A stretch of DNA of 34,676 nt from a virus. The DNA lies in IMG/VR virus record IMGVR_UViG_3300023174_006331, positions 1-34,676 of that record; one strand, 5' to 3'. The translations under genes and the position numbers were made by a program. Positions 1 to 34,676 of the stretch are shown here, in pieces. The notes beneath the pieces were generated by a model. That model had not been told where the DNA came from, did no database searches, and saw only the letters and a program-made list of their open reading frames with translations. Within the stretch, counting starts at the first letter, position 1. The number at the start of each line of letters is the position of its first letter.

Positions 1-84
1 ACTAACGCCATATTGGTCGCTAAATTCTGAGCACAAAGCTAACGCTTCTTCTGTATTGCTCACATCATAAATTACACTATTCAT
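1..84 (-). CDS. Hypothetical protein, N-terminal 28 codons only (cut by window edge)
   Basis: On the minus strand an ATG at 84-82 opens a frame that runs without a stop to base 1, giving 28 residues that begin MNSVIYDVSNTEEALALC. The ATG overlaps the TGA stop of the upstream gene in an ATGA arrangement, the usual sign of translational coupling in this operon. The fragment is too short to assign a family. I call it real because of the coupling and because the frame stays open to the edge. Confidence 0.5.
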   Translation of the reverse strand, partial: MNSVIYDVSNTEEALALCSEFSDQYGVS

Positions 85-263
85 TTAGGTTTAATTGAAT
101 ATAGCTCTGGTTTTGTGGTAATTTTATTCAAATAATTTTTAGCATTTATTAAACCATCCTTACTATATGGAAAAACACCATATTGAAAATTATCTTTTTT
201 TGAAATTAAGATGTAGTATTTTTTCTTTTTAAGTTTTGTTTTTTTTATTTTATTCTTTTTCAT
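81..263 (-). CDS. Small basic hypothetical protein (60 aa)
   Basis: A 60-residue protein with a strongly lysine-rich N-terminus (MKKNKIKKTKLKKKKYY), then a more ordinary segment with aromatic residues (FQYGVFPYSKDG). I recognise no family. It overlaps the upstream gene by 14 bases and the downstream one by 4 bases (ATGA), so it sits inside the minus-strand operon and is probably translated. The basic N-terminus could bind nucleic acid, but that is only a guess from composition. Confidence 0.5.
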   Translation of the reverse strand: MKKNKIKKTKLKKKKYYILISKKDNFQYGVFPYSKDGLINAKNYLNKITTKPELYSIKPK

Positions 264-495
264 TGTTTAAATATTGTTTTATTTTTTCCCAATGGTTTTT
301 GCTCACGCCAAGCCGACTATTCTCTGCTAGTCTATATGCGTTTTTAGCTTTTGAGTCTGGTACTTCTTCTGATAACTGTATATCAGATGGAATAGAGTCT
401 ACATAATTTGTTATTAGGACTTTCATATGGTCGTCAAGTTTATGAAAATATGATGCCATTTCGTAAAGATGAACCTTTATTGACTGCTTATTCAT
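250..495 (-). CDS. Hypothetical protein (81 aa)
   Basis: Unknown small, probably helical protein beginning MNKQSIKVHLYEMASYFHKL and ending in a charged tail. A longer version from an ATG at 519 is open (89 aa), but the ATG at 495-493 overlaps the end of the ACP gene by only 8 bases (ATGAATAA), like the other junctions of this operon, so I prefer it. No catalytic motif is visible. Its place directly after the ACP gene might mean a shared function, but nothing in the sequence shows it. Confidence 0.55.
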   Translation of the reverse strand: MNKQSIKVHLYEMASYFHKLDDHMKVLITNYVDSIPSDIQLSEEVPDSKAKNAYRLAENSRLGVSKNHWEKIKQYLNNEKE

Positions 496-760
496 TTCGT
501 TTTTGTATTTTAAATTCAATAAATTCTATAAATTCATTAAATGTTCTTTCTTTTATGTTTAGTTCTTTAATGTCTTTTGCTGTAGAGATCAATTGAATTT
601 TATATTTATCTTCTATTTCAGAACATATAGACAATAAAGAAAGAGAATCTATATTTAGAGCACCCATTTTAACATTAATATAATCTTGAATTTGATTTTC
701 TGAAAAATTAGTTTCTTTAATAATTAAAGACTTAATAAAATCAACTTCTTGAGTATTCAT
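488..760 (-). CDS. Acyl carrier protein-like protein
   Basis: A 90-residue acidic protein with the phosphopantetheine-attachment motif of acyl/peptidyl carrier proteins: LNIDSLSLLSICSEIEDKY at about residues 35-53, with Ser39 in Asp-Ser-Leu as the expected attachment site at the start of helix II. Length and predicted helical content fit type II ACPs (75-95 aa). A holo-ACP synthase is encoded about 2 kb upstream in the same operon (2667-2981), which strongly supports a working, phage-modified carrier. The acyl or aminoacyl cargo and the enzymes using it are not evident in the window. It ends in an 8-base overlap with the next gene. Confidence 0.82.
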   Translation of the reverse strand: MNTQEVDFIKSLIIKETNFSENQIQDYINVKMGALNIDSLSLLSICSEIEDKYKIQLISTAKDIKELNIKERTFNEFIEFIEFKIQKRNE

Positions 761-772
761 ATTAATATTATA

Positions 773-1765
773 CTAAATATTCTCTTTATCTCCAGAAAAT
801 ACAACATCACAATAATCTTTTAATTCTCTGGATATATACTCTTTCATGTTATCAAAATCATTAAATTTAATAAAATTCGGACCTAATTCATTATCTAATC
901 TTATTTTAAATATATTTAGTTCTTGTAAGATGTCGCATTTATTGATAATCAATTTGTTTGTTCCAGATATCCTTACAGCATTTAATAATCTATTGAAATT
1001 AAGCCAATTAACTAATCTTTTTCTACCAGTTGTAGTTCCATATTCCTTGCCTAAATCTATTATTTTATTTAATTCCTCATCTGACCATAATGACTCTGGA
1101 AATAATGGATCAACTCCACTTTTGGTATCATAAATTTTAGCTACCCCAATAATATTTCTTATCTTTTTAGGACTAAAGCCTAAAGAGCAAGCAGAATATG
1201 GCAAAGTCTCGCTACTTGTAACATAAGGATAATCGCCATAATTTAAATCTAACCAAAAACTTTGAGCACCTTCACAAAGAATATCCCCATCAAGCTCTCC
1301 ATTCCAAATATGCTTTTTATCTAAATAGTCTTTAGCAAGTTTACCTACTCTTAAAGCTTTATCAGAATAACATGGAGCAATTCCTTGACCAGTTGTTCCA
1401 AGTCTTGGTTTTAAAAACTTAAGATCATACTGAATATGTCTTTCAGTAATAATATGAGTTTTAGGACTAACTTTAATTAAGGATGTATCAAAACCTTCTT
1501 TTGAAAGATATTCTAGTTCATCAAAAAACTTATCAATATTGATAACGCAATTTGGACCAATAATTGATTTCTTATTATGAAATACTCCAGAAGGAATAAG
1601 ATGTGTTTTATATTTTTTTCCATTTAAATAAACTGTGTGACCTGCATTTGGCCCACCATTCCATCTGCATACATAATCATATTTACTAGATAAAGCATTA
1701 GAAATCTTACCCTTGCCTTCATCTCCCCAGCATAAGCCAAAGATGATATCTACTGCATTAATCAT
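773..1765 (-). CDS. purA: Adenylosuccinate synthetase (short, archaeal/phage-length form)
   Basis: Joins IMP and L-aspartate with GTP to make adenylosuccinate, the first committed step to AMP. Visible motifs: the N-terminal P-loop WGDEGKGK (13-20) with the catalytic Asp15, NAGHT (40-44) with the conserved His43, GTTGQGIAP (123-131), EGAQS (165-169), YPYVTSS (179-185), and the aspartate-binding loop GTTTGRKR (243-250). At 330 aa it is about 100 residues shorter than typical bacterial PurA and near the archaeal size. Keeping Asp15 distinguishes it from PurZ of 2-aminoadenine phages, which by family knowledge lacks that residue, so I read it as an IMP-using PurA. Its ATG overlaps the preceding stop by one base (TAATG). 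Confidence 0.93.
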   Translation of the reverse strand: MINAVDIIFGLCWGDEGKGKISNALSSKYDYVCRWNGGPNAGHTVYLNGKKYKTHLIPSGVFHNKKSIIGPNCVINIDKFFDELEYLSKEGFDTSLIKVSPKTHIITERHIQYDLKFLKPRLGTTGQGIAPCYSDKALRVGKLAKDYLDKKHIWNGELDGDILCEGAQSFWLDLNYGDYPYVTSSETLPYSACSLGFSPKKIRNIIGVAKIYDTKSGVDPLFPESLWSDEELNKIIDLGKEYGTTTGRKRLVNWLNFNRLLNAVRISGTNKLIINKCDILQELNIFKIRLDNELGPNFIKFNDFDNMKEYISRELKDYCDVVFSGDKENI

Positions 1766-1983
1766 TACTCGCAGTTATAAAGTCTACTTGGGCTTCTTAT
1801 ATCAAAAATAGAAACATTCTGTTCTTTTTTATCATTAAAAACATTTAAAGTTTCATGATCCACCACTCTATTCACTAATCCACAATAACCCTCTTGAGTT
1901 AGACTATTTGTAATAACAAATACTTTCTTGCCAATCATTCTCTTAAGAATGTTTGCTTTTGTTTTATTTAATGTTGTATCCAT
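1765..1983 (-). CDS. Small hypothetical protein (72 aa), possible Sm/SH3-like beta barrel
   Basis: Sequence such as KKVFVITNSLTQEGYCGLVN and ETLNVFNDKKEQNVSIFDI gives alternating hydrophobic strands and turns that look like a small beta barrel (Sm- or SH3-like). That fold idea is an inference from the pattern only, and no family motif is recognised. It sits between the metallophosphoesterase (21-base gap) and purA (one-base overlap), so it is co-transcribed and probably translationally coupled to purA. Confidence 0.65.
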   Translation of the reverse strand: MDTTLNKTKANILKRMIGKKVFVITNSLTQEGYCGLVNRVVDHETLNVFNDKKEQNVSIFDIRSPSRLYNCE

Positions 1984-2004
1984 CTTTATATATTATCCTA
2001 TATT

Positions 2005-2667
2005 TTAACAAAAGTCCAGATCTATTTTACCTTTTTTATTAATTGTTACATAACTGCATTTTTCTTCGCAAAAACTGCCAGTATTAATATAGTTATGAGA
2101 TATTTCTGGTATGTGAGTATGACCACAAATGATTTTATCATAACCATTAAGGTCTATATATTTTATAGCATTTTTTTTAACATCTGAGCTTTTTTCTACA
2201 AAATCATTTGTTCTATTCTTGAAAATTTTAAAAAAATCATCTGCATAAGGAGTATATTTTCTAATAAAATAATAGCATTTGACTATGATATTGGTAATCC
2301 ATTTGTATTTTGTAAAATATATATCAAATATATCACCATGTACTACAAGAATTTTATTTTTATTATACTCAAGAACATGATCATTTTCGCACTTAAAACC
2401 TAATAGAATACTCATAAATTCTGCTTTAAGAAAGCAATGATTACCGATTAAATATACAATTTTACATTTTTTGGAAAGTTTCCTTAATTTTGATAACACT
2501 CTCCAGTGTTCTTTTTTGAGCCTATGAAGATTATGATGATCAAATAAATCTCCAGCAATAATTATCTTATTAGCTTTAATATTTTTTAGAACTTTTAAAA
2601 GCCGATCTGGATGACAATCTTTTGAACCTAAATGAACATCTGAAAAAATCAAAACATCAGTTTTCAT
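2005..2667 (-). CDS. Calcineurin-like metallophosphoesterase (LpxH-like family)
   Basis: A 220-residue two-metal phosphoesterase with all the usual blocks: SDVHLG near the N-terminus, AGDLFD, IGNH, VVHGD, and CGHTHIPE near the C-terminus, followed by INTGSFCE. This order and the NTGSFCE block resemble the LpxH/YbbF-type branch of the superfamily, whose best-known member hydrolyses UDP-2,3-diacylglucosamine. The real substrate cannot be read from the sequence and could be a nucleotide, a phosphodiester or a lipid precursor. It overlaps the AcpS stop by one base (TAATG). Family call sure, substrate open. Confidence 0.88.
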   Translation of the reverse strand: MKTDVLIFSDVHLGSKDCHPDRLLKVLKNIKANKIIIAGDLFDHHNLHRLKKEHWRVLSKLRKLSKKCKIVYLIGNHCFLKAEFMSILLGFKCENDHVLEYNKNKILVVHGDIFDIYFTKYKWITNIIVKCYYFIRKYTPYADDFFKIFKNRTNDFVEKSSDVKKNAIKYIDLNGYDKIICGHTHIPEISHNYINTGSFCEEKCSYVTINKKGKIDLDFC

Positions 2668-2981
2668 TACTTGCTTTTCATATTTAAAACAATTGCAGTA
2701 GCATATTCTTTTTCATGACTTATTGATACGCATGCTTTAATTTTCTTGCCTTTTATATAAATGCATGGCTTATTATTTTTAGTTAGAATTTCAATCTCTT
2801 TATTTATATATGGCAAGCCAGCTTTAAAAGCTGCTTCTTTTGCTGCCCATTTTCCAGCTAATTTTTGATGTATGTTAGATTTTGTTGTTTCTAAAATCTC
2901 TTTGTCTGAAAAAATTTTACTGAAAAAAGAATATTTTTTATTTGTAAATCTATTAATCTCTACAATATCTATACCAATCAT
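2667..2981 (-). CDS. acpS: Holo-[acyl-carrier-protein] synthase (4'-phosphopantetheinyl transferase)
   Basis: Transfers 4'-phosphopantetheine from CoA to the serine of an ACP. At 104 residues it is slightly shorter than bacterial AcpS (about 120-126). Diagnostic blocks are present: GIDIVEINRF at 3-12 (metal-binding Asp5), FSKIFSDKE at 20-28, AGKWAAKEAAFKA at 42-54 (metal-ligand Glu49), and SISHEKEYATA at 86-96. The matching ACP gene lies downstream in the same operon. The start lies 2 bases after the stop of the IMPDH/GMPR-family gene. Encoding its own AcpS suggests that the phage ACP is a poor host substrate or that carrier activation is limiting during infection. Confidence 0.92.
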   Translation of the reverse strand: MIGIDIVEINRFTNKKYSFFSKIFSDKEILETTKSNIHQKLAGKWAAKEAAFKAGLPYINKEIEILTKNNKPCIYIKGKKIKACVSISHEKEYATAIVLNMKSK

Positions 2982-2983
2982 AA

Positions 2984-4090
2984 TTATTTTCCATGAGCAA
3001 AAGCTTCATACATGCTATTTGCAGTTGGAGAAATTACTTTAATTTTGTTCTCCCAAATGCCTCCACGCATTTCTTCTATAGTTCTAAATCCAAGATAACT
3101 CATCGCACTTCTCAAACCATTTGCATAATCGTAAACTACATCTTCAATCGTCTTATCTTGAATCAAAGGAATTAAAGTTTTGTCTCCTTCGACAAATAGA
3201 TTCTTTTTGCTTCCATCATAAAGTTCATAATCTTCAACTACGTCTTTACTCGCCATTCCTCTGTAAGTAGCGAATAATCGTCCATCTTTTTCTATAATAT
3301 TTTCTTGATCTACAACGTCAGCTAAACCAGCAAAAATTCTACCACAAATTACTGCGTCTGCTCCACTAGCAATAGCTTTAACTAAATCTCTTGGATTTCT
3401 TATTCCTCCATCGGCAAGAATACTTGGTCTATCTTCTTCTTTTGGATTTTCTTGGCTAAAGTGATCTGCGTTAGCTAATTGATAATTTCTAATAGCCTCC
3501 CAAGCATAAGACAATCCAGTAACACTTGGACATCCAATTCCAGTTTTAATCTGAGTCAAGCACATACTTCCTGGACCAATTAAGTGTCTAAATCCATCAG
3601 CTTTTAAATTCGCTAATCTATAAACACTAGGTTTTGTTAAAGTGTTTCCAACTATAATATCTTGTTTGTATGAAGATTGTTTATACCAAATCAGAAAATC
3701 TTCTACGCTTTTGGCTAAACCATTAGCTGTATCTAAAAATAATATATCTGTGTTTTTATCTAATTCTTTTATTCTATAATATGCGTCTTTTAAACCGATA
3801 GCAGAAATACAGAATCCACTTTGATCTTTAATTTTACCAGCTTTTAGAGCTTGCTCTTCTGCGCTCATAAATCTATGAAGGACTCCTGCCCCACCAATTT
3901 TATTAATTTTTATGCAGGATTTTACTGAAGATACAGTATCCATTGGAGATAATATTAATGGAATATCTATATATTTATTTTTTGATATTTTAGTTATTGT
4001 ACTTACTTCTTTTCTAGAAGAAATATCAGAGAAATTTGGGAGCAAGCAGATATCATCATATCCAAGCCCAGCATCAATTTGTATCTTCAT
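2984..4090 (-). CDS. IMP dehydrogenase / GMP reductase family enzyme (no CBS domains)
   Basis: A 368-residue TIM-barrel purine enzyme. The catalytic loop IGPGSMCLTQIKTG (171-184) carries the nucleophile Cys177 and Thr179, the phosphate-binding LADGG is at 225-229, and a flap begins YRGMAS (276-281). The CBS pair of typical IMPDH is missing: the barrel continues directly after LHRFMSAEEQA. YRGM resembles IMPDH, but the Arg-Tyr dyad expected later in the IMPDH flap reads Asp-Tyr (VEDYEL), and overall length and the FVEGDKT segment also suit GMP reductase. I therefore leave the reaction open: IMP to XMP, or GMP to IMP. The second would feed the phage PurA. Confidence 0.9.
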   Translation of the reverse strand: MKIQIDAGLGYDDICLLPNFSDISSRKEVSTITKISKNKYIDIPLILSPMDTVSSVKSCIKINKIGGAGVLHRFMSAEEQALKAGKIKDQSGFCISAIGLKDAYYRIKELDKNTDILFLDTANGLAKSVEDFLIWYKQSSYKQDIIVGNTLTKPSVYRLANLKADGFRHLIGPGSMCLTQIKTGIGCPSVTGLSYAWEAIRNYQLANADHFSQENPKEEDRPSILADGGIRNPRDLVKAIASGADAVICGRIFAGLADVVDQENIIEKDGRLFATYRGMASKDVVEDYELYDGSKKNLFVEGDKTLIPLIQDKTIEDVVYDYANGLRSAMSYLGFRTIEEMRGGIWENKIKVISPTANSMYEAFAHGK

Positions 4091-4091
4091 G

Positions 4092-4385
4092 TTATATTTC
4101 TAACAGTCCTCCGTCTGATTTTACAACATATATATTATCTGTATCTTCTTTTTCTTTTATAATTTTTATCTCTTCTGGCGTTAAAAATTTATCAAGACTA
4201 TCTTTTGTGCTATTCAAAAAATTCATATGATTTTTATTGCAAGGGCAATTTGGATTATCTGCGACTTTACTATATATATCCTTATAGATCATCATTTGTT
4301 GATTTACGCCTTTTAAATTATAAGAATTTACTATGGTCATTAATTCCCAATGTTTTTCTATATAAAGAGGTTTACGTTCACTCAT
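4092..4385 (-). CDS. Hypothetical protein (97 aa)
   Basis: Unknown protein with a helical, charged sequence and a compact cysteine pair (NPNCPCNKNH, about residues 45-54) that might bind metal. The C-terminal part (FLTPEEIKIIKEKEDTD) looks helical. One base separates its stop from the ATG of the next gene and 8 bases overlap the membrane-protein gene upstream, so it is an operon member. No function assigned. Confidence 0.62.
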   Translation of the reverse strand: MSERKPLYIEKHWELMTIVNSYNLKGVNQQMMIYKDIYSKVADNPNCPCNKNHMNFLNSTKDSLDKFLTPEEIKIIKEKEDTDNIYVVKSDGGLLEI

Positions 4386-4713
4386 GTTTAGTATTCCTTT
4401 CCACTATAGTATATAATACTATAATTATAACATAAATCAAACCAAAATATTTTATATTTGTAAAAAAAGATATCAATAAAGCTGCCCAAAATGACAAACA
4501 ATAAATGCAAGAGATAAGTCTAGTAAAAAAACTGTTATAGTTTATAAATAAAAATTTTGGTAAATTGTTATTAAGTCCTGCATTTTTTGCTTTTTCATAT
4601 TCTTTTATTATTTTAAAATTAAAGAATTTTAAATATTCATAAACTGCATCTGTTTTCAACCATATGAAAATAAATGAAAACGCTATTAAAGAATATAAAA
4701 TTGGTTCTTTCAC
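4378..4713 (-). CDS. Membrane protein with CxxC-x-FW motif (DUF1360-like)
   Basis: A 111-residue protein with a hydrophobic N-terminal segment (ILYSLIAFSFIFIWL), a soluble charged middle, and two more hydrophobic segments near the C-terminus. The second begins SCIYCLSFWAALLISF. A CxxCxxFW signature ahead of a membrane helix occurs in DUF1360-type small membrane proteins found in Bacillus and many phages, whose function is not established. Three membrane passes are expected. Its start overlaps the preceding gene's stop by 4 bases. Confidence 0.65.
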   Translation of the reverse strand: MKEPILYSLIAFSFIFIWLKTDAVYEYLKFFNFKIIKEYEKAKNAGLNNNLPKFLFINYNSFFTRLISCIYCLSFWAALLISFFTNIKYFGLIYVIIIVLYTIVERNTKHE

Positions 4714-5213
4714 TCTGGACTTTCTGGATTATATGAAGCTTTTTTGTCTGACCTTAAAGATTTTGAATAAGTTAATGGTTTTGTATACTCTTTTTCATTA
4801 GAAGAGCTGTATTGTTTTGTAGAAAATTGAAGAGACGTATTTGCGCCTTTTGGTTTTTCTATGCTCTCCTCATATGATGGATTAAAACTTGAAATATATC
4901 TATCTGGGAATTGATTTGGATAAACTGTGTTTGTGCCGTATGTTCTATATACTGCCCATTTTTGAGAAGGATGATTGTCTCCATAATTCTGTTTTCTTAC
5001 TATAAAAGAAGGAAATTGTCTATGAAAAATTGTGTTTGTGCCTAAAGAGTCAAATAACCAGTATTCATTTTCATTCATTTTTCTAACAGTCATAGAAGGA
5101 AATTGCCTTGGATAAACTGAATTGGTACCAAATGTTCTTGTGATAGTTGCTTCTTGATATTGAGCAAATAAATTAAAACAAAACAAATTTAGAAGTAGAA
5201 TGTATTTAATCAT
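4710..5213 (-). CDS. Secreted repeat protein with N-terminal signal peptide
   Basis: A 167-residue protein. Residues 1-18 (MIKYILLLNLFCFNLFAQ) form a clear signal peptide, probably cut after the FAQ at its end. The body has three imperfect repeats with a GTN-x-V/I-Y/F-x-x-Q-F-P core, at about residues 27-45, 56-74 and 91-109, the first two sharing QFPS and VRK. The C-terminal third is low-complexity and Ser/Lys-rich. No family recognised. An exported protein in an otherwise metabolic operon suggests a role at the cell envelope. Its start overlaps the preceding stop by 4 bases. Confidence 0.68.
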   Translation of the reverse strand: MIKYILLLNLFCFNLFAQYQEATITRTFGTNSVYPRQFPSMTVRKMNENEYWLFDSLGTNTIFHRQFPSFIVRKQNYGDNHPSQKWAVYRTYGTNTVYPNQFPDRYISSFNPSYEESIEKPKGANTSLQFSTKQYSSSNEKEYTKPLTYSKSLRSDKKASYNPESPE

Positions 5214-5623
5214 ATTAGGTTTATATTTGACTTTGGTAATATAAGCAAGTCTGCAATTTTATCTCCTATAAAAATATTGTGCTTTGTGTTTTCTCCAAAA
5301 AACCTTTCTTTGTCTGATATCATAAGAATGCCTTTAGGTATATTAATATTAGTTATGATTAATTGCAAGTCATTTCTTTCTCCAACGATAACATCATTGA
5401 GTATATTTATTCCATGTTTGATATACAAATCTTTTTTTGGCAAGATTAATCCTATAAAATCTTCTGATATTTTAATATTTAAAAATGTTCTTAAGAAATG
5501 TCTCTCTCCTGGAAGAATAGACATTCTTTCTGCACTATGAATTTCTATTAAACCTTCTGAATTTAATTGAAGGTTTTTAGCTTTATCTAAAATTTTTGTA
5601 TAATTAACTTGTGCAGGGTTCAT
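5210..5623 (-). CDS. dUTPase/dCTP-deaminase-superfamily protein, degenerate
   Basis: A 137-residue protein with the trimeric dUTPase fold pattern: ILPGERHFLRT early (compare PGERxLVxTG), GLILPKKDLYIKHGINILNDVIVG in the middle (compare PRSGLAxKxGIxVxxGVIDxDY), and FIGDKIADLLILP near the end (compare GDRIAQLV). The residues that bind and hydrolyse dUTP are largely gone: PRSS is PKKD, the catalytic Asp of GVIDxDY is not kept, and the C-terminal glycine-rich fifth motif is absent. It may be a regulatory or structural relic, or act on another nucleotide. It follows the dCMP deaminase gene with a 20-base overlap, which fits a pyrimidine role. Confidence 0.72.
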   Translation of the reverse strand: MNPAQVNYTKILDKAKNLQLNSEGLIEIHSAERMSILPGERHFLRTFLNIKISEDFIGLILPKKDLYIKHGINILNDVIVGERNDLQLIITNINIPKGILMISDKERFFGENTKHNIFIGDKIADLLILPKSNINLI

Positions 5624-6029
5624 ATTTTATAAGTTGTATTTTATGAAATTTAAATATTTCTTTTGATTGAGTATCTTTGTCATATTCTTCAAGGTAGAAC
5701 ACTTTCTCTATTCCGTATGAGACTATATTGATTGCACAGCAAGAGCAGGGTAAAAGAGTTGAGGTTAAAATATATGGGTTATCGTATCTAGTTATGCAAG
5801 ATAAAGCATTGGTTTCTGCATGAATTATATATTTTCTTCTATTATCCCTATCTTTCCAAAAATCATTACCTCTTTGATCTTTGGGCTTAATACCATTGTA
5901 TCCAATGCTTAAAACTCTACCATTTTTATCTAAAATAGATACTCCTACTTTTTGATATGGATCTTCTGATCTTTTAGATGCAGTTAAAGCTATGTTCATT
6001 GCCATATCTATAAAAGATATTCTTTTCAT
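5604..6029 (-). CDS. Deoxycytidylate (dCMP) deaminase
   Basis: Converts dCMP to dUMP, the precursor of dTMP. The 141-residue protein has the zinc-dependent cytidine deaminase signature: HAE at 70-72 (zinc His70, proton-shuttle Glu72) and PCSCC at 94-98 (zinc Cys95 and Cys98). Upstream, DPYQKVGVSILDKNGRVLS and GYNG match the substrate-binding half of ComEB/T4 gpcd-type deaminases. It is the first full-size gene of the minus-strand operon. Its ATG overlaps the stop of a possible 20-residue leader peptide (ATGA). Confidence 0.92.
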   Translation of the reverse strand: MKRISFIDMAMNIALTASKRSEDPYQKVGVSILDKNGRVLSIGYNGIKPKDQRGNDFWKDRDNRRKYIIHAETNALSCITRYDNPYILTSTLLPCSCCAINIVSYGIEKVFYLEEYDKDTQSKEIFKFHKIQLIKYEPCTS

Positions 6030-6088
6030 TTAGTTTTAATAGACAGGCAAATAAATATTAAAACGCCTAAAATAACGCTCATTGTCAT
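6026..6088 (-). CDS. Possible 20-aa hydrophobic peptide before the dCMP deaminase gene
   Basis: ATG at 6088-6086 opens MTMSVILGVLIFICLSIKTK, ending in a TGA that overlaps the dCMP deaminase ATG by 4 bases. The middle is long and apolar enough for one short membrane helix. The ATGA overlap copies the coupling used throughout this operon, and a sigma70-like promoter would start transcription almost at its ATG. It could be a leader peptide or a membrane micro-protein. It is short enough that chance cannot be excluded. Confidence 0.35.
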   Translation of the reverse strand: MTMSVILGVLIFICLSIKTK

Positions 6089-6095
6089 AATGATA

Positions 6096-6124
6096 ATTAT
6101 ACTAAAGTTTTCTAGAAAAAGCAA
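6096..6124 (-). promoter_or_regulatory. Sigma70-like promoter of the minus-strand metabolic operon
   Basis: Reading the minus strand, TTGCTT (6124-6119) is followed after exactly 17 bases by TATAAT (6101-6096). Transcription would begin near 6089, next to the ATG at 6088. The hexamers and spacing match host housekeeping promoters, so this operon is probably expressed early. Confidence 0.55.
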
Positions 6125-6150
6125 GTTTTGTTTATATAATCTTATATTAC

Positions 6151-6576
6151 ATGACTATACTAGAAGCCGTTAATAAGCTATTAGAGCATTTCGTTAAAAA
6201 AGATTCTTTTAGTCTTGATGTAGATTATGCAAATCTAATGAATATTTCTGAAAGTCCTGATGAGGATAAGATTTGTTTTATTTTAGCCTTAGAAGATTTG
6301 GAAAAAAATGATTTTATTAAATCTCATCAAATTGGTAAAAAGAAAACATATATTTTAAAAAAACCTATTATCTCTTATGAACAAAATTTAGTATTGGCTG
6401 GATTTACTTGCAATATGATAGCTAAAATTATAAACGATTTTTGTGATAAAATAAAAGATAAAAGAGATTATTGTGATGCAAGATCTGTAAATGAAAAAGA
6501 TATAAGGAATCTTATATTTATAGCTTCTTTAAATTCTAACTCACAAGATAAAAGCAAACAAGGTCTTGACGAATAA
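6151..6576 (+). CDS. Hypothetical protein, possible winged-helix fold (141 aa)
   Basis: The N-terminal half alternates helices and a hairpin: LLEHF, then DKICFILALEDLEKNDFIKSHQIG, then KKKTYILKKP. The last strands could be the wing of a winged-helix domain. The C-terminal half is helical (LVLAGFTCNMIAKIINDFCDKI) with a polar tail. No family recognised, and DNA binding is an inference from the pattern. A TATAAT at 6135-6140 lies 11 bases before the ATG without a good -35 box. It is the first gene on the plus strand after the divergent region. Confidence 0.65.
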   Translation: MTILEAVNKLLEHFVKKDSFSLDVDYANLMNISESPDEDKICFILALEDLEKNDFIKSHQIGKKKTYILKKPIISYEQNLVLAGFTCNMIAKIINDFCDKIKDKRDYCDARSVNEKDIRNLIFIASLNSNSQDKSKQGLDE

Positions 6577-6594
6577 ACAAAATCATACTATAAT
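6566..6594 (+). promoter_or_regulatory. Sigma70-like promoter before the dNMP kinase gene
   Basis: TTGACG (6566-6571), a 17-base spacer and TATAAT (6589-6594) form a near-consensus host promoter. The -35 box lies inside the end of the upstream gene. The expected start near 6601 is one base from the ATG at 6602, so the transcript would be almost leaderless, as at the divergent minus-strand promoter. Confidence 0.6.
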
Positions 6595-6601
6595 CTACTG
6601 A

Positions 6602-7195
6602 ATGCATAATAAAATTATTGGCGTCTCTGGTTGCGCTAGAACTGGAAAAGATACTTTTTATAATATATTGAAGAAATATATACCAGAAGTAGAGCAAGTT
6701 GCACTAGCTTTTGAACTTAAAAAAGATTTGGATGAATTTACTAAATCAAAAATAGGTATTTCTGTATTCACAGATGATACAAAAGAAAAATCTCTAATTA
6801 GAGGCATCATGGTAGAATATGGAAAAATCAAAAGAATTCAAACAGAAGGAAAATACTGGACTTGTCTTGCTCAAAAAAAGATTAATGAAATTTTAAGATC
6901 TGATAAAATACCAGTTATTACTGATGTAAGATATGATATTTATCCTAAAGATGAATTCCATTGGCTAAAAGAAGAAAATGATGGAGTCTTGGTTCATATC
7001 ACAAGAATGTTTGGTTCAGATGAAATTCCACCAGCTAATGAAGAAGAATCTATTAATAATGAAAAATTGCGAAGTAAAGCTGATTATTCTATAACTTGGA
7101 ATACTGTTGAATCAAATAATGAAGCATGTAATGATGAAAATTTAAATGAAATTGTGAAAGGTTTTATAAAATATTATGATAAATTTAGAAAATAA
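6602..7195 (+). CDS. Deoxynucleoside monophosphate kinase (T4 gp1-like)
   Basis: A 197-residue P-loop kinase that would phosphorylate dNMPs to dNDPs. The N-terminal sequence IIGVSGCARTGKDT (5-18) is a Walker A of the G-x-x-x-T-G-K-D-T type typical of phage dNMP kinases and dephospho-CoA-kinase-like proteins. A later PVITDVRY block matches the second conserved region of that group. The P-loop starts a few residues after the ATG, which supports this start. It overlaps the sigma gene by 20 bases. Family assignment is good, nucleotide specificity is not readable. Confidence 0.8.
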   Translation: MHNKIIGVSGCARTGKDTFYNILKKYIPEVEQVALAFELKKDLDEFTKSKIGISVFTDDTKEKSLIRGIMVEYGKIKRIQTEGKYWTCLAQKKINEILRSDKIPVITDVRYDIYPKDEFHWLKEENDGVLVHITRMFGSDEIPPANEEESINNEKLRSKADYSITWNTVESNNEACNDENLNEIVKGFIKYYDKFRK

Positions 7196-7775
7196 ACCAG
7201 ACGAATACTTGATAATACAAATTCAAAAGAATAACTGTGAAAAAAGTTTAAATATTCTTATATCTAGGCATTCTCCATTATGTTACAAGATATATAAAAA
7301 ATATACTCCATCTTTTAATGTAAAAAATATAGATTTAAACGAAGTATATCAACAAAAGGATTATGTAATATATAAAACTGCTATGTCTTTTAAACCTAGT
7401 AAAAATGTTAAGTTCTCTACTTGGTTAGGCAATCAAATCAGATATCAATGCTTAAATGCAATTAATAAAAAAGAAGATATTATATATTTGGAACAAAAAG
7501 ATTTACAATTTTTAATAGATAAAAACGCTGATCAAACTAATGATAAATTAAATGAGTTAAAGGATTATATTGTTACTTTATTAGACCAATTAAAAGATCA
7601 TAGAATATCTAAAATTTTTAATATGAGATATTTTGAAGATGCATCAAATCAAACTTGGACTAAAATTGGCAAGAAAATGAATATGAGTACTCAAAATGCT
7701 ATTAATCTTCATAATAAAGGTGTTCAAATTTTAAAAAATAAGTTGACAAGCAAGGATTTGTTTGATAAAATATAA
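7176..7775 (+). CDS. Late-type RNA polymerase sigma factor (T4 gp55-like)
   Basis: A 199-residue protein resembling the small sigma factors of T4-like phages. KFSTWLGNQIRYQCLN at 79-94 aligns with sigma region 2.3-2.4 (compare KFSTYAxWWIRQAI), and the segment before it (VYQQKDYVIYKTAMSF) fits region 2.1-2.2. The C-terminal part (RYFEDASNQTWTKIGKKMNMSTQNAINLHNKGVQIL) looks like a region-4-type helix-turn-helix. It probably directs host polymerase to late promoters, and the repeated TGTGTAAWAT motif in this window is the natural candidate. The start overlaps the kinase gene by 20 bases. Confidence 0.75.
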   Translation: MINLENKPDEYLIIQIQKNNCEKSLNILISRHSPLCYKIYKKYTPSFNVKNIDLNEVYQQKDYVIYKTAMSFKPSKNVKFSTWLGNQIRYQCLNAINKKEDIIYLEQKDLQFLIDKNADQTNDKLNELKDYIVTLLDQLKDHRISKIFNMRYFEDASNQTWTKIGKKMNMSTQNAINLHNKGVQILKNKLTSKDLFDKI

Positions 7776-7800
7776 AAATAAGGAGATACTAAAAAACAAA

Positions 7801-8109
7801 ATGAGCGAAACAAATAATAAAACTGATTGGTCTAAGCGTGAGCTTGGAGCATTATGGAAAAAGAAGAGTGCAACACAAACATACCTAACTGGTCATCTAT
7901 CTTTTGAGGATGGTGAACGTATTAGCGTAGTCGTATTCTCTAATAAGAATAAGAAGAACGAAAATGCTCCAGATTTTCGTATCTACGTTTCTGAGAAGGC
8001 ACAAGGTAGTAAGCCAGTTCAAGCTACTTCTGCTGTACCAGCTAAGAAAGTAGTTGCCAAAGCTCCAGTAAAAGCCGTTGTTCAAGAAGAAGACGAAGAT
8101 ATTCTGTGA
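7801..8109 (+). CDS. DUF736-like small protein (102 aa)
   Basis: Residues in the first half (ALWKKKSATQTYLTGHLSF, then ISVVVFSNKNKKNENAPDFRIYVSE) match the DUF736 pattern seen in plasmid and phage proteins of unknown function: a small beta protein ending in K-x-N-x-x-A-P-D-F-R-I-Y. The tail is Ala/Lys/Val-rich and ends acidic (EEDEDIL), reminiscent of tails that bind partner proteins. The frame is open from 7762, but I place the start at 7801 (MSETNNK). An AAGGAG at 7780-7785 is 15 bases upstream, which is rather far. Codons here use more C and G than the neighbours, consistent with high expression. Its TGA overlaps the next GTG start. Confidence 0.72.
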   Translation: MSETNNKTDWSKRELGALWKKKSATQTYLTGHLSFEDGERISVVVFSNKNKKNENAPDFRIYVSEKAQGSKPVQATSAVPAKKVVAKAPVKAVVQEEDEDIL

Positions 8110-9194
8110 GTAAGGAAATTGCATTACATTTACCTGTCAATGCAGTAAGTTTTGGGCAGGTTTCAGTCGGTATTCTTAAAGAATTTTATAGAAGAAAACT
8201 GGAACCTTGCCTATTCCTTATAGGTAATCAAGCGGATTTAAGCGTTTATAATACAAATACTGATTTTAACAAATGGCTTGAAGGTTGTGTCTCTAAATCT
8301 TTAAAAGATCATAAAAGATCAAATCCTATATTTAAATTGTGGCATCTAAATGGCTCTTTGGAGTCTTATAGCGATAAACAAATTTTACTAACATTTTATG
8401 AATTAGATTCTCCAACACCAGAAGAAATTAATATATTAAAAAATAATCATAAAATTCTAGTTTCATCTGAATATTCAAAAAGAGTATTCGAAGATAATGG
8501 TATTACTAATGTAGATTATCTTCCTCTAGCATTTGACTCTGATAGTTTTCATATTAAAAAGAATTCTACTGTTTTAAAAGACAGAATAACTTTTAATGTT
8601 GTAGGAAAACTTGAGAGAAGAAAACATCATGCAAAGATTATTAAGTCTTGGGCAATGAAATACGGCAATAATAAAGATTATTATTTGAATTGTTCGATAT
8701 TCAATCATTTTATTAAAGCAGAAGATCATCCAAAATTACTTTCTAATATTCTAGAAGGAAATAAATATTTTAATATTAATTTTCTAGGTTTTATGCCTAC
8801 TAATGCTATATATAATGATTACCTTAATAGTGGAGATATTGTTGTTGGTATGAGTGGTGCAGAAGGTTGGGGATTACCAGAATTTAATAGTATATGCCTT
8901 GGTAAGCATGGAGTAATTTTAAATGCTCATGCTCACAAGGGTTGGGCAAATGAAGAAAATGCAGTACTGGTTAATCCTACTGGTAAAATCGAAGCCTACG
9001 ATGGCATGTTCTTTAAAAAAGGAATGCAATATAATCAAGGTAATATTTTTGATTTTAATCATAATGAATTCTTGTCGGCTTGCGATACGGCTATTCAAAA
9101 GGTTAAGAATAACAGAGTTAATGAAGCTGGTATAAAATTGCAAAATAAATTCACTTATGAAAAAATGGTAGATTCAATTCTATCTTATGTATAA
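8106..9194 (+). CDS. Glycosyltransferase, GT4/group-1 type (GT-B fold)
   Basis: A 362-residue enzyme that probably moves a sugar from a nucleotide-sugar donor. The C-terminal half has the hallmarks of GT-B glycosyltransferases: FNVVGKLERRKHHAKIIKSW (start of the donor domain) and GAEGWGLPEFNSICLGK (the E-x7-E-like donor motif with a G-x-G-L-P-x-x-E core). No signal peptide or membrane segment is visible. Translation starts with GTG at 8106, overlapping the previous TGA. The target could be phage DNA, a virion protein or a host surface glycan, and the sequence does not say which. Confidence 0.83.
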   Translation: MSKEIALHLPVNAVSFGQVSVGILKEFYRRKLEPCLFLIGNQADLSVYNTNTDFNKWLEGCVSKSLKDHKRSNPIFKLWHLNGSLESYSDKQILLTFYELDSPTPEEINILKNNHKILVSSEYSKRVFEDNGITNVDYLPLAFDSDSFHIKKNSTVLKDRITFNVVGKLERRKHHAKIIKSWAMKYGNNKDYYLNCSIFNHFIKAEDHPKLLSNILEGNKYFNINFLGFMPTNAIYNDYLNSGDIVVGMSGAEGWGLPEFNSICLGKHGVILNAHAHKGWANEENAVLVNPTGKIEAYDGMFFKKGMQYNQGNIFDFNHNEFLSACDTAIQKVKNNRVNEAGIKLQNKFTYEKMVDSILSYV

Positions 9195-9547
9195 TGCCAG
9201 AATATTTATATCAACATCCAACTACGGAAAAAGTCATTAGTATTATTCAAAGTATTCATGATGAACATGAGTATATTGATTCTAATGGAATAAAATGGAA
9301 TCGTATATATACTGTTCCTCAAATGGGAATTGATACCAAGATGGATGCTTCTATGGATTCCAGAAAATTTGCTGAAATGACTGGTAGTAAAAAAGGTACT
9401 ATGGGTGATCTATTTGATCAAAGTAAAGAATTATCAGAAGCTCGCAAGAAAGTACATGGTGGAAAAGATCCAGTAAAACAAAAATATTGGGAAAACTGGA
9501 GCAAGAAACGAAAAGGCAAGAAACATCCTGAGATGTTCAAAGACTAA
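9194..9547 (+). CDS. Conserved small phage protein, FmdB-like N-terminus (117 aa)
   Basis: Begins MPEYLYQHPTTEKVISIIQS, like the zinc-ribbon FmdB-type proteins (MPxYxYxC) and the cysteine-free versions common in T4-like phages. No cysteines are present here, so metal binding is unlikely. The C-terminal half is lysine-rich (WENWSKKRKGKKHPEMFKD) and could bind nucleic acid. Function unknown. The ATG overlaps the glycosyltransferase stop by one base (TAATG). Confidence 0.7.
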   Translation: MPEYLYQHPTTEKVISIIQSIHDEHEYIDSNGIKWNRIYTVPQMGIDTKMDASMDSRKFAEMTGSKKGTMGDLFDQSKELSEARKKVHGGKDPVKQKYWENWSKKRKGKKHPEMFKD

Positions 9548-9554
9548 TTAAAAA

Positions 9555-9576
9555 TTGTTTAAATTAAATTAAACAA
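9555..9576. terminator. Possible bidirectional terminator between convergent genes
   Basis: TTGTTTAA (9555-9562) and TTAAACAA (9569-9576) form a perfect 8-bp inverted repeat with a 6-base loop, placed exactly between the ends of two convergent genes. It is entirely weak pairs except for two G-C pairs and lacks a clean U-run, so the call rests mainly on position. Confidence 0.4.
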
Positions 9577-9832
9577 AATTCAATTCAAGTTCTAAAGGAT
9601 TTACTGATTGTCCTCTATCAAATCTTTTGATAAAGTTTGTTCCTTTAGATGGCATATCAGCTATATAAGATTTTTTATTTTTTAATGAAATCTTAACGTG
9701 GTCTGCTAATACAGATACTGAATCTAGATTTCTAATACTAGATCTCAATGATCTTGCAATAGCACATCCTTGAGGGTCAGCTAATGTACCTTCTTTTATA
9801 TTTTTATTTGTTATCTTGATGTGTTTTTTCAT
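9569..9832 (-). CDS. Hypothetical protein (87 aa)
   Basis: Small unknown protein. The segment NIKEGTLADPQGCAIARSLRSSI resembles a recurring phage pattern in which a helix carrying C-x-I-A follows a short beta segment, but I cannot name the family. It overlaps the upstream gene by 29 bases, more than usual here, and no later Met gives a plausible start. Its stop lies in the inverted repeat shared with the convergent gene. Confidence 0.6.
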   Translation of the reverse strand: MKKHIKITNKNIKEGTLADPQGCAIARSLRSSIRNLDSVSVLADHVKISLKNKKSYIADMPSKGTNFIKRFDRGQSVNPLELELNFV

Positions 9833-10469
9833 CTTTTATTTCTTCTATAGAATATTCATAGCTATCACTATCTTCGGTAATCCATTTGGGACTATTTTCA
9901 ACAGTATAAATATGAGTATTAACTTTTCTTTTTAATAGAAGCTCGTTTGGTTTTGTAGCGAAACTAGGTTCGAATACTCTGACTCTATTATTTGGTTGAA
10001 TTGCATAATTTCCATTATCTAATTCTATTATATGACCGCTTTTATGTTGATCTGGTTGCTCGCTAAATCCAAAATTTAATTCATTATAATCACTATGAGC
10101 CCAATCAAGAGTAAATAAATATCTGCCATCATATTCTTTTCCAGTTCTTCCTGTATATCTAATTTTCTTATTTTGTAATACATAAAATTTTGTAACTGCA
10201 ACGTGATAACTAAAACTATCCCAAAGTTCAAGTTCAGATAAATCTTGTTCTTGAGTATTTTCTTTTTTACAAAATGCACTTATTGGTGCATGCCACCAAA
10301 TTCCACCATCTTCCATTAAAAAATTAAAAAGAGGCACTTGACTTGGAATACTTGTTAATCCAAAAATTAGACATTTATAATATTTATCATGGCTGTCTTC
10401 TTGATTTCTTAGGTAGTTACCTCGAACAAAGCATTCGATTGGAGGTATATTTGTATTAAGAAATGCCAT
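9804..10469 (-). CDS. Conserved phage protein of unknown function (221 aa)
   Basis: A 221-residue soluble protein with a striking aromatic, glycine-rich N-terminal half (IECFVRGNYLRNQEDSHDKY; FNFLMEDGGIWWHAPISAF). I recall similar sequences as conserved hypotheticals of large phages, without a known function. The C-terminus is acidic and charged. A TGTGTAAAT motif ends about 10 bases before the ATG on the minus strand, so it is probably expressed late, divergently from phoH. Confidence 0.7.
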   Translation of the reverse strand: MAFLNTNIPPIECFVRGNYLRNQEDSHDKYYKCLIFGLTSIPSQVPLFNFLMEDGGIWWHAPISAFCKKENTQEQDLSELELWDSFSYHVAVTKFYVLQNKKIRYTGRTGKEYDGRYLFTLDWAHSDYNELNFGFSEQPDQHKSGHIIELDNGNYAIQPNNRVRVFEPSFATKPNELLLKRKVNTHIYTVENSPKWITEDSDSYEYSIEEIKDEKTHQDNK

Positions 10470-10478
10470 TGTTAATTT

Positions 10479-10509
10479 ATTTACACATTAATTGATTATC
10501 TGTGTAAAT
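10479..10509. promoter_or_regulatory. Divergent pair of late-promoter motifs (TGTGTAAAT)
   Basis: TGTGTAAAT occurs at 10501-10509 on the plus strand, 24 bases from the phoH ATG (start to start). The same 9-mer occurs at 10487-10479 on the minus strand, 18 bases from the ATG at 10469. The two copies sit back to back in the 55-base gap between divergent genes. This is the clearest instance of the motif proposed as the phage late promoter. Confidence 0.6.
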
Positions 10510-10524
10510 TATAGAGTAAGTATA

Positions 10525-11268
10525 ATGTCTAAAAAACATAAACAAAAAGAAGATAAGTCTGTTCCTGTTCCTCAAAGAGATAAAATTGAAGGCTTCCTGA
10601 CTATTCGCGAATTAGAATGGACAGATAATCAAAAGAAATTCATACAATTATTACAAGATAAAAGTACTAAAATGGTACTTTGTAAAGGGCCAGCAGGAAC
10701 AGCTAAAAGTTTATTAAGCGTATATGCAGCTTTAAATGCTATTAATAATAAGAAAATAGGTGAAATATTCTATGTTCGTAACCCAGTTGAAAGCTCATCT
10801 CATAATTTAGGATTCTTAAAAGGAGATCTTCATAGTAAATTAGATCCTTATCTTCAACCATTGATGGATAAACTCCATGAATTATTACCAAAGAACCAAG
10901 TAGAAATGCTCTTGAAGCAAGAGAGAGTAAAAGGACTACCAGTTGGATTTTTAAGGGGTTTAAGCATTAATGCTAGTTATATTATATGTGACGAAGCTCA
11001 AAATTTAAGTATTCATGATTTTCTTTTAATTACTACTAGAATGGGCAAATTTAGTAAATTAATATTAATTGGAGATATTCGTCAATCTGATATTAAGAAT
11101 AGTGGATTTGAAGCGACTTATAATTTGTTTGATAATAAAAAAAGCGTAGATAAGGGTATACATACTTTTAAGTTTGGCACAGAAGATATTATGAGAAATG
11201 ATATTTTAGCTTATATTATTGAAAAATTTGAAGAGTTGTCTGAATCAAAACCTCATACACGCAAATAA
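10525..11268 (+). CDS. phoH: PhoH-like ATPase
   Basis: A 247-residue P-loop ATPase of the PhoH family, related to the N-terminal half of superfamily 1 helicases. Walker A is GPAGTAKS at 55-62, Walker B is IICDEAQN at 153-160, and downstream GDIRQSD matches motif III of the family. The frame is open from 10492, but a TGTGTAAAT promoter motif lies at 10501-10509, so I place the start at the ATG at 10525 (MSKKHKQKE). PhoH is very common in phages and may act on RNA, but its role in infection is not settled. Confidence 0.9.
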   Translation: MSKKHKQKEDKSVPVPQRDKIEGFLTIRELEWTDNQKKFIQLLQDKSTKMVLCKGPAGTAKSLLSVYAALNAINNKKIGEIFYVRNPVESSSHNLGFLKGDLHSKLDPYLQPLMDKLHELLPKNQVEMLLKQERVKGLPVGFLRGLSINASYIICDEAQNLSIHDFLLITTRMGKFSKLILIGDIRQSDIKNSGFEATYNLFDNKKSVDKGIHTFKFGTEDIMRNDILAYIIEKFEELSESKPHTRK

Positions 11269-11311
11269 AATTAAGTAGAAAAAAATATATTTAGGCTGTA
11301 TAATTTAAAAT

Positions 11312-11698
11312 ATGCCAAAAATATATTGTAGTTCATGTGGTAATCCAATACAGTATGCAGATGTTAAACCAAATTTCTGCACGAAATGTGGATGTAATTT
11401 AACAAGCGGAAAGGTAGTTCAAAATCAAGTAAAGGTTGAACCAGAAATAGAAATAATTCAAAAGCCTAGTATTTCTAGTCTTAACTGGGATATTGAAGTC
11501 AGCAAGCCAAAAGGTCAAAAATTAAAAGATTTAGCTAAAGGAGAGAAGAATCCTGTCTTTCAAAGAGACGCTGATGAATCAAGTTTATCAAAAGAAGAAT
11601 TTTTAAAAGAATTTCAAAAAGAAGCTGGAACTCTTCGTAGGGGTAGTCAGGCTCCAGATGATGATAGCGCTGATTATGCTGAAGATGATGATTCGTGA
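11312..11698 (+). CDS. Zinc-ribbon protein with acidic tail (128 aa)
   Basis: Residues 6-28 form a zinc ribbon (C6-x2-C9 ... C23-x2-C26) of the kind seen in zinc-ribbon domain proteins. The rest is low-complexity with a strongly acidic C-terminus rich in Asp and Glu. It may act as a small adaptor that binds polymerase or another protein. It has its own motif TGTATAAT at 11297-11304, just before the ATG, and its TGA overlaps the GTG start of the following sigma-like gene (GTGA), which suggests linked functions. Confidence 0.68.
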   Translation: MPKIYCSSCGNPIQYADVKPNFCTKCGCNLTSGKVVQNQVKVEPEIEIIQKPSISSLNWDIEVSKPKGQKLKDLAKGEKNPVFQRDADESSLSKEEFLKEFQKEAGTLRRGSQAPDDDSADYAEDDDS

Positions 11699-12372
11699 AA
11701 AAGCCAACATTTGAAAATAAATTTCAAGAAATAAATGTTGAAATATACAAAAGAAAACACAAGTGGAATTTAACTTCACTTGCTTGGATGGATTTTGATG
11801 ATGTAGCTCAAATATTAAGAATACATATTCATAAAAAATGGAAGATGTATGATCCAGATCAACCCTTAGCGCCATGGATTAATAGAATTGTTAGTAATCA
11901 AATTAAAAATTTAATAAGAAATAATTACGGCAACTATTCTCGTCCATGTTTGAAATGTGCAGCAGCTGAAGACGAAGATCATTGTAATATTTATGGTAAA
12001 CAATGTAATTCTTGCCCATTGTACGCTGCATGGGAAAAGAATAAGAAAAACGCACATGATACAAAATTACCTTTAGCTTTAGAAAATCATACAAAAGAAG
12101 TGCATGAAATGGAAGATGGCAAAATTGACATAGAAAGAAGTGCTAACAATATACATAAAAAAATGCAACAAGTACTTAAGCCTACAGAATGGAAGGTATA
12201 TCAATTGCTTTATATTGATCATAAAGATGAAGATCAAGTCGCAGCAAGTATGGGATATAAAACTAATGAAAAAAATCGTGCCCCAGGTTATAAACAAGTA
12301 CAGAATATTAAAAAATCTATTATTATTAAAGTTAGAAAATATCTTTATAGTGATGATGTGGATATATTATGA
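11695..12372 (+). CDS. Second sigma-like protein with inserted cysteine cluster
   Basis: A 225-residue protein whose N-terminal part, WMDFDDVAQILRIHIHKKW then PWINRIVSNQIKNLIRNNYG (about 31-79), matches sigma region 2 of ECF-like factors. The C-terminal part (LKPTEWKVYQLLYIDH, then a helix-turn-helix-like segment) matches region 4. Between them lies a cysteine cluster (C85-x2-C88, C97, C104-x2-C107) that could bind zinc and is unusual for a sigma factor. Translation starts with GTG at 11695. It may be a second phage sigma factor, or a sigma-derived DNA-binding protein serving packaging, since terminase genes follow. Confidence 0.62.
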   Translation: MKKPTFENKFQEINVEIYKRKHKWNLTSLAWMDFDDVAQILRIHIHKKWKMYDPDQPLAPWINRIVSNQIKNLIRNNYGNYSRPCLKCAAAEDEDHCNIYGKQCNSCPLYAAWEKNKKNAHDTKLPLALENHTKEVHEMEDGKIDIERSANNIHKKMQQVLKPTEWKVYQLLYIDHKDEDQVAASMGYKTNEKNRAPGYKQVQNIKKSIIIKVRKYLYSDDVDIL

Positions 12373-13448
12373 TCAATTTAGAATTAACAGATGAGCAGAA
12401 AAAGAAAATATTGGAAGAATGGAATTCGAGGCCATCTAATCCACCATCGTTAGCTGAATTAACTAAGTTAATTTTTGGAGAAGGATTTGATGGTAGGAGT
12501 CAAGAAGGAAAAGCTATTAAAAATTATTTAGCATCAAGACAAATTATACCAAAGAAAAGTCATGAATATGAAGCTAAAGGATTAATAGAGCTAACAGAGG
12601 ATCAAAAAGAATATATTAGCAATAATTGCTCAACAATGACTTCTGTTGAAATTGCTAAAACAATATTTAAAAATAACGAATTAACTAATTTAAATCAAGA
12701 AACTCGCAGTGTTGGTGAGTATATAAAAACATTAGATACTAAAGTAATTTATAGTAATCCAAATAATATTCCAGAAGGAGATTATAAGCCACCAACCACA
12801 TTCACTAGATGTTTATCTAGAATAAATAAATATGTCCATGAAGGTATTGATGAAAGTAAATTAACTGGTAAGCAGAAAAGAGATATACAAGCTATCATTG
12901 GATACTTGCATACTTATAGATTTTTACATCAAATCAATACATATCAAGATGAAAAAGAAAGAGAGCTTTTCGAGAGCAGTTTTGTAAGATATACTTATGA
13001 TAAGAATGACTTAACTCAAGAAGAAGTTGATCAATATATTGTGCTAGCTACAGAAGTTGTGATATCTTCTAATATCCAAGAAACTATTCAAGCATTGCAA
13101 ATGCAAATGGATAGTAATGTAGAAGCTGGAGAAAAGATTTCAATGTCTCTTGTAGAAGCTATTAGTACTTCTAGAAATGAATATAATCAATCTGTAAGTA
13201 GACAGCAAAAATTACTTCAAGATTTAAAAGTCAAGAGAAGTGATCGACTAAGTAAACAAGTTAAAGAGAATGCTTCTATATTGAATCTCGTTGAATTATG
13301 GAAAGAAGAAGAGAGTCGTAAAGAAATGATAAGATTAGCTGAAATGAGAAAAGAACTATTATCAAAAGAAGTTGAAAGATTAAGTACTATTGATGAAATT
13401 AAAGCTAGAATTTTAGGCTTATCAAAAGATGAAGTCTTGAATGGATGA
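12369..13448 (+). CDS. HTH/coiled-coil protein, possible small terminase subunit (359 aa)
   Basis: The N-terminal third contains two similar units, each with an L-T-x-(E/D)-Q-K start followed by a helix-turn-helix-like stretch (PSLAELTKLIFGEGFDGRSQEG and MTSVEIAKTIFKNN), then KNYLASRQ or GEYIKTLD. The C-terminal half is charged and heptad-like, a probable coiled coil (IRLAEMRKELLSKEVERLST). DNA-binding repeats plus an oligomerising region, two genes before the large terminase, fit a small terminase subunit, but I see no direct family match. It overlaps its neighbours by 4 and 8 bases. Confidence 0.6.
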   Translation: MINLELTDEQKKKILEEWNSRPSNPPSLAELTKLIFGEGFDGRSQEGKAIKNYLASRQIIPKKSHEYEAKGLIELTEDQKEYISNNCSTMTSVEIAKTIFKNNELTNLNQETRSVGEYIKTLDTKVIYSNPNNIPEGDYKPPTTFTRCLSRINKYVHEGIDESKLTGKQKRDIQAIIGYLHTYRFLHQINTYQDEKERELFESSFVRYTYDKNDLTQEEVDQYIVLATEVVISSNIQETIQALQMQMDSNVEAGEKISMSLVEAISTSRNEYNQSVSRQQKLLQDLKVKRSDRLSKQVKENASILNLVELWKEEESRKEMIRLAEMRKELLSKEVERLSTIDEIKARILGLSKDEVLNG

Positions 13449-14382
13449 GATGCAAGTTGAATGCAAAATTTGTAATCAATTATTTGCTGCAGATAAATTC
13501 TTACATCTGCACTTAAAAGCTCATAAAATAAATACGGCAACTTACTATCAAAAGTATTTTCCAAGATATGATCTACATTCTGAAGAAATGATTAACTTCA
13601 AGAATAAAGATCAATATTTTACTGACGACTTTAATAATAAAAATAATTTAAAAGCATACATTAAGAATTTAGATCAAAGCAAATTAGAACCATTTCTTGC
13701 TGGCTTATTGAGTAAAAGAAAAGAGCATAAAAATCTTGTATATGCTCCTACTCAAGTCGAGTTAAGATCTTTAATAATGCCATCTATTGTTACATTTGAT
13801 AAGTATAAATTAGATTATTATAGTATATGCGAATCCATAGGTCTTAAGAATAAATTTAAATCTTATAATGGAGAGCAGCTTAATTTTGAAGAATCTGAAG
13901 ACTATCAAATAATGGTTGATACTAGAGAACAGAATCCTCTTAAATTTAAATATCAACAGCAAGTGGCTAAACTAGATTTTGGAGATTATACTTTGAATGA
14001 TTTGCAAAAATGTTGTTTTACAGCTGTTGAAAGAAAAAATTTATCAGACTTTATTGGTACAATGAGTGCTGGTTATGACCGATTTAATAATGAAATAGAA
14101 CGAGCAAAGAACGCTAATTACTATCTAGTAGTACTAATCGAAGAGTCAATCAATGATGCGCTTTCTTTTAATTATTTGCCTCATATTTCAAAAAAGATTA
14201 AAGCTACTCCAGAGTTTATATTTCACAGAGTTCGAGAATTATGTCAAAAGTACGATAATATTCAATTTGTTTTTGCTGATGGTAGAAAAAGAACCTCAGA
14301 GTTATTAATTAAAATTTTAACTGGTAATTGTATACATAAGAAATATGATTTGCAATTACTTGTCGATAAAGGTATAATATAA
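13441..14382 (+). CDS. ERCC4/XPF-type nuclease with N-terminal C2H2-like zinc finger
   Basis: A 313-residue protein. N-terminus: one zinc-finger-like motif (C8-x2-C11-x12-H24-x3-H28). C-terminal half: an ERCC4 nuclease core with VDTRE (159-163), FGDY (180-183) and VERKN (196-200), the V-x-D-x-R-E ... GDY ... ERK layout of XPF/Mus81-type structure-specific endonucleases, followed by SDFIGTM and a helical segment. It could cut branched DNA before packaging, or act in recombination. It lies 1 base before the large terminase gene and overlaps the HTH gene by 8 bases, so the three are probably made together. Confidence 0.8.
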   Translation: MDEMQVECKICNQLFAADKFLHLHLKAHKINTATYYQKYFPRYDLHSEEMINFKNKDQYFTDDFNNKNNLKAYIKNLDQSKLEPFLAGLLSKRKEHKNLVYAPTQVELRSLIMPSIVTFDKYKLDYYSICESIGLKNKFKSYNGEQLNFEESEDYQIMVDTREQNPLKFKYQQQVAKLDFGDYTLNDLQKCCFTAVERKNLSDFIGTMSAGYDRFNNEIERAKNANYYLVVLIEESINDALSFNYLPHISKKIKATPEFIFHRVRELCQKYDNIQFVFADGRKRTSELLIKILTGNCIHKKYDLQLLVDKGII

Positions 14383-14383
14383 T

Positions 14384-16216
14384 ATGTGGTACTGCAACGA
14401 TAAATATAAAAAAGATTTAGTTGATTTTAATAAAGAATTATTAAAAATTGAAGGTACAATGCTGGATAAAGAAGCTAAAATAAGTTTAGCTAAATTCTTA
14501 AGAGCAAATTTAGGCTTGACTACAGAATTAATTAGTGGAATTAAACTAGCTCCATATCAGGAAGTAACATTAAAAGGATTCTTTAATCGTAATTTTAATA
14601 TGTGCGTTTGGGGTCGAGGTTGCTCTAAGTCATTTATCGCTAGCGTTTACATTTTCCTTCAATGCATATTTGAACCTAATTCTAAAATCTTAATTGCTGG
14701 GCCAACATTTAGAACTGCTAGAAATATTTTTACAAATTTAGAAAAATTAGTAAATAGTAAAGAAGCTCAATTGCTTCAACAAGCTTTTGGAGTTAAGAGT
14801 AAAAGAAATGATTTATTTGAATGGGAGATTAATGGTGGAAATATTGTAGCTATTCCTCTCAATGGTGAAAAAGTTCGAGGATTTCGCGCTAATGTTCTTG
14901 TTCTTGATGAGTTTCTACTTATACCAGAAGAAATTATTAAAAATGTTCTTATGCCATTCTTGGTTGCTCCTCAGAATATGAAAGAACGTATTCAAATCAG
15001 GGAAATAGAAGATAAATTAATTGCTGAAGGGATGATGAAAGAAAATGAAAGAATGATATTTCCAAACAAATCAAAAATGATTGCTTTATCTTCTGCTAGT
15101 TATACATTTGAAAATCTTTATAAAACATATCAAGAATGGGTTGCCAATATTTATTCTGATGAAGCCGTTAGAGATGCTACATATTTTGTAAGTCAAATGG
15201 GATACGAATCTCTGCCAGAAGAAATGGTTGATAAAACTATTATTGAAGAAGCTCAAGCTGGTGGATTGAGTCATAGCGGTTTCTTACGAGAGTATTGTGC
15301 TCAGTTTACAGATGGAAGTGATAGCTATTTCTCAGCAAAGAAGATGCATGAATGCACGATCAAAGATGGTGAAAATCCAACCTCTAAAATATATGGAGAT
15401 AAAGATAAAAAATATATACTAGCAATTGATCCAAGCTTTAGCAATAGTCCAAGTTCAGATTATTTTGCTATGAGCGTTTTAGAAATTGATGATGAGAAGA
15501 AAGATTGTATCATTGTTCATTCTTATGCTGTAGCTGGTGGAGATCTTAAAGATCATATCTTGTATTTTCATTATTTATTAAATAATTTTAATGTAGAGAT
15601 GATCATTATCGATAATGCTGGATATCAATTTATTGACTCTGCTAATGAAAATGAATTATTTAGAAAATCTGGAATTAACCTTAAATTCTTTGATGTGAAT
15701 TCTGACGCTGAAGGAGTAGAGTACGACTTAATGTTAAGAGATGCAAAAAGACAATACAATAAAGAAACAAAAAGAATTTGCTTCAAACAAGTATTTACTA
15801 CTGAATTTATCCGTAAAGGAAATGAATATCTTCAAGCAAGTATAGATCATAAGAAGATATGGTTTGCTAGTCGTATATCTGCAAATGGAGATTCTTTTGG
15901 AAGAGTTACTGGAAGTAATATCAATATAGAAAGTACTGGGTTTAATAATTTAATTGATTTTATTGAAAATCAAGATGATATGATTTATGCAACAAAGAAA
16001 GAATGTAGTTTAATTGAAGTAAAAAGCACTAGCCGTGGTCTTCAGTCATTTGATTTACCACAACATCTAAAAAGAAATACTAGCGCTAATAGAGCAAGAA
16101 AAGATAGATATACTGCTCTTATGCTTGGTAATTGGGCAAGTAAAATATACTATGATATGAATAAAATTGAGAATAAAATGGAAAATGATACATTTACGCC
16201 TATAATGTTAAAATAG
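14384..16216 (+). CDS. terL: Terminase large subunit
   Basis: The DNA-packaging motor, 610 residues. ATPase domain: Walker A-like WGRGCSKS at 76-83 and Walker B LVLDE at 172-176. Nuclease domain (RNase H fold): AIDPS, IIIDNAG and RKDRYTALML in the expected order, supplying metal-binding aspartates. Length and order are normal for T4-like terminases. It starts 1 base after the nuclease gene and is followed by a late-promoter motif and the portal gene, the canonical packaging order. Confidence 0.95.
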   Translation: MWYCNDKYKKDLVDFNKELLKIEGTMLDKEAKISLAKFLRANLGLTTELISGIKLAPYQEVTLKGFFNRNFNMCVWGRGCSKSFIASVYIFLQCIFEPNSKILIAGPTFRTARNIFTNLEKLVNSKEAQLLQQAFGVKSKRNDLFEWEINGGNIVAIPLNGEKVRGFRANVLVLDEFLLIPEEIIKNVLMPFLVAPQNMKERIQIREIEDKLIAEGMMKENERMIFPNKSKMIALSSASYTFENLYKTYQEWVANIYSDEAVRDATYFVSQMGYESLPEEMVDKTIIEEAQAGGLSHSGFLREYCAQFTDGSDSYFSAKKMHECTIKDGENPTSKIYGDKDKKYILAIDPSFSNSPSSDYFAMSVLEIDDEKKDCIIVHSYAVAGGDLKDHILYFHYLLNNFNVEMIIIDNAGYQFIDSANENELFRKSGINLKFFDVNSDAEGVEYDLMLRDAKRQYNKETKRICFKQVFTTEFIRKGNEYLQASIDHKKIWFASRISANGDSFGRVTGSNINIESTGFNNLIDFIENQDDMIYATKKECSLIEVKSTSRGLQSFDLPQHLKRNTSANRARKDRYTALMLGNWASKIYYDMNKIENKMENDTFTPIMLK

Positions 16217-16225
16217 GTGTAATAT
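16217..16225 (+). promoter_or_regulatory. Late-promoter motif before the portal gene
   Basis: GTGTAATAT at 16217-16225, 25 bases upstream of the portal ATG (start to start) and directly after the terminase stop. It matches the recurring motif seen before other late genes. Confidence 0.5.
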
Positions 16226-16241
16226 TTAAAAATAAACAAAA

Positions 16242-18119
16242 ATGGCTAAAAAACTCCAAAAAGACGAAAAATTAACAAACTATACAACTGGTGAGCCTTT
16301 GATGGCTGTAGCAGGAATGAAAGAAATTAAAGCTTCTGATAAGCTTAGAAGAAATAGATCTGCCACCATAGAAAGAACAGATAAATACGCTAATATTACT
16401 AATGGACTAATACCATTTAATAGATCTTCTACTAGCGTTTATAGTTCTTCTAATATGGATGTTAGAGATGCAGTCATTTTATGTCAAAAGGCTTATTATA
16501 ATTTTGCAATATTTAGAAACACAGTAGACTTAATGACTGAATTTAGTTCTAGTAAAATTTATTTTAAAGGTGGAAGTCAAAAGAGCAGAGATTTTTTTGA
16601 AGCATTATTTAATAAAATCAATCTTTGGAGTTTTCAAGATAAGTTTTTTAGAGAATACTATCGCTCTGGAAATGTATTCATGTATAGATTTGATACTAAT
16701 ATTAAAGAAGATGATCTAATTAAAATCACCCAAACATTTGGTATTAGCAAAGCTGCTTCTGTTACTCTTCCATCTAGATATATAATTATTAATCCAGCAG
16801 ATATTCAAATTGCTGGCAATATTAGTTTTGTTACCAATAAATTTTATAAAGTATTAAGCGATTATGAACTAGAAAGACTTCGTAGCCCAAGAACAGAAGA
16901 AGACAAAGAAGTATACGAATCATTACCTCAAGACGTTAAAGATAATATTCAAAAGAAAGCTAATGTTGCAATTATGCCATTAGATTCTCATAGATTAGTT
17001 GCTGTATTTTATAAGAAACAAGATTACGAGCCATTTTCTGTTCCAATGGGATTCCCAGTTCTTGAGGATATTAATGCTAAAGCTGAAATGCGTAAAATGG
17101 ATATGGCAATTGCAAGAACAATGCAACAAGCAATTCTTCTTATTACTATGGGAACAGATCCAGACAAGGGCGGTATAAATCAAAAGAATCTTGAGGCTAT
17201 GCAAGCTCTATTTCAAAATGAAAGCGTTGGAAGAGTTCTAATTGCAGATTATACAACAAAAGCTGAATTCATTGTTCCTCCAATTGCAGATCTTCTTGAT
17301 CCTAAAAAGTATGAAGTAATAGATAGAGATATTCAAATTGGTTTAAATAATATTCTTATTGGAAGTGAAAAATTTGCTAATACAAGTATTAAGGTGCAAG
17401 TATTTATTGAAAGATTAAAACAAGCAAGAGAAGCTTTTATTAATGAGTTTCTTGCTCCAGAAATTATTCGAATGAGTAAAAGTCTTGGATTTAAAAATTA
17501 TCCAATGCCATATTTTGAAGATATTGATTTGAAAGATGATATTCAATATTCTAGAGTTTATAATAGATTAATGGAACTCGGAATATTAACTCCAGAAGAA
17601 GGTCTCAAGGCTATTGAAAGTGGTAGATTACCAGATGCAGATTCTTCTATTGAAAGTCAAAAGAAATATAAAGCATTAAGAGATCAAGGATATTATCTTC
17701 CTGTTATTGGTGGAAATCAACAAGCTGGTGGTAGACCAACTGGAAGTACTGGAACACCTCAATCAACAAAGAATGTAAGTCCTATTGGTGCTGGTAAACA
17801 ATCTAAAGCAGAATTTAGTGCTAAAAAAGTTGGAGAGAATTTTGTTCTTGCATCTAAATTAGAAGATCATGTATCAGATTTAATTAAAGAAAAATTTAAA
17901 ATTAAAAAATTAAATAAACAACAAAAAACTATTGTAAATGATATTTCTAAAATGATTGTATCTAATGAAGATTCTGTAAAATGGATTGAGAGTGCTGCTA
18001 GTTATATTGAAAATCCAATTGATAAAAATAAAGAAAATATAAATGAAGTTTTAGAAATTGCAGAGAATCATCAAGTAGACTCTTACATTGCCAGCATATT
18101 AAGAAATAGTAAAGTTTAA
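16242..18119 (+). CDS. Portal protein
   Basis: A 625-residue protein in the portal position directly after the large terminase. The size is right, and the middle has typical portal features: an alpha/beta stem-side region (SGNVFMYRFD; LPSRYIIINPADIQIAG), a long helix with MDMAIARTMQQAILLITMG, and the following LDPKKYEVIDRDIQIGLN and FANTSIKVQVFIERLK, which match T4-like portal proteins of large phages. The C-terminus has a Gly/Thr/Gln-rich linker and a lysine-rich helical tail. It forms the dodecameric DNA entry ring. It ends in a 3-base overlap with a convergent minus-strand gene. Confidence 0.85.
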   Translation: MAKKLQKDEKLTNYTTGEPLMAVAGMKEIKASDKLRRNRSATIERTDKYANITNGLIPFNRSSTSVYSSSNMDVRDAVILCQKAYYNFAIFRNTVDLMTEFSSSKIYFKGGSQKSRDFFEALFNKINLWSFQDKFFREYYRSGNVFMYRFDTNIKEDDLIKITQTFGISKAASVTLPSRYIIINPADIQIAGNISFVTNKFYKVLSDYELERLRSPRTEEDKEVYESLPQDVKDNIQKKANVAIMPLDSHRLVAVFYKKQDYEPFSVPMGFPVLEDINAKAEMRKMDMAIARTMQQAILLITMGTDPDKGGINQKNLEAMQALFQNESVGRVLIADYTTKAEFIVPPIADLLDPKKYEVIDRDIQIGLNNILIGSEKFANTSIKVQVFIERLKQAREAFINEFLAPEIIRMSKSLGFKNYPMPYFEDIDLKDDIQYSRVYNRLMELGILTPEEGLKAIESGRLPDADSSIESQKKYKALRDQGYYLPVIGGNQQAGGRPTGSTGTPQSTKNVSPIGAGKQSKAEFSAKKVGENFVLASKLEDHVSDLIKEKFKIKKLNKQQKTIVNDISKMIVSNEDSVKWIESAASYIENPIDKNKENINEVLEIAENHQVDSYIASILRNSKV

Positions 18120-18985
18120 ATATTAAAAATATTTTTAAATTTATTAAATAATTGTTCTGTTTGTTTAATCTTATATAAATTTTTATCTATCGTCTCAAAT
18201 GGATATTGCCAATAAAGACTAGTTGTGCCTGTGCTATATTCACCATAATACAATAATTCTGTATTATGTTTTTGCTTGAAATATTCTATAAGTTTTTTTG
18301 AGATACTCTTTTCGTTTAATTTTTCAAAATTAAATTGTTTAAAATTATAATTAAAAACAATTATAATTTTCTGTGTTCCATCTTCTAATTCTGTCACTTC
18401 CATATGATTTATATTTTCTATATTCTCATTGATTGAATATTTATTTAAAAAATATTGAATATCATTTTTATCAAAATAATAAAAATATAAATTTTTCTTA
18501 AAAGTGTTGTTAAAATATTCTACAGATACTCCAAAAAAAATTGTATTTTTTTCTTTAAAAGTATTTGATTCTATAAATTCATTTAATGGTTCTTTAATTT
18601 TTAAATGAAAATATTGCTTCATTTCATAATCTCTATTAATTTTGATAGCAAAACATGAATGAGATTGTCTTGAGGAATCTATATAGTTTATATAATATTT
18701 GAATAAATTTACATCAGGAATAAATTTTAATATTATATTATCCGAATAAGATTCATTTATTTCACAATATATTTTAAAATTTTTTATTTTATTATTATCT
18801 ATATTCATGCTTATTAAATTAGATAAAGGTCTTAAATCTTTTTTGTCTTTTCTGGACCTGTCTATTGAATTAATATTTAATATAAAATCTTGAACAGATT
18901 TTAATTTATAAAATTTATAAAAAATTTTATCAAATATGTAATATTTTTCTTGTTTATTAAAATTTAAATCAATTCTTTGTTTCAT
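18116..18985 (-). CDS. Hypothetical protein of the A+T-rich island (289 aa)
   Basis: Unknown protein very rich in Asn, Lys, Ile, Phe and Tyr, as expected from extremely A+T-rich DNA. No signal peptide, membrane segment or known motif is evident. The pattern looks like a mixed alpha/beta soluble domain (KLIEYFKQKHNTELLYYGEYSTG near the C-terminus). It overlaps the next gene by 4 bases, so it belongs to the same transcription unit as the glycosyltransferases and may be a partner of, or a virion protein modified by, those enzymes. That link is inference. Confidence 0.65.
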   Translation of the reverse strand: MKQRIDLNFNKQEKYYIFDKIFYKFYKLKSVQDFILNINSIDRSRKDKKDLRPLSNLISMNIDNNKIKNFKIYCEINESYSDNIILKFIPDVNLFKYYINYIDSSRQSHSCFAIKINRDYEMKQYFHLKIKEPLNEFIESNTFKEKNTIFFGVSVEYFNNTFKKNLYFYYFDKNDIQYFLNKYSINENIENINHMEVTELEDGTQKIIIVFNYNFKQFNFEKLNEKSISKKLIEYFKQKHNTELLYYGEYSTGTTSLYWQYPFETIDKNLYKIKQTEQLFNKFKNIFNI

Positions 18986-19632
18986 AATAAAAATATATTA
19001 TCAAATACTTTTGGCCAACTATTTAAAATAACTTCAGATGGATTGCTCCCTGTAATAACAGAATTATTTACTTCTTGATCTATCATCTCTAAAAAACTTT
19101 GTACATAAGATTTTATTGTCGGATCATCTGCATCGTAATCTAATGATAGATTATTTATTTTATTAATATAATATGGTTTGATTTTGTCTTTTAATAAATT
19201 TTTATAAATTTTTATATAATTTTCTATATTCTCATTTTTATATAAATCTAATGAATTTTTAAAATTAAAAGGTATCATAAACATAGAATACGAATCTGAA
19301 CAATAAATAATATAATCTTCATGATGTTCATATGAAATGTAGTATTCATTTTTTAAAAAATCTATTTTATTTTTTTTAGATATAATATTTTTTATTTTTA
19401 ATTGTAAATCTTGATTTTGTTCGTTTTTTTCGCAATGTATGAAACCATTAATTTTATCAATATCTAAATATAAATCTTTATTAAACGCTGGATTTAGTCC
19501 ATAAAGTTTTTTATTATCTTTTATAGATATAAATTTAAATGGAATTTCAAGATTAATATCATCATCTTTTTGATATTTTATTAAGCAAATTTGGTCTTTT
19601 AGGTTAATGATATTTTCCAATAATTCATTCAT
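18982..19632 (-). CDS. Hypothetical protein, paralogue A of the island (216 aa)
   Basis: Unknown 216-residue protein related to the one at 21155-21832. Shared blocks are INGFIHCEKNEQ versus IKGFICAENKSQ, YYISYEHHEDYIIY versus YNISYTYDDKYILY, MFMIPFNFKN versus IFMLPFNIKN, and NSWPKVF versus YNWPKVL near the C-terminus. The family is unknown to me. The two copies bracket two glycosyltransferase genes, which hints at a role in the same process. A late-promoter motif at 19641-19649 precedes the start on the minus strand. Confidence 0.65.
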   Translation of the reverse strand: MNELLENIINLKDQICLIKYQKDDDINLEIPFKFISIKDNKKLYGLNPAFNKDLYLDIDKINGFIHCEKNEQNQDLQLKIKNIISKKNKIDFLKNEYYISYEHHEDYIIYCSDSYSMFMIPFNFKNSLDLYKNENIENYIKIYKNLLKDKIKPYYINKINNLSLDYDADDPTIKSYVQSFLEMIDQEVNNSVITGSNPSEVILNSWPKVFDNIFLL

Positions 19633-19635
19633 ATA

Positions 19636-20373
19636 TTATAATTTACACATTATATCTTTATATAAAAAATTAAATGTTTCTGATTCTGATTTATACCAGC
19701 TATTCATACACATATGAATAGATATTTTTTGTTTATCATTAGTATTGTCTTCCATTTTATTTATGTAAAGATATTCATCACCATAAAATATATCATATTT
19801 ATTAATAATATCCCTGCTTATCTCATGCATATAAGTTAAATAGATTGGTCCAGTTTTAATTAAAGTAAAGAATGGGTCTTTAATTTTGCCTCCGCAATAG
19901 TTTGCCTTTACAAGTTCTAATGGTATATTATAGTTTAAAGAATCTAATAATCTTTTAAAAAAAAGATTATTTTTTTCTGAACCAAGTATGCAATTAGCAA
20001 TAGTAATATTTTTACCATAAAAAAATGGACTATATTCTGCGCTTTCATAAAAAAAACATAAATTGTGCTTATTTAAATTGATATAAGTATTTATTGGTTT
20101 TAAGAAAAAAAAGTCTAAATCAAAATAAAATCCACCAAATAAATATATTATAGCATATCTAAATATATCAGCTTTTTGTCCATTATTTTCGCACTTATCA
20201 ATTAAAGGATATATATTTGGAAGTTCTATTTTTATTAATTTTATGCAATCTTCATCTGTCCAAAATTTATACTCCCAATCTTTATGTAAATTTTTTATAT
20301 TATTTATGTTTTTTTCAAAAAAAATTGATAAATTTTTATTTTTCCAAGTCTGATGAATTATTTTTGGAATCAT
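19636..20373 (-). CDS. Glycosyltransferase with DXD motif, GT32/OCH1-like
   Basis: A 245-residue enzyme starting MIPKIIHQTWKNK, the N-terminal signature of the GT32 (Gly_transf_sug) family. The catalytic region QKADIFRYAIIYLFGG then FYFDLD (about 66-87) has the metal- and nucleotide-sugar-binding Asp-Leu-Asp at 85-87 and the conserved R-Y-x-x-L-x-x-x-G-G context. The fold should be GT-A, using a UDP- or GDP-sugar. It overlaps the GT31-like gene by 4 bases, so the two may act in sequence on one glycan. The acceptor is unknown; tail-fibre genes are the nearest candidates. Confidence 0.82.
   Translation of the reverse strand: MIPKIIHQTWKNKNLSIFFEKNINNIKNLHKDWEYKFWTDEDCIKLIKIELPNIYPLIDKCENNGQKADIFRYAIIYLFGGFYFDLDFFFLKPINTYINLNKHNLCFFYESAEYSPFFYGKNITIANCILGSEKNNLFFKRLLDSLNYNIPLELVKANYCGGKIKDPFFTLIKTGPIYLTYMHEISRDIINKYDIFYGDEYLYINKMEDNTNDKQKISIHMCMNSWYKSESETFNFLYKDIMCKL
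19641..19649 (-). promoter_or_regulatory. Late-promoter motif within the glycosyltransferase island
   Basis: Reading the minus strand, TGTGTAAAT at 19649-19641 lies 17 bases from the ATG at 19632. It sits inside the last codons of the upstream GT32-type gene, so it could give the downstream pair its own late transcript. Confidence 0.5.
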
Positions 20374-21158
20374 TTTTTTGAAGATAAAAAATATTTATTT
20401 AAAAATATAAAATCTTTACAAAGTTTTAATCTATCTTCAAAATTTTTATTTTTTATCATTTTTTTTAATAAAATTACAGGTATTGGATGAAAATGTATAT
20501 TTAAATTATCTATGCCATAAAATGTATGATCAAAAAATATATATTTTATATCTAAAATTTTATGATTAATTTTACTACATACATATCCTACAGCTATATC
20601 TTCTTGAGGAATTGCTGTTATATCTATATTATTTTCATTTATAATTTTTTTTGCAGTATTTAAAATGTTAATAATTAAATCTCTAGAAAAAATAACAAAA
20701 TTTCCTTCGGTATAATCAAAATCTACATTTTTTATTTGTTTTAAATAATCAAAATTATAATTTTTTCTCAAATTGTTTTGTTTAATGTATTTTTTGTATG
20801 AATTTTTAACAGTTAACATATGATTTTTTAAAGAAGCTCTTTTACCAATTATATCATAATTTTTTGTATCTATTTTTTTTAACTCATCTATATCTATAAA
20901 AGTATCATCATCTATTTTAACAAGATATTCTTCTTCTCTATGCTCTATAAAATATTTAAATAATAAAAATGTTTTTTTTGTTAAATTAGAATAGCAATCA
21001 CTAGTATTTAAACAAACAGATTTATCATGATTTAGCTTATCTGTTCCATAAAAATATATATAATTATCAAAATTATAAAATTTAAATAAATCATCGTAAT
21101 GCTTTATGAAATTAAAATTTTTTGGACATGTCCCAACTGCTATAAGAAAATCTTTCAT
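20370..21158 (-). CDS. Glycosyltransferase, GT31/galactosyltransferase-like
   Basis: A 262-residue GT-A type enzyme. Evidence: LLFKYFIEHREEEYLVKIDDDTFIDIDEL with the metal-binding Asp83-Asp84-Asp85, then EGNFVIFSRDL and PQEDIAVGYVC, the order seen in beta-1,3-galactosyl/N-acetylglucosaminyltransferases (GT31) and fringe-like enzymes. There is no membrane anchor, unlike eukaryotic members. It lies between paralogue B and the GT32-like gene with 4-base overlaps on both sides. Sugar and acceptor cannot be read. Confidence 0.75.
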   Translation of the reverse strand: MKDFLIAVGTCPKNFNFIKHYDDLFKFYNFDNYIYFYGTDKLNHDKSVCLNTSDCYSNLTKKTFLLFKYFIEHREEEYLVKIDDDTFIDIDELKKIDTKNYDIIGKRASLKNHMLTVKNSYKKYIKQNNLRKNYNFDYLKQIKNVDFDYTEGNFVIFSRDLIINILNTAKKIINENNIDITAIPQEDIAVGYVCSKINHKILDIKYIFFDHTFYGIDNLNIHFHPIPVILLKKMIKNKNFEDRLKLCKDFIFLNKYFLSSKK

Positions 21159-21832
21159 TTTTTTAAAAAATCTATAGTTAAAAATGGATTAGGCGCTAAT
21201 ACTTTAGGCCAATTATATTTAATTAAATCTATTGGAGTATCTGCTATAAATTTTTGATTTTTATTAATATCGTTAATTTTATGTATGATATTGCTTTTTT
21301 GAATTTGAATATCTTTATTATTATTAAATTTTTTTATTATATTTAGTAATTTTAATTTTGTACATTTGCTATATTTTTTAATAAATTTTTTATATATATT
21401 TGTATATAAATTTAAATTTTGATTAGAGTTTAATAAATCTATATTTTTAATATTAAAAGGTAGCATAAAAATTGAATCTATACTGGGATTATATAATATG
21501 TATTTATCGTCATAAGTATATGATATATTATATGTATTTTTTAATTTTTTTAATAAAGTTTTTTTATATTTAATTGTGTTAATTTTATTTTTTATATCTT
21601 TGTATTGGCTTTTATTTTCTGCGCAAATAAAACCTTTTATATTTTTTAATATTAACCTAGTATTTTTTTTAGTTATAAAATCAAATCCTTCAATATAATT
21701 TTTTGAAATTAAAAAATTATTTTTATATAAAAATGGTATTTCTAATTCAAAATTATCTCCATCGAATATGTATTTAACAAAACAATATTTATTAAAAGAA
21801 CATTTAATTAATTCTTCAATTAATGGTGTCAT
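21155..21832 (-). CDS. Hypothetical protein, paralogue B of the island (225 aa)
   Basis: Related along its length to the protein at 18982-19632 (shared GFI-C-E-N, IxYxxDxYIxY, FMxPFN and NWPKV blocks) but more lysine/asparagine-rich and diverged. No family recognised. The N-terminal half is beta-rich, the C-terminal half helical and basic. A variant of the late-promoter motif (AATGTAAAT, 21866-21858 on the minus strand) lies about 34 bases from its ATG inside the upstream gene. Confidence 0.65.
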   Translation of the reverse strand: MTPLIEELIKCSFNKYCFVKYIFDGDNFELEIPFLYKNNFLISKNYIEGFDFITKKNTRLILKNIKGFICAENKSQYKDIKNKINTIKYKKTLLKKLKNTYNISYTYDDKYILYNPSIDSIFMLPFNIKNIDLLNSNQNLNLYTNIYKKFIKKYSKCTKLKLLNIIKKFNNNKDIQIQKSNIIHKINDINKNQKFIADTPIDLIKYNWPKVLAPNPFLTIDFLKK

Positions 21833-21836
21833 TATT

Positions 21837-22421
21837 TTATAAATTCCAAAAGAAATTATTTACATTATACGATACAGAATTATATGTAACATAATTTGTA
21901 CCATATGTTGTTTCGTAGCATCTTACTAAAAGAGAAAAATCAACACTAGTAGAATTATCTCTTAATGTTAAATTATAATCACCTCTAGTATTTGTAAGAT
22001 ATGTTCCTGCTAAAGTAGTCCATGAAGCTGTGCCTCCACTACTAATAGTTTGTGTTGCGAAAGATCCAAGAGTTAAAGATATTGTTGAAGCACCGCCACC
22101 TTCCACTTTTAGATCTAATCTTCCATTGTTTAAATTATGATATGTTCCATTACTACCACAATTATTAAAAAGAGAAATAGTAGCTTTCCAAACAATACCG
22201 CCTCTACATTGACTAAAGCTTATGCTAGAAGGTGAACTTGTTACTGTATCGTTAGAAACAAGTGAAGTAAAAAAATTTCTTATATTAGTATTTAAATTAG
22301 TTTCAATATTTTGTGTTGTGCCAGATCTAAAATTTCTTACATAATTTAAACTTTTTCCAACTCCTTGAGCACTACCAACAGAAATTGGCCCTGATGTTGC
22401 GGTTGTATTTATGTAGCTCAT
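21837..22421 (-). CDS. Probable tail-fibre-associated structural protein (194 aa)
   Basis: A Ser/Thr/Asn/Gly-rich protein with short beta-strand repeats and few charged residues, like many adhesin or fibre-tip proteins (for example VEGGGASTISLTLGSFATQT and NYNLTL-like strands). It contains three Cys residues. No family recognised. It lies 2 bases after the S74 tail-fibre gene in the same direction, so I infer a virion surface or receptor-binding role. Confidence 0.6.
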   Translation of the reverse strand: MSYINTTATSGPISVGSAQGVGKSLNYVRNFRSGTTQNIETNLNTNIRNFFTSLVSNDTVTSSPSSISFSQCRGGIVWKATISLFNNCGSNGTYHNLNNGRLDLKVEGGGASTISLTLGSFATQTISSGGTASWTTLAGTYLTNTRGDYNLTLRDNSTSVDFSLLVRCYETTYGTNYVTYNSVSYNVNNFFWNL

Positions 22422-22423
22422 AT

Positions 22424-23662
22424 TTATTCATTTTCAAGTTTAGAGATTCTATCTGAAAGCTCTTTAACAGCTTGCAATAATATACTAGTCAATAGCTCAT
22501 ATCTAACCGCATATACTTTATCTAATCCAGTTCCTTCATCAATTGGATTAGTTTCGTAAACTAGTTCTGGATATTCTTCTAATAATTCTTGAGCAATTAC
22601 TCCAACCATTTTTTGATTTGGTCTAGTTTTATAATTAAAATTATAACCATTTATATTTTTTAATTTTTTTAATACATTTTTAAGAGGAGTTATATTTTCT
22701 TTAAGCCTTTTATCAGATGTGCCGTAATAAGCAGTAATATCACCTTTTGCTCTAATTTCACCTTCTGCGTTACTTGCTGCTGTGCCAACACCAAGAGAAT
22801 TCACTTGATAATTGTTGCTCGTGGTCAAGGCATTAGCAGTTGTAGCAGTTGTAGCTGTTGCTGAATTTCCACTACATGAACTAGATGTTGCTGCATTTCC
22901 AGTACATGAACCAGATGATCCAGTACAATTTCCAGTAACATTTCCAGTTACATTTCCAGTTAATGTAGCTGTAATAGTTCCAGCGCTAAAATTTCCACTA
23001 GCATCTCTGGCTACAATAGCACTAACAGTATTAGCACTTGTTGCGTTAGATGTTACTGTGAATGTAGCTGCTCCAGCAGGAGTATAAGTTGTGCTACCAG
23101 ACAACCCTGTGCCAGATGTATTTAAAGTTAACGTTGAGTAAGTTGCCCAAATTGGAACAGCATTTCCTTGACTAGTTAAAACTTGACCAGAACTTCCATA
23201 AGCATTTCCACTTGCTCCAAAACTTATGCCTCCTGCAGCTGTAATTCTTAATCGTTCAGTCAAGGTTGAATCACCTACTGCATTTCTTGTGCAAAATAAT
23301 AAATCTCCAGTAGTATTTGATGAGCTATTGGTAAAGTATCCTTTTATTGCTGCGAAAAAACCTGTACTTGCACCAAACATAATCATTCCGCCATTACCAG
23401 TTGCTCCAGCAGAGTCTTGTAAAGCTAGTGTTGCGCCCAAACTTGCTGATGTAGAAGGACTAGATGAAGTAGATCCTGCTCCAAATAATTCAAGTATTGA
23501 ATCAGGACTTACTCCATTTCCAATACCAACATTGCCACTTGAAGTGATCGTTAATCTAGAAGTTAATACATCACTTGGTCTTGTGCTAAAAACTAGACTT
23601 GCATCTTTTGTTGAAGATATTGTTGTTGATTCTAAACTATCTGATTTTAAAATTTTTGGCAT
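22424..23662 (-). CDS. Tail fibre/spike protein with C-terminal S74 intramolecular chaperone
   Basis: A 412-residue fibre protein. The N-terminal 300 residues are Gly/Ser/Thr/Ala-rich with repeated beta elements, including GNVGIGN and a TGNVTGNVTGNC run of near-identical short repeats. The last ~95 residues are a Peptidase_S74 / endosialidase chaperone domain: SDKRLKENITPL with the Ser-Asp cleavage site region, GYNFNYK, MVGVIAQELLEEYPELV, YAVRYELLTSILLQAVKEL and a closing coiled coil. The domain trimerises the fibre and then cuts itself off. It is preceded by a late-promoter motif and followed by further surface genes. Confidence 0.88.
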   Translation of the reverse strand: MPKILKSDSLESTTISSTKDASLVFSTRPSDVLTSRLTITSSGNVGIGNGVSPDSILELFGAGSTSSSPSTSASLGATLALQDSAGATGNGGMIMFGASTGFFAAIKGYFTNSSSNTTGDLLFCTRNAVGDSTLTERLRITAAGGISFGASGNAYGSSGQVLTSQGNAVPIWATYSTLTLNTSGTGLSGSTTYTPAGAATFTVTSNATSANTVSAIVARDASGNFSAGTITATLTGNVTGNVTGNCTGSSGSCTGNAATSSSCSGNSATATTATTANALTTSNNYQVNSLGVGTAASNAEGEIRAKGDITAYYGTSDKRLKENITPLKNVLKKLKNINGYNFNYKTRPNQKMVGVIAQELLEEYPELVYETNPIDEGTGLDKVYAVRYELLTSILLQAVKELSDRISKLENE

Positions 23663-23675
23663 ATTATTATATATT

Positions 23676-23684
23676 ATTTACACT
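23676..23684 (-). promoter_or_regulatory. Late-promoter motif before the S74 tail-fibre gene
   Basis: On the minus strand AGTGTAAAT (23684-23676) lies 22 bases from the ATG at 23662, in the short gap after the fibre-assembly gene. It fits the spacing of other copies. Confidence 0.5.
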
Positions 23685-23694
23685 TAAAAGATCT

Positions 23695-24150
23695 TTAGTA
23701 TGGTTTATCTGGCATATATGAATTTATGTCTTTATCTTCAATATATACTACATTAGCTGGTAAATCTCTTAGAGCTTGTCTATAATTTGATATTTTTGTT
23801 TTTTTATCTTCTGAGTATGTGCTCCAACGATCAGGCAAAACAAGGATATCTGTTTCTTTTAAAAGATTATCTCTTATTTCTCTAAGATTAGGTAAAAATT
23901 GCATTTGTAATTGTTGTTTTATATTTTTAATTTCTTCGTCTGTAGCTTTAATAAATTCAACCGTACCATCAGGTTTGCCAATACATGTAGCAAATTTATA
24001 TTCTGGTAAAGATGCTTTTCTTCTAGACTCTGCTACATTTTCATCATATTGAATAATTTCTTCTTCTGTCATTGGTATGCGTACTTCTGCACCATTATCA
24101 TTAGTGATGACTTTGGTATAAAGTAAATTTTTTAAAATATTTTCATTCAT
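23695..24150 (-). CDS. Probable tail-fibre assembly / tail-associated protein (151 aa)
   Basis: The C-terminal half, LREIRDNLLKETDILVLPDRW followed by KISNYRQALRDLPANV, matches a widespread phage pattern (R-x-x-L-L-x-x-(S/T)-D-x-x-x-x-P-D-R ... YRQALRDxP) found at the end of tail-fibre assembly proteins and related tail-associated proteins. The N-terminal part has no clear match. Its place between two fibre genes supports a role in fibre folding or attachment. The start is 8 bases after the large fibre gene. Confidence 0.72.
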   Translation of the reverse strand: MNENILKNLLYTKVITNDNGAEVRIPMTEEEIIQYDENVAESRRKASLPEYKFATCIGKPDGTVEFIKATDEEIKNIKQQLQMQFLPNLREIRDNLLKETDILVLPDRWSTYSEDKKTKISNYRQALRDLPANVVYIEDKDINSYMPDKPY

Positions 24151-24158
24151 TGTAATCT

Positions 24159-25760
24159 TTACTTGGCGTAACCATAGAGATAAAGTGTGCCAGCATCCAT
24201 AACATAACTTGCTACTGCAGTAAATATAGAAATTGTAGTGCTTGCGTTAGTGATTCCATAAATTTTTTGATAAACAGAAGAGATTCCATTGTCACTCAAC
24301 CAATCTGAAATAGATGTACCCACTCCAGTATTAAGATCTAGAAAAACAAAAGCTCGGTTTGAAGTACTTGCGCTCCCTGTATGTACCATAATTGTCTGTG
24401 AATCTCTTGTTCCTGGAACTGAAGCACCCATACCAACTCTAGTATTAGTTGCGTTGCTAGTAGAAACTCCAGTAAATATCATATACAAAAAATAATAAGG
24501 ATTTAAATTTAAACCTGATATAGTATATGTTGCTCCACTTAAACTATAAGCGTTAATATACTTAAGCCCATTACCAGCTGTTGTAGCTGTTGACGCATTT
24601 CCAGTTACATTTCCAGTCAAAGGACCACTAAAAGCCCCTGCATATATTGTGTTGGCTACACGCACATTGTTGTCGCCGTTTCCAACTGAAAAGATTTCAG
24701 TGGCCCAATCTGAGTTGTTGTAAAAGCGAGTGCCTCCGTAACCAAAGTACGCTCCTATCTTTATACCTGTATGATACCCAATACACAAATCTGGGTAAGG
24801 ACTAGTCCAACTACCTCCTTGTTGGTAAATTGCGTAACTGCTTGGAATAGCCCCATTGCCAGAGTCACTGCCTACACCAGTAAAAGTTATAACCTTAAAT
24901 TGGGTAGAGGTGTCTGAGACAAGCGAACTTGCTGATGTCGCTGATGTCGCATTTCCACTTAGAGCTCCACTAAATGTTGTAGCAGTTAAAACTCCTGCTC
25001 CACTTAATGTAGCAATATTAGTTGTTCCTGCATACCATTTAAATTGAGAAACACTAGTTGGTACACTAGACCATAAAGTAGCGCTTTCAATTCCAAAAGC
25101 ATAATCTACAGCAGCACCCGCTACCGCAGGATATAAAACTATTCTTGTACCAGCACTTCTTGTTGTAAATGCTGGAGCAGCAACGCCATTTGTATTAAAA
25201 TCAATTCTATTTCCAGTAGCACCATTTAAATAAATTTGTCCACCACCAGTTGCTGTATCATTTGCTCTAGTGCTAATATATGATCCAGTTGAAACTGTAA
25301 CATTCCCACTCGAATCAATGCGAAGGCGTTCAACACTATTTGCAATAAGCCCAAGAGTACCATCTGCTGGCCTTGTAATTGCCGCATCAACCGCTGGGGC
25401 TGAAGCAGTATTAGCAGTTAGACTTAAATATGTAACACCAGCCACTCCGTTAACGTCTAGCTTGCGAGATGGAGTAGTCCCAATCCCAACATTCCCACTC
25501 GAATCAACAGTAAGTCTTGATAGCTCATTATCCTTGTCATAAATAAAAAATAATCCGCCGCCTTCTGATGCACCTGTTCCAGTGCTTCGCAATTCATAAG
25601 TTTTGCTACCCTTAATTTGAACTGATGGGCCGCTTGAGTTTAATGTCTCAAATAGGGCTGTTCTGTATTCTGAGGATGGTGCTTTTACATTCAATGCAAA
25701 TGCAGGACTCGCAGTCCCAATCCCAAAGTTATCATTTAATATGAATGAATTTTGACCCAT
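24159..25760 (-). CDS. Tail fibre protein, repeat-rich (533 aa)
   Basis: A 533-residue Ser/Thr/Gly/Ala-rich protein with repeated fibre-type elements: IGTASPAFALNVKAPSS, VDSSGNVGIGTTPSRKLDVNG, RLRIDSSGNVTVSTG, and LTGNVTGNAS-like repeats before a C-terminal beta-rich head (residues about 400-533). The GNVGIGTT type repeat is typical of fibres that often carry S74 domains, but none is visible here. The C-terminal head is the likely receptor-binding part. The gene is the first of the minus-strand fibre cluster and has a late-promoter motif upstream. Confidence 0.85.
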   Translation of the reverse strand: MGQNSFILNDNFGIGTASPAFALNVKAPSSEYRTALFETLNSSGPSVQIKGSKTYELRSTGTGASEGGGLFFIYDKDNELSRLTVDSSGNVGIGTTPSRKLDVNGVAGVTYLSLTANTASAPAVDAAITRPADGTLGLIANSVERLRIDSSGNVTVSTGSYISTRANDTATGGGQIYLNGATGNRIDFNTNGVAAPAFTTRSAGTRIVLYPAVAGAAVDYAFGIESATLWSSVPTSVSQFKWYAGTTNIATLSGAGVLTATTFSGALSGNATSATSASSLVSDTSTQFKVITFTGVGSDSGNGAIPSSYAIYQQGGSWTSPYPDLCIGYHTGIKIGAYFGYGGTRFYNNSDWATEIFSVGNGDNNVRVANTIYAGAFSGPLTGNVTGNASTATTAGNGLKYINAYSLSGATYTISGLNLNPYYFLYMIFTGVSTSNATNTRVGMGASVPGTRDSQTIMVHTGSASTSNRAFVFLDLNTGVGTSISDWLSDNGISSVYQKIYGITNASTTISIFTAVASYVMDAGTLYLYGYAK

Positions 25761-25778
25761 ACCTTATTCCTTGCCTTA

Positions 25779-25787
25779 TATTACACA
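25779..25787 (-). promoter_or_regulatory. Late-promoter motif before the large tail-fibre gene
   Basis: Minus-strand TGTGTAATA at 25787-25779, 27 bases from the ATG at 25760. It lies in the 152-base divergent gap (25761-25912), which also holds the plus-strand copy for nrdA. I see no other feature in that gap. Confidence 0.5.
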
Positions 25788-25886
25788 TATTAATAGCTAT
25801 AAAAGCATCTTCCTACACATAAAAAAATGAAAACCAAAAAATGTTAATAAAAATACTTTTTTTACTTTTAAAAATAATAATAATGC

Positions 25887-25895
25887 TGTAATATA
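25887..25895 (+). promoter_or_regulatory. Late-promoter-like motif before nrdA
   Basis: TGTAATATA at 25887-25895, 26 bases from the nrdA ATG, preceded by CTG in place of the usual GTG/TGTG. Finding it before a nucleotide-metabolism gene means the motif is not restricted to virion genes, so it may be middle/late. Confidence 0.4.
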
Positions 25896-25912
25896 AAGTT
25901 TAGTCTCAAGAT

Positions 25913-28174
25913 ATGAACAAAAATATTTTAGTAAAGAAACGTAATGGAACATCTGAAAAATTTGATATAGAAAAAATCAATAAAGTAATCAAGTGGGCAA
26001 TTGATGGTTTATCTGGCGTAAGTCTCACAGATATTGAAATTAATGCTAAAATCAATATGCACGAAGGAGTTTCTACTGAAGAAATTCATAAACTTATTAT
26101 TGAAAGTGCGGCAAATTTAATTAGCATCGAAAATCCAAACTATCAATATGTAGCAAGTAGACTTTTAAACTACCAATTGCGTAAAGATGTATGGAAAGGC
26201 AAACATGCACCACGACTAATAGAATTTATACAAAATGGTATAAAAAATAAAATTTATGATCCAGTCATCTTAGAAAAATATACTGAAGATGAAATCAATA
26301 AAATGGGCGAATTTATTGACCACGAAAGAGATTTTGTTTTTACTTATGCTGGAATTAAACAATTATGTGATAAGTATTTAATCAAGAATAGAACAAATGG
26401 AGTAATTTATGAAACTCCACAGTTTGCTTACTTATTAATATCTGCTTATGCTTTTATAAATTATCCAATAGAAACAAGAGTAAACTATGTAAGAAAGTTT
26501 TATGACGCTATTAGTAAGCATAAAATTAATCTTCCAACACCAGTAATGGCTGGAGTAAGAACAAGTAGCAGAAATTATGCTAGCTGTTGTTTGATTGGAG
26601 TAGATGATACAAGGGAAAGTATTACAGCTAGTGCTACTGCTGTTAGTATGGCTACTGCTAATAGATGTGGTATTGGAATTGATGTAAGCAAAATTAGAGC
26701 TATTGGTTCTCCAATTAAAAACGGAGAAGTTGTTCATACTGGTTTAATTCCATTTTTAAAAATTTATGAGAGTAGCGTAAAAGCTTGGCAACAGAATGGA
26801 TTGAGGGGTGGTAGCGCAACTTGTAATATTCAATGGTGGCATTATGAAATTGAAGATATTATTGTTTTAAAAAATAATGCTGGAACAGATGATAATAGAG
26901 TTCGTAAACTTGATTATACTGTTGGTATGAGCAAACTATTTTATGATAGAGTATTGAAAGATGAAGATATTACTCTGTTCAATAATTCAGAAGTTCCAGA
27001 ACTTTATGAAGCATGGGGAACTAAAGACTTTGATAAAGTATATAAAGAGTGTGAATCTAAAAAATTAAAGCTAAAAAAGAAAGTATCTGCTCGTAAATTG
27101 TTTTCTCTTATAGTTAAAGAAAGAGTTGAAACTGGTCGTATTTATATTCTTAATGTAGATCACGCTAATGAGCATGGAGCTTGGTCAGATAAAGTAACTA
27201 TGAGTAATCTTTGTACCGAAGTCATTCATCCTACTATTCCTTTAAATGATTATAATGATAAAGATGGTGAAATTGGAATGTGTATTCTTTCAGCAGTAAA
27301 TATGTTAGAAATTAAAAATTGGCAAGATCTTGAAAAGACCTGCGATCTTATCGTAAGATTTCTAGAAGAAATCATTGAGCTTCAAGACTATTTTAATATT
27401 GCTGCTGAGAATTTTGCTAAAAAACGTAGAAGTCTTGGTATTGGAATTACTAATCTAGCCGCTTTCCTTGCTAAGAATGAATTAAAATATTCAAATGATA
27501 AATCATTATCAGTTATTGATGAATGGATGGAACATTTTCAATACTATCTGTTAAGTAGTAGCTTGCAATTAGCTAAAGAAAAAGGCAGATGCGAAAAGTT
27601 TGATCATACAAAATATTCTGAAGGCATATTACCAATTGATACATATAAAGATAAAGTAGATGAAATTTGTAAAAGAAAATTATCACTCGATTGGGAGAAG
27701 CTAAGAAAAGATATTAAAGAATTTGGATTAAGACATTCAACTCTTTCTTCTTGTATGCCTTGTGAGAGTAGCTCTGTTATTCAATCTTCTACTAATGGAG
27801 TAGAACCAATTCGTAGTCTTATTACTTACAAAACAAGTAAAATGGGAAAACTTCCAGTTATGGTTCCAGGAATTGGCAAATACGATGAAAATTATGAACT
27901 AGCTTACGAATTAAAAGATAATACTGGATTGCTCAAAATTAATGCAGTGATTCAGAAATATATTGACATGGCGATATCAACTAATGTATACTACAATTAT
28001 AGTCACTATGAAAACAATATATTGCCAGATGCAAAAGTCATGAAAGAATTAATTTATGCTTATAGTCTTGGTTTAATTAGTTTGTATTATAATAACACAG
28101 ATGACGGAGATAAAGAACAATCACTTAACCAAAAAGAAGATAGAGATTGCTCAAGTGGTGCGTGTAAATTATAA
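25913..28174 (+). CDS. nrdA: Ribonucleotide reductase class Ia, large subunit
   Basis: A 753-residue R1 subunit that reduces ribonucleoside diphosphates. It has an N-terminal ATP-cone (VKKRNGTSEKFDIEKINKVI onward, about residues 7-95). Active-site cysteine blocks are present: NYASCCLIG, NLCTEVIHPT (radical Cys with Asn and Glu), and SSCMPCESSSVIQSSTNGVEP. The C-terminal redox tail ends DCSSGACKL, the same C-x4-C arrangement as E. coli NrdA. Length is normal and all catalytic blocks are intact. NrdB follows after 3 bases. The ATP-cone suggests it keeps ATP/dATP control. Confidence 0.96.
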   Translation: MNKNILVKKRNGTSEKFDIEKINKVIKWAIDGLSGVSLTDIEINAKINMHEGVSTEEIHKLIIESAANLISIENPNYQYVASRLLNYQLRKDVWKGKHAPRLIEFIQNGIKNKIYDPVILEKYTEDEINKMGEFIDHERDFVFTYAGIKQLCDKYLIKNRTNGVIYETPQFAYLLISAYAFINYPIETRVNYVRKFYDAISKHKINLPTPVMAGVRTSSRNYASCCLIGVDDTRESITASATAVSMATANRCGIGIDVSKIRAIGSPIKNGEVVHTGLIPFLKIYESSVKAWQQNGLRGGSATCNIQWWHYEIEDIIVLKNNAGTDDNRVRKLDYTVGMSKLFYDRVLKDEDITLFNNSEVPELYEAWGTKDFDKVYKECESKKLKLKKKVSARKLFSLIVKERVETGRIYILNVDHANEHGAWSDKVTMSNLCTEVIHPTIPLNDYNDKDGEIGMCILSAVNMLEIKNWQDLEKTCDLIVRFLEEIIELQDYFNIAAENFAKKRRSLGIGITNLAAFLAKNELKYSNDKSLSVIDEWMEHFQYYLLSSSLQLAKEKGRCEKFDHTKYSEGILPIDTYKDKVDEICKRKLSLDWEKLRKDIKEFGLRHSTLSSCMPCESSSVIQSSTNGVEPIRSLITYKTSKMGKLPVMVPGIGKYDENYELAYELKDNTGLLKINAVIQKYIDMAISTNVYYNYSHYENNILPDAKVMKELIYAYSLGLISLYYNNTDDGDKEQSLNQKEDRDCSSGACKL

Positions 28175-28177
28175 TCC

Positions 28178-29242
28178 ATGAAAACAGTATTAAATTTTAA
28201 AAACGTAGATACTACTAAGCAACCATTATTTCTTGGCGAAGATCTTAATCTCCAAAGATATGATCGTTTCAAATATCCAGTATTTTTTGAGCTATTTAAA
28301 AAGCAAAATGAAAATTTTTGGTGGCCTCATGAAATTGCTCTTGGTAAAGATAGAAGCGATTATAAAAACTTAACAGATACAGAAAGATTTGTATTTGATA
28401 GTAATTTAAGATTTCAAACTCTTGGTGATAGCATGCTTTCTAGAAGTATTCATTCACTTAAAGATTATGTGAGTAATCCTGAACTTGAAATTTGTATGAA
28501 TACTTGGGCTCAGTTTGAAGGTATTCATAGTTACTCTTATTCTTATCTATTGAATAATGTTTATCCAGATGCTACAAAATTCTTTGATAGTATTATGGAA
28601 GATAAAGAAATTACAAGTCGAGCCGAGTTAATTAGAAATAATTTCGATAAAATCCTTGGCGATGATGATAAGAAAGATGTCAAACAAAAGATTTTTGATG
28701 CAATTCTTTCTATCAATGTAATGGAAGGTCTTGTATTTTACGTTTCTTTTGCATGTTCTTTTTATTTTGGATATCGTGGTAAGATGGAAGGTAATTCTAA
28801 GATCATTAAATTCATTCAAAGAGATGAAGCACTTCATTTTGCTGTAAGTCAAAATCTTCTTAAAATTCTAAAAGAAGAAGACAAAGAAGGTTTTACTAGT
28901 ATTGTCAAGAAAAGCGAAGATAAAATATATGCTTTTTATGAACAAGCAGCTAAAAATGAAAGTGAATGGTCACAATATTTATTTAGCAAAGGTAATTTAT
29001 TAGGATTAAATCCAGAAGTTCTTGACGGATATTCTAAATGGCTATGTGATAATAGATTAAGAAGCATTGGTTATAAGAAGATTTTTAATCAAAAAGATAA
29101 TCCTATTGGCGGTTGGCTTGATAGTTATTTGGATAGTAGTAAAGTACAAACCGCACCACAAGAAACAGAATTGCAATCATATAAAATTGGTGCCAGAGAT
29201 ACAAATTTAAGCGACAAAGATTTAGAGGGTATAGATTTATAA
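28178..29242 (+). CDS. nrdB: Ribonucleotide reductase class Ia, small subunit
   Basis: A 354-residue R2 subunit that holds the diiron-tyrosyl radical. Ligand blocks are intact: LGDSMLSRS (Asp), WAQFEGIHSYSYSYLL (Glu, His and the radical Tyr four residues after the His), NVMEGLVFYVSFACSF (Glu) and QRDEALHFA (Glu, His). The C-terminus is acidic/hydrophobic (DTNLSDKDLEGIDL), as required to dock on NrdA. No intron interrupts the reading frame. It lies 3 bases after nrdA, so the two are co-translated. Confidence 0.96.
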   Translation: MKTVLNFKNVDTTKQPLFLGEDLNLQRYDRFKYPVFFELFKKQNENFWWPHEIALGKDRSDYKNLTDTERFVFDSNLRFQTLGDSMLSRSIHSLKDYVSNPELEICMNTWAQFEGIHSYSYSYLLNNVYPDATKFFDSIMEDKEITSRAELIRNNFDKILGDDDKKDVKQKIFDAILSINVMEGLVFYVSFACSFYFGYRGKMEGNSKIIKFIQRDEALHFAVSQNLLKILKEEDKEGFTSIVKKSEDKIYAFYEQAAKNESEWSQYLFSKGNLLGLNPEVLDGYSKWLCDNRLRSIGYKKIFNQKDNPIGGWLDSYLDSSKVQTAPQETELQSYKIGARDTNLSDKDLEGIDL

Positions 29243-29263
29243 TTAGTTACCTCTGTCATTTTA

Positions 29264-29272
29264 TGTGTAATA
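29264..29272 (+). promoter_or_regulatory. Late-promoter motif before the homing endonuclease gene
   Basis: TGTGTAATA at 29264-29272, 22 bases upstream of the ATG at 29286, in the short nrdB-endonuclease gap. T4-type homing endonuclease genes often carry their own late promoter, so this fits. Confidence 0.5.
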
Positions 29273-29285
29273 AAAGATAGAGATT

Positions 29286-30083
29286 ATGTATTATATATAT
29301 GTTTATTTGGATCCAAGAAAAAAGTACGTTCTTAAAACAAATGAATTTATTTTTGAAGCAGAACCATTTTACATTGGAAAAGGAAGTGGGAATAGAGCTT
29401 ATGATCATTTGCAGCCAAATTTTTTAAAAAAATATAATAGTCCATTTTATTCTAAAATTGCATCTATTAAAAAAGAAAAAATGCAACCAATTGTAAAAAT
29501 ATTAAAATATTTTGATGATGAAAAACAATCATATGATAATGAAGAAATTTTAATAAAAGAAATAGGTTCAAATTTTATAAATGAGATAAAAGATGGTCCA
29601 TTATGTAATATTTGTTTATCAGCAAAACCGCCAAATCATAAAGGGAAAAATTACCAACAAATATACGGAGAAGATAGATGGTTAGATGAATATAATAAAA
29701 GAATAAAAAAACAAAAAGTTGTTGGCGGATATTTTAAAGGGTATAGCCACACTGAAAAAACTAAAAAAATTTTATCTAAAAAAACTACTATTAATAATAA
29801 ATTAAGAGCGCTAAAAGGAGAATATATTTCAGAGAAAGGAAGGAAAAGTATATCCGAAAAAGCTAAAAAAAGACTTAAAGAACATCCAGAAAAAATACCA
29901 AGAAAAGAATATAAAGCTATTAACCCTATTGGAGAAATATTTATAATAACAAAAAATATTAGCTTAAATGATTTTTGTTTAAAACATAATTTATCTCAAT
30001 CAACTCTTCGAAAAACTCTTTGCAATAAAATATCCATAAGACGAGGACGGACTAAGGGGTGGCAATTACAATACTTGATTTAA
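29286..30083 (+). CDS. Free-standing GIY-YIG homing endonuclease
   Basis: A 265-residue protein. The N-terminus YYIYVYLDPRKK ... EPFYIGKGSGNRAYDHL is a GIY-YIG nuclease core (variant YVY ... FYIGKG), and NEEILIKEIG supplies the conserved Glu. The C-terminal half has DNA-binding modules: FKGYSHTEKTKKILSKKT and KGEYISEKGRKSISEKAKKRL (NUMOD3-like repeats) and a final helix-turn-helix, LNDFCLKHNLSQSTLRKTL, followed by GRTKGWQLQYL (NUMOD1/IENR1-like). It lies directly after nrdB, a well-known hotspot for such elements. It is more A+T-rich than nrdB, as expected of a mobile gene. Confidence 0.87.
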   Translation: MYYIYVYLDPRKKYVLKTNEFIFEAEPFYIGKGSGNRAYDHLQPNFLKKYNSPFYSKIASIKKEKMQPIVKILKYFDDEKQSYDNEEILIKEIGSNFINEIKDGPLCNICLSAKPPNHKGKNYQQIYGEDRWLDEYNKRIKKQKVVGGYFKGYSHTEKTKKILSKKTTINNKLRALKGEYISEKGRKSISEKAKKRLKEHPEKIPRKEYKAINPIGEIFIITKNISLNDFCLKHNLSQSTLRKTLCNKISIRRGRTKGWQLQYLI

Positions 30084-30120
30084 AGCTATAATAGTTATCT
30101 GAAAAAGTGTAAATATCTAC

Positions 30121-30453
30121 GTGAATTTAGATATTAACATATTATTTAATTTGATTCTAGGGGCATTATCCTTTTTGGGTGGTTGGTTATTTACAAGAGT
30201 ATTCTCTTTATTTGATAAGCAAGAAAAATTAATGAAGGAATTGAATGATAAGACATTTAGCGATTTTATAACTTTAAGAAAAGAACTAGAAGCAGAGAGT
30301 CGAAAAAACGAACAAGATATAGCAGATCTAGCCTTAAAAGTAAGCACAACGTATGCTACAAAAGATACTGTTGAGAACGCTATGGAAAAGATTGAAAATA
30401 AATTAGATAGAAACTTCGATTTAATCCAACAGTATTTTTTCGATAAAGATTAA
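30121..30453 (+). CDS. Membrane-anchored coiled-coil protein (110 aa)
   Basis: The start is GTG at 30121. Residues 5-27 form one hydrophobic segment (INILFNLILGALSFLGGWLF), followed by a charged heptad-like helix (residues 33-100). This layout occurs in many phage proteins of unknown role, and spanin- or holin-associated roles are possible but unproven. A GTGTAAATAT motif at 30107-30116 ends only 4 bases before the start codon, closer than elsewhere, so either translation is leaderless or the motif is fortuitous. Confidence 0.62.
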   Translation: MNLDINILFNLILGALSFLGGWLFTRVFSLFDKQEKLMKELNDKTFSDFITLRKELEAESRKNEQDIADLALKVSTTYATKDTVENAMEKIENKLDRNFDLIQQYFFDKD

Positions 30454-30472
30454 TTTAGCTGTAATAGTATAA

Positions 30473-30994
30473 GTGATAGTAACCGATAAAGATATATCTT
30501 ATCTTTCTAAAAAACTTAATCTATCTGAAGAGAAGACCTTCTGTTTAATTGATGATCCAGAAGCAGTAGAAAAAATACTAATAAAAGTAGCACAAGAAGA
30601 TTTGCATGGAGGTGAAGTAGTAGACATTAGTTTTCCACTTTATACATGTTTATGCATTTTAAAATATAGTGAAGATTTAAAATACGATTTTAACGAGAAA
30701 GAATATATAAGTGATACTATAAGTAAAAAATATCCTACAATAAGTAATGACAAGCTTGAAGAAGAATTTATTTTAAATATAAAAAAGAATGAAGATACTG
30801 CTCAATACTTTACTGTGTTCTTAGGGTTCTTTCATAAAAAATTGGATAGACCAAGAAGGTGCTATCCAGATCAAAAGATTTATTATACTATAGCTAAAGA
30901 AGGTTACAATAATTCAAACCGAGAGAATATAGCTTATCATTTAAATAATTGGATTAAAGTTTTAAGAAGAATCAATACTGAAATTTGGTTCTAA
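30473..30994 (+). CDS. Hypothetical protein (173 aa)
   Basis: Unknown acidic, mostly helical protein beginning (from GTG at 30473) MIVTDKDISYLSKKLNLSEE. No motif recognised; residues DRPRRCYPDQKIYYTIAKEGY form a conserved-looking block near the C-terminus. A TGTAATA motif at 30460-30466 lies only 13 bases before the start codon. It is the last plus-strand gene before the RNA region. Confidence 0.6.
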   Translation: MIVTDKDISYLSKKLNLSEEKTFCLIDDPEAVEKILIKVAQEDLHGGEVVDISFPLYTCLCILKYSEDLKYDFNEKEYISDTISKKYPTISNDKLEEEFILNIKKNEDTAQYFTVFLGFFHKKLDRPRRCYPDQKIYYTIAKEGYNNSNRENIAYHLNNWIKVLRRINTEIWF

Positions 30995-31034
30995 ATCTTA
31001 TCTTAATTATTATACTTTTCTTTAATATCCCATA

Positions 31035-31278
31035 GAAGACTTTCCCTCATATATAATATTGAGGTTGTATCTAGTATATAGTCCCTACTTTTCTTTTAAC
31101 TCCCATTTTCCTCTTGCGAGGAAACAGACTACGGCATTTATAGAGGCGAGGTGGCTTACCTCTGTTACATTGCCGTCCCTTACAGCCACACATTAATTCC
31201 CAAGCCATCTTATGCACAAGGGAAGTTTTCATAGTCGCAAGTCTTCACAGCGTTGCTATCTCTTGGAACTATATACTA
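31035..31278 (-). ncRNA. Candidate structured non-coding RNA (strand inferred)
   Basis: The gap 30995-31386 holds a segment visibly richer in G+C than anything around it and full of complementary strings. Two long-range helices interleave as a pseudoknot: an 11-bp pairing of 31072-31082 with 31268-31278 (TAGTATATAGT/ACTATATACTA) and an 8-bp pairing of 31035-31042 with 31239-31246 (GAAGACTT/AAGTCTTC). Local hairpins include 31107-31124 (7 bp), ACGGCA/TGCCGT (31131-31177) and CCTCA/TGAGG (31045-31064). Read on the minus strand, the 7-bp hairpin has a GCAA (GNRA) tetraloop, which favours that strand. The interleaved helices and a UGUAACAGAG string recall the P2/P4 core of RNase P RNA, but the conserved CR-I sequence is not in place, so I do not call it RNase P. 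Confidence 0.5.
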
Positions 31279-31386
31279 AACAGTTTTCTATAAAACTATC
31301 AAAATTGCCTATAATTAGAAGGCTATGTCAATTGGTATGATATAAAGAACTTAGAAATTTGTCAAATGTTTTTATATAATTTTTTT

Positions 31387-31602
31387 ATGGAACTCATTAA
31401 GAATCAAGCCTCTTGGACCAAATTCACAAAAAATAAAGCTAAAAGCTATAATTTAGAAGAAGATAAAATTGATAAAAATTTTAAACCTCAAGAGTTTCCT
31501 TGTTTAGCTCAATCATATATAAATTCAGATGTTAATGGTTTAAAATTAAAATTCATATTTGCTTATAAAAAAGATTGCCAAAAACTAATAGATAAAGTAT
31601 AA
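31387..31602 (+). CDS. Small hypothetical protein (71 aa)
   Basis: A short frame between the structured RNA and the tmRNA, beginning MELIKNQASWTKFTKNKAK; an upstream ATG at 31366 would add seven residues. No family is recognised. It is basic and helical with a VNGLKLKFIFAYKKDCQ strand-like segment. It is in the same orientation as its neighbours, but with no coupling to any gene, so it may be a fortuitous frame. Confidence 0.42.
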   Translation: MELIKNQASWTKFTKNKAKSYNLEEDKIDKNFKPQEFPCLAQSYINSDVNGLKLKFIFAYKKDCQKLIDKV

Positions 31603-31635
31603 TGCGTGTAAGGTAGTTTATAGTTCTTTCTAATT

Positions 31636-32054
31636 GGGCCCGTAATGGTTTCGATTTTAAAAAATGGAATTGAAATGCAAGTAGAGTTGAAGTAGACTCT
31701 TTAAACAGCTTCAAAAACACTTAACTGCCAAAACAGCTAAGCTAAAAGGTAGTTTCTCATTGAGAGTTTCTCACAATAAGAAGCACCTAATCGCAGCCTA
31801 AAAATCTGCGACCTGTTACCTATGACACATCTAATAGAATAATGGGTATTTAGATGTATGTCTTTAAATCCTTTTTATTTAATTTTTAAAGATATTATTC
31901 AGGGTGGATATGGCTAAGGTTGTATTCATTTTTAAATAAATAGCTATAGCTCAATTGCTTATTCGACACTACAGCGAAATAACGGAATAAGATAAACTTG
32001 TAGTATTTTAATTTGACTTTTTAAAAGACAAGAGTTCAATTCTCTTCGGGTCCA
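31636..32054 (+). ncRNA. ssrA: Transfer-messenger RNA (tmRNA), one-piece
   Basis: A complete phage tmRNA of 419 bases. The acceptor stem GGGCCCG (31636-31642) pairs with CGGGTCC (32047-32053) and includes the G3-U70 pair that marks alanine charging; discriminator A is 32054 and CCA is not encoded. The T arm is AAGAG/CTCTT with loop TTCAATT. Upstream, TAAACTTGTAGTATT matches the 3' P2 region of bacterial tmRNA. PK1 is visible near nt 48-78 (stem AGAGT/ACTCT, pseudoknot TTGAAG/CTTCAA). The resume codon is GCC at nt 92 (31727), close to nt 90 in E. coli. The tag of 24 residues starts AKTAKLKG and ends KHLIAA; its TAA (31799-31801) sits in the hairpin CGCAG/CTGCG, as in E. coli. Confidence 0.93.
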
Positions 32055-32080
32055 AGTATTTAACATATCAGCATTAATTT

Positions 32081-32089
32081 TGTGTAATT
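32081..32089 (+). promoter_or_regulatory. Late-promoter motif before the first tandem paralogue
   Basis: TGTGTAATT at 32081-32089, 17 bases from the ATG at 32098, with TATAATATC between. The near-identical leader recurs before the second paralogue. Confidence 0.55.
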
Positions 32090-32097
32090 ATAATATC

Positions 32098-32400
32098 ATG
32101 GCTAAATATTTTAGAGAAGTGGGATTTGAAAATGTTGCATTAACAGCAAGCTCTTCTATAAATGGATCATTAATTATAGCTGCACCTGGAGCAGGATTGA
32201 GTATATACTTACTTGGAGCTTCTACTTTTGATGATATCAGACTGCATGAAACAAATGGCTCTGGAGCAAATATAGTAAATATAGGTGGAGGAATGTCTAA
32301 TTTTCCATCTACAATAAAAGTAACAGAAAATACAGGAGTTTGGCTTGTGACAACTGCAACCGCTGGAGTAACTCTTTTTTACTACATAGACAACTCTTAA
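32098..32400 (+). CDS. Small probable structural protein, tandem paralogue 1 (100 aa)
   Basis: Begins MAKYFREVGFENVALTASSS and is rich in Gly, Ala, Ser and Thr with alternating hydrophobic strands (SIYLLGASTF; TLFYYIDNS at the end), consistent with a beta-sandwich such as a decoration or fibre-tip protein. It aligns along its length with the next gene. The frame is open upstream, but a late-promoter motif occupies 32081-32089, so the ATG at 32098 is preferred. Function inferred from composition and location next to head genes only. Confidence 0.65.
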   Translation: MAKYFREVGFENVALTASSSINGSLIIAAPGAGLSIYLLGASTFDDIRLHETNGSGANIVNIGGGMSNFPSTIKVTENTGVWLVTTATAGVTLFYYIDNS

Positions 32401-32402
32401 AG

Positions 32403-32410
32403 GTGTAATA
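32403..32410 (+). promoter_or_regulatory. Late-promoter motif before the second tandem paralogue
   Basis: GTGTAATA at 32403-32410, 16 bases from the ATG at 32419, directly after the stop of paralogue 1. The following bases (ACAATATC) echo the leader of paralogue 1, so gene and promoter were probably duplicated together. Confidence 0.55.
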
Positions 32411-32418
32411 ACAATATC

Positions 32419-32706
32419 ATGGCAAAATATTATAGAGAAGCAGGTTTTGAAGGAGTAGCGCAAGTTGCTAGTTCACTTACATCTGGAGTACTAATATCTG
32501 GTCAAGGAGCAAATACAACAATTTATTTACTAGGAGCAAATGCTCACGCAAATACAGTTTTAAAACAAAACAATAACAATGGATCAATCATAGCTTATAT
32601 CGCAGCTGGTAATTCTGATTTTCCAGCAACAATTGCAGTAACTGGAAATAATCATATCTTCTCATCAGGAAATGATGCATGTTCTTTATTCTATTACGTT
32701 GAGTAA
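32419..32706 (+). CDS. Small probable structural protein, tandem paralogue 2 (95 aa)
   Basis: Begins MAKYYREAGFEGVAQVASS and shares with paralogue 1 the start, the TxYLLGA block, the DFPATIAVT/NFPSTIKVT block and the LFYY end. It is polar, Asn/Gly/Ala-rich and probably beta. It should be a repeated, abundant surface protein if it is in the virion. The following gene starts 3 bases after its stop. Confidence 0.65.
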   Translation: MAKYYREAGFEGVAQVASSLTSGVLISGQGANTTIYLLGANAHANTVLKQNNNNGSIIAYIAAGNSDFPATIAVTGNNHIFSSGNDACSLFYYVE

Positions 32707-32709
32707 TTT

Positions 32710-33801
32710 ATGAAACAAGTAGAAATTGATTTTAGTTCTAGTTTAGCTAAAAAAGGCAAAGCACCACTTAATAAACCATTTCGTCTTCCTTCTGGAAGCA
32801 AAAAGAAATTTGGAGTATACGTTAAAAACGATAAAGGTAATATTGTAAAAGTTACTTTCGGTGATCCGAACATGTCGATCAAAAGAGACAATCCAGAAAG
32901 ACGCAAAGCATATAGATCAAGACATGGTTGTGATAATCCTGGCCCAAAGTACAAAGCTAATTATTGGAGTTGCAAAATGTGGAGTGCAAAACCAGTTAGT
33001 AAAATCACTGGAAGTGAAGAAGAGGTTAATTTTGAAATAGACGTTCAAGCCAAGAGCAAAGGTCTTTGGTATAATATTCAGCAAAAGAAAAAGAGAATGG
33101 GCAAAAATTATAAACCAGCAAAACCAGGTTCTCCAGATCGTCCAACTCCAGAAGCTCTTAAAAAAGCACAAGGCGAAGAATACGATTGGGATGGCGAAAC
33201 AGAATTTGATCATAGTGAATTATTAAAACTTGATCCATCTCTTGCACAAGTTGATGAAATGCCAGAGACTCCAGAAGAAGAACTACAAGAATATAAAGAT
33301 GATTTTTATGGAATGATTGTTGGATCAATCAATTCTATCTATCAACATGCAAAAAATGTTATGGATAAAGTCAATGATCCTATGGTTAAAGAAAATCTTA
33401 CTGAACCATTCTTACAACAAATGGTAGCACTTGCAGAAGATTATATGATTACAATTCATAATTATGTAATGTTTAATAAAGAAGATGAAAGTATAGCTTC
33501 AATGATGTTTCAAATTGGAGATAAAGTTAGAAATATTAATCCTGCCTGTATGCATTATGGCAGTGAAGGTACAGTTAAAGAAATTCGTGAACTTCCAGAA
33601 AATATGGGATATGCAGTAGTATATGAATGCACAAACGATGGATCAACTTGGAAAAAAGGGGATATGCTTGGTAAAACAGAAATACAACTTCAAAAAATTA
33701 GCCAAGCAAAATGGAGCAAAGAATATAAAGATAGTATCGATTGCAAGAATCCAAAAGGCTTTTCTCAAAGAGCTCATTGCCAAAGTCTAAAAAAGAAATA
33801 A
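32710..33801 (+). CDS. Probable head-associated protein with Cys/His-rich phage motifs (363 aa)
   Basis: The N-terminal region VYVKNDKGNIVKVTFGDPN then RRKAYRSRHGCDNPGPKYKA and YWSCKMW matches a module common in large phages next to capsid or prohead genes (R-H-x-C-x-N-P-G-P-K ... Y-W-S-C-K-x-W). The C-terminal region IDCKNPKGFSQRAHCQSLKKK is a second common module (D-C-x-N-P-K-G-F-S-Q-x-A-H-C). The middle is helical and acidic (EETPEEELQEYKDDFYGMI) and is followed by a KOW-like segment (IGDKVRNINPACMHYGSEGTV). Function unknown; prohead core or scaffold roles are plausible from context. Confidence 0.72.
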   Translation: MKQVEIDFSSSLAKKGKAPLNKPFRLPSGSKKKFGVYVKNDKGNIVKVTFGDPNMSIKRDNPERRKAYRSRHGCDNPGPKYKANYWSCKMWSAKPVSKITGSEEEVNFEIDVQAKSKGLWYNIQQKKKRMGKNYKPAKPGSPDRPTPEALKKAQGEEYDWDGETEFDHSELLKLDPSLAQVDEMPETPEEELQEYKDDFYGMIVGSINSIYQHAKNVMDKVNDPMVKENLTEPFLQQMVALAEDYMITIHNYVMFNKEDESIASMMFQIGDKVRNINPACMHYGSEGTVKEIRELPENMGYAVVYECTNDGSTWKKGDMLGKTEIQLQKISQAKWSKEYKDSIDCKNPKGFSQRAHCQSLKKK

Positions 33802-33805
33802 TCTT

Positions 33806-34180
33806 ATGGCAAACGAAGGGCTAATCTTTCCAAAATTAAATGAAAGACAAAAAGATCTTTATCTTAAAATAATTACTAATCTTCAAACATTTGGATATTT
33901 TGATAGAGGGGTTGGTGGTAATGGTGTTCATTATGCAAGTTCTTCAGAAAATCCTTATAAAGATAAAGGTATAGAGTGTGAAAATTGCGTATTTTATTAT
34001 CTTGAAGGTGATGCCCCAAGATGTGAATTAATTGAAGGATTAATTGAACCAGAAGCAATTTGCAAATTTTGGATAATCAGCGAGGAAGATATTAAAAAAG
34101 AATCTCAAGCGACTTTTAAAGTTTTAAATAAAAAAGATAAAATTTTTGAATTGAATTTTAATGGCAAGAAAAATAAATAA
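33806..34180 (+). CDS. Four-cysteine conserved phage protein (124 aa)
   Basis: The central region has CENCVFYY ... CELIEGLIEPEAICKFWII, four cysteines spaced like a high-potential iron-sulfur or zinc site found in conserved phage proteins that begin the motif with N-P-Y-K-D-x-G-I-x-C. The C-terminal tail is lysine-rich. It starts 4 bases after the preceding gene and overlaps the next by 20 bases. The metal and the role are not known. Confidence 0.7.
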   Translation: MANEGLIFPKLNERQKDLYLKIITNLQTFGYFDRGVGGNGVHYASSSENPYKDKGIECENCVFYYLEGDAPRCELIEGLIEPEAICKFWIISEEDIKKESQATFKVLNKKDKIFELNFNGKKNK

Positions 34181-34676
34181 ACTTTGGAATTGGAAATCGA
34201 AAACATTATCTGTTGGGTTAGCATTAATCGTATCTTGGATCTCTTGTTTAAAAATTGGTTTTGAATTAAAGAAATATAACTCAATAACAAATCTTCCTAA
34301 TTCTTGTTTTGTTGATGCAATGATTTATGCTTCTAGATGTAATCTTCTTTTAATAAGTAGTTCTGATTGTTGGAATAGTGTTTATGGTTTTACTTTTGGC
34401 TATAAAGACGATAAAGAATCTGTTCTTGGTCATGCAGTTTGTGTTTTTGAGTATAATAATAACTTATGGATGTACGATCCTAATTGGGGTACATCTCCTA
34501 TATGCCAAATCGGAGATAGAAAAAGATACAAAGAAAAAATAAAATTGTATATAAACAAAACTTACCCTATAATAGTAATAGAGGATTTTATGTTAAATGA
34601 TTGGACATATGTTCAAAAAACAAAGAAAAATAAAATGAACAAAACTTATCAAGAGGTGTCTATACATTTAGATGAA
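34161..34676 (+). CDS. Membrane-anchored papain-like or transglutaminase-like protein, cut by window end
   Basis: ATG at 34161 opens a frame that runs 172 codons to the last base without a stop. After a basic start (MARKINKLWNWKSK) comes one membrane segment (about residues 16-36), then NSCFVDAM with a candidate catalytic Cys, followed about 60 residues later by GHAVCVFEYNNNLWMYDPNWG, giving a Cys-His-Asp order typical of papain-like peptidases and transglutaminase-like folds. It could cleave peptides or amides at the inner membrane or in the virion. The C-terminus is missing. Confidence 0.55.
   Translation, partial: MARKINKLWNWKSKTLSVGLALIVSWISCLKIGFELKKYNSITNLPNSCFVDAMIYASRCNLLLISSSDCWNSVYGFTFGYKDDKESVLGHAVCVFEYNNNLWMYDPNWGTSPICQIGDRKRYKEKIKLYINKTYPIIVIEDFMLNDWTYVQKTKKNKMNKTYQEVSIHLDE

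What the first reader, a model, noticed from the sequence alone, without database searches (positions are those of the whole stretch)
488..2981. Phage ACP plus its own holo-ACP synthase in one operon
A carrier protein with the DSL attachment site and the enzyme that activates it are encoded together, with an LpxH-like phosphoesterase between them. Phages rarely carry this pair, and no acyl- or peptide-transferase is visible here. Possible uses: acylation of a surface lipid or of a virion protein, diverting host fatty-acid or lipid A synthesis, or carrier-bound steps of a DNA base modification. The customer enzyme may lie beyond base 1.
Basis: partly seen in the sequence, partly recalled or inferred. 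Interest (0 to 1): 0.74.

Follow-up and report, generated by a model that had tools for sequence, protein, structure and literature searches.

The report
Phage carrier protein with own activator
An uncultured family of large bacterial viruses carries a small acyl carrier protein, the enzyme type that switches such proteins on, and an unknown protein that travels with the carrier, which suggests that the virus builds a private carrier system whose purpose is still unknown.

Summary
Window 488-760(-) encodes an acyl carrier protein (ACP) with Ser39 at the start of helix II. Window 2667-2981(-) encodes an AcpS-type phosphopantetheinyl transferase that keeps the family's conserved Asp and Glu. The pair recurs in 12 further IMG/VR contigs. 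It is absent from 55 related contigs that keep IMPDH and PurA. The phosphoesterase does not belong to the pair: 21 of those 55 contigs have it, and one pair-bearing contig lacks it. It also fails the LpxH cut-offs. What does track the ACP is the next gene, p250 (81-110 aa, helical, no relatives found), present whenever the contig reaches it. In the window and L002 the ACP-p250 segment is replaced as a block (53-59% DNA identity to L003/L007, between flanks at 80-94%), while AcpS is not. No ketosynthase, adenylation, PlsC-type or desaturase domain was found in the 13 pair-bearing contigs. Best reading: a phage-specific ACP, activated by a phage enzyme, works with p250; acyl group and target unknown. 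Phage ACPs are known; the dedicated activator plus matched partner is a new variant.

The parts
2667..2981 (-). AcpS-type phosphopantetheinyl transferase, 104 aa
   Evidence: TIGR00556 65.2 bits over cut-off, Pfam ACPS over cut-off; PDB AcpS 4e-15; D5, R11, K48, E49 and H89 invariant in 14 of 14 phage sequences
488..760 (-). acyl carrier protein, 90 aa, Ser39 of the D-S-[L/F] motif
   Evidence: D38 and S39 invariant in 11 of 11
250..495 (-). p250, 81-aa helical protein of unknown family; ATG at 495 overlaps the ACP stop by 8 nt (the longest reading frame begins at 519)
   Evidence: co-present with ACP and AcpS wherever the contig reaches; replaced together with ACP; no family, PDB or fold match
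773..1765 (-). PurA-like adenylosuccinate synthetase, 330 aa; general feature of the phage group, not part of the ACP module
   Evidence: Pfam 7e-81; present in trio-negative contigs
1765..1983 (-). 72-aa conserved protein, function unknown; general feature of the group
2005..2667 (-). calcineurin-like metallophosphoesterase, 220 aa; present with and without the ACP pair
   Evidence: Pfam Metallophos 4.7e-12; in 21 of 55 trio-negative contigs, absent from trio-positive L030
2984..4090 (-). IMPDH/GMP-reductase family protein, 368 aa, upstream neighbour; general feature of the group
   Evidence: Pfam 9.6e-64

Best explanation
The module is AcpS + ACP + p250. Proposed working: the phage AcpS moves 4'-phosphopantetheine from host coenzyme A to Ser39 of the phage ACP (inferred from the families). 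The holo-ACP, probably carrying an acyl group supplied by host enzymes (inferred), then works as the cofactor or partner of p250, a small helical protein whose gene overlaps ACP and is inherited and exchanged with it (linkage shown; physical binding inferred). The phage brings its own AcpS because its ACP lacks some of the acidic positions that ordinary AcpS enzymes read (inferred). The final target, a host or a virion process, is not known.
For: AcpS in 13 of 13 trio contigs, ACP in 12, p250 in 11; the misses are L006, which ends inside PurA, and L008, which ends inside ACP. 0 of 55 related contigs that hold both IMPDH and PurA has any of the three. AcpS and ACP sit at two separate points of one operon, so they do not co-occur merely by being adjacent. 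ACP-p250 exchange: window against L003 and L007, DNA identity PurA 91/94, MPE 88/88, AcpS 87/80, but ACP 59/59 and p250 53/53. ACP identities follow p250 (Spearman 0.72, 0 of 2000 permutations as high) and not the other neighbour PurA (-0.19) or AcpS (0.02). Short p250 (81 aa) goes with ACP 'DSL' in 3 of 3 and long p250 with 'DSF' in 8 of 8. Selection: median dN/dS AcpS 0.21, ACP 0.23, p250 0.41. No condensing, adenylating, PlsC-type or desaturase domain in 13 trio records, with controls positive.
Against: Trio presence changes only 2 (PurA tree) or 3 (IMPDH tree) times, so co-presence rests on few events. ACP and p250 are adjacent and overlapping, so linkage alone could move them together; within the eight long types ACP-p250 (0.35) is no better than ACP-AcpS (0.35). 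By overall identity the L030 ACP is nearer the long-type ACPs (45-49%) than the window's (33%). p250 has no recognisable fold or catalytic signature, so calling it a partner is an inference. Binding was not modelled. Trio contigs are at most 47 kb, so an enzyme elsewhere in the genome is not excluded.
Confidence: 0.4

Rival explanations
1. The pair serves an acyl- or aminoacyl-processing enzyme encoded elsewhere in the phage genome, for example to acylate a surface lipid, glycan or virion protein; p250 is a bystander.
For: In a second phage group (G011, G035-G038) AcpS and ACP do come with fatty-acid desaturases in 5 of 5 records and a ketosynthase in 1 of 5, and the ACP and a desaturase frame overlap by 4 nt in L190. 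Trio records are fragments.
Against: PF00109, PF00501, PF01553 and PF00487 gave 0 of 13 trio records, although G003 holds about 21 kb beyond the ACP.
Confidence: 0.25
2. Host takeover: the phage holo-ACP mimics host ACP and diverts or signals in host fatty-acid metabolism or one of the other host processes that bind ACP.
For: Lone phage ACPs are reported from several phages, with a suggested fatty-acid role (PMC11705849) or unclear function (PMC5463345).
Against: The phage ACP is far from canonical ACP (window 14.7 Pfam bits, below cut-off) and lacks the acidic residue after D-S-L that the canonical ACP 8gsa shows, which argues against plain mimicry.
Confidence: 0.2
3. Carrier-bound step of a DNA base modification linked to the neighbouring PurA/IMPDH genes.
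For: Same operon; PHROG_1211, described as '2-aminooxy adenylosuccinate synthetase', matches PurA.
Against: PurA and IMPDH occur without the pair in 55 of 68 contigs. PurZ model NF038379 scores 96.1 against cut-off 300, and PurA keeps the Asp of WGDEGKGK, which PurZ enzymes, as recalled, lack.
Confidence: 0.06
4. LpxH-like lipid A interference: ACP, AcpS and phosphoesterase act together.
For: Phosphoesterase present in 12 of 13 trio contigs; closest NCBIfam model is PRK05340, E 2.1e-13.
Against: Phosphoesterase in 21 of 55 trio-negative contigs, absent from trio-positive L030, and below both LpxH cut-offs.
Confidence: 0.03

Closest known systems
Phage-encoded acyl carrier proteins (PHROG 5934 and 4154; Vi01-like phage SH19, Erythrobacter phage R6L, Alteromonas phage R22Y)
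   Same: Small ACP of the PP-binding superfamily in a phage genome; function called unclear in R6L
   Different: The window ACP matches neither PHROG. None of the passages read mentions a phage AcpS or a co-exchanged partner gene
Roseobacter prophage acpP-fabF-fabG sets (PMC8224337, passages)
   Same: Phage-borne ACP
   Different: There ACP sits with fatty-acid enzymes in the host gene order; here no such enzyme was found, and a dedicated AcpS is present instead
Bacterial AcpS (holo-ACP synthase)
   Same: Family, size class, conserved Asp, Glu, Lys and His; the best bacterial matches are Anaerococcus (46-55% identity in the top eight rows)
   Different: 104 aa; below the acpS equivalog cut-off TIGR00516 (41.8 against 59.8); forms its own phage clade
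LYR-motif proteins with mitochondrial acyl-ACP (recalled analogy)
   Same: A small helical protein working with acyl-ACP is what is proposed for p250
   Different: No Pfam LYR match in any of the 11 p250 members at E up to 10 and no fold match; an analogy of working only

Membership tests
Phosphopantetheinyl transferase superfamily, AcpS type | Superfamily profile above curated cut-off | tested here: met
   TIGR00556 65.2 against 45.35; Pfam ACPS 42.7 against 25
Phosphopantetheinyl transferase superfamily, AcpS type | Conserved Asp (GIDI) and Glu (WAAKEA); their role as metal ligands is recalled | tested here: met
   D5 and E49 invariant in 14 of 14; aligned with D and E of 3hyk and 1f80
AcpS equivalog (holo-ACP synthase) | TIGR00516 cut-off 59.8 bits | tested here: not met
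   41.8 bits; so not filed as a housekeeping AcpS equivalog
Acyl carrier protein (PP-binding) | D-S-[LF] attachment site at the start of helix II in a four-helix fold | tested here: met
   Helix 39-53, model pLDDT 71; ACP folds in nearly all of the 50 listed rows, Foldseek E 0.015 or worse, prob up to 1.00
Acyl carrier protein (PP-binding) | PF00550 curated cut-off 20.8 bits | tested here: inconclusive
   Window 14.7, not met; 6 of 13 orthologous trio records over the cut-off
Acyl carrier protein (PP-binding) | Serine carries 4'-phosphopantetheine | not testable with these tools
   Needs mass spectrometry
LpxH | LpxH equivalog cut-offs | tested here: not met
   PRK05340 50.0 against 134; TIGR01854 34.7 against 190.35
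PurZ (2-aminoadenine pathway) | NF038379 cut-off 300 bits | tested here: not met
   96.1 bits
LYR-motif protein (p250) | Pfam LYR profile match | tested here: inconclusive
   No LYR family among matches of 11 members at E up to 10, but HMMER's filters drop most weak matches

The most novel reading that the evidence does not exclude
A phage-private carrier system: an ACP made orthogonal to the host, activated by its own AcpS and serving as the cofactor of a new family of small helical proteins (p250), with ACP and p250 swapped as a matched cassette between phages, as one would expect of a host-facing effector.
Probability: 0.3. Interest if true: 0.75.

Novelty: new variant of a known kind. Interest (0 to 1): 0.5.

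Why it matters
Phage ACPs have been annotated for years without a settled function. Here the carrier comes with its own activator and a strictly linked partner gene, which names a specific protein to test and turns a loose auxiliary metabolic gene into a three-part system. If the partner works through acyl- or holo-ACP, phages would be using the phosphopantetheine arm outside fatty-acid synthesis. The second phage group, where ACP and AcpS come with desaturases, gives an independent comparison with a visible chemistry.

Tried and rejected
Lipid A/LpxH reading: rejected on cut-offs and independence from the pair.

DNA-base reading: weak; PurZ cut-off not met, operon common without the pair.

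Customer enzyme near the pair: PF00109, PF00501, PF01553 and PF00487 gave 0 of 13 trio records; controls rang in 14, 12, 10 and 6 of 14 genomes. F47, a neighbour in 5 of 13 trio contigs and a weak match in trio-negative L082, L089 and L149, is not strictly linked.

p250: no family (for the window frame, only chance-level matches; for the L003 homologue against PHROGs; for 11 members against Pfam); PDB sequence best E 0.21; Foldseek PDB and BFVD nothing at E <= 0.001; VIA best Z 3.3; no locus outside the trio contigs in IMG/VR, none in genome contigs, none in named phages. The p250 model is of the L003 homologue (106 aa), not the window's 81-aa form.

Cassette test inside the eight long types: no excess over AcpS, a result against a general ACP-p250 co-evolution claim.

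One phage origin of AcpS: the tree needs two changes, one origin not excluded; the L225 row carried an internal stop, read as X, and the bacterial rows were a hand-picked 37 of the 80 loci.

Literature: seven searches. No paper on a phage AcpS with ACP turned up in these listings, which cover only the held open-access papers. Read as passages only: PMC3220722, PMC5977210 (58, 64: the 'acyl carrier' hit is a reductase), PMC8224337, PMC5463345, PMC11705849. The rest were seen as listings.

Rows left out of counts: 19 loci that repeat a contig or the window; L012 (no PurA); 14 PurA loci that hold no IMPDH; L006 (PurA cut short) from the trees. The PurA scan kept the best 80 of 397 relatives, so the 55 negatives are a sample and include near-identical viruses.

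Full report
What is there. The window is a whole IMG/VR record of 34,676 bases. On the minus strand an operon runs dCMP deaminase-like (read by eye), dUTPase-like, three small genes, an IMPDH-family gene, AcpS-like (2667-2981), metallophosphoesterase (2005-2667), a 72-aa gene, a PurA-like gene (773-1765), ACP (488-760), p250 (250-495) and a 60-aa gene.

Is the pair real? AcpS-like: over the cut-off for TIGR00556 and Pfam ACPS, nearest solved structures are AcpS, conserved Asp, Lys, Glu and His invariant in 14 of 14 phage sequences. It misses the acpS equivalog cut-off (41.8 against 59.8), so I call it AcpS-type, not a housekeeping AcpS. ACP: weak alone, but the orthologous family is over the PP-binding cut-off in 6 of 13 trio records, finds ACPs in the PDB and models as the ACP fold with Ser39 opening helix II. 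The model's confidence is moderate (pLDDT 71) and the Foldseek E-values are modest (0.015 or worse), with probability near 1. dN/dS shows constraint on both.

Who else has it? Scans of IMG/VR with AcpS, ACP and PurA and a profile search of all reading frames give 13 trio contigs, window included. In 13 of 13 AcpS is present, in 12 ACP, in 11 p250; the misses are contigs that end first. 55 related contigs that hold IMPDH and PurA have none of the three. In the PurA tree this needs 2 changes, in the IMPDH tree 3, so the events are few. Named phages: tblastn with the window AcpS and ACP gave nothing. The L012 AcpS gave nothing. The L003 ACP gave two marginal matches (E 0.01). The L190 AcpS gave 8 matches, all in unannotated records filed as Listeria, Enterococcus and Staphylococcus phages. 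Records under the same phage names also match PurA and IMPDH queries, so I suspect host DNA there; this was not tested.

What belongs to the module? The phosphoesterase does not: 21 of 55 trio-negative contigs have it, 9 of them also between IMPDH and PurA, and trio-positive L030 lacks it. p250 does by presence. In DNA comparison of the window with L003 and L007, identity is 80-94% in AcpS, MPE, the 72-aa gene and PurA, falls to 59% in ACP and 53% in p250, and rises again (77% and 68%) in the next gene. ACP identities across 11 contigs track p250 (0.72; 0 of 2000 permutations) but not the gene on its other side, PurA (-0.19), nor AcpS (0.02). p250 comes in a short form with DSL-type ACP (3 of 3) and a long form with DSF-type ACP (8 of 8). 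Against this: within the long forms the correlation is 0.35 and no better than with AcpS; the L030 ACP as a whole is nearer the long-type ACPs; and overlap of the two frames can make them travel together without any function.

How it most likely works. AcpS loads ACP Ser39 with phosphopantetheine (inferred from family). The ACP then serves p250 (inferred from linkage and exchange). Which acyl group, and to what end, is open. The dedicated AcpS is explained by the unusual ACP: after D-S-L/F the phage has Ser or Ala where the canonical ACP 8gsa has Asp. That this position and nearby acidic residues are read by AcpS is recalled knowledge, not tested. AcpS is not exchanged with ACP, so one activator appears to serve both ACP types.

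Comparison. Phage ACPs are known: PHROGs 5934 and 4154 carry that name, and papers report them in Vi01-like phages, Erythrobacter phage R6L and Alteromonas phage R22Y. No PHROG beyond chance level matched three AcpS variants tested (window, L012, L016). A second group, L012/G011 and G035-G038, has AcpS with a canonical ACP and 1 to 10 fatty-acid desaturase matches per record, plus a ketosynthase in G011, a Rieske protein (tested in G011 only) and radical SAM (tested in L190). G035 and G037 also hold frames that I read, by eye and without a profile test, as ribonucleotide reductase and tail-spike genes. The AcpS tree places this group apart from the window's, though a single origin is not excluded. 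So phages seem to have taken up the ACP plus AcpS pair at least once with visible lipid chemistry and once without.

Verdict. The pair is real and conserved in one uncultured phage group, its proposed lipid A and DNA-base uses are not supported, and the strictly linked p250 is the lead to follow.

Noticed in passing
L012 (record G011), 1-20291; L188-L191 (records G035-G038): Unrelated phage contigs with AcpS, a canonical ACP and fatty-acid desaturases (10, 3, 2, 2 and 1 matches in the five records), plus a ketosynthase and a Rieske protein in G011 and a radical SAM protein in L190. In L190 the ACP and a desaturase frame overlap by 4 nt. It looks like a phage-borne acyl-carrier desaturation cluster.
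   Followed up: partly
window 31636-32054 (+): ARAGORN tmRNA with an unusually long predicted tag, AKTAKLKGSFSLRVSHNKKHLIAA.
   Followed up: no
window 18116-21832 (-): Block of about 17-20% G+C in a roughly 30% G+C contig, with frames that look like glycosyltransferases beside tail-fibre-like genes.
   Followed up: no
window 773-1765 and 2984-4090; loci L023-L101: A short (about 330 aa) PurA-like gene and an IMPDH-family gene travel together in a large uncultured phage group (66 of 81 contigs in the trees hold both). Neither window protein meets an equivalog cut-off shown.
   Followed up: partly
L004:14706-16199 (also in G004 and G008): Carbamoyltransferase (Pfam Carbam_trans_C 7.3e-52) left of the ACP region in three trio-positive contigs.
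   Followed up: no
L219 and L232: AcpS-like sequences in contigs titled Nitrosopelagicus and Nitrosopumilus, near the window's phage clade in the AcpS tree; unexpected for archaea, origin not checked.
   Followed up: no
INPHARED records such as OR846620, OR847386, OR848446: Unannotated phage records that match AcpS, while records of the same phage names match PurA and IMPDH; they may hold host DNA.
   Followed up: no

Follow-up and report, generated by a model that had tools for sequence, protein, structure and literature searches.

A conserved structured RNA gene was identified beside the tmRNA gene in a clade of uncultured freshwater phages. The stretch of DNA that was analysed (the window) is the 34,676-base virus record IMGVR_UViG_3300023174_006331 of IMG/VR, positions 1 to 34,676, and the RNA gene lies almost certainly on its minus strand. 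As judged from the alignment of relatives, selection acts at the RNA level, and several helices were shown. The RNA is a new family with a narrow known distribution, of a kind that is already known, the free-standing structured phage RNA.

Genomic setting of the RNA gene

The features of the locus are as follows.

31014..31331, minus strand: conserved structured RNA gene (nine distinct full-length sequences, 98.8% of cells pair)
31337..31365, minus strand: predicted promoter, TTGACA (31365-31360), 17-nt spacer and TATCAT (31342-31337), 11 of 12 consensus matches
31636..32054, plus strand: neighbouring tmRNA gene (ARAGORN and Rfam RF00023)

The RNA is flanked by two plus-strand genes, one ending at 30994 (30473-30994) and the other starting at 31366 or 31387. 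The open reading frame list contained no frame of at least 60 aa over the RNA locus. The G+C content was about 0.45 in the RNA core and about 0.28 in the surroundings, which agrees with the raised G+C described in the sequence-only reading of this DNA. That reading had placed a structured RNA at 31017-31290; a conserved RNA is present there, but its limits are wider, with conservation reaching from about 31014 to 31331. Its idea of an RNA locus was a fair one, since wherever a relative's flanks are complete, the RNA and the tmRNA lie side by side in the same position. P0005 (31366-31602), a small gene divergent from the RNA, was missing in relative L004, so P0005 is not required for keeping the RNA.

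Distribution and conservation

Searches with P0004, the protein of the adjacent gene, and with exact DNA patterns located relatives in nine further public viral contigs. Ten copies of the RNA were obtained, namely the window, eight full-length relatives and one fragment at a contig end (L006/L011); the nine distinct full-length sequences, window included, form alignment A3. These copies supply the homologues on which the sequence-only reading had made its structured RNA depend, and the helices are kept through their variation. All copies were found in one phage clade and at the same genomic place. Where TerL was known, the TerL of RNA-bearing relatives was 88-98% identical to that of the window. 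No RNA copy was detected by model R1 in marine relatives with a TerL 67-71% identical, whose available contigs are fragments, and one marine relative had a tmRNA in a different setting, without the RNA. Since the contigs of relatives with a TerL of about 70% identity held no copy, the gain or loss of the RNA may be datable. The TerL gene of the window (14384-16216) had 393 matched stretches in IMG/VR and points to a large clade of uncultured aquatic phages; among named phages, no TerL relative above about 25% identity was found. A blastn search against named phages and plasmids returned short AT-rich pieces only, or nothing.

A pattern scan of GTDB gave nine 17-base matches, none of which was confirmed by the model (0/9), and the same was true of five further matches of a shorter pattern in viral contigs (L026-L030). 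There was no copy in 398 genomes from the phylum of one Burkholderiaceae MAG, a phylum chosen for convenience and not as host, where a positive control was impossible. A weak model match of 20 bits in an actinobacterial MAG fell within the gene of a 303-aa era-like GTPase and was rejected as chance. A literature search found no description of the RNA at minus-strand 31331-31014.

In the most diverged relative, identity to the window was 85%, 85%, 79% and 65% for the RNA, the tmRNA, nrdB and P0004, respectively, and the indels among relatives within the RNA were 1-3 bases. The constraint on the RNA is therefore about that on the tmRNA and stricter than that on the adjacent gene P0004. Such a constraint, close to that of the tmRNA, implies a function of importance during infection.

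Secondary structure and covariation

The proposed structure consists of the following elements, listed from the 5' side.

31307..31323, minus strand: hairpin H0, GCCU/AGGC, invariant in nine sequences and compatible with pairing
31289..31303 with 31034-31021 (3' strand 31021..31034), minus strand: closing helix P1, 14 pairs, 100% paired
31279..31300, minus strand: alternative leader hairpin GAUAGUUUU/AAAACUGUU, which excludes P1 and pairs in 9/9 sequences
31265..31280 with 31070..31085, minus strand: long helix A, 16 pairs, 97.9% of cells paired
31247..31259, minus strand: hairpin hp1, AUAGC-AAC-GCUGU, stem invariant
31239..31246 (GAAGACUU) with 31035..31042 (AAGUCUUC), minus strand: candidate helix B, 8 bp, invariant, which would make a pseudoknot with A
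31197..31224, minus strand: hairpin H6, stem UUCCC/GGGAA, four of five pairs change two-sidedly
31184..31189 (GUGGCU) with 31156-31151 (AGCCAC, in the H8 loop), minus strand: candidate strand of a second pseudoknot, suggestive
31131..31176, minus strand: helix H7, ACGGCA/UGCCGU, invariant, enclosing H8
31142..31163, minus strand: hairpin H8, a covarying stem under a nearly invariant 12-nt loop
31107..31124, minus strand: hairpin H9, UUUCCUC-GCAA-GAGGAAA, two pairs with two-sided changes, weak
31045..31064, minus strand: hairpin hp2, CCUCA/UGAGG, whose AT-rich loop varies in length

In the proposed structure, 665 of 673 minus-strand cells (98.8%) paired. This agreement is somewhat inflated because the alignment used for the test had also served, in part, to derive the structure. 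Thirteen pairs showed two-sided changes, a number reached by 0/500 shuffles, and slid pairings gave at most 3 such pairs. Because related sequences can mislead shuffles, a tree-based null was added, in which the consensus was evolved along the inferred tree under HKY+I+G, with no structural constraint, to give 500 alignments. The simulated alignments had a mean of 1.5 and a maximum of 6 pairs with two-sided changes, compared with the 13 observed (0/500). Departing cells still paired in 84% of cases, compared with 37% in the tree-based null. For the single helices, the observed numbers were reached by 0/500, 0/500, 1/500 and 6/500 null alignments for A (five pairs), H6 (four pairs), H8 and H9, respectively. 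The H9 signal is weak, because 6/500 null alignments reach it and ten helices were considered. There is almost no variation in H0, P1, hp1, B and H7, with which the alignment is no more than compatible. The bias in choosing the structure cannot account for the number of two-sided changes seen in A and H6.

The 11-bp long-range helix reported from the sequence alone proved to be real and longer than stated, up to 16 bp: 11 of the 16 paired columns of helix A form an uninterrupted Watson-Crick run. There were at least five local hairpins, where at least three had been counted before, with H6 and H8 well beyond the tree null. The H6 stem was replaced by CCUCA/UGAGG in L012 and L015 and by CUUCU/AGAAG in L014. 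In H8, two pairs of the stem changed on both sides (AGAGG/CCUCU became AGGAG/CUCCU), while the 12-nt loop, (U/C)AA(G/U)CCACCUCG at 31158-31147, hardly changed. The GNRA loop that had been noticed on the minus strand is that of H9, with GCAA or GAAA in eight copies, but it is not strictly conserved and reads AAAA in L014, the most diverged copy. In hp2, 97.8% of cells were paired and the changes were one-sided only.

P1 and the leader hairpin are mutually exclusive and about equal in energy, with one supporting change each: a single-sided change from G-U to G-C in L014 for P1, which had no two-sided change, and a two-sided change from G-C to A-U in L015 for the leader hairpin. A switch between the two may be possible.

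Candidate pseudoknots

Both of the helices that had been described as interleaved, of 11 bp and 8 bp, exist and the long one covaries, but the pseudoknot is unproven. In 200 dinucleotide shuffles, a Watson-Crick helix of at least 11 bp was found in 7/200 and helices of at least 8 bp were found at 0.76 per shuffle; in a single sequence, the long helix is thus notable and the 8-bp helix is not. The case for the long helix is settled by its five pairs with two-sided changes between relatives. Since helices of this length are expected by chance and B never varies (invariant in 9/9), the interleaving is not proven. Helix B competes with the nested pairing AGACU/AGUCU, and its energy balance is about neutral after the displaced pairs are counted. 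However, helix B stays plausible because its 3' strand is invariant and without another good partner. The contact between GUGG(C/A)U and A(G/U)CCAC in the H8 loop is suggestive only: GUGG and CCAC are invariant, and the variable pair is C-G in five sequences, A-U in L015 and an A.G mismatch in three.

Strand and promoter

The predicted promoter proves little as a single match, since 13 promoter-like sites were found in the region and 10.0 were expected. The relatives keep both hexamers (TTGACA and TAT[CTG]AT) and the 17-nt spacing, while the spacer sequence drifts. The conserved block begins just where a transcript from this promoter would begin, which would put the RNA start at about 31330-31328. 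The 3' limit is taken to lie where conservation is lost, and no terminator was found at the 3' end. Of the paired minus-strand cells, 65 were G-U; read on the plus strand, the structure had 604 of 673 cells paired. The G-U pairs and the promoter, conserved while its spacer drifts, place the gene on the minus strand.

The region might instead be a plus-strand cis element that belongs to the upstream operon (last gene 30473-30994) and forms its terminator or a structured 3' region; the minus-strand fold would then be its mirror image. This would suit its position right after a plus-strand gene, and the folding energy of the plus strand, too, is better than that of shuffles (z = -3.6, and -4.2 for the minus strand). 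However, the 65 minus-strand G-U cells are A.C mismatches on the plus strand, with only 4 cells the other way, and this asymmetry makes the plus-strand reading unlikely. It also gives no role to the invariant 5' leader and leaves the conserved minus-strand promoter aside, so that we regard it as improbable.

GTGTAA was found within 30 bases before the start in 9 of 43 phage genes, where 0.2 would be expected, and was often followed by a TATAAT-like string, for example at genes 28178, 29286, 32098, 32419, 16242 and 24159-25760 (minus). It was also located before the tmRNA (31606-31611). GTGTAA is probably a phage promoter motif or expression signal. Shine-Dalgarno motifs were near background in the 43 phage genes. 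GTGTAA was absent upstream of the RNA, which hints at synthesis by an unmodified host polymerase.

Proposed nature and role of the RNA

We regard the RNA as the product of a free-standing noncoding RNA gene that probably acts in trans as a folded RNA. In the model that follows, we infer its transcription, timing, trans action and partner. A host-type (sigma-70) RNA polymerase would probably transcribe the RNA from its own promoter during infection, independently of the phage's GTGTAA-marked genes. Helix A would close the hairpin domain of a compact body, probably locked by helix B and perhaps also by the loop-strand contact, and the ends would be joined by P1 or, alternatively, would carry the leader hairpin. 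Nearly invariant surfaces, among them the CCACCUC loop and single-stranded parts near H6 and helix A, may bind a host or phage protein or RNA. All copies come from one lineage, and the unpaired invariant parts could also reflect overlapping function. It is a guess that the RNA, like the adjacent tmRNA, has a role in translation during infection.

Only a few phage RNAs this complex are known, and what they do is an open question. The lake phage RNA is small enough to probe and solve, and its neighbours are simple. If a partner were found, it could show how a phage uses RNA, and not a protein, to act on the RNA or translation machinery of its host.

Further, the RNA may, though with a low probability, represent a new, compact double-pseudoknot RNA class with an activity of its own, which would be catalytic or would be to serve as the scaffold of a phage-specific ribonucleoprotein taking over a host RNA machine (e.g., RNase P or the ribosome), perhaps with the P1/leader-hairpin switch.

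It is doubtful that the RNA is a base-pairing regulator whose exposed CCACCUC loop masks ribosome-binding sites on phage or host messages. The loop is complementary to the Shine-Dalgarno sequence and nearly invariant above a covarying stem. However, it paired no better with 43 phage start regions than shuffled loops did (mean of -3.79 and -3.83 kcal/mol, respectively), the phage genes hardly use Shine-Dalgarno sequences, and GUGG may occupy the loop. The 43 start regions thus gave no support to anti-Shine-Dalgarno targeting of phage genes.

Comparison with known RNAs

The full window matched only tmRNA at the Rfam gathering score. The sequence-only reading had proposed a scan against all Rfam families; at E<=10, no family matched the RNA in four related sequences (the window, L014, L015 and L005), where only chance matches were returned. 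With no Rfam match and with covarying homologues, the evidence supports one of the three options offered by that reading, a new class.

RNase P RNA, the RNA that cleaves precursor tRNA, has a conserved region GAGGAAAGUC near its 5' end and ACAGAA with a P4 partner near its 3' end. The helix order P1, A, hairpin, B ... A', hairpin, B', P1' of the lake phage RNA corresponds to the core order P1-P2-P3-P4 ... P2'-P4'-P1' of RNase P RNA, and the string GAGGGAAAGUC at 31048-31038, after a P3-like hairpin, resembles the first conserved region. However, an H-type arrangement with insertions is common to many unrelated RNAs, the P4-like helix has no bulge, and no equivalent of the specificity domain was shown. 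The conserved regions were also out of order in A3: GAGGGAAAGUC was near the 3' and not the 5' end, and ACAGAA was not found in the matching place. In addition to the lack of an Rfam match, RNaseP_bact_a (RF00010) was silent at E<=1 in three records (G000, G012 and G007), while it was detected in 11/14 control genomes. The string UGUAACAGAG lies partly in a covarying stem and for that reason is not conserved; it was replaced in relatives by UGUACAGGAG, UGUACAGGGG and UGUAAAUGAG. A circularly permuted RNase P was mapped by hand, and one half fitted and the rest did not. The reduced RNase P RNA suggested earlier, a diverged or circularly permuted form, or a mimic binding the host RNase P protein are all highly improbable on these grounds.

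It is equally hard to credit a dual-function RNA encoding a short peptide with its ribosome-binding site masked in H9. An AUG at 31106-31104 follows GAGGAA, and the frame MGVKRKV(G/E)... (31106-31071, minus strand) was open for 11 codons in 9/9 sequences with the same stop position, TAG or TAA. However, a frame of eleven codons is short, codon and RNA constraint are indistinguishable in a stretch with so little variation, and the phage genes rarely use Shine-Dalgarno sequences.

HEARO and omega RNAs have an adjacent IscB, IsrB or TnpB gene and a variable guide segment at one end. Although the RNA is compact and possibly has interleaved helices in a pseudoknot-like topology, a guide RNA of omega or HEARO type, or the relic of one that had been suggested, is extremely improbable, with no Rfam match at E<=10, no guide-like hypervariable end (the 5' end is invariant and the 3' flank is a homologous, drifting AT-rich spacer) and no TnpB-type zinc ribbon gene (PF07282) on three records with controls working. 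PF14239, the IscB probe, had no match anywhere, control genomes included, and was uninformative.

GOLLD and ROOL are phage and prophage RNAs of unknown function with elaborate folds and predicted pseudoknots that are found near tRNA islands, and many GOLLD members exceed 800 nt (PMC12286853). The lake phage RNA shares with them its free-standing nature, an elaborate fold, predicted pseudoknots and a place near a tRNA-type gene; it differs in its length of about 300 nt, in having no Rfam match and in lying by a tmRNA and not a tRNA island. By analogy it is comparable to GOLLD and ROOL in kind, not in sequence, and it is unrelated by model. Assembly into RNA-only multimers (cages) is a feature of GOLLD and ROOL. 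The order A'-hairpin-B' in the 3' half resembles P3'-P8-P7' of the group I intron core with its P3-P7 pseudoknot, but the rest of the order misfits, there was no Rfam match, and the lake phage RNA is intergenic with its own promoter.

Other features of the window

Directly after the tmRNA, two tandem small paralogous genes (32098-32400 and 32419-32706) have a 49-base DNA stretch in common. A very A+T-rich island at 18116-22421, with 13-22% G+C over most of its length, is unlike the rest of the window and holds six minus-strand open reading frames of 194-289 aa. A phage-type adenylosuccinate synthetase gene (773-1765, minus strand; phrog_1211, named 2-aminooxy adenylosuccinate synthetase) is a lead for a modified-base (Z) genome.
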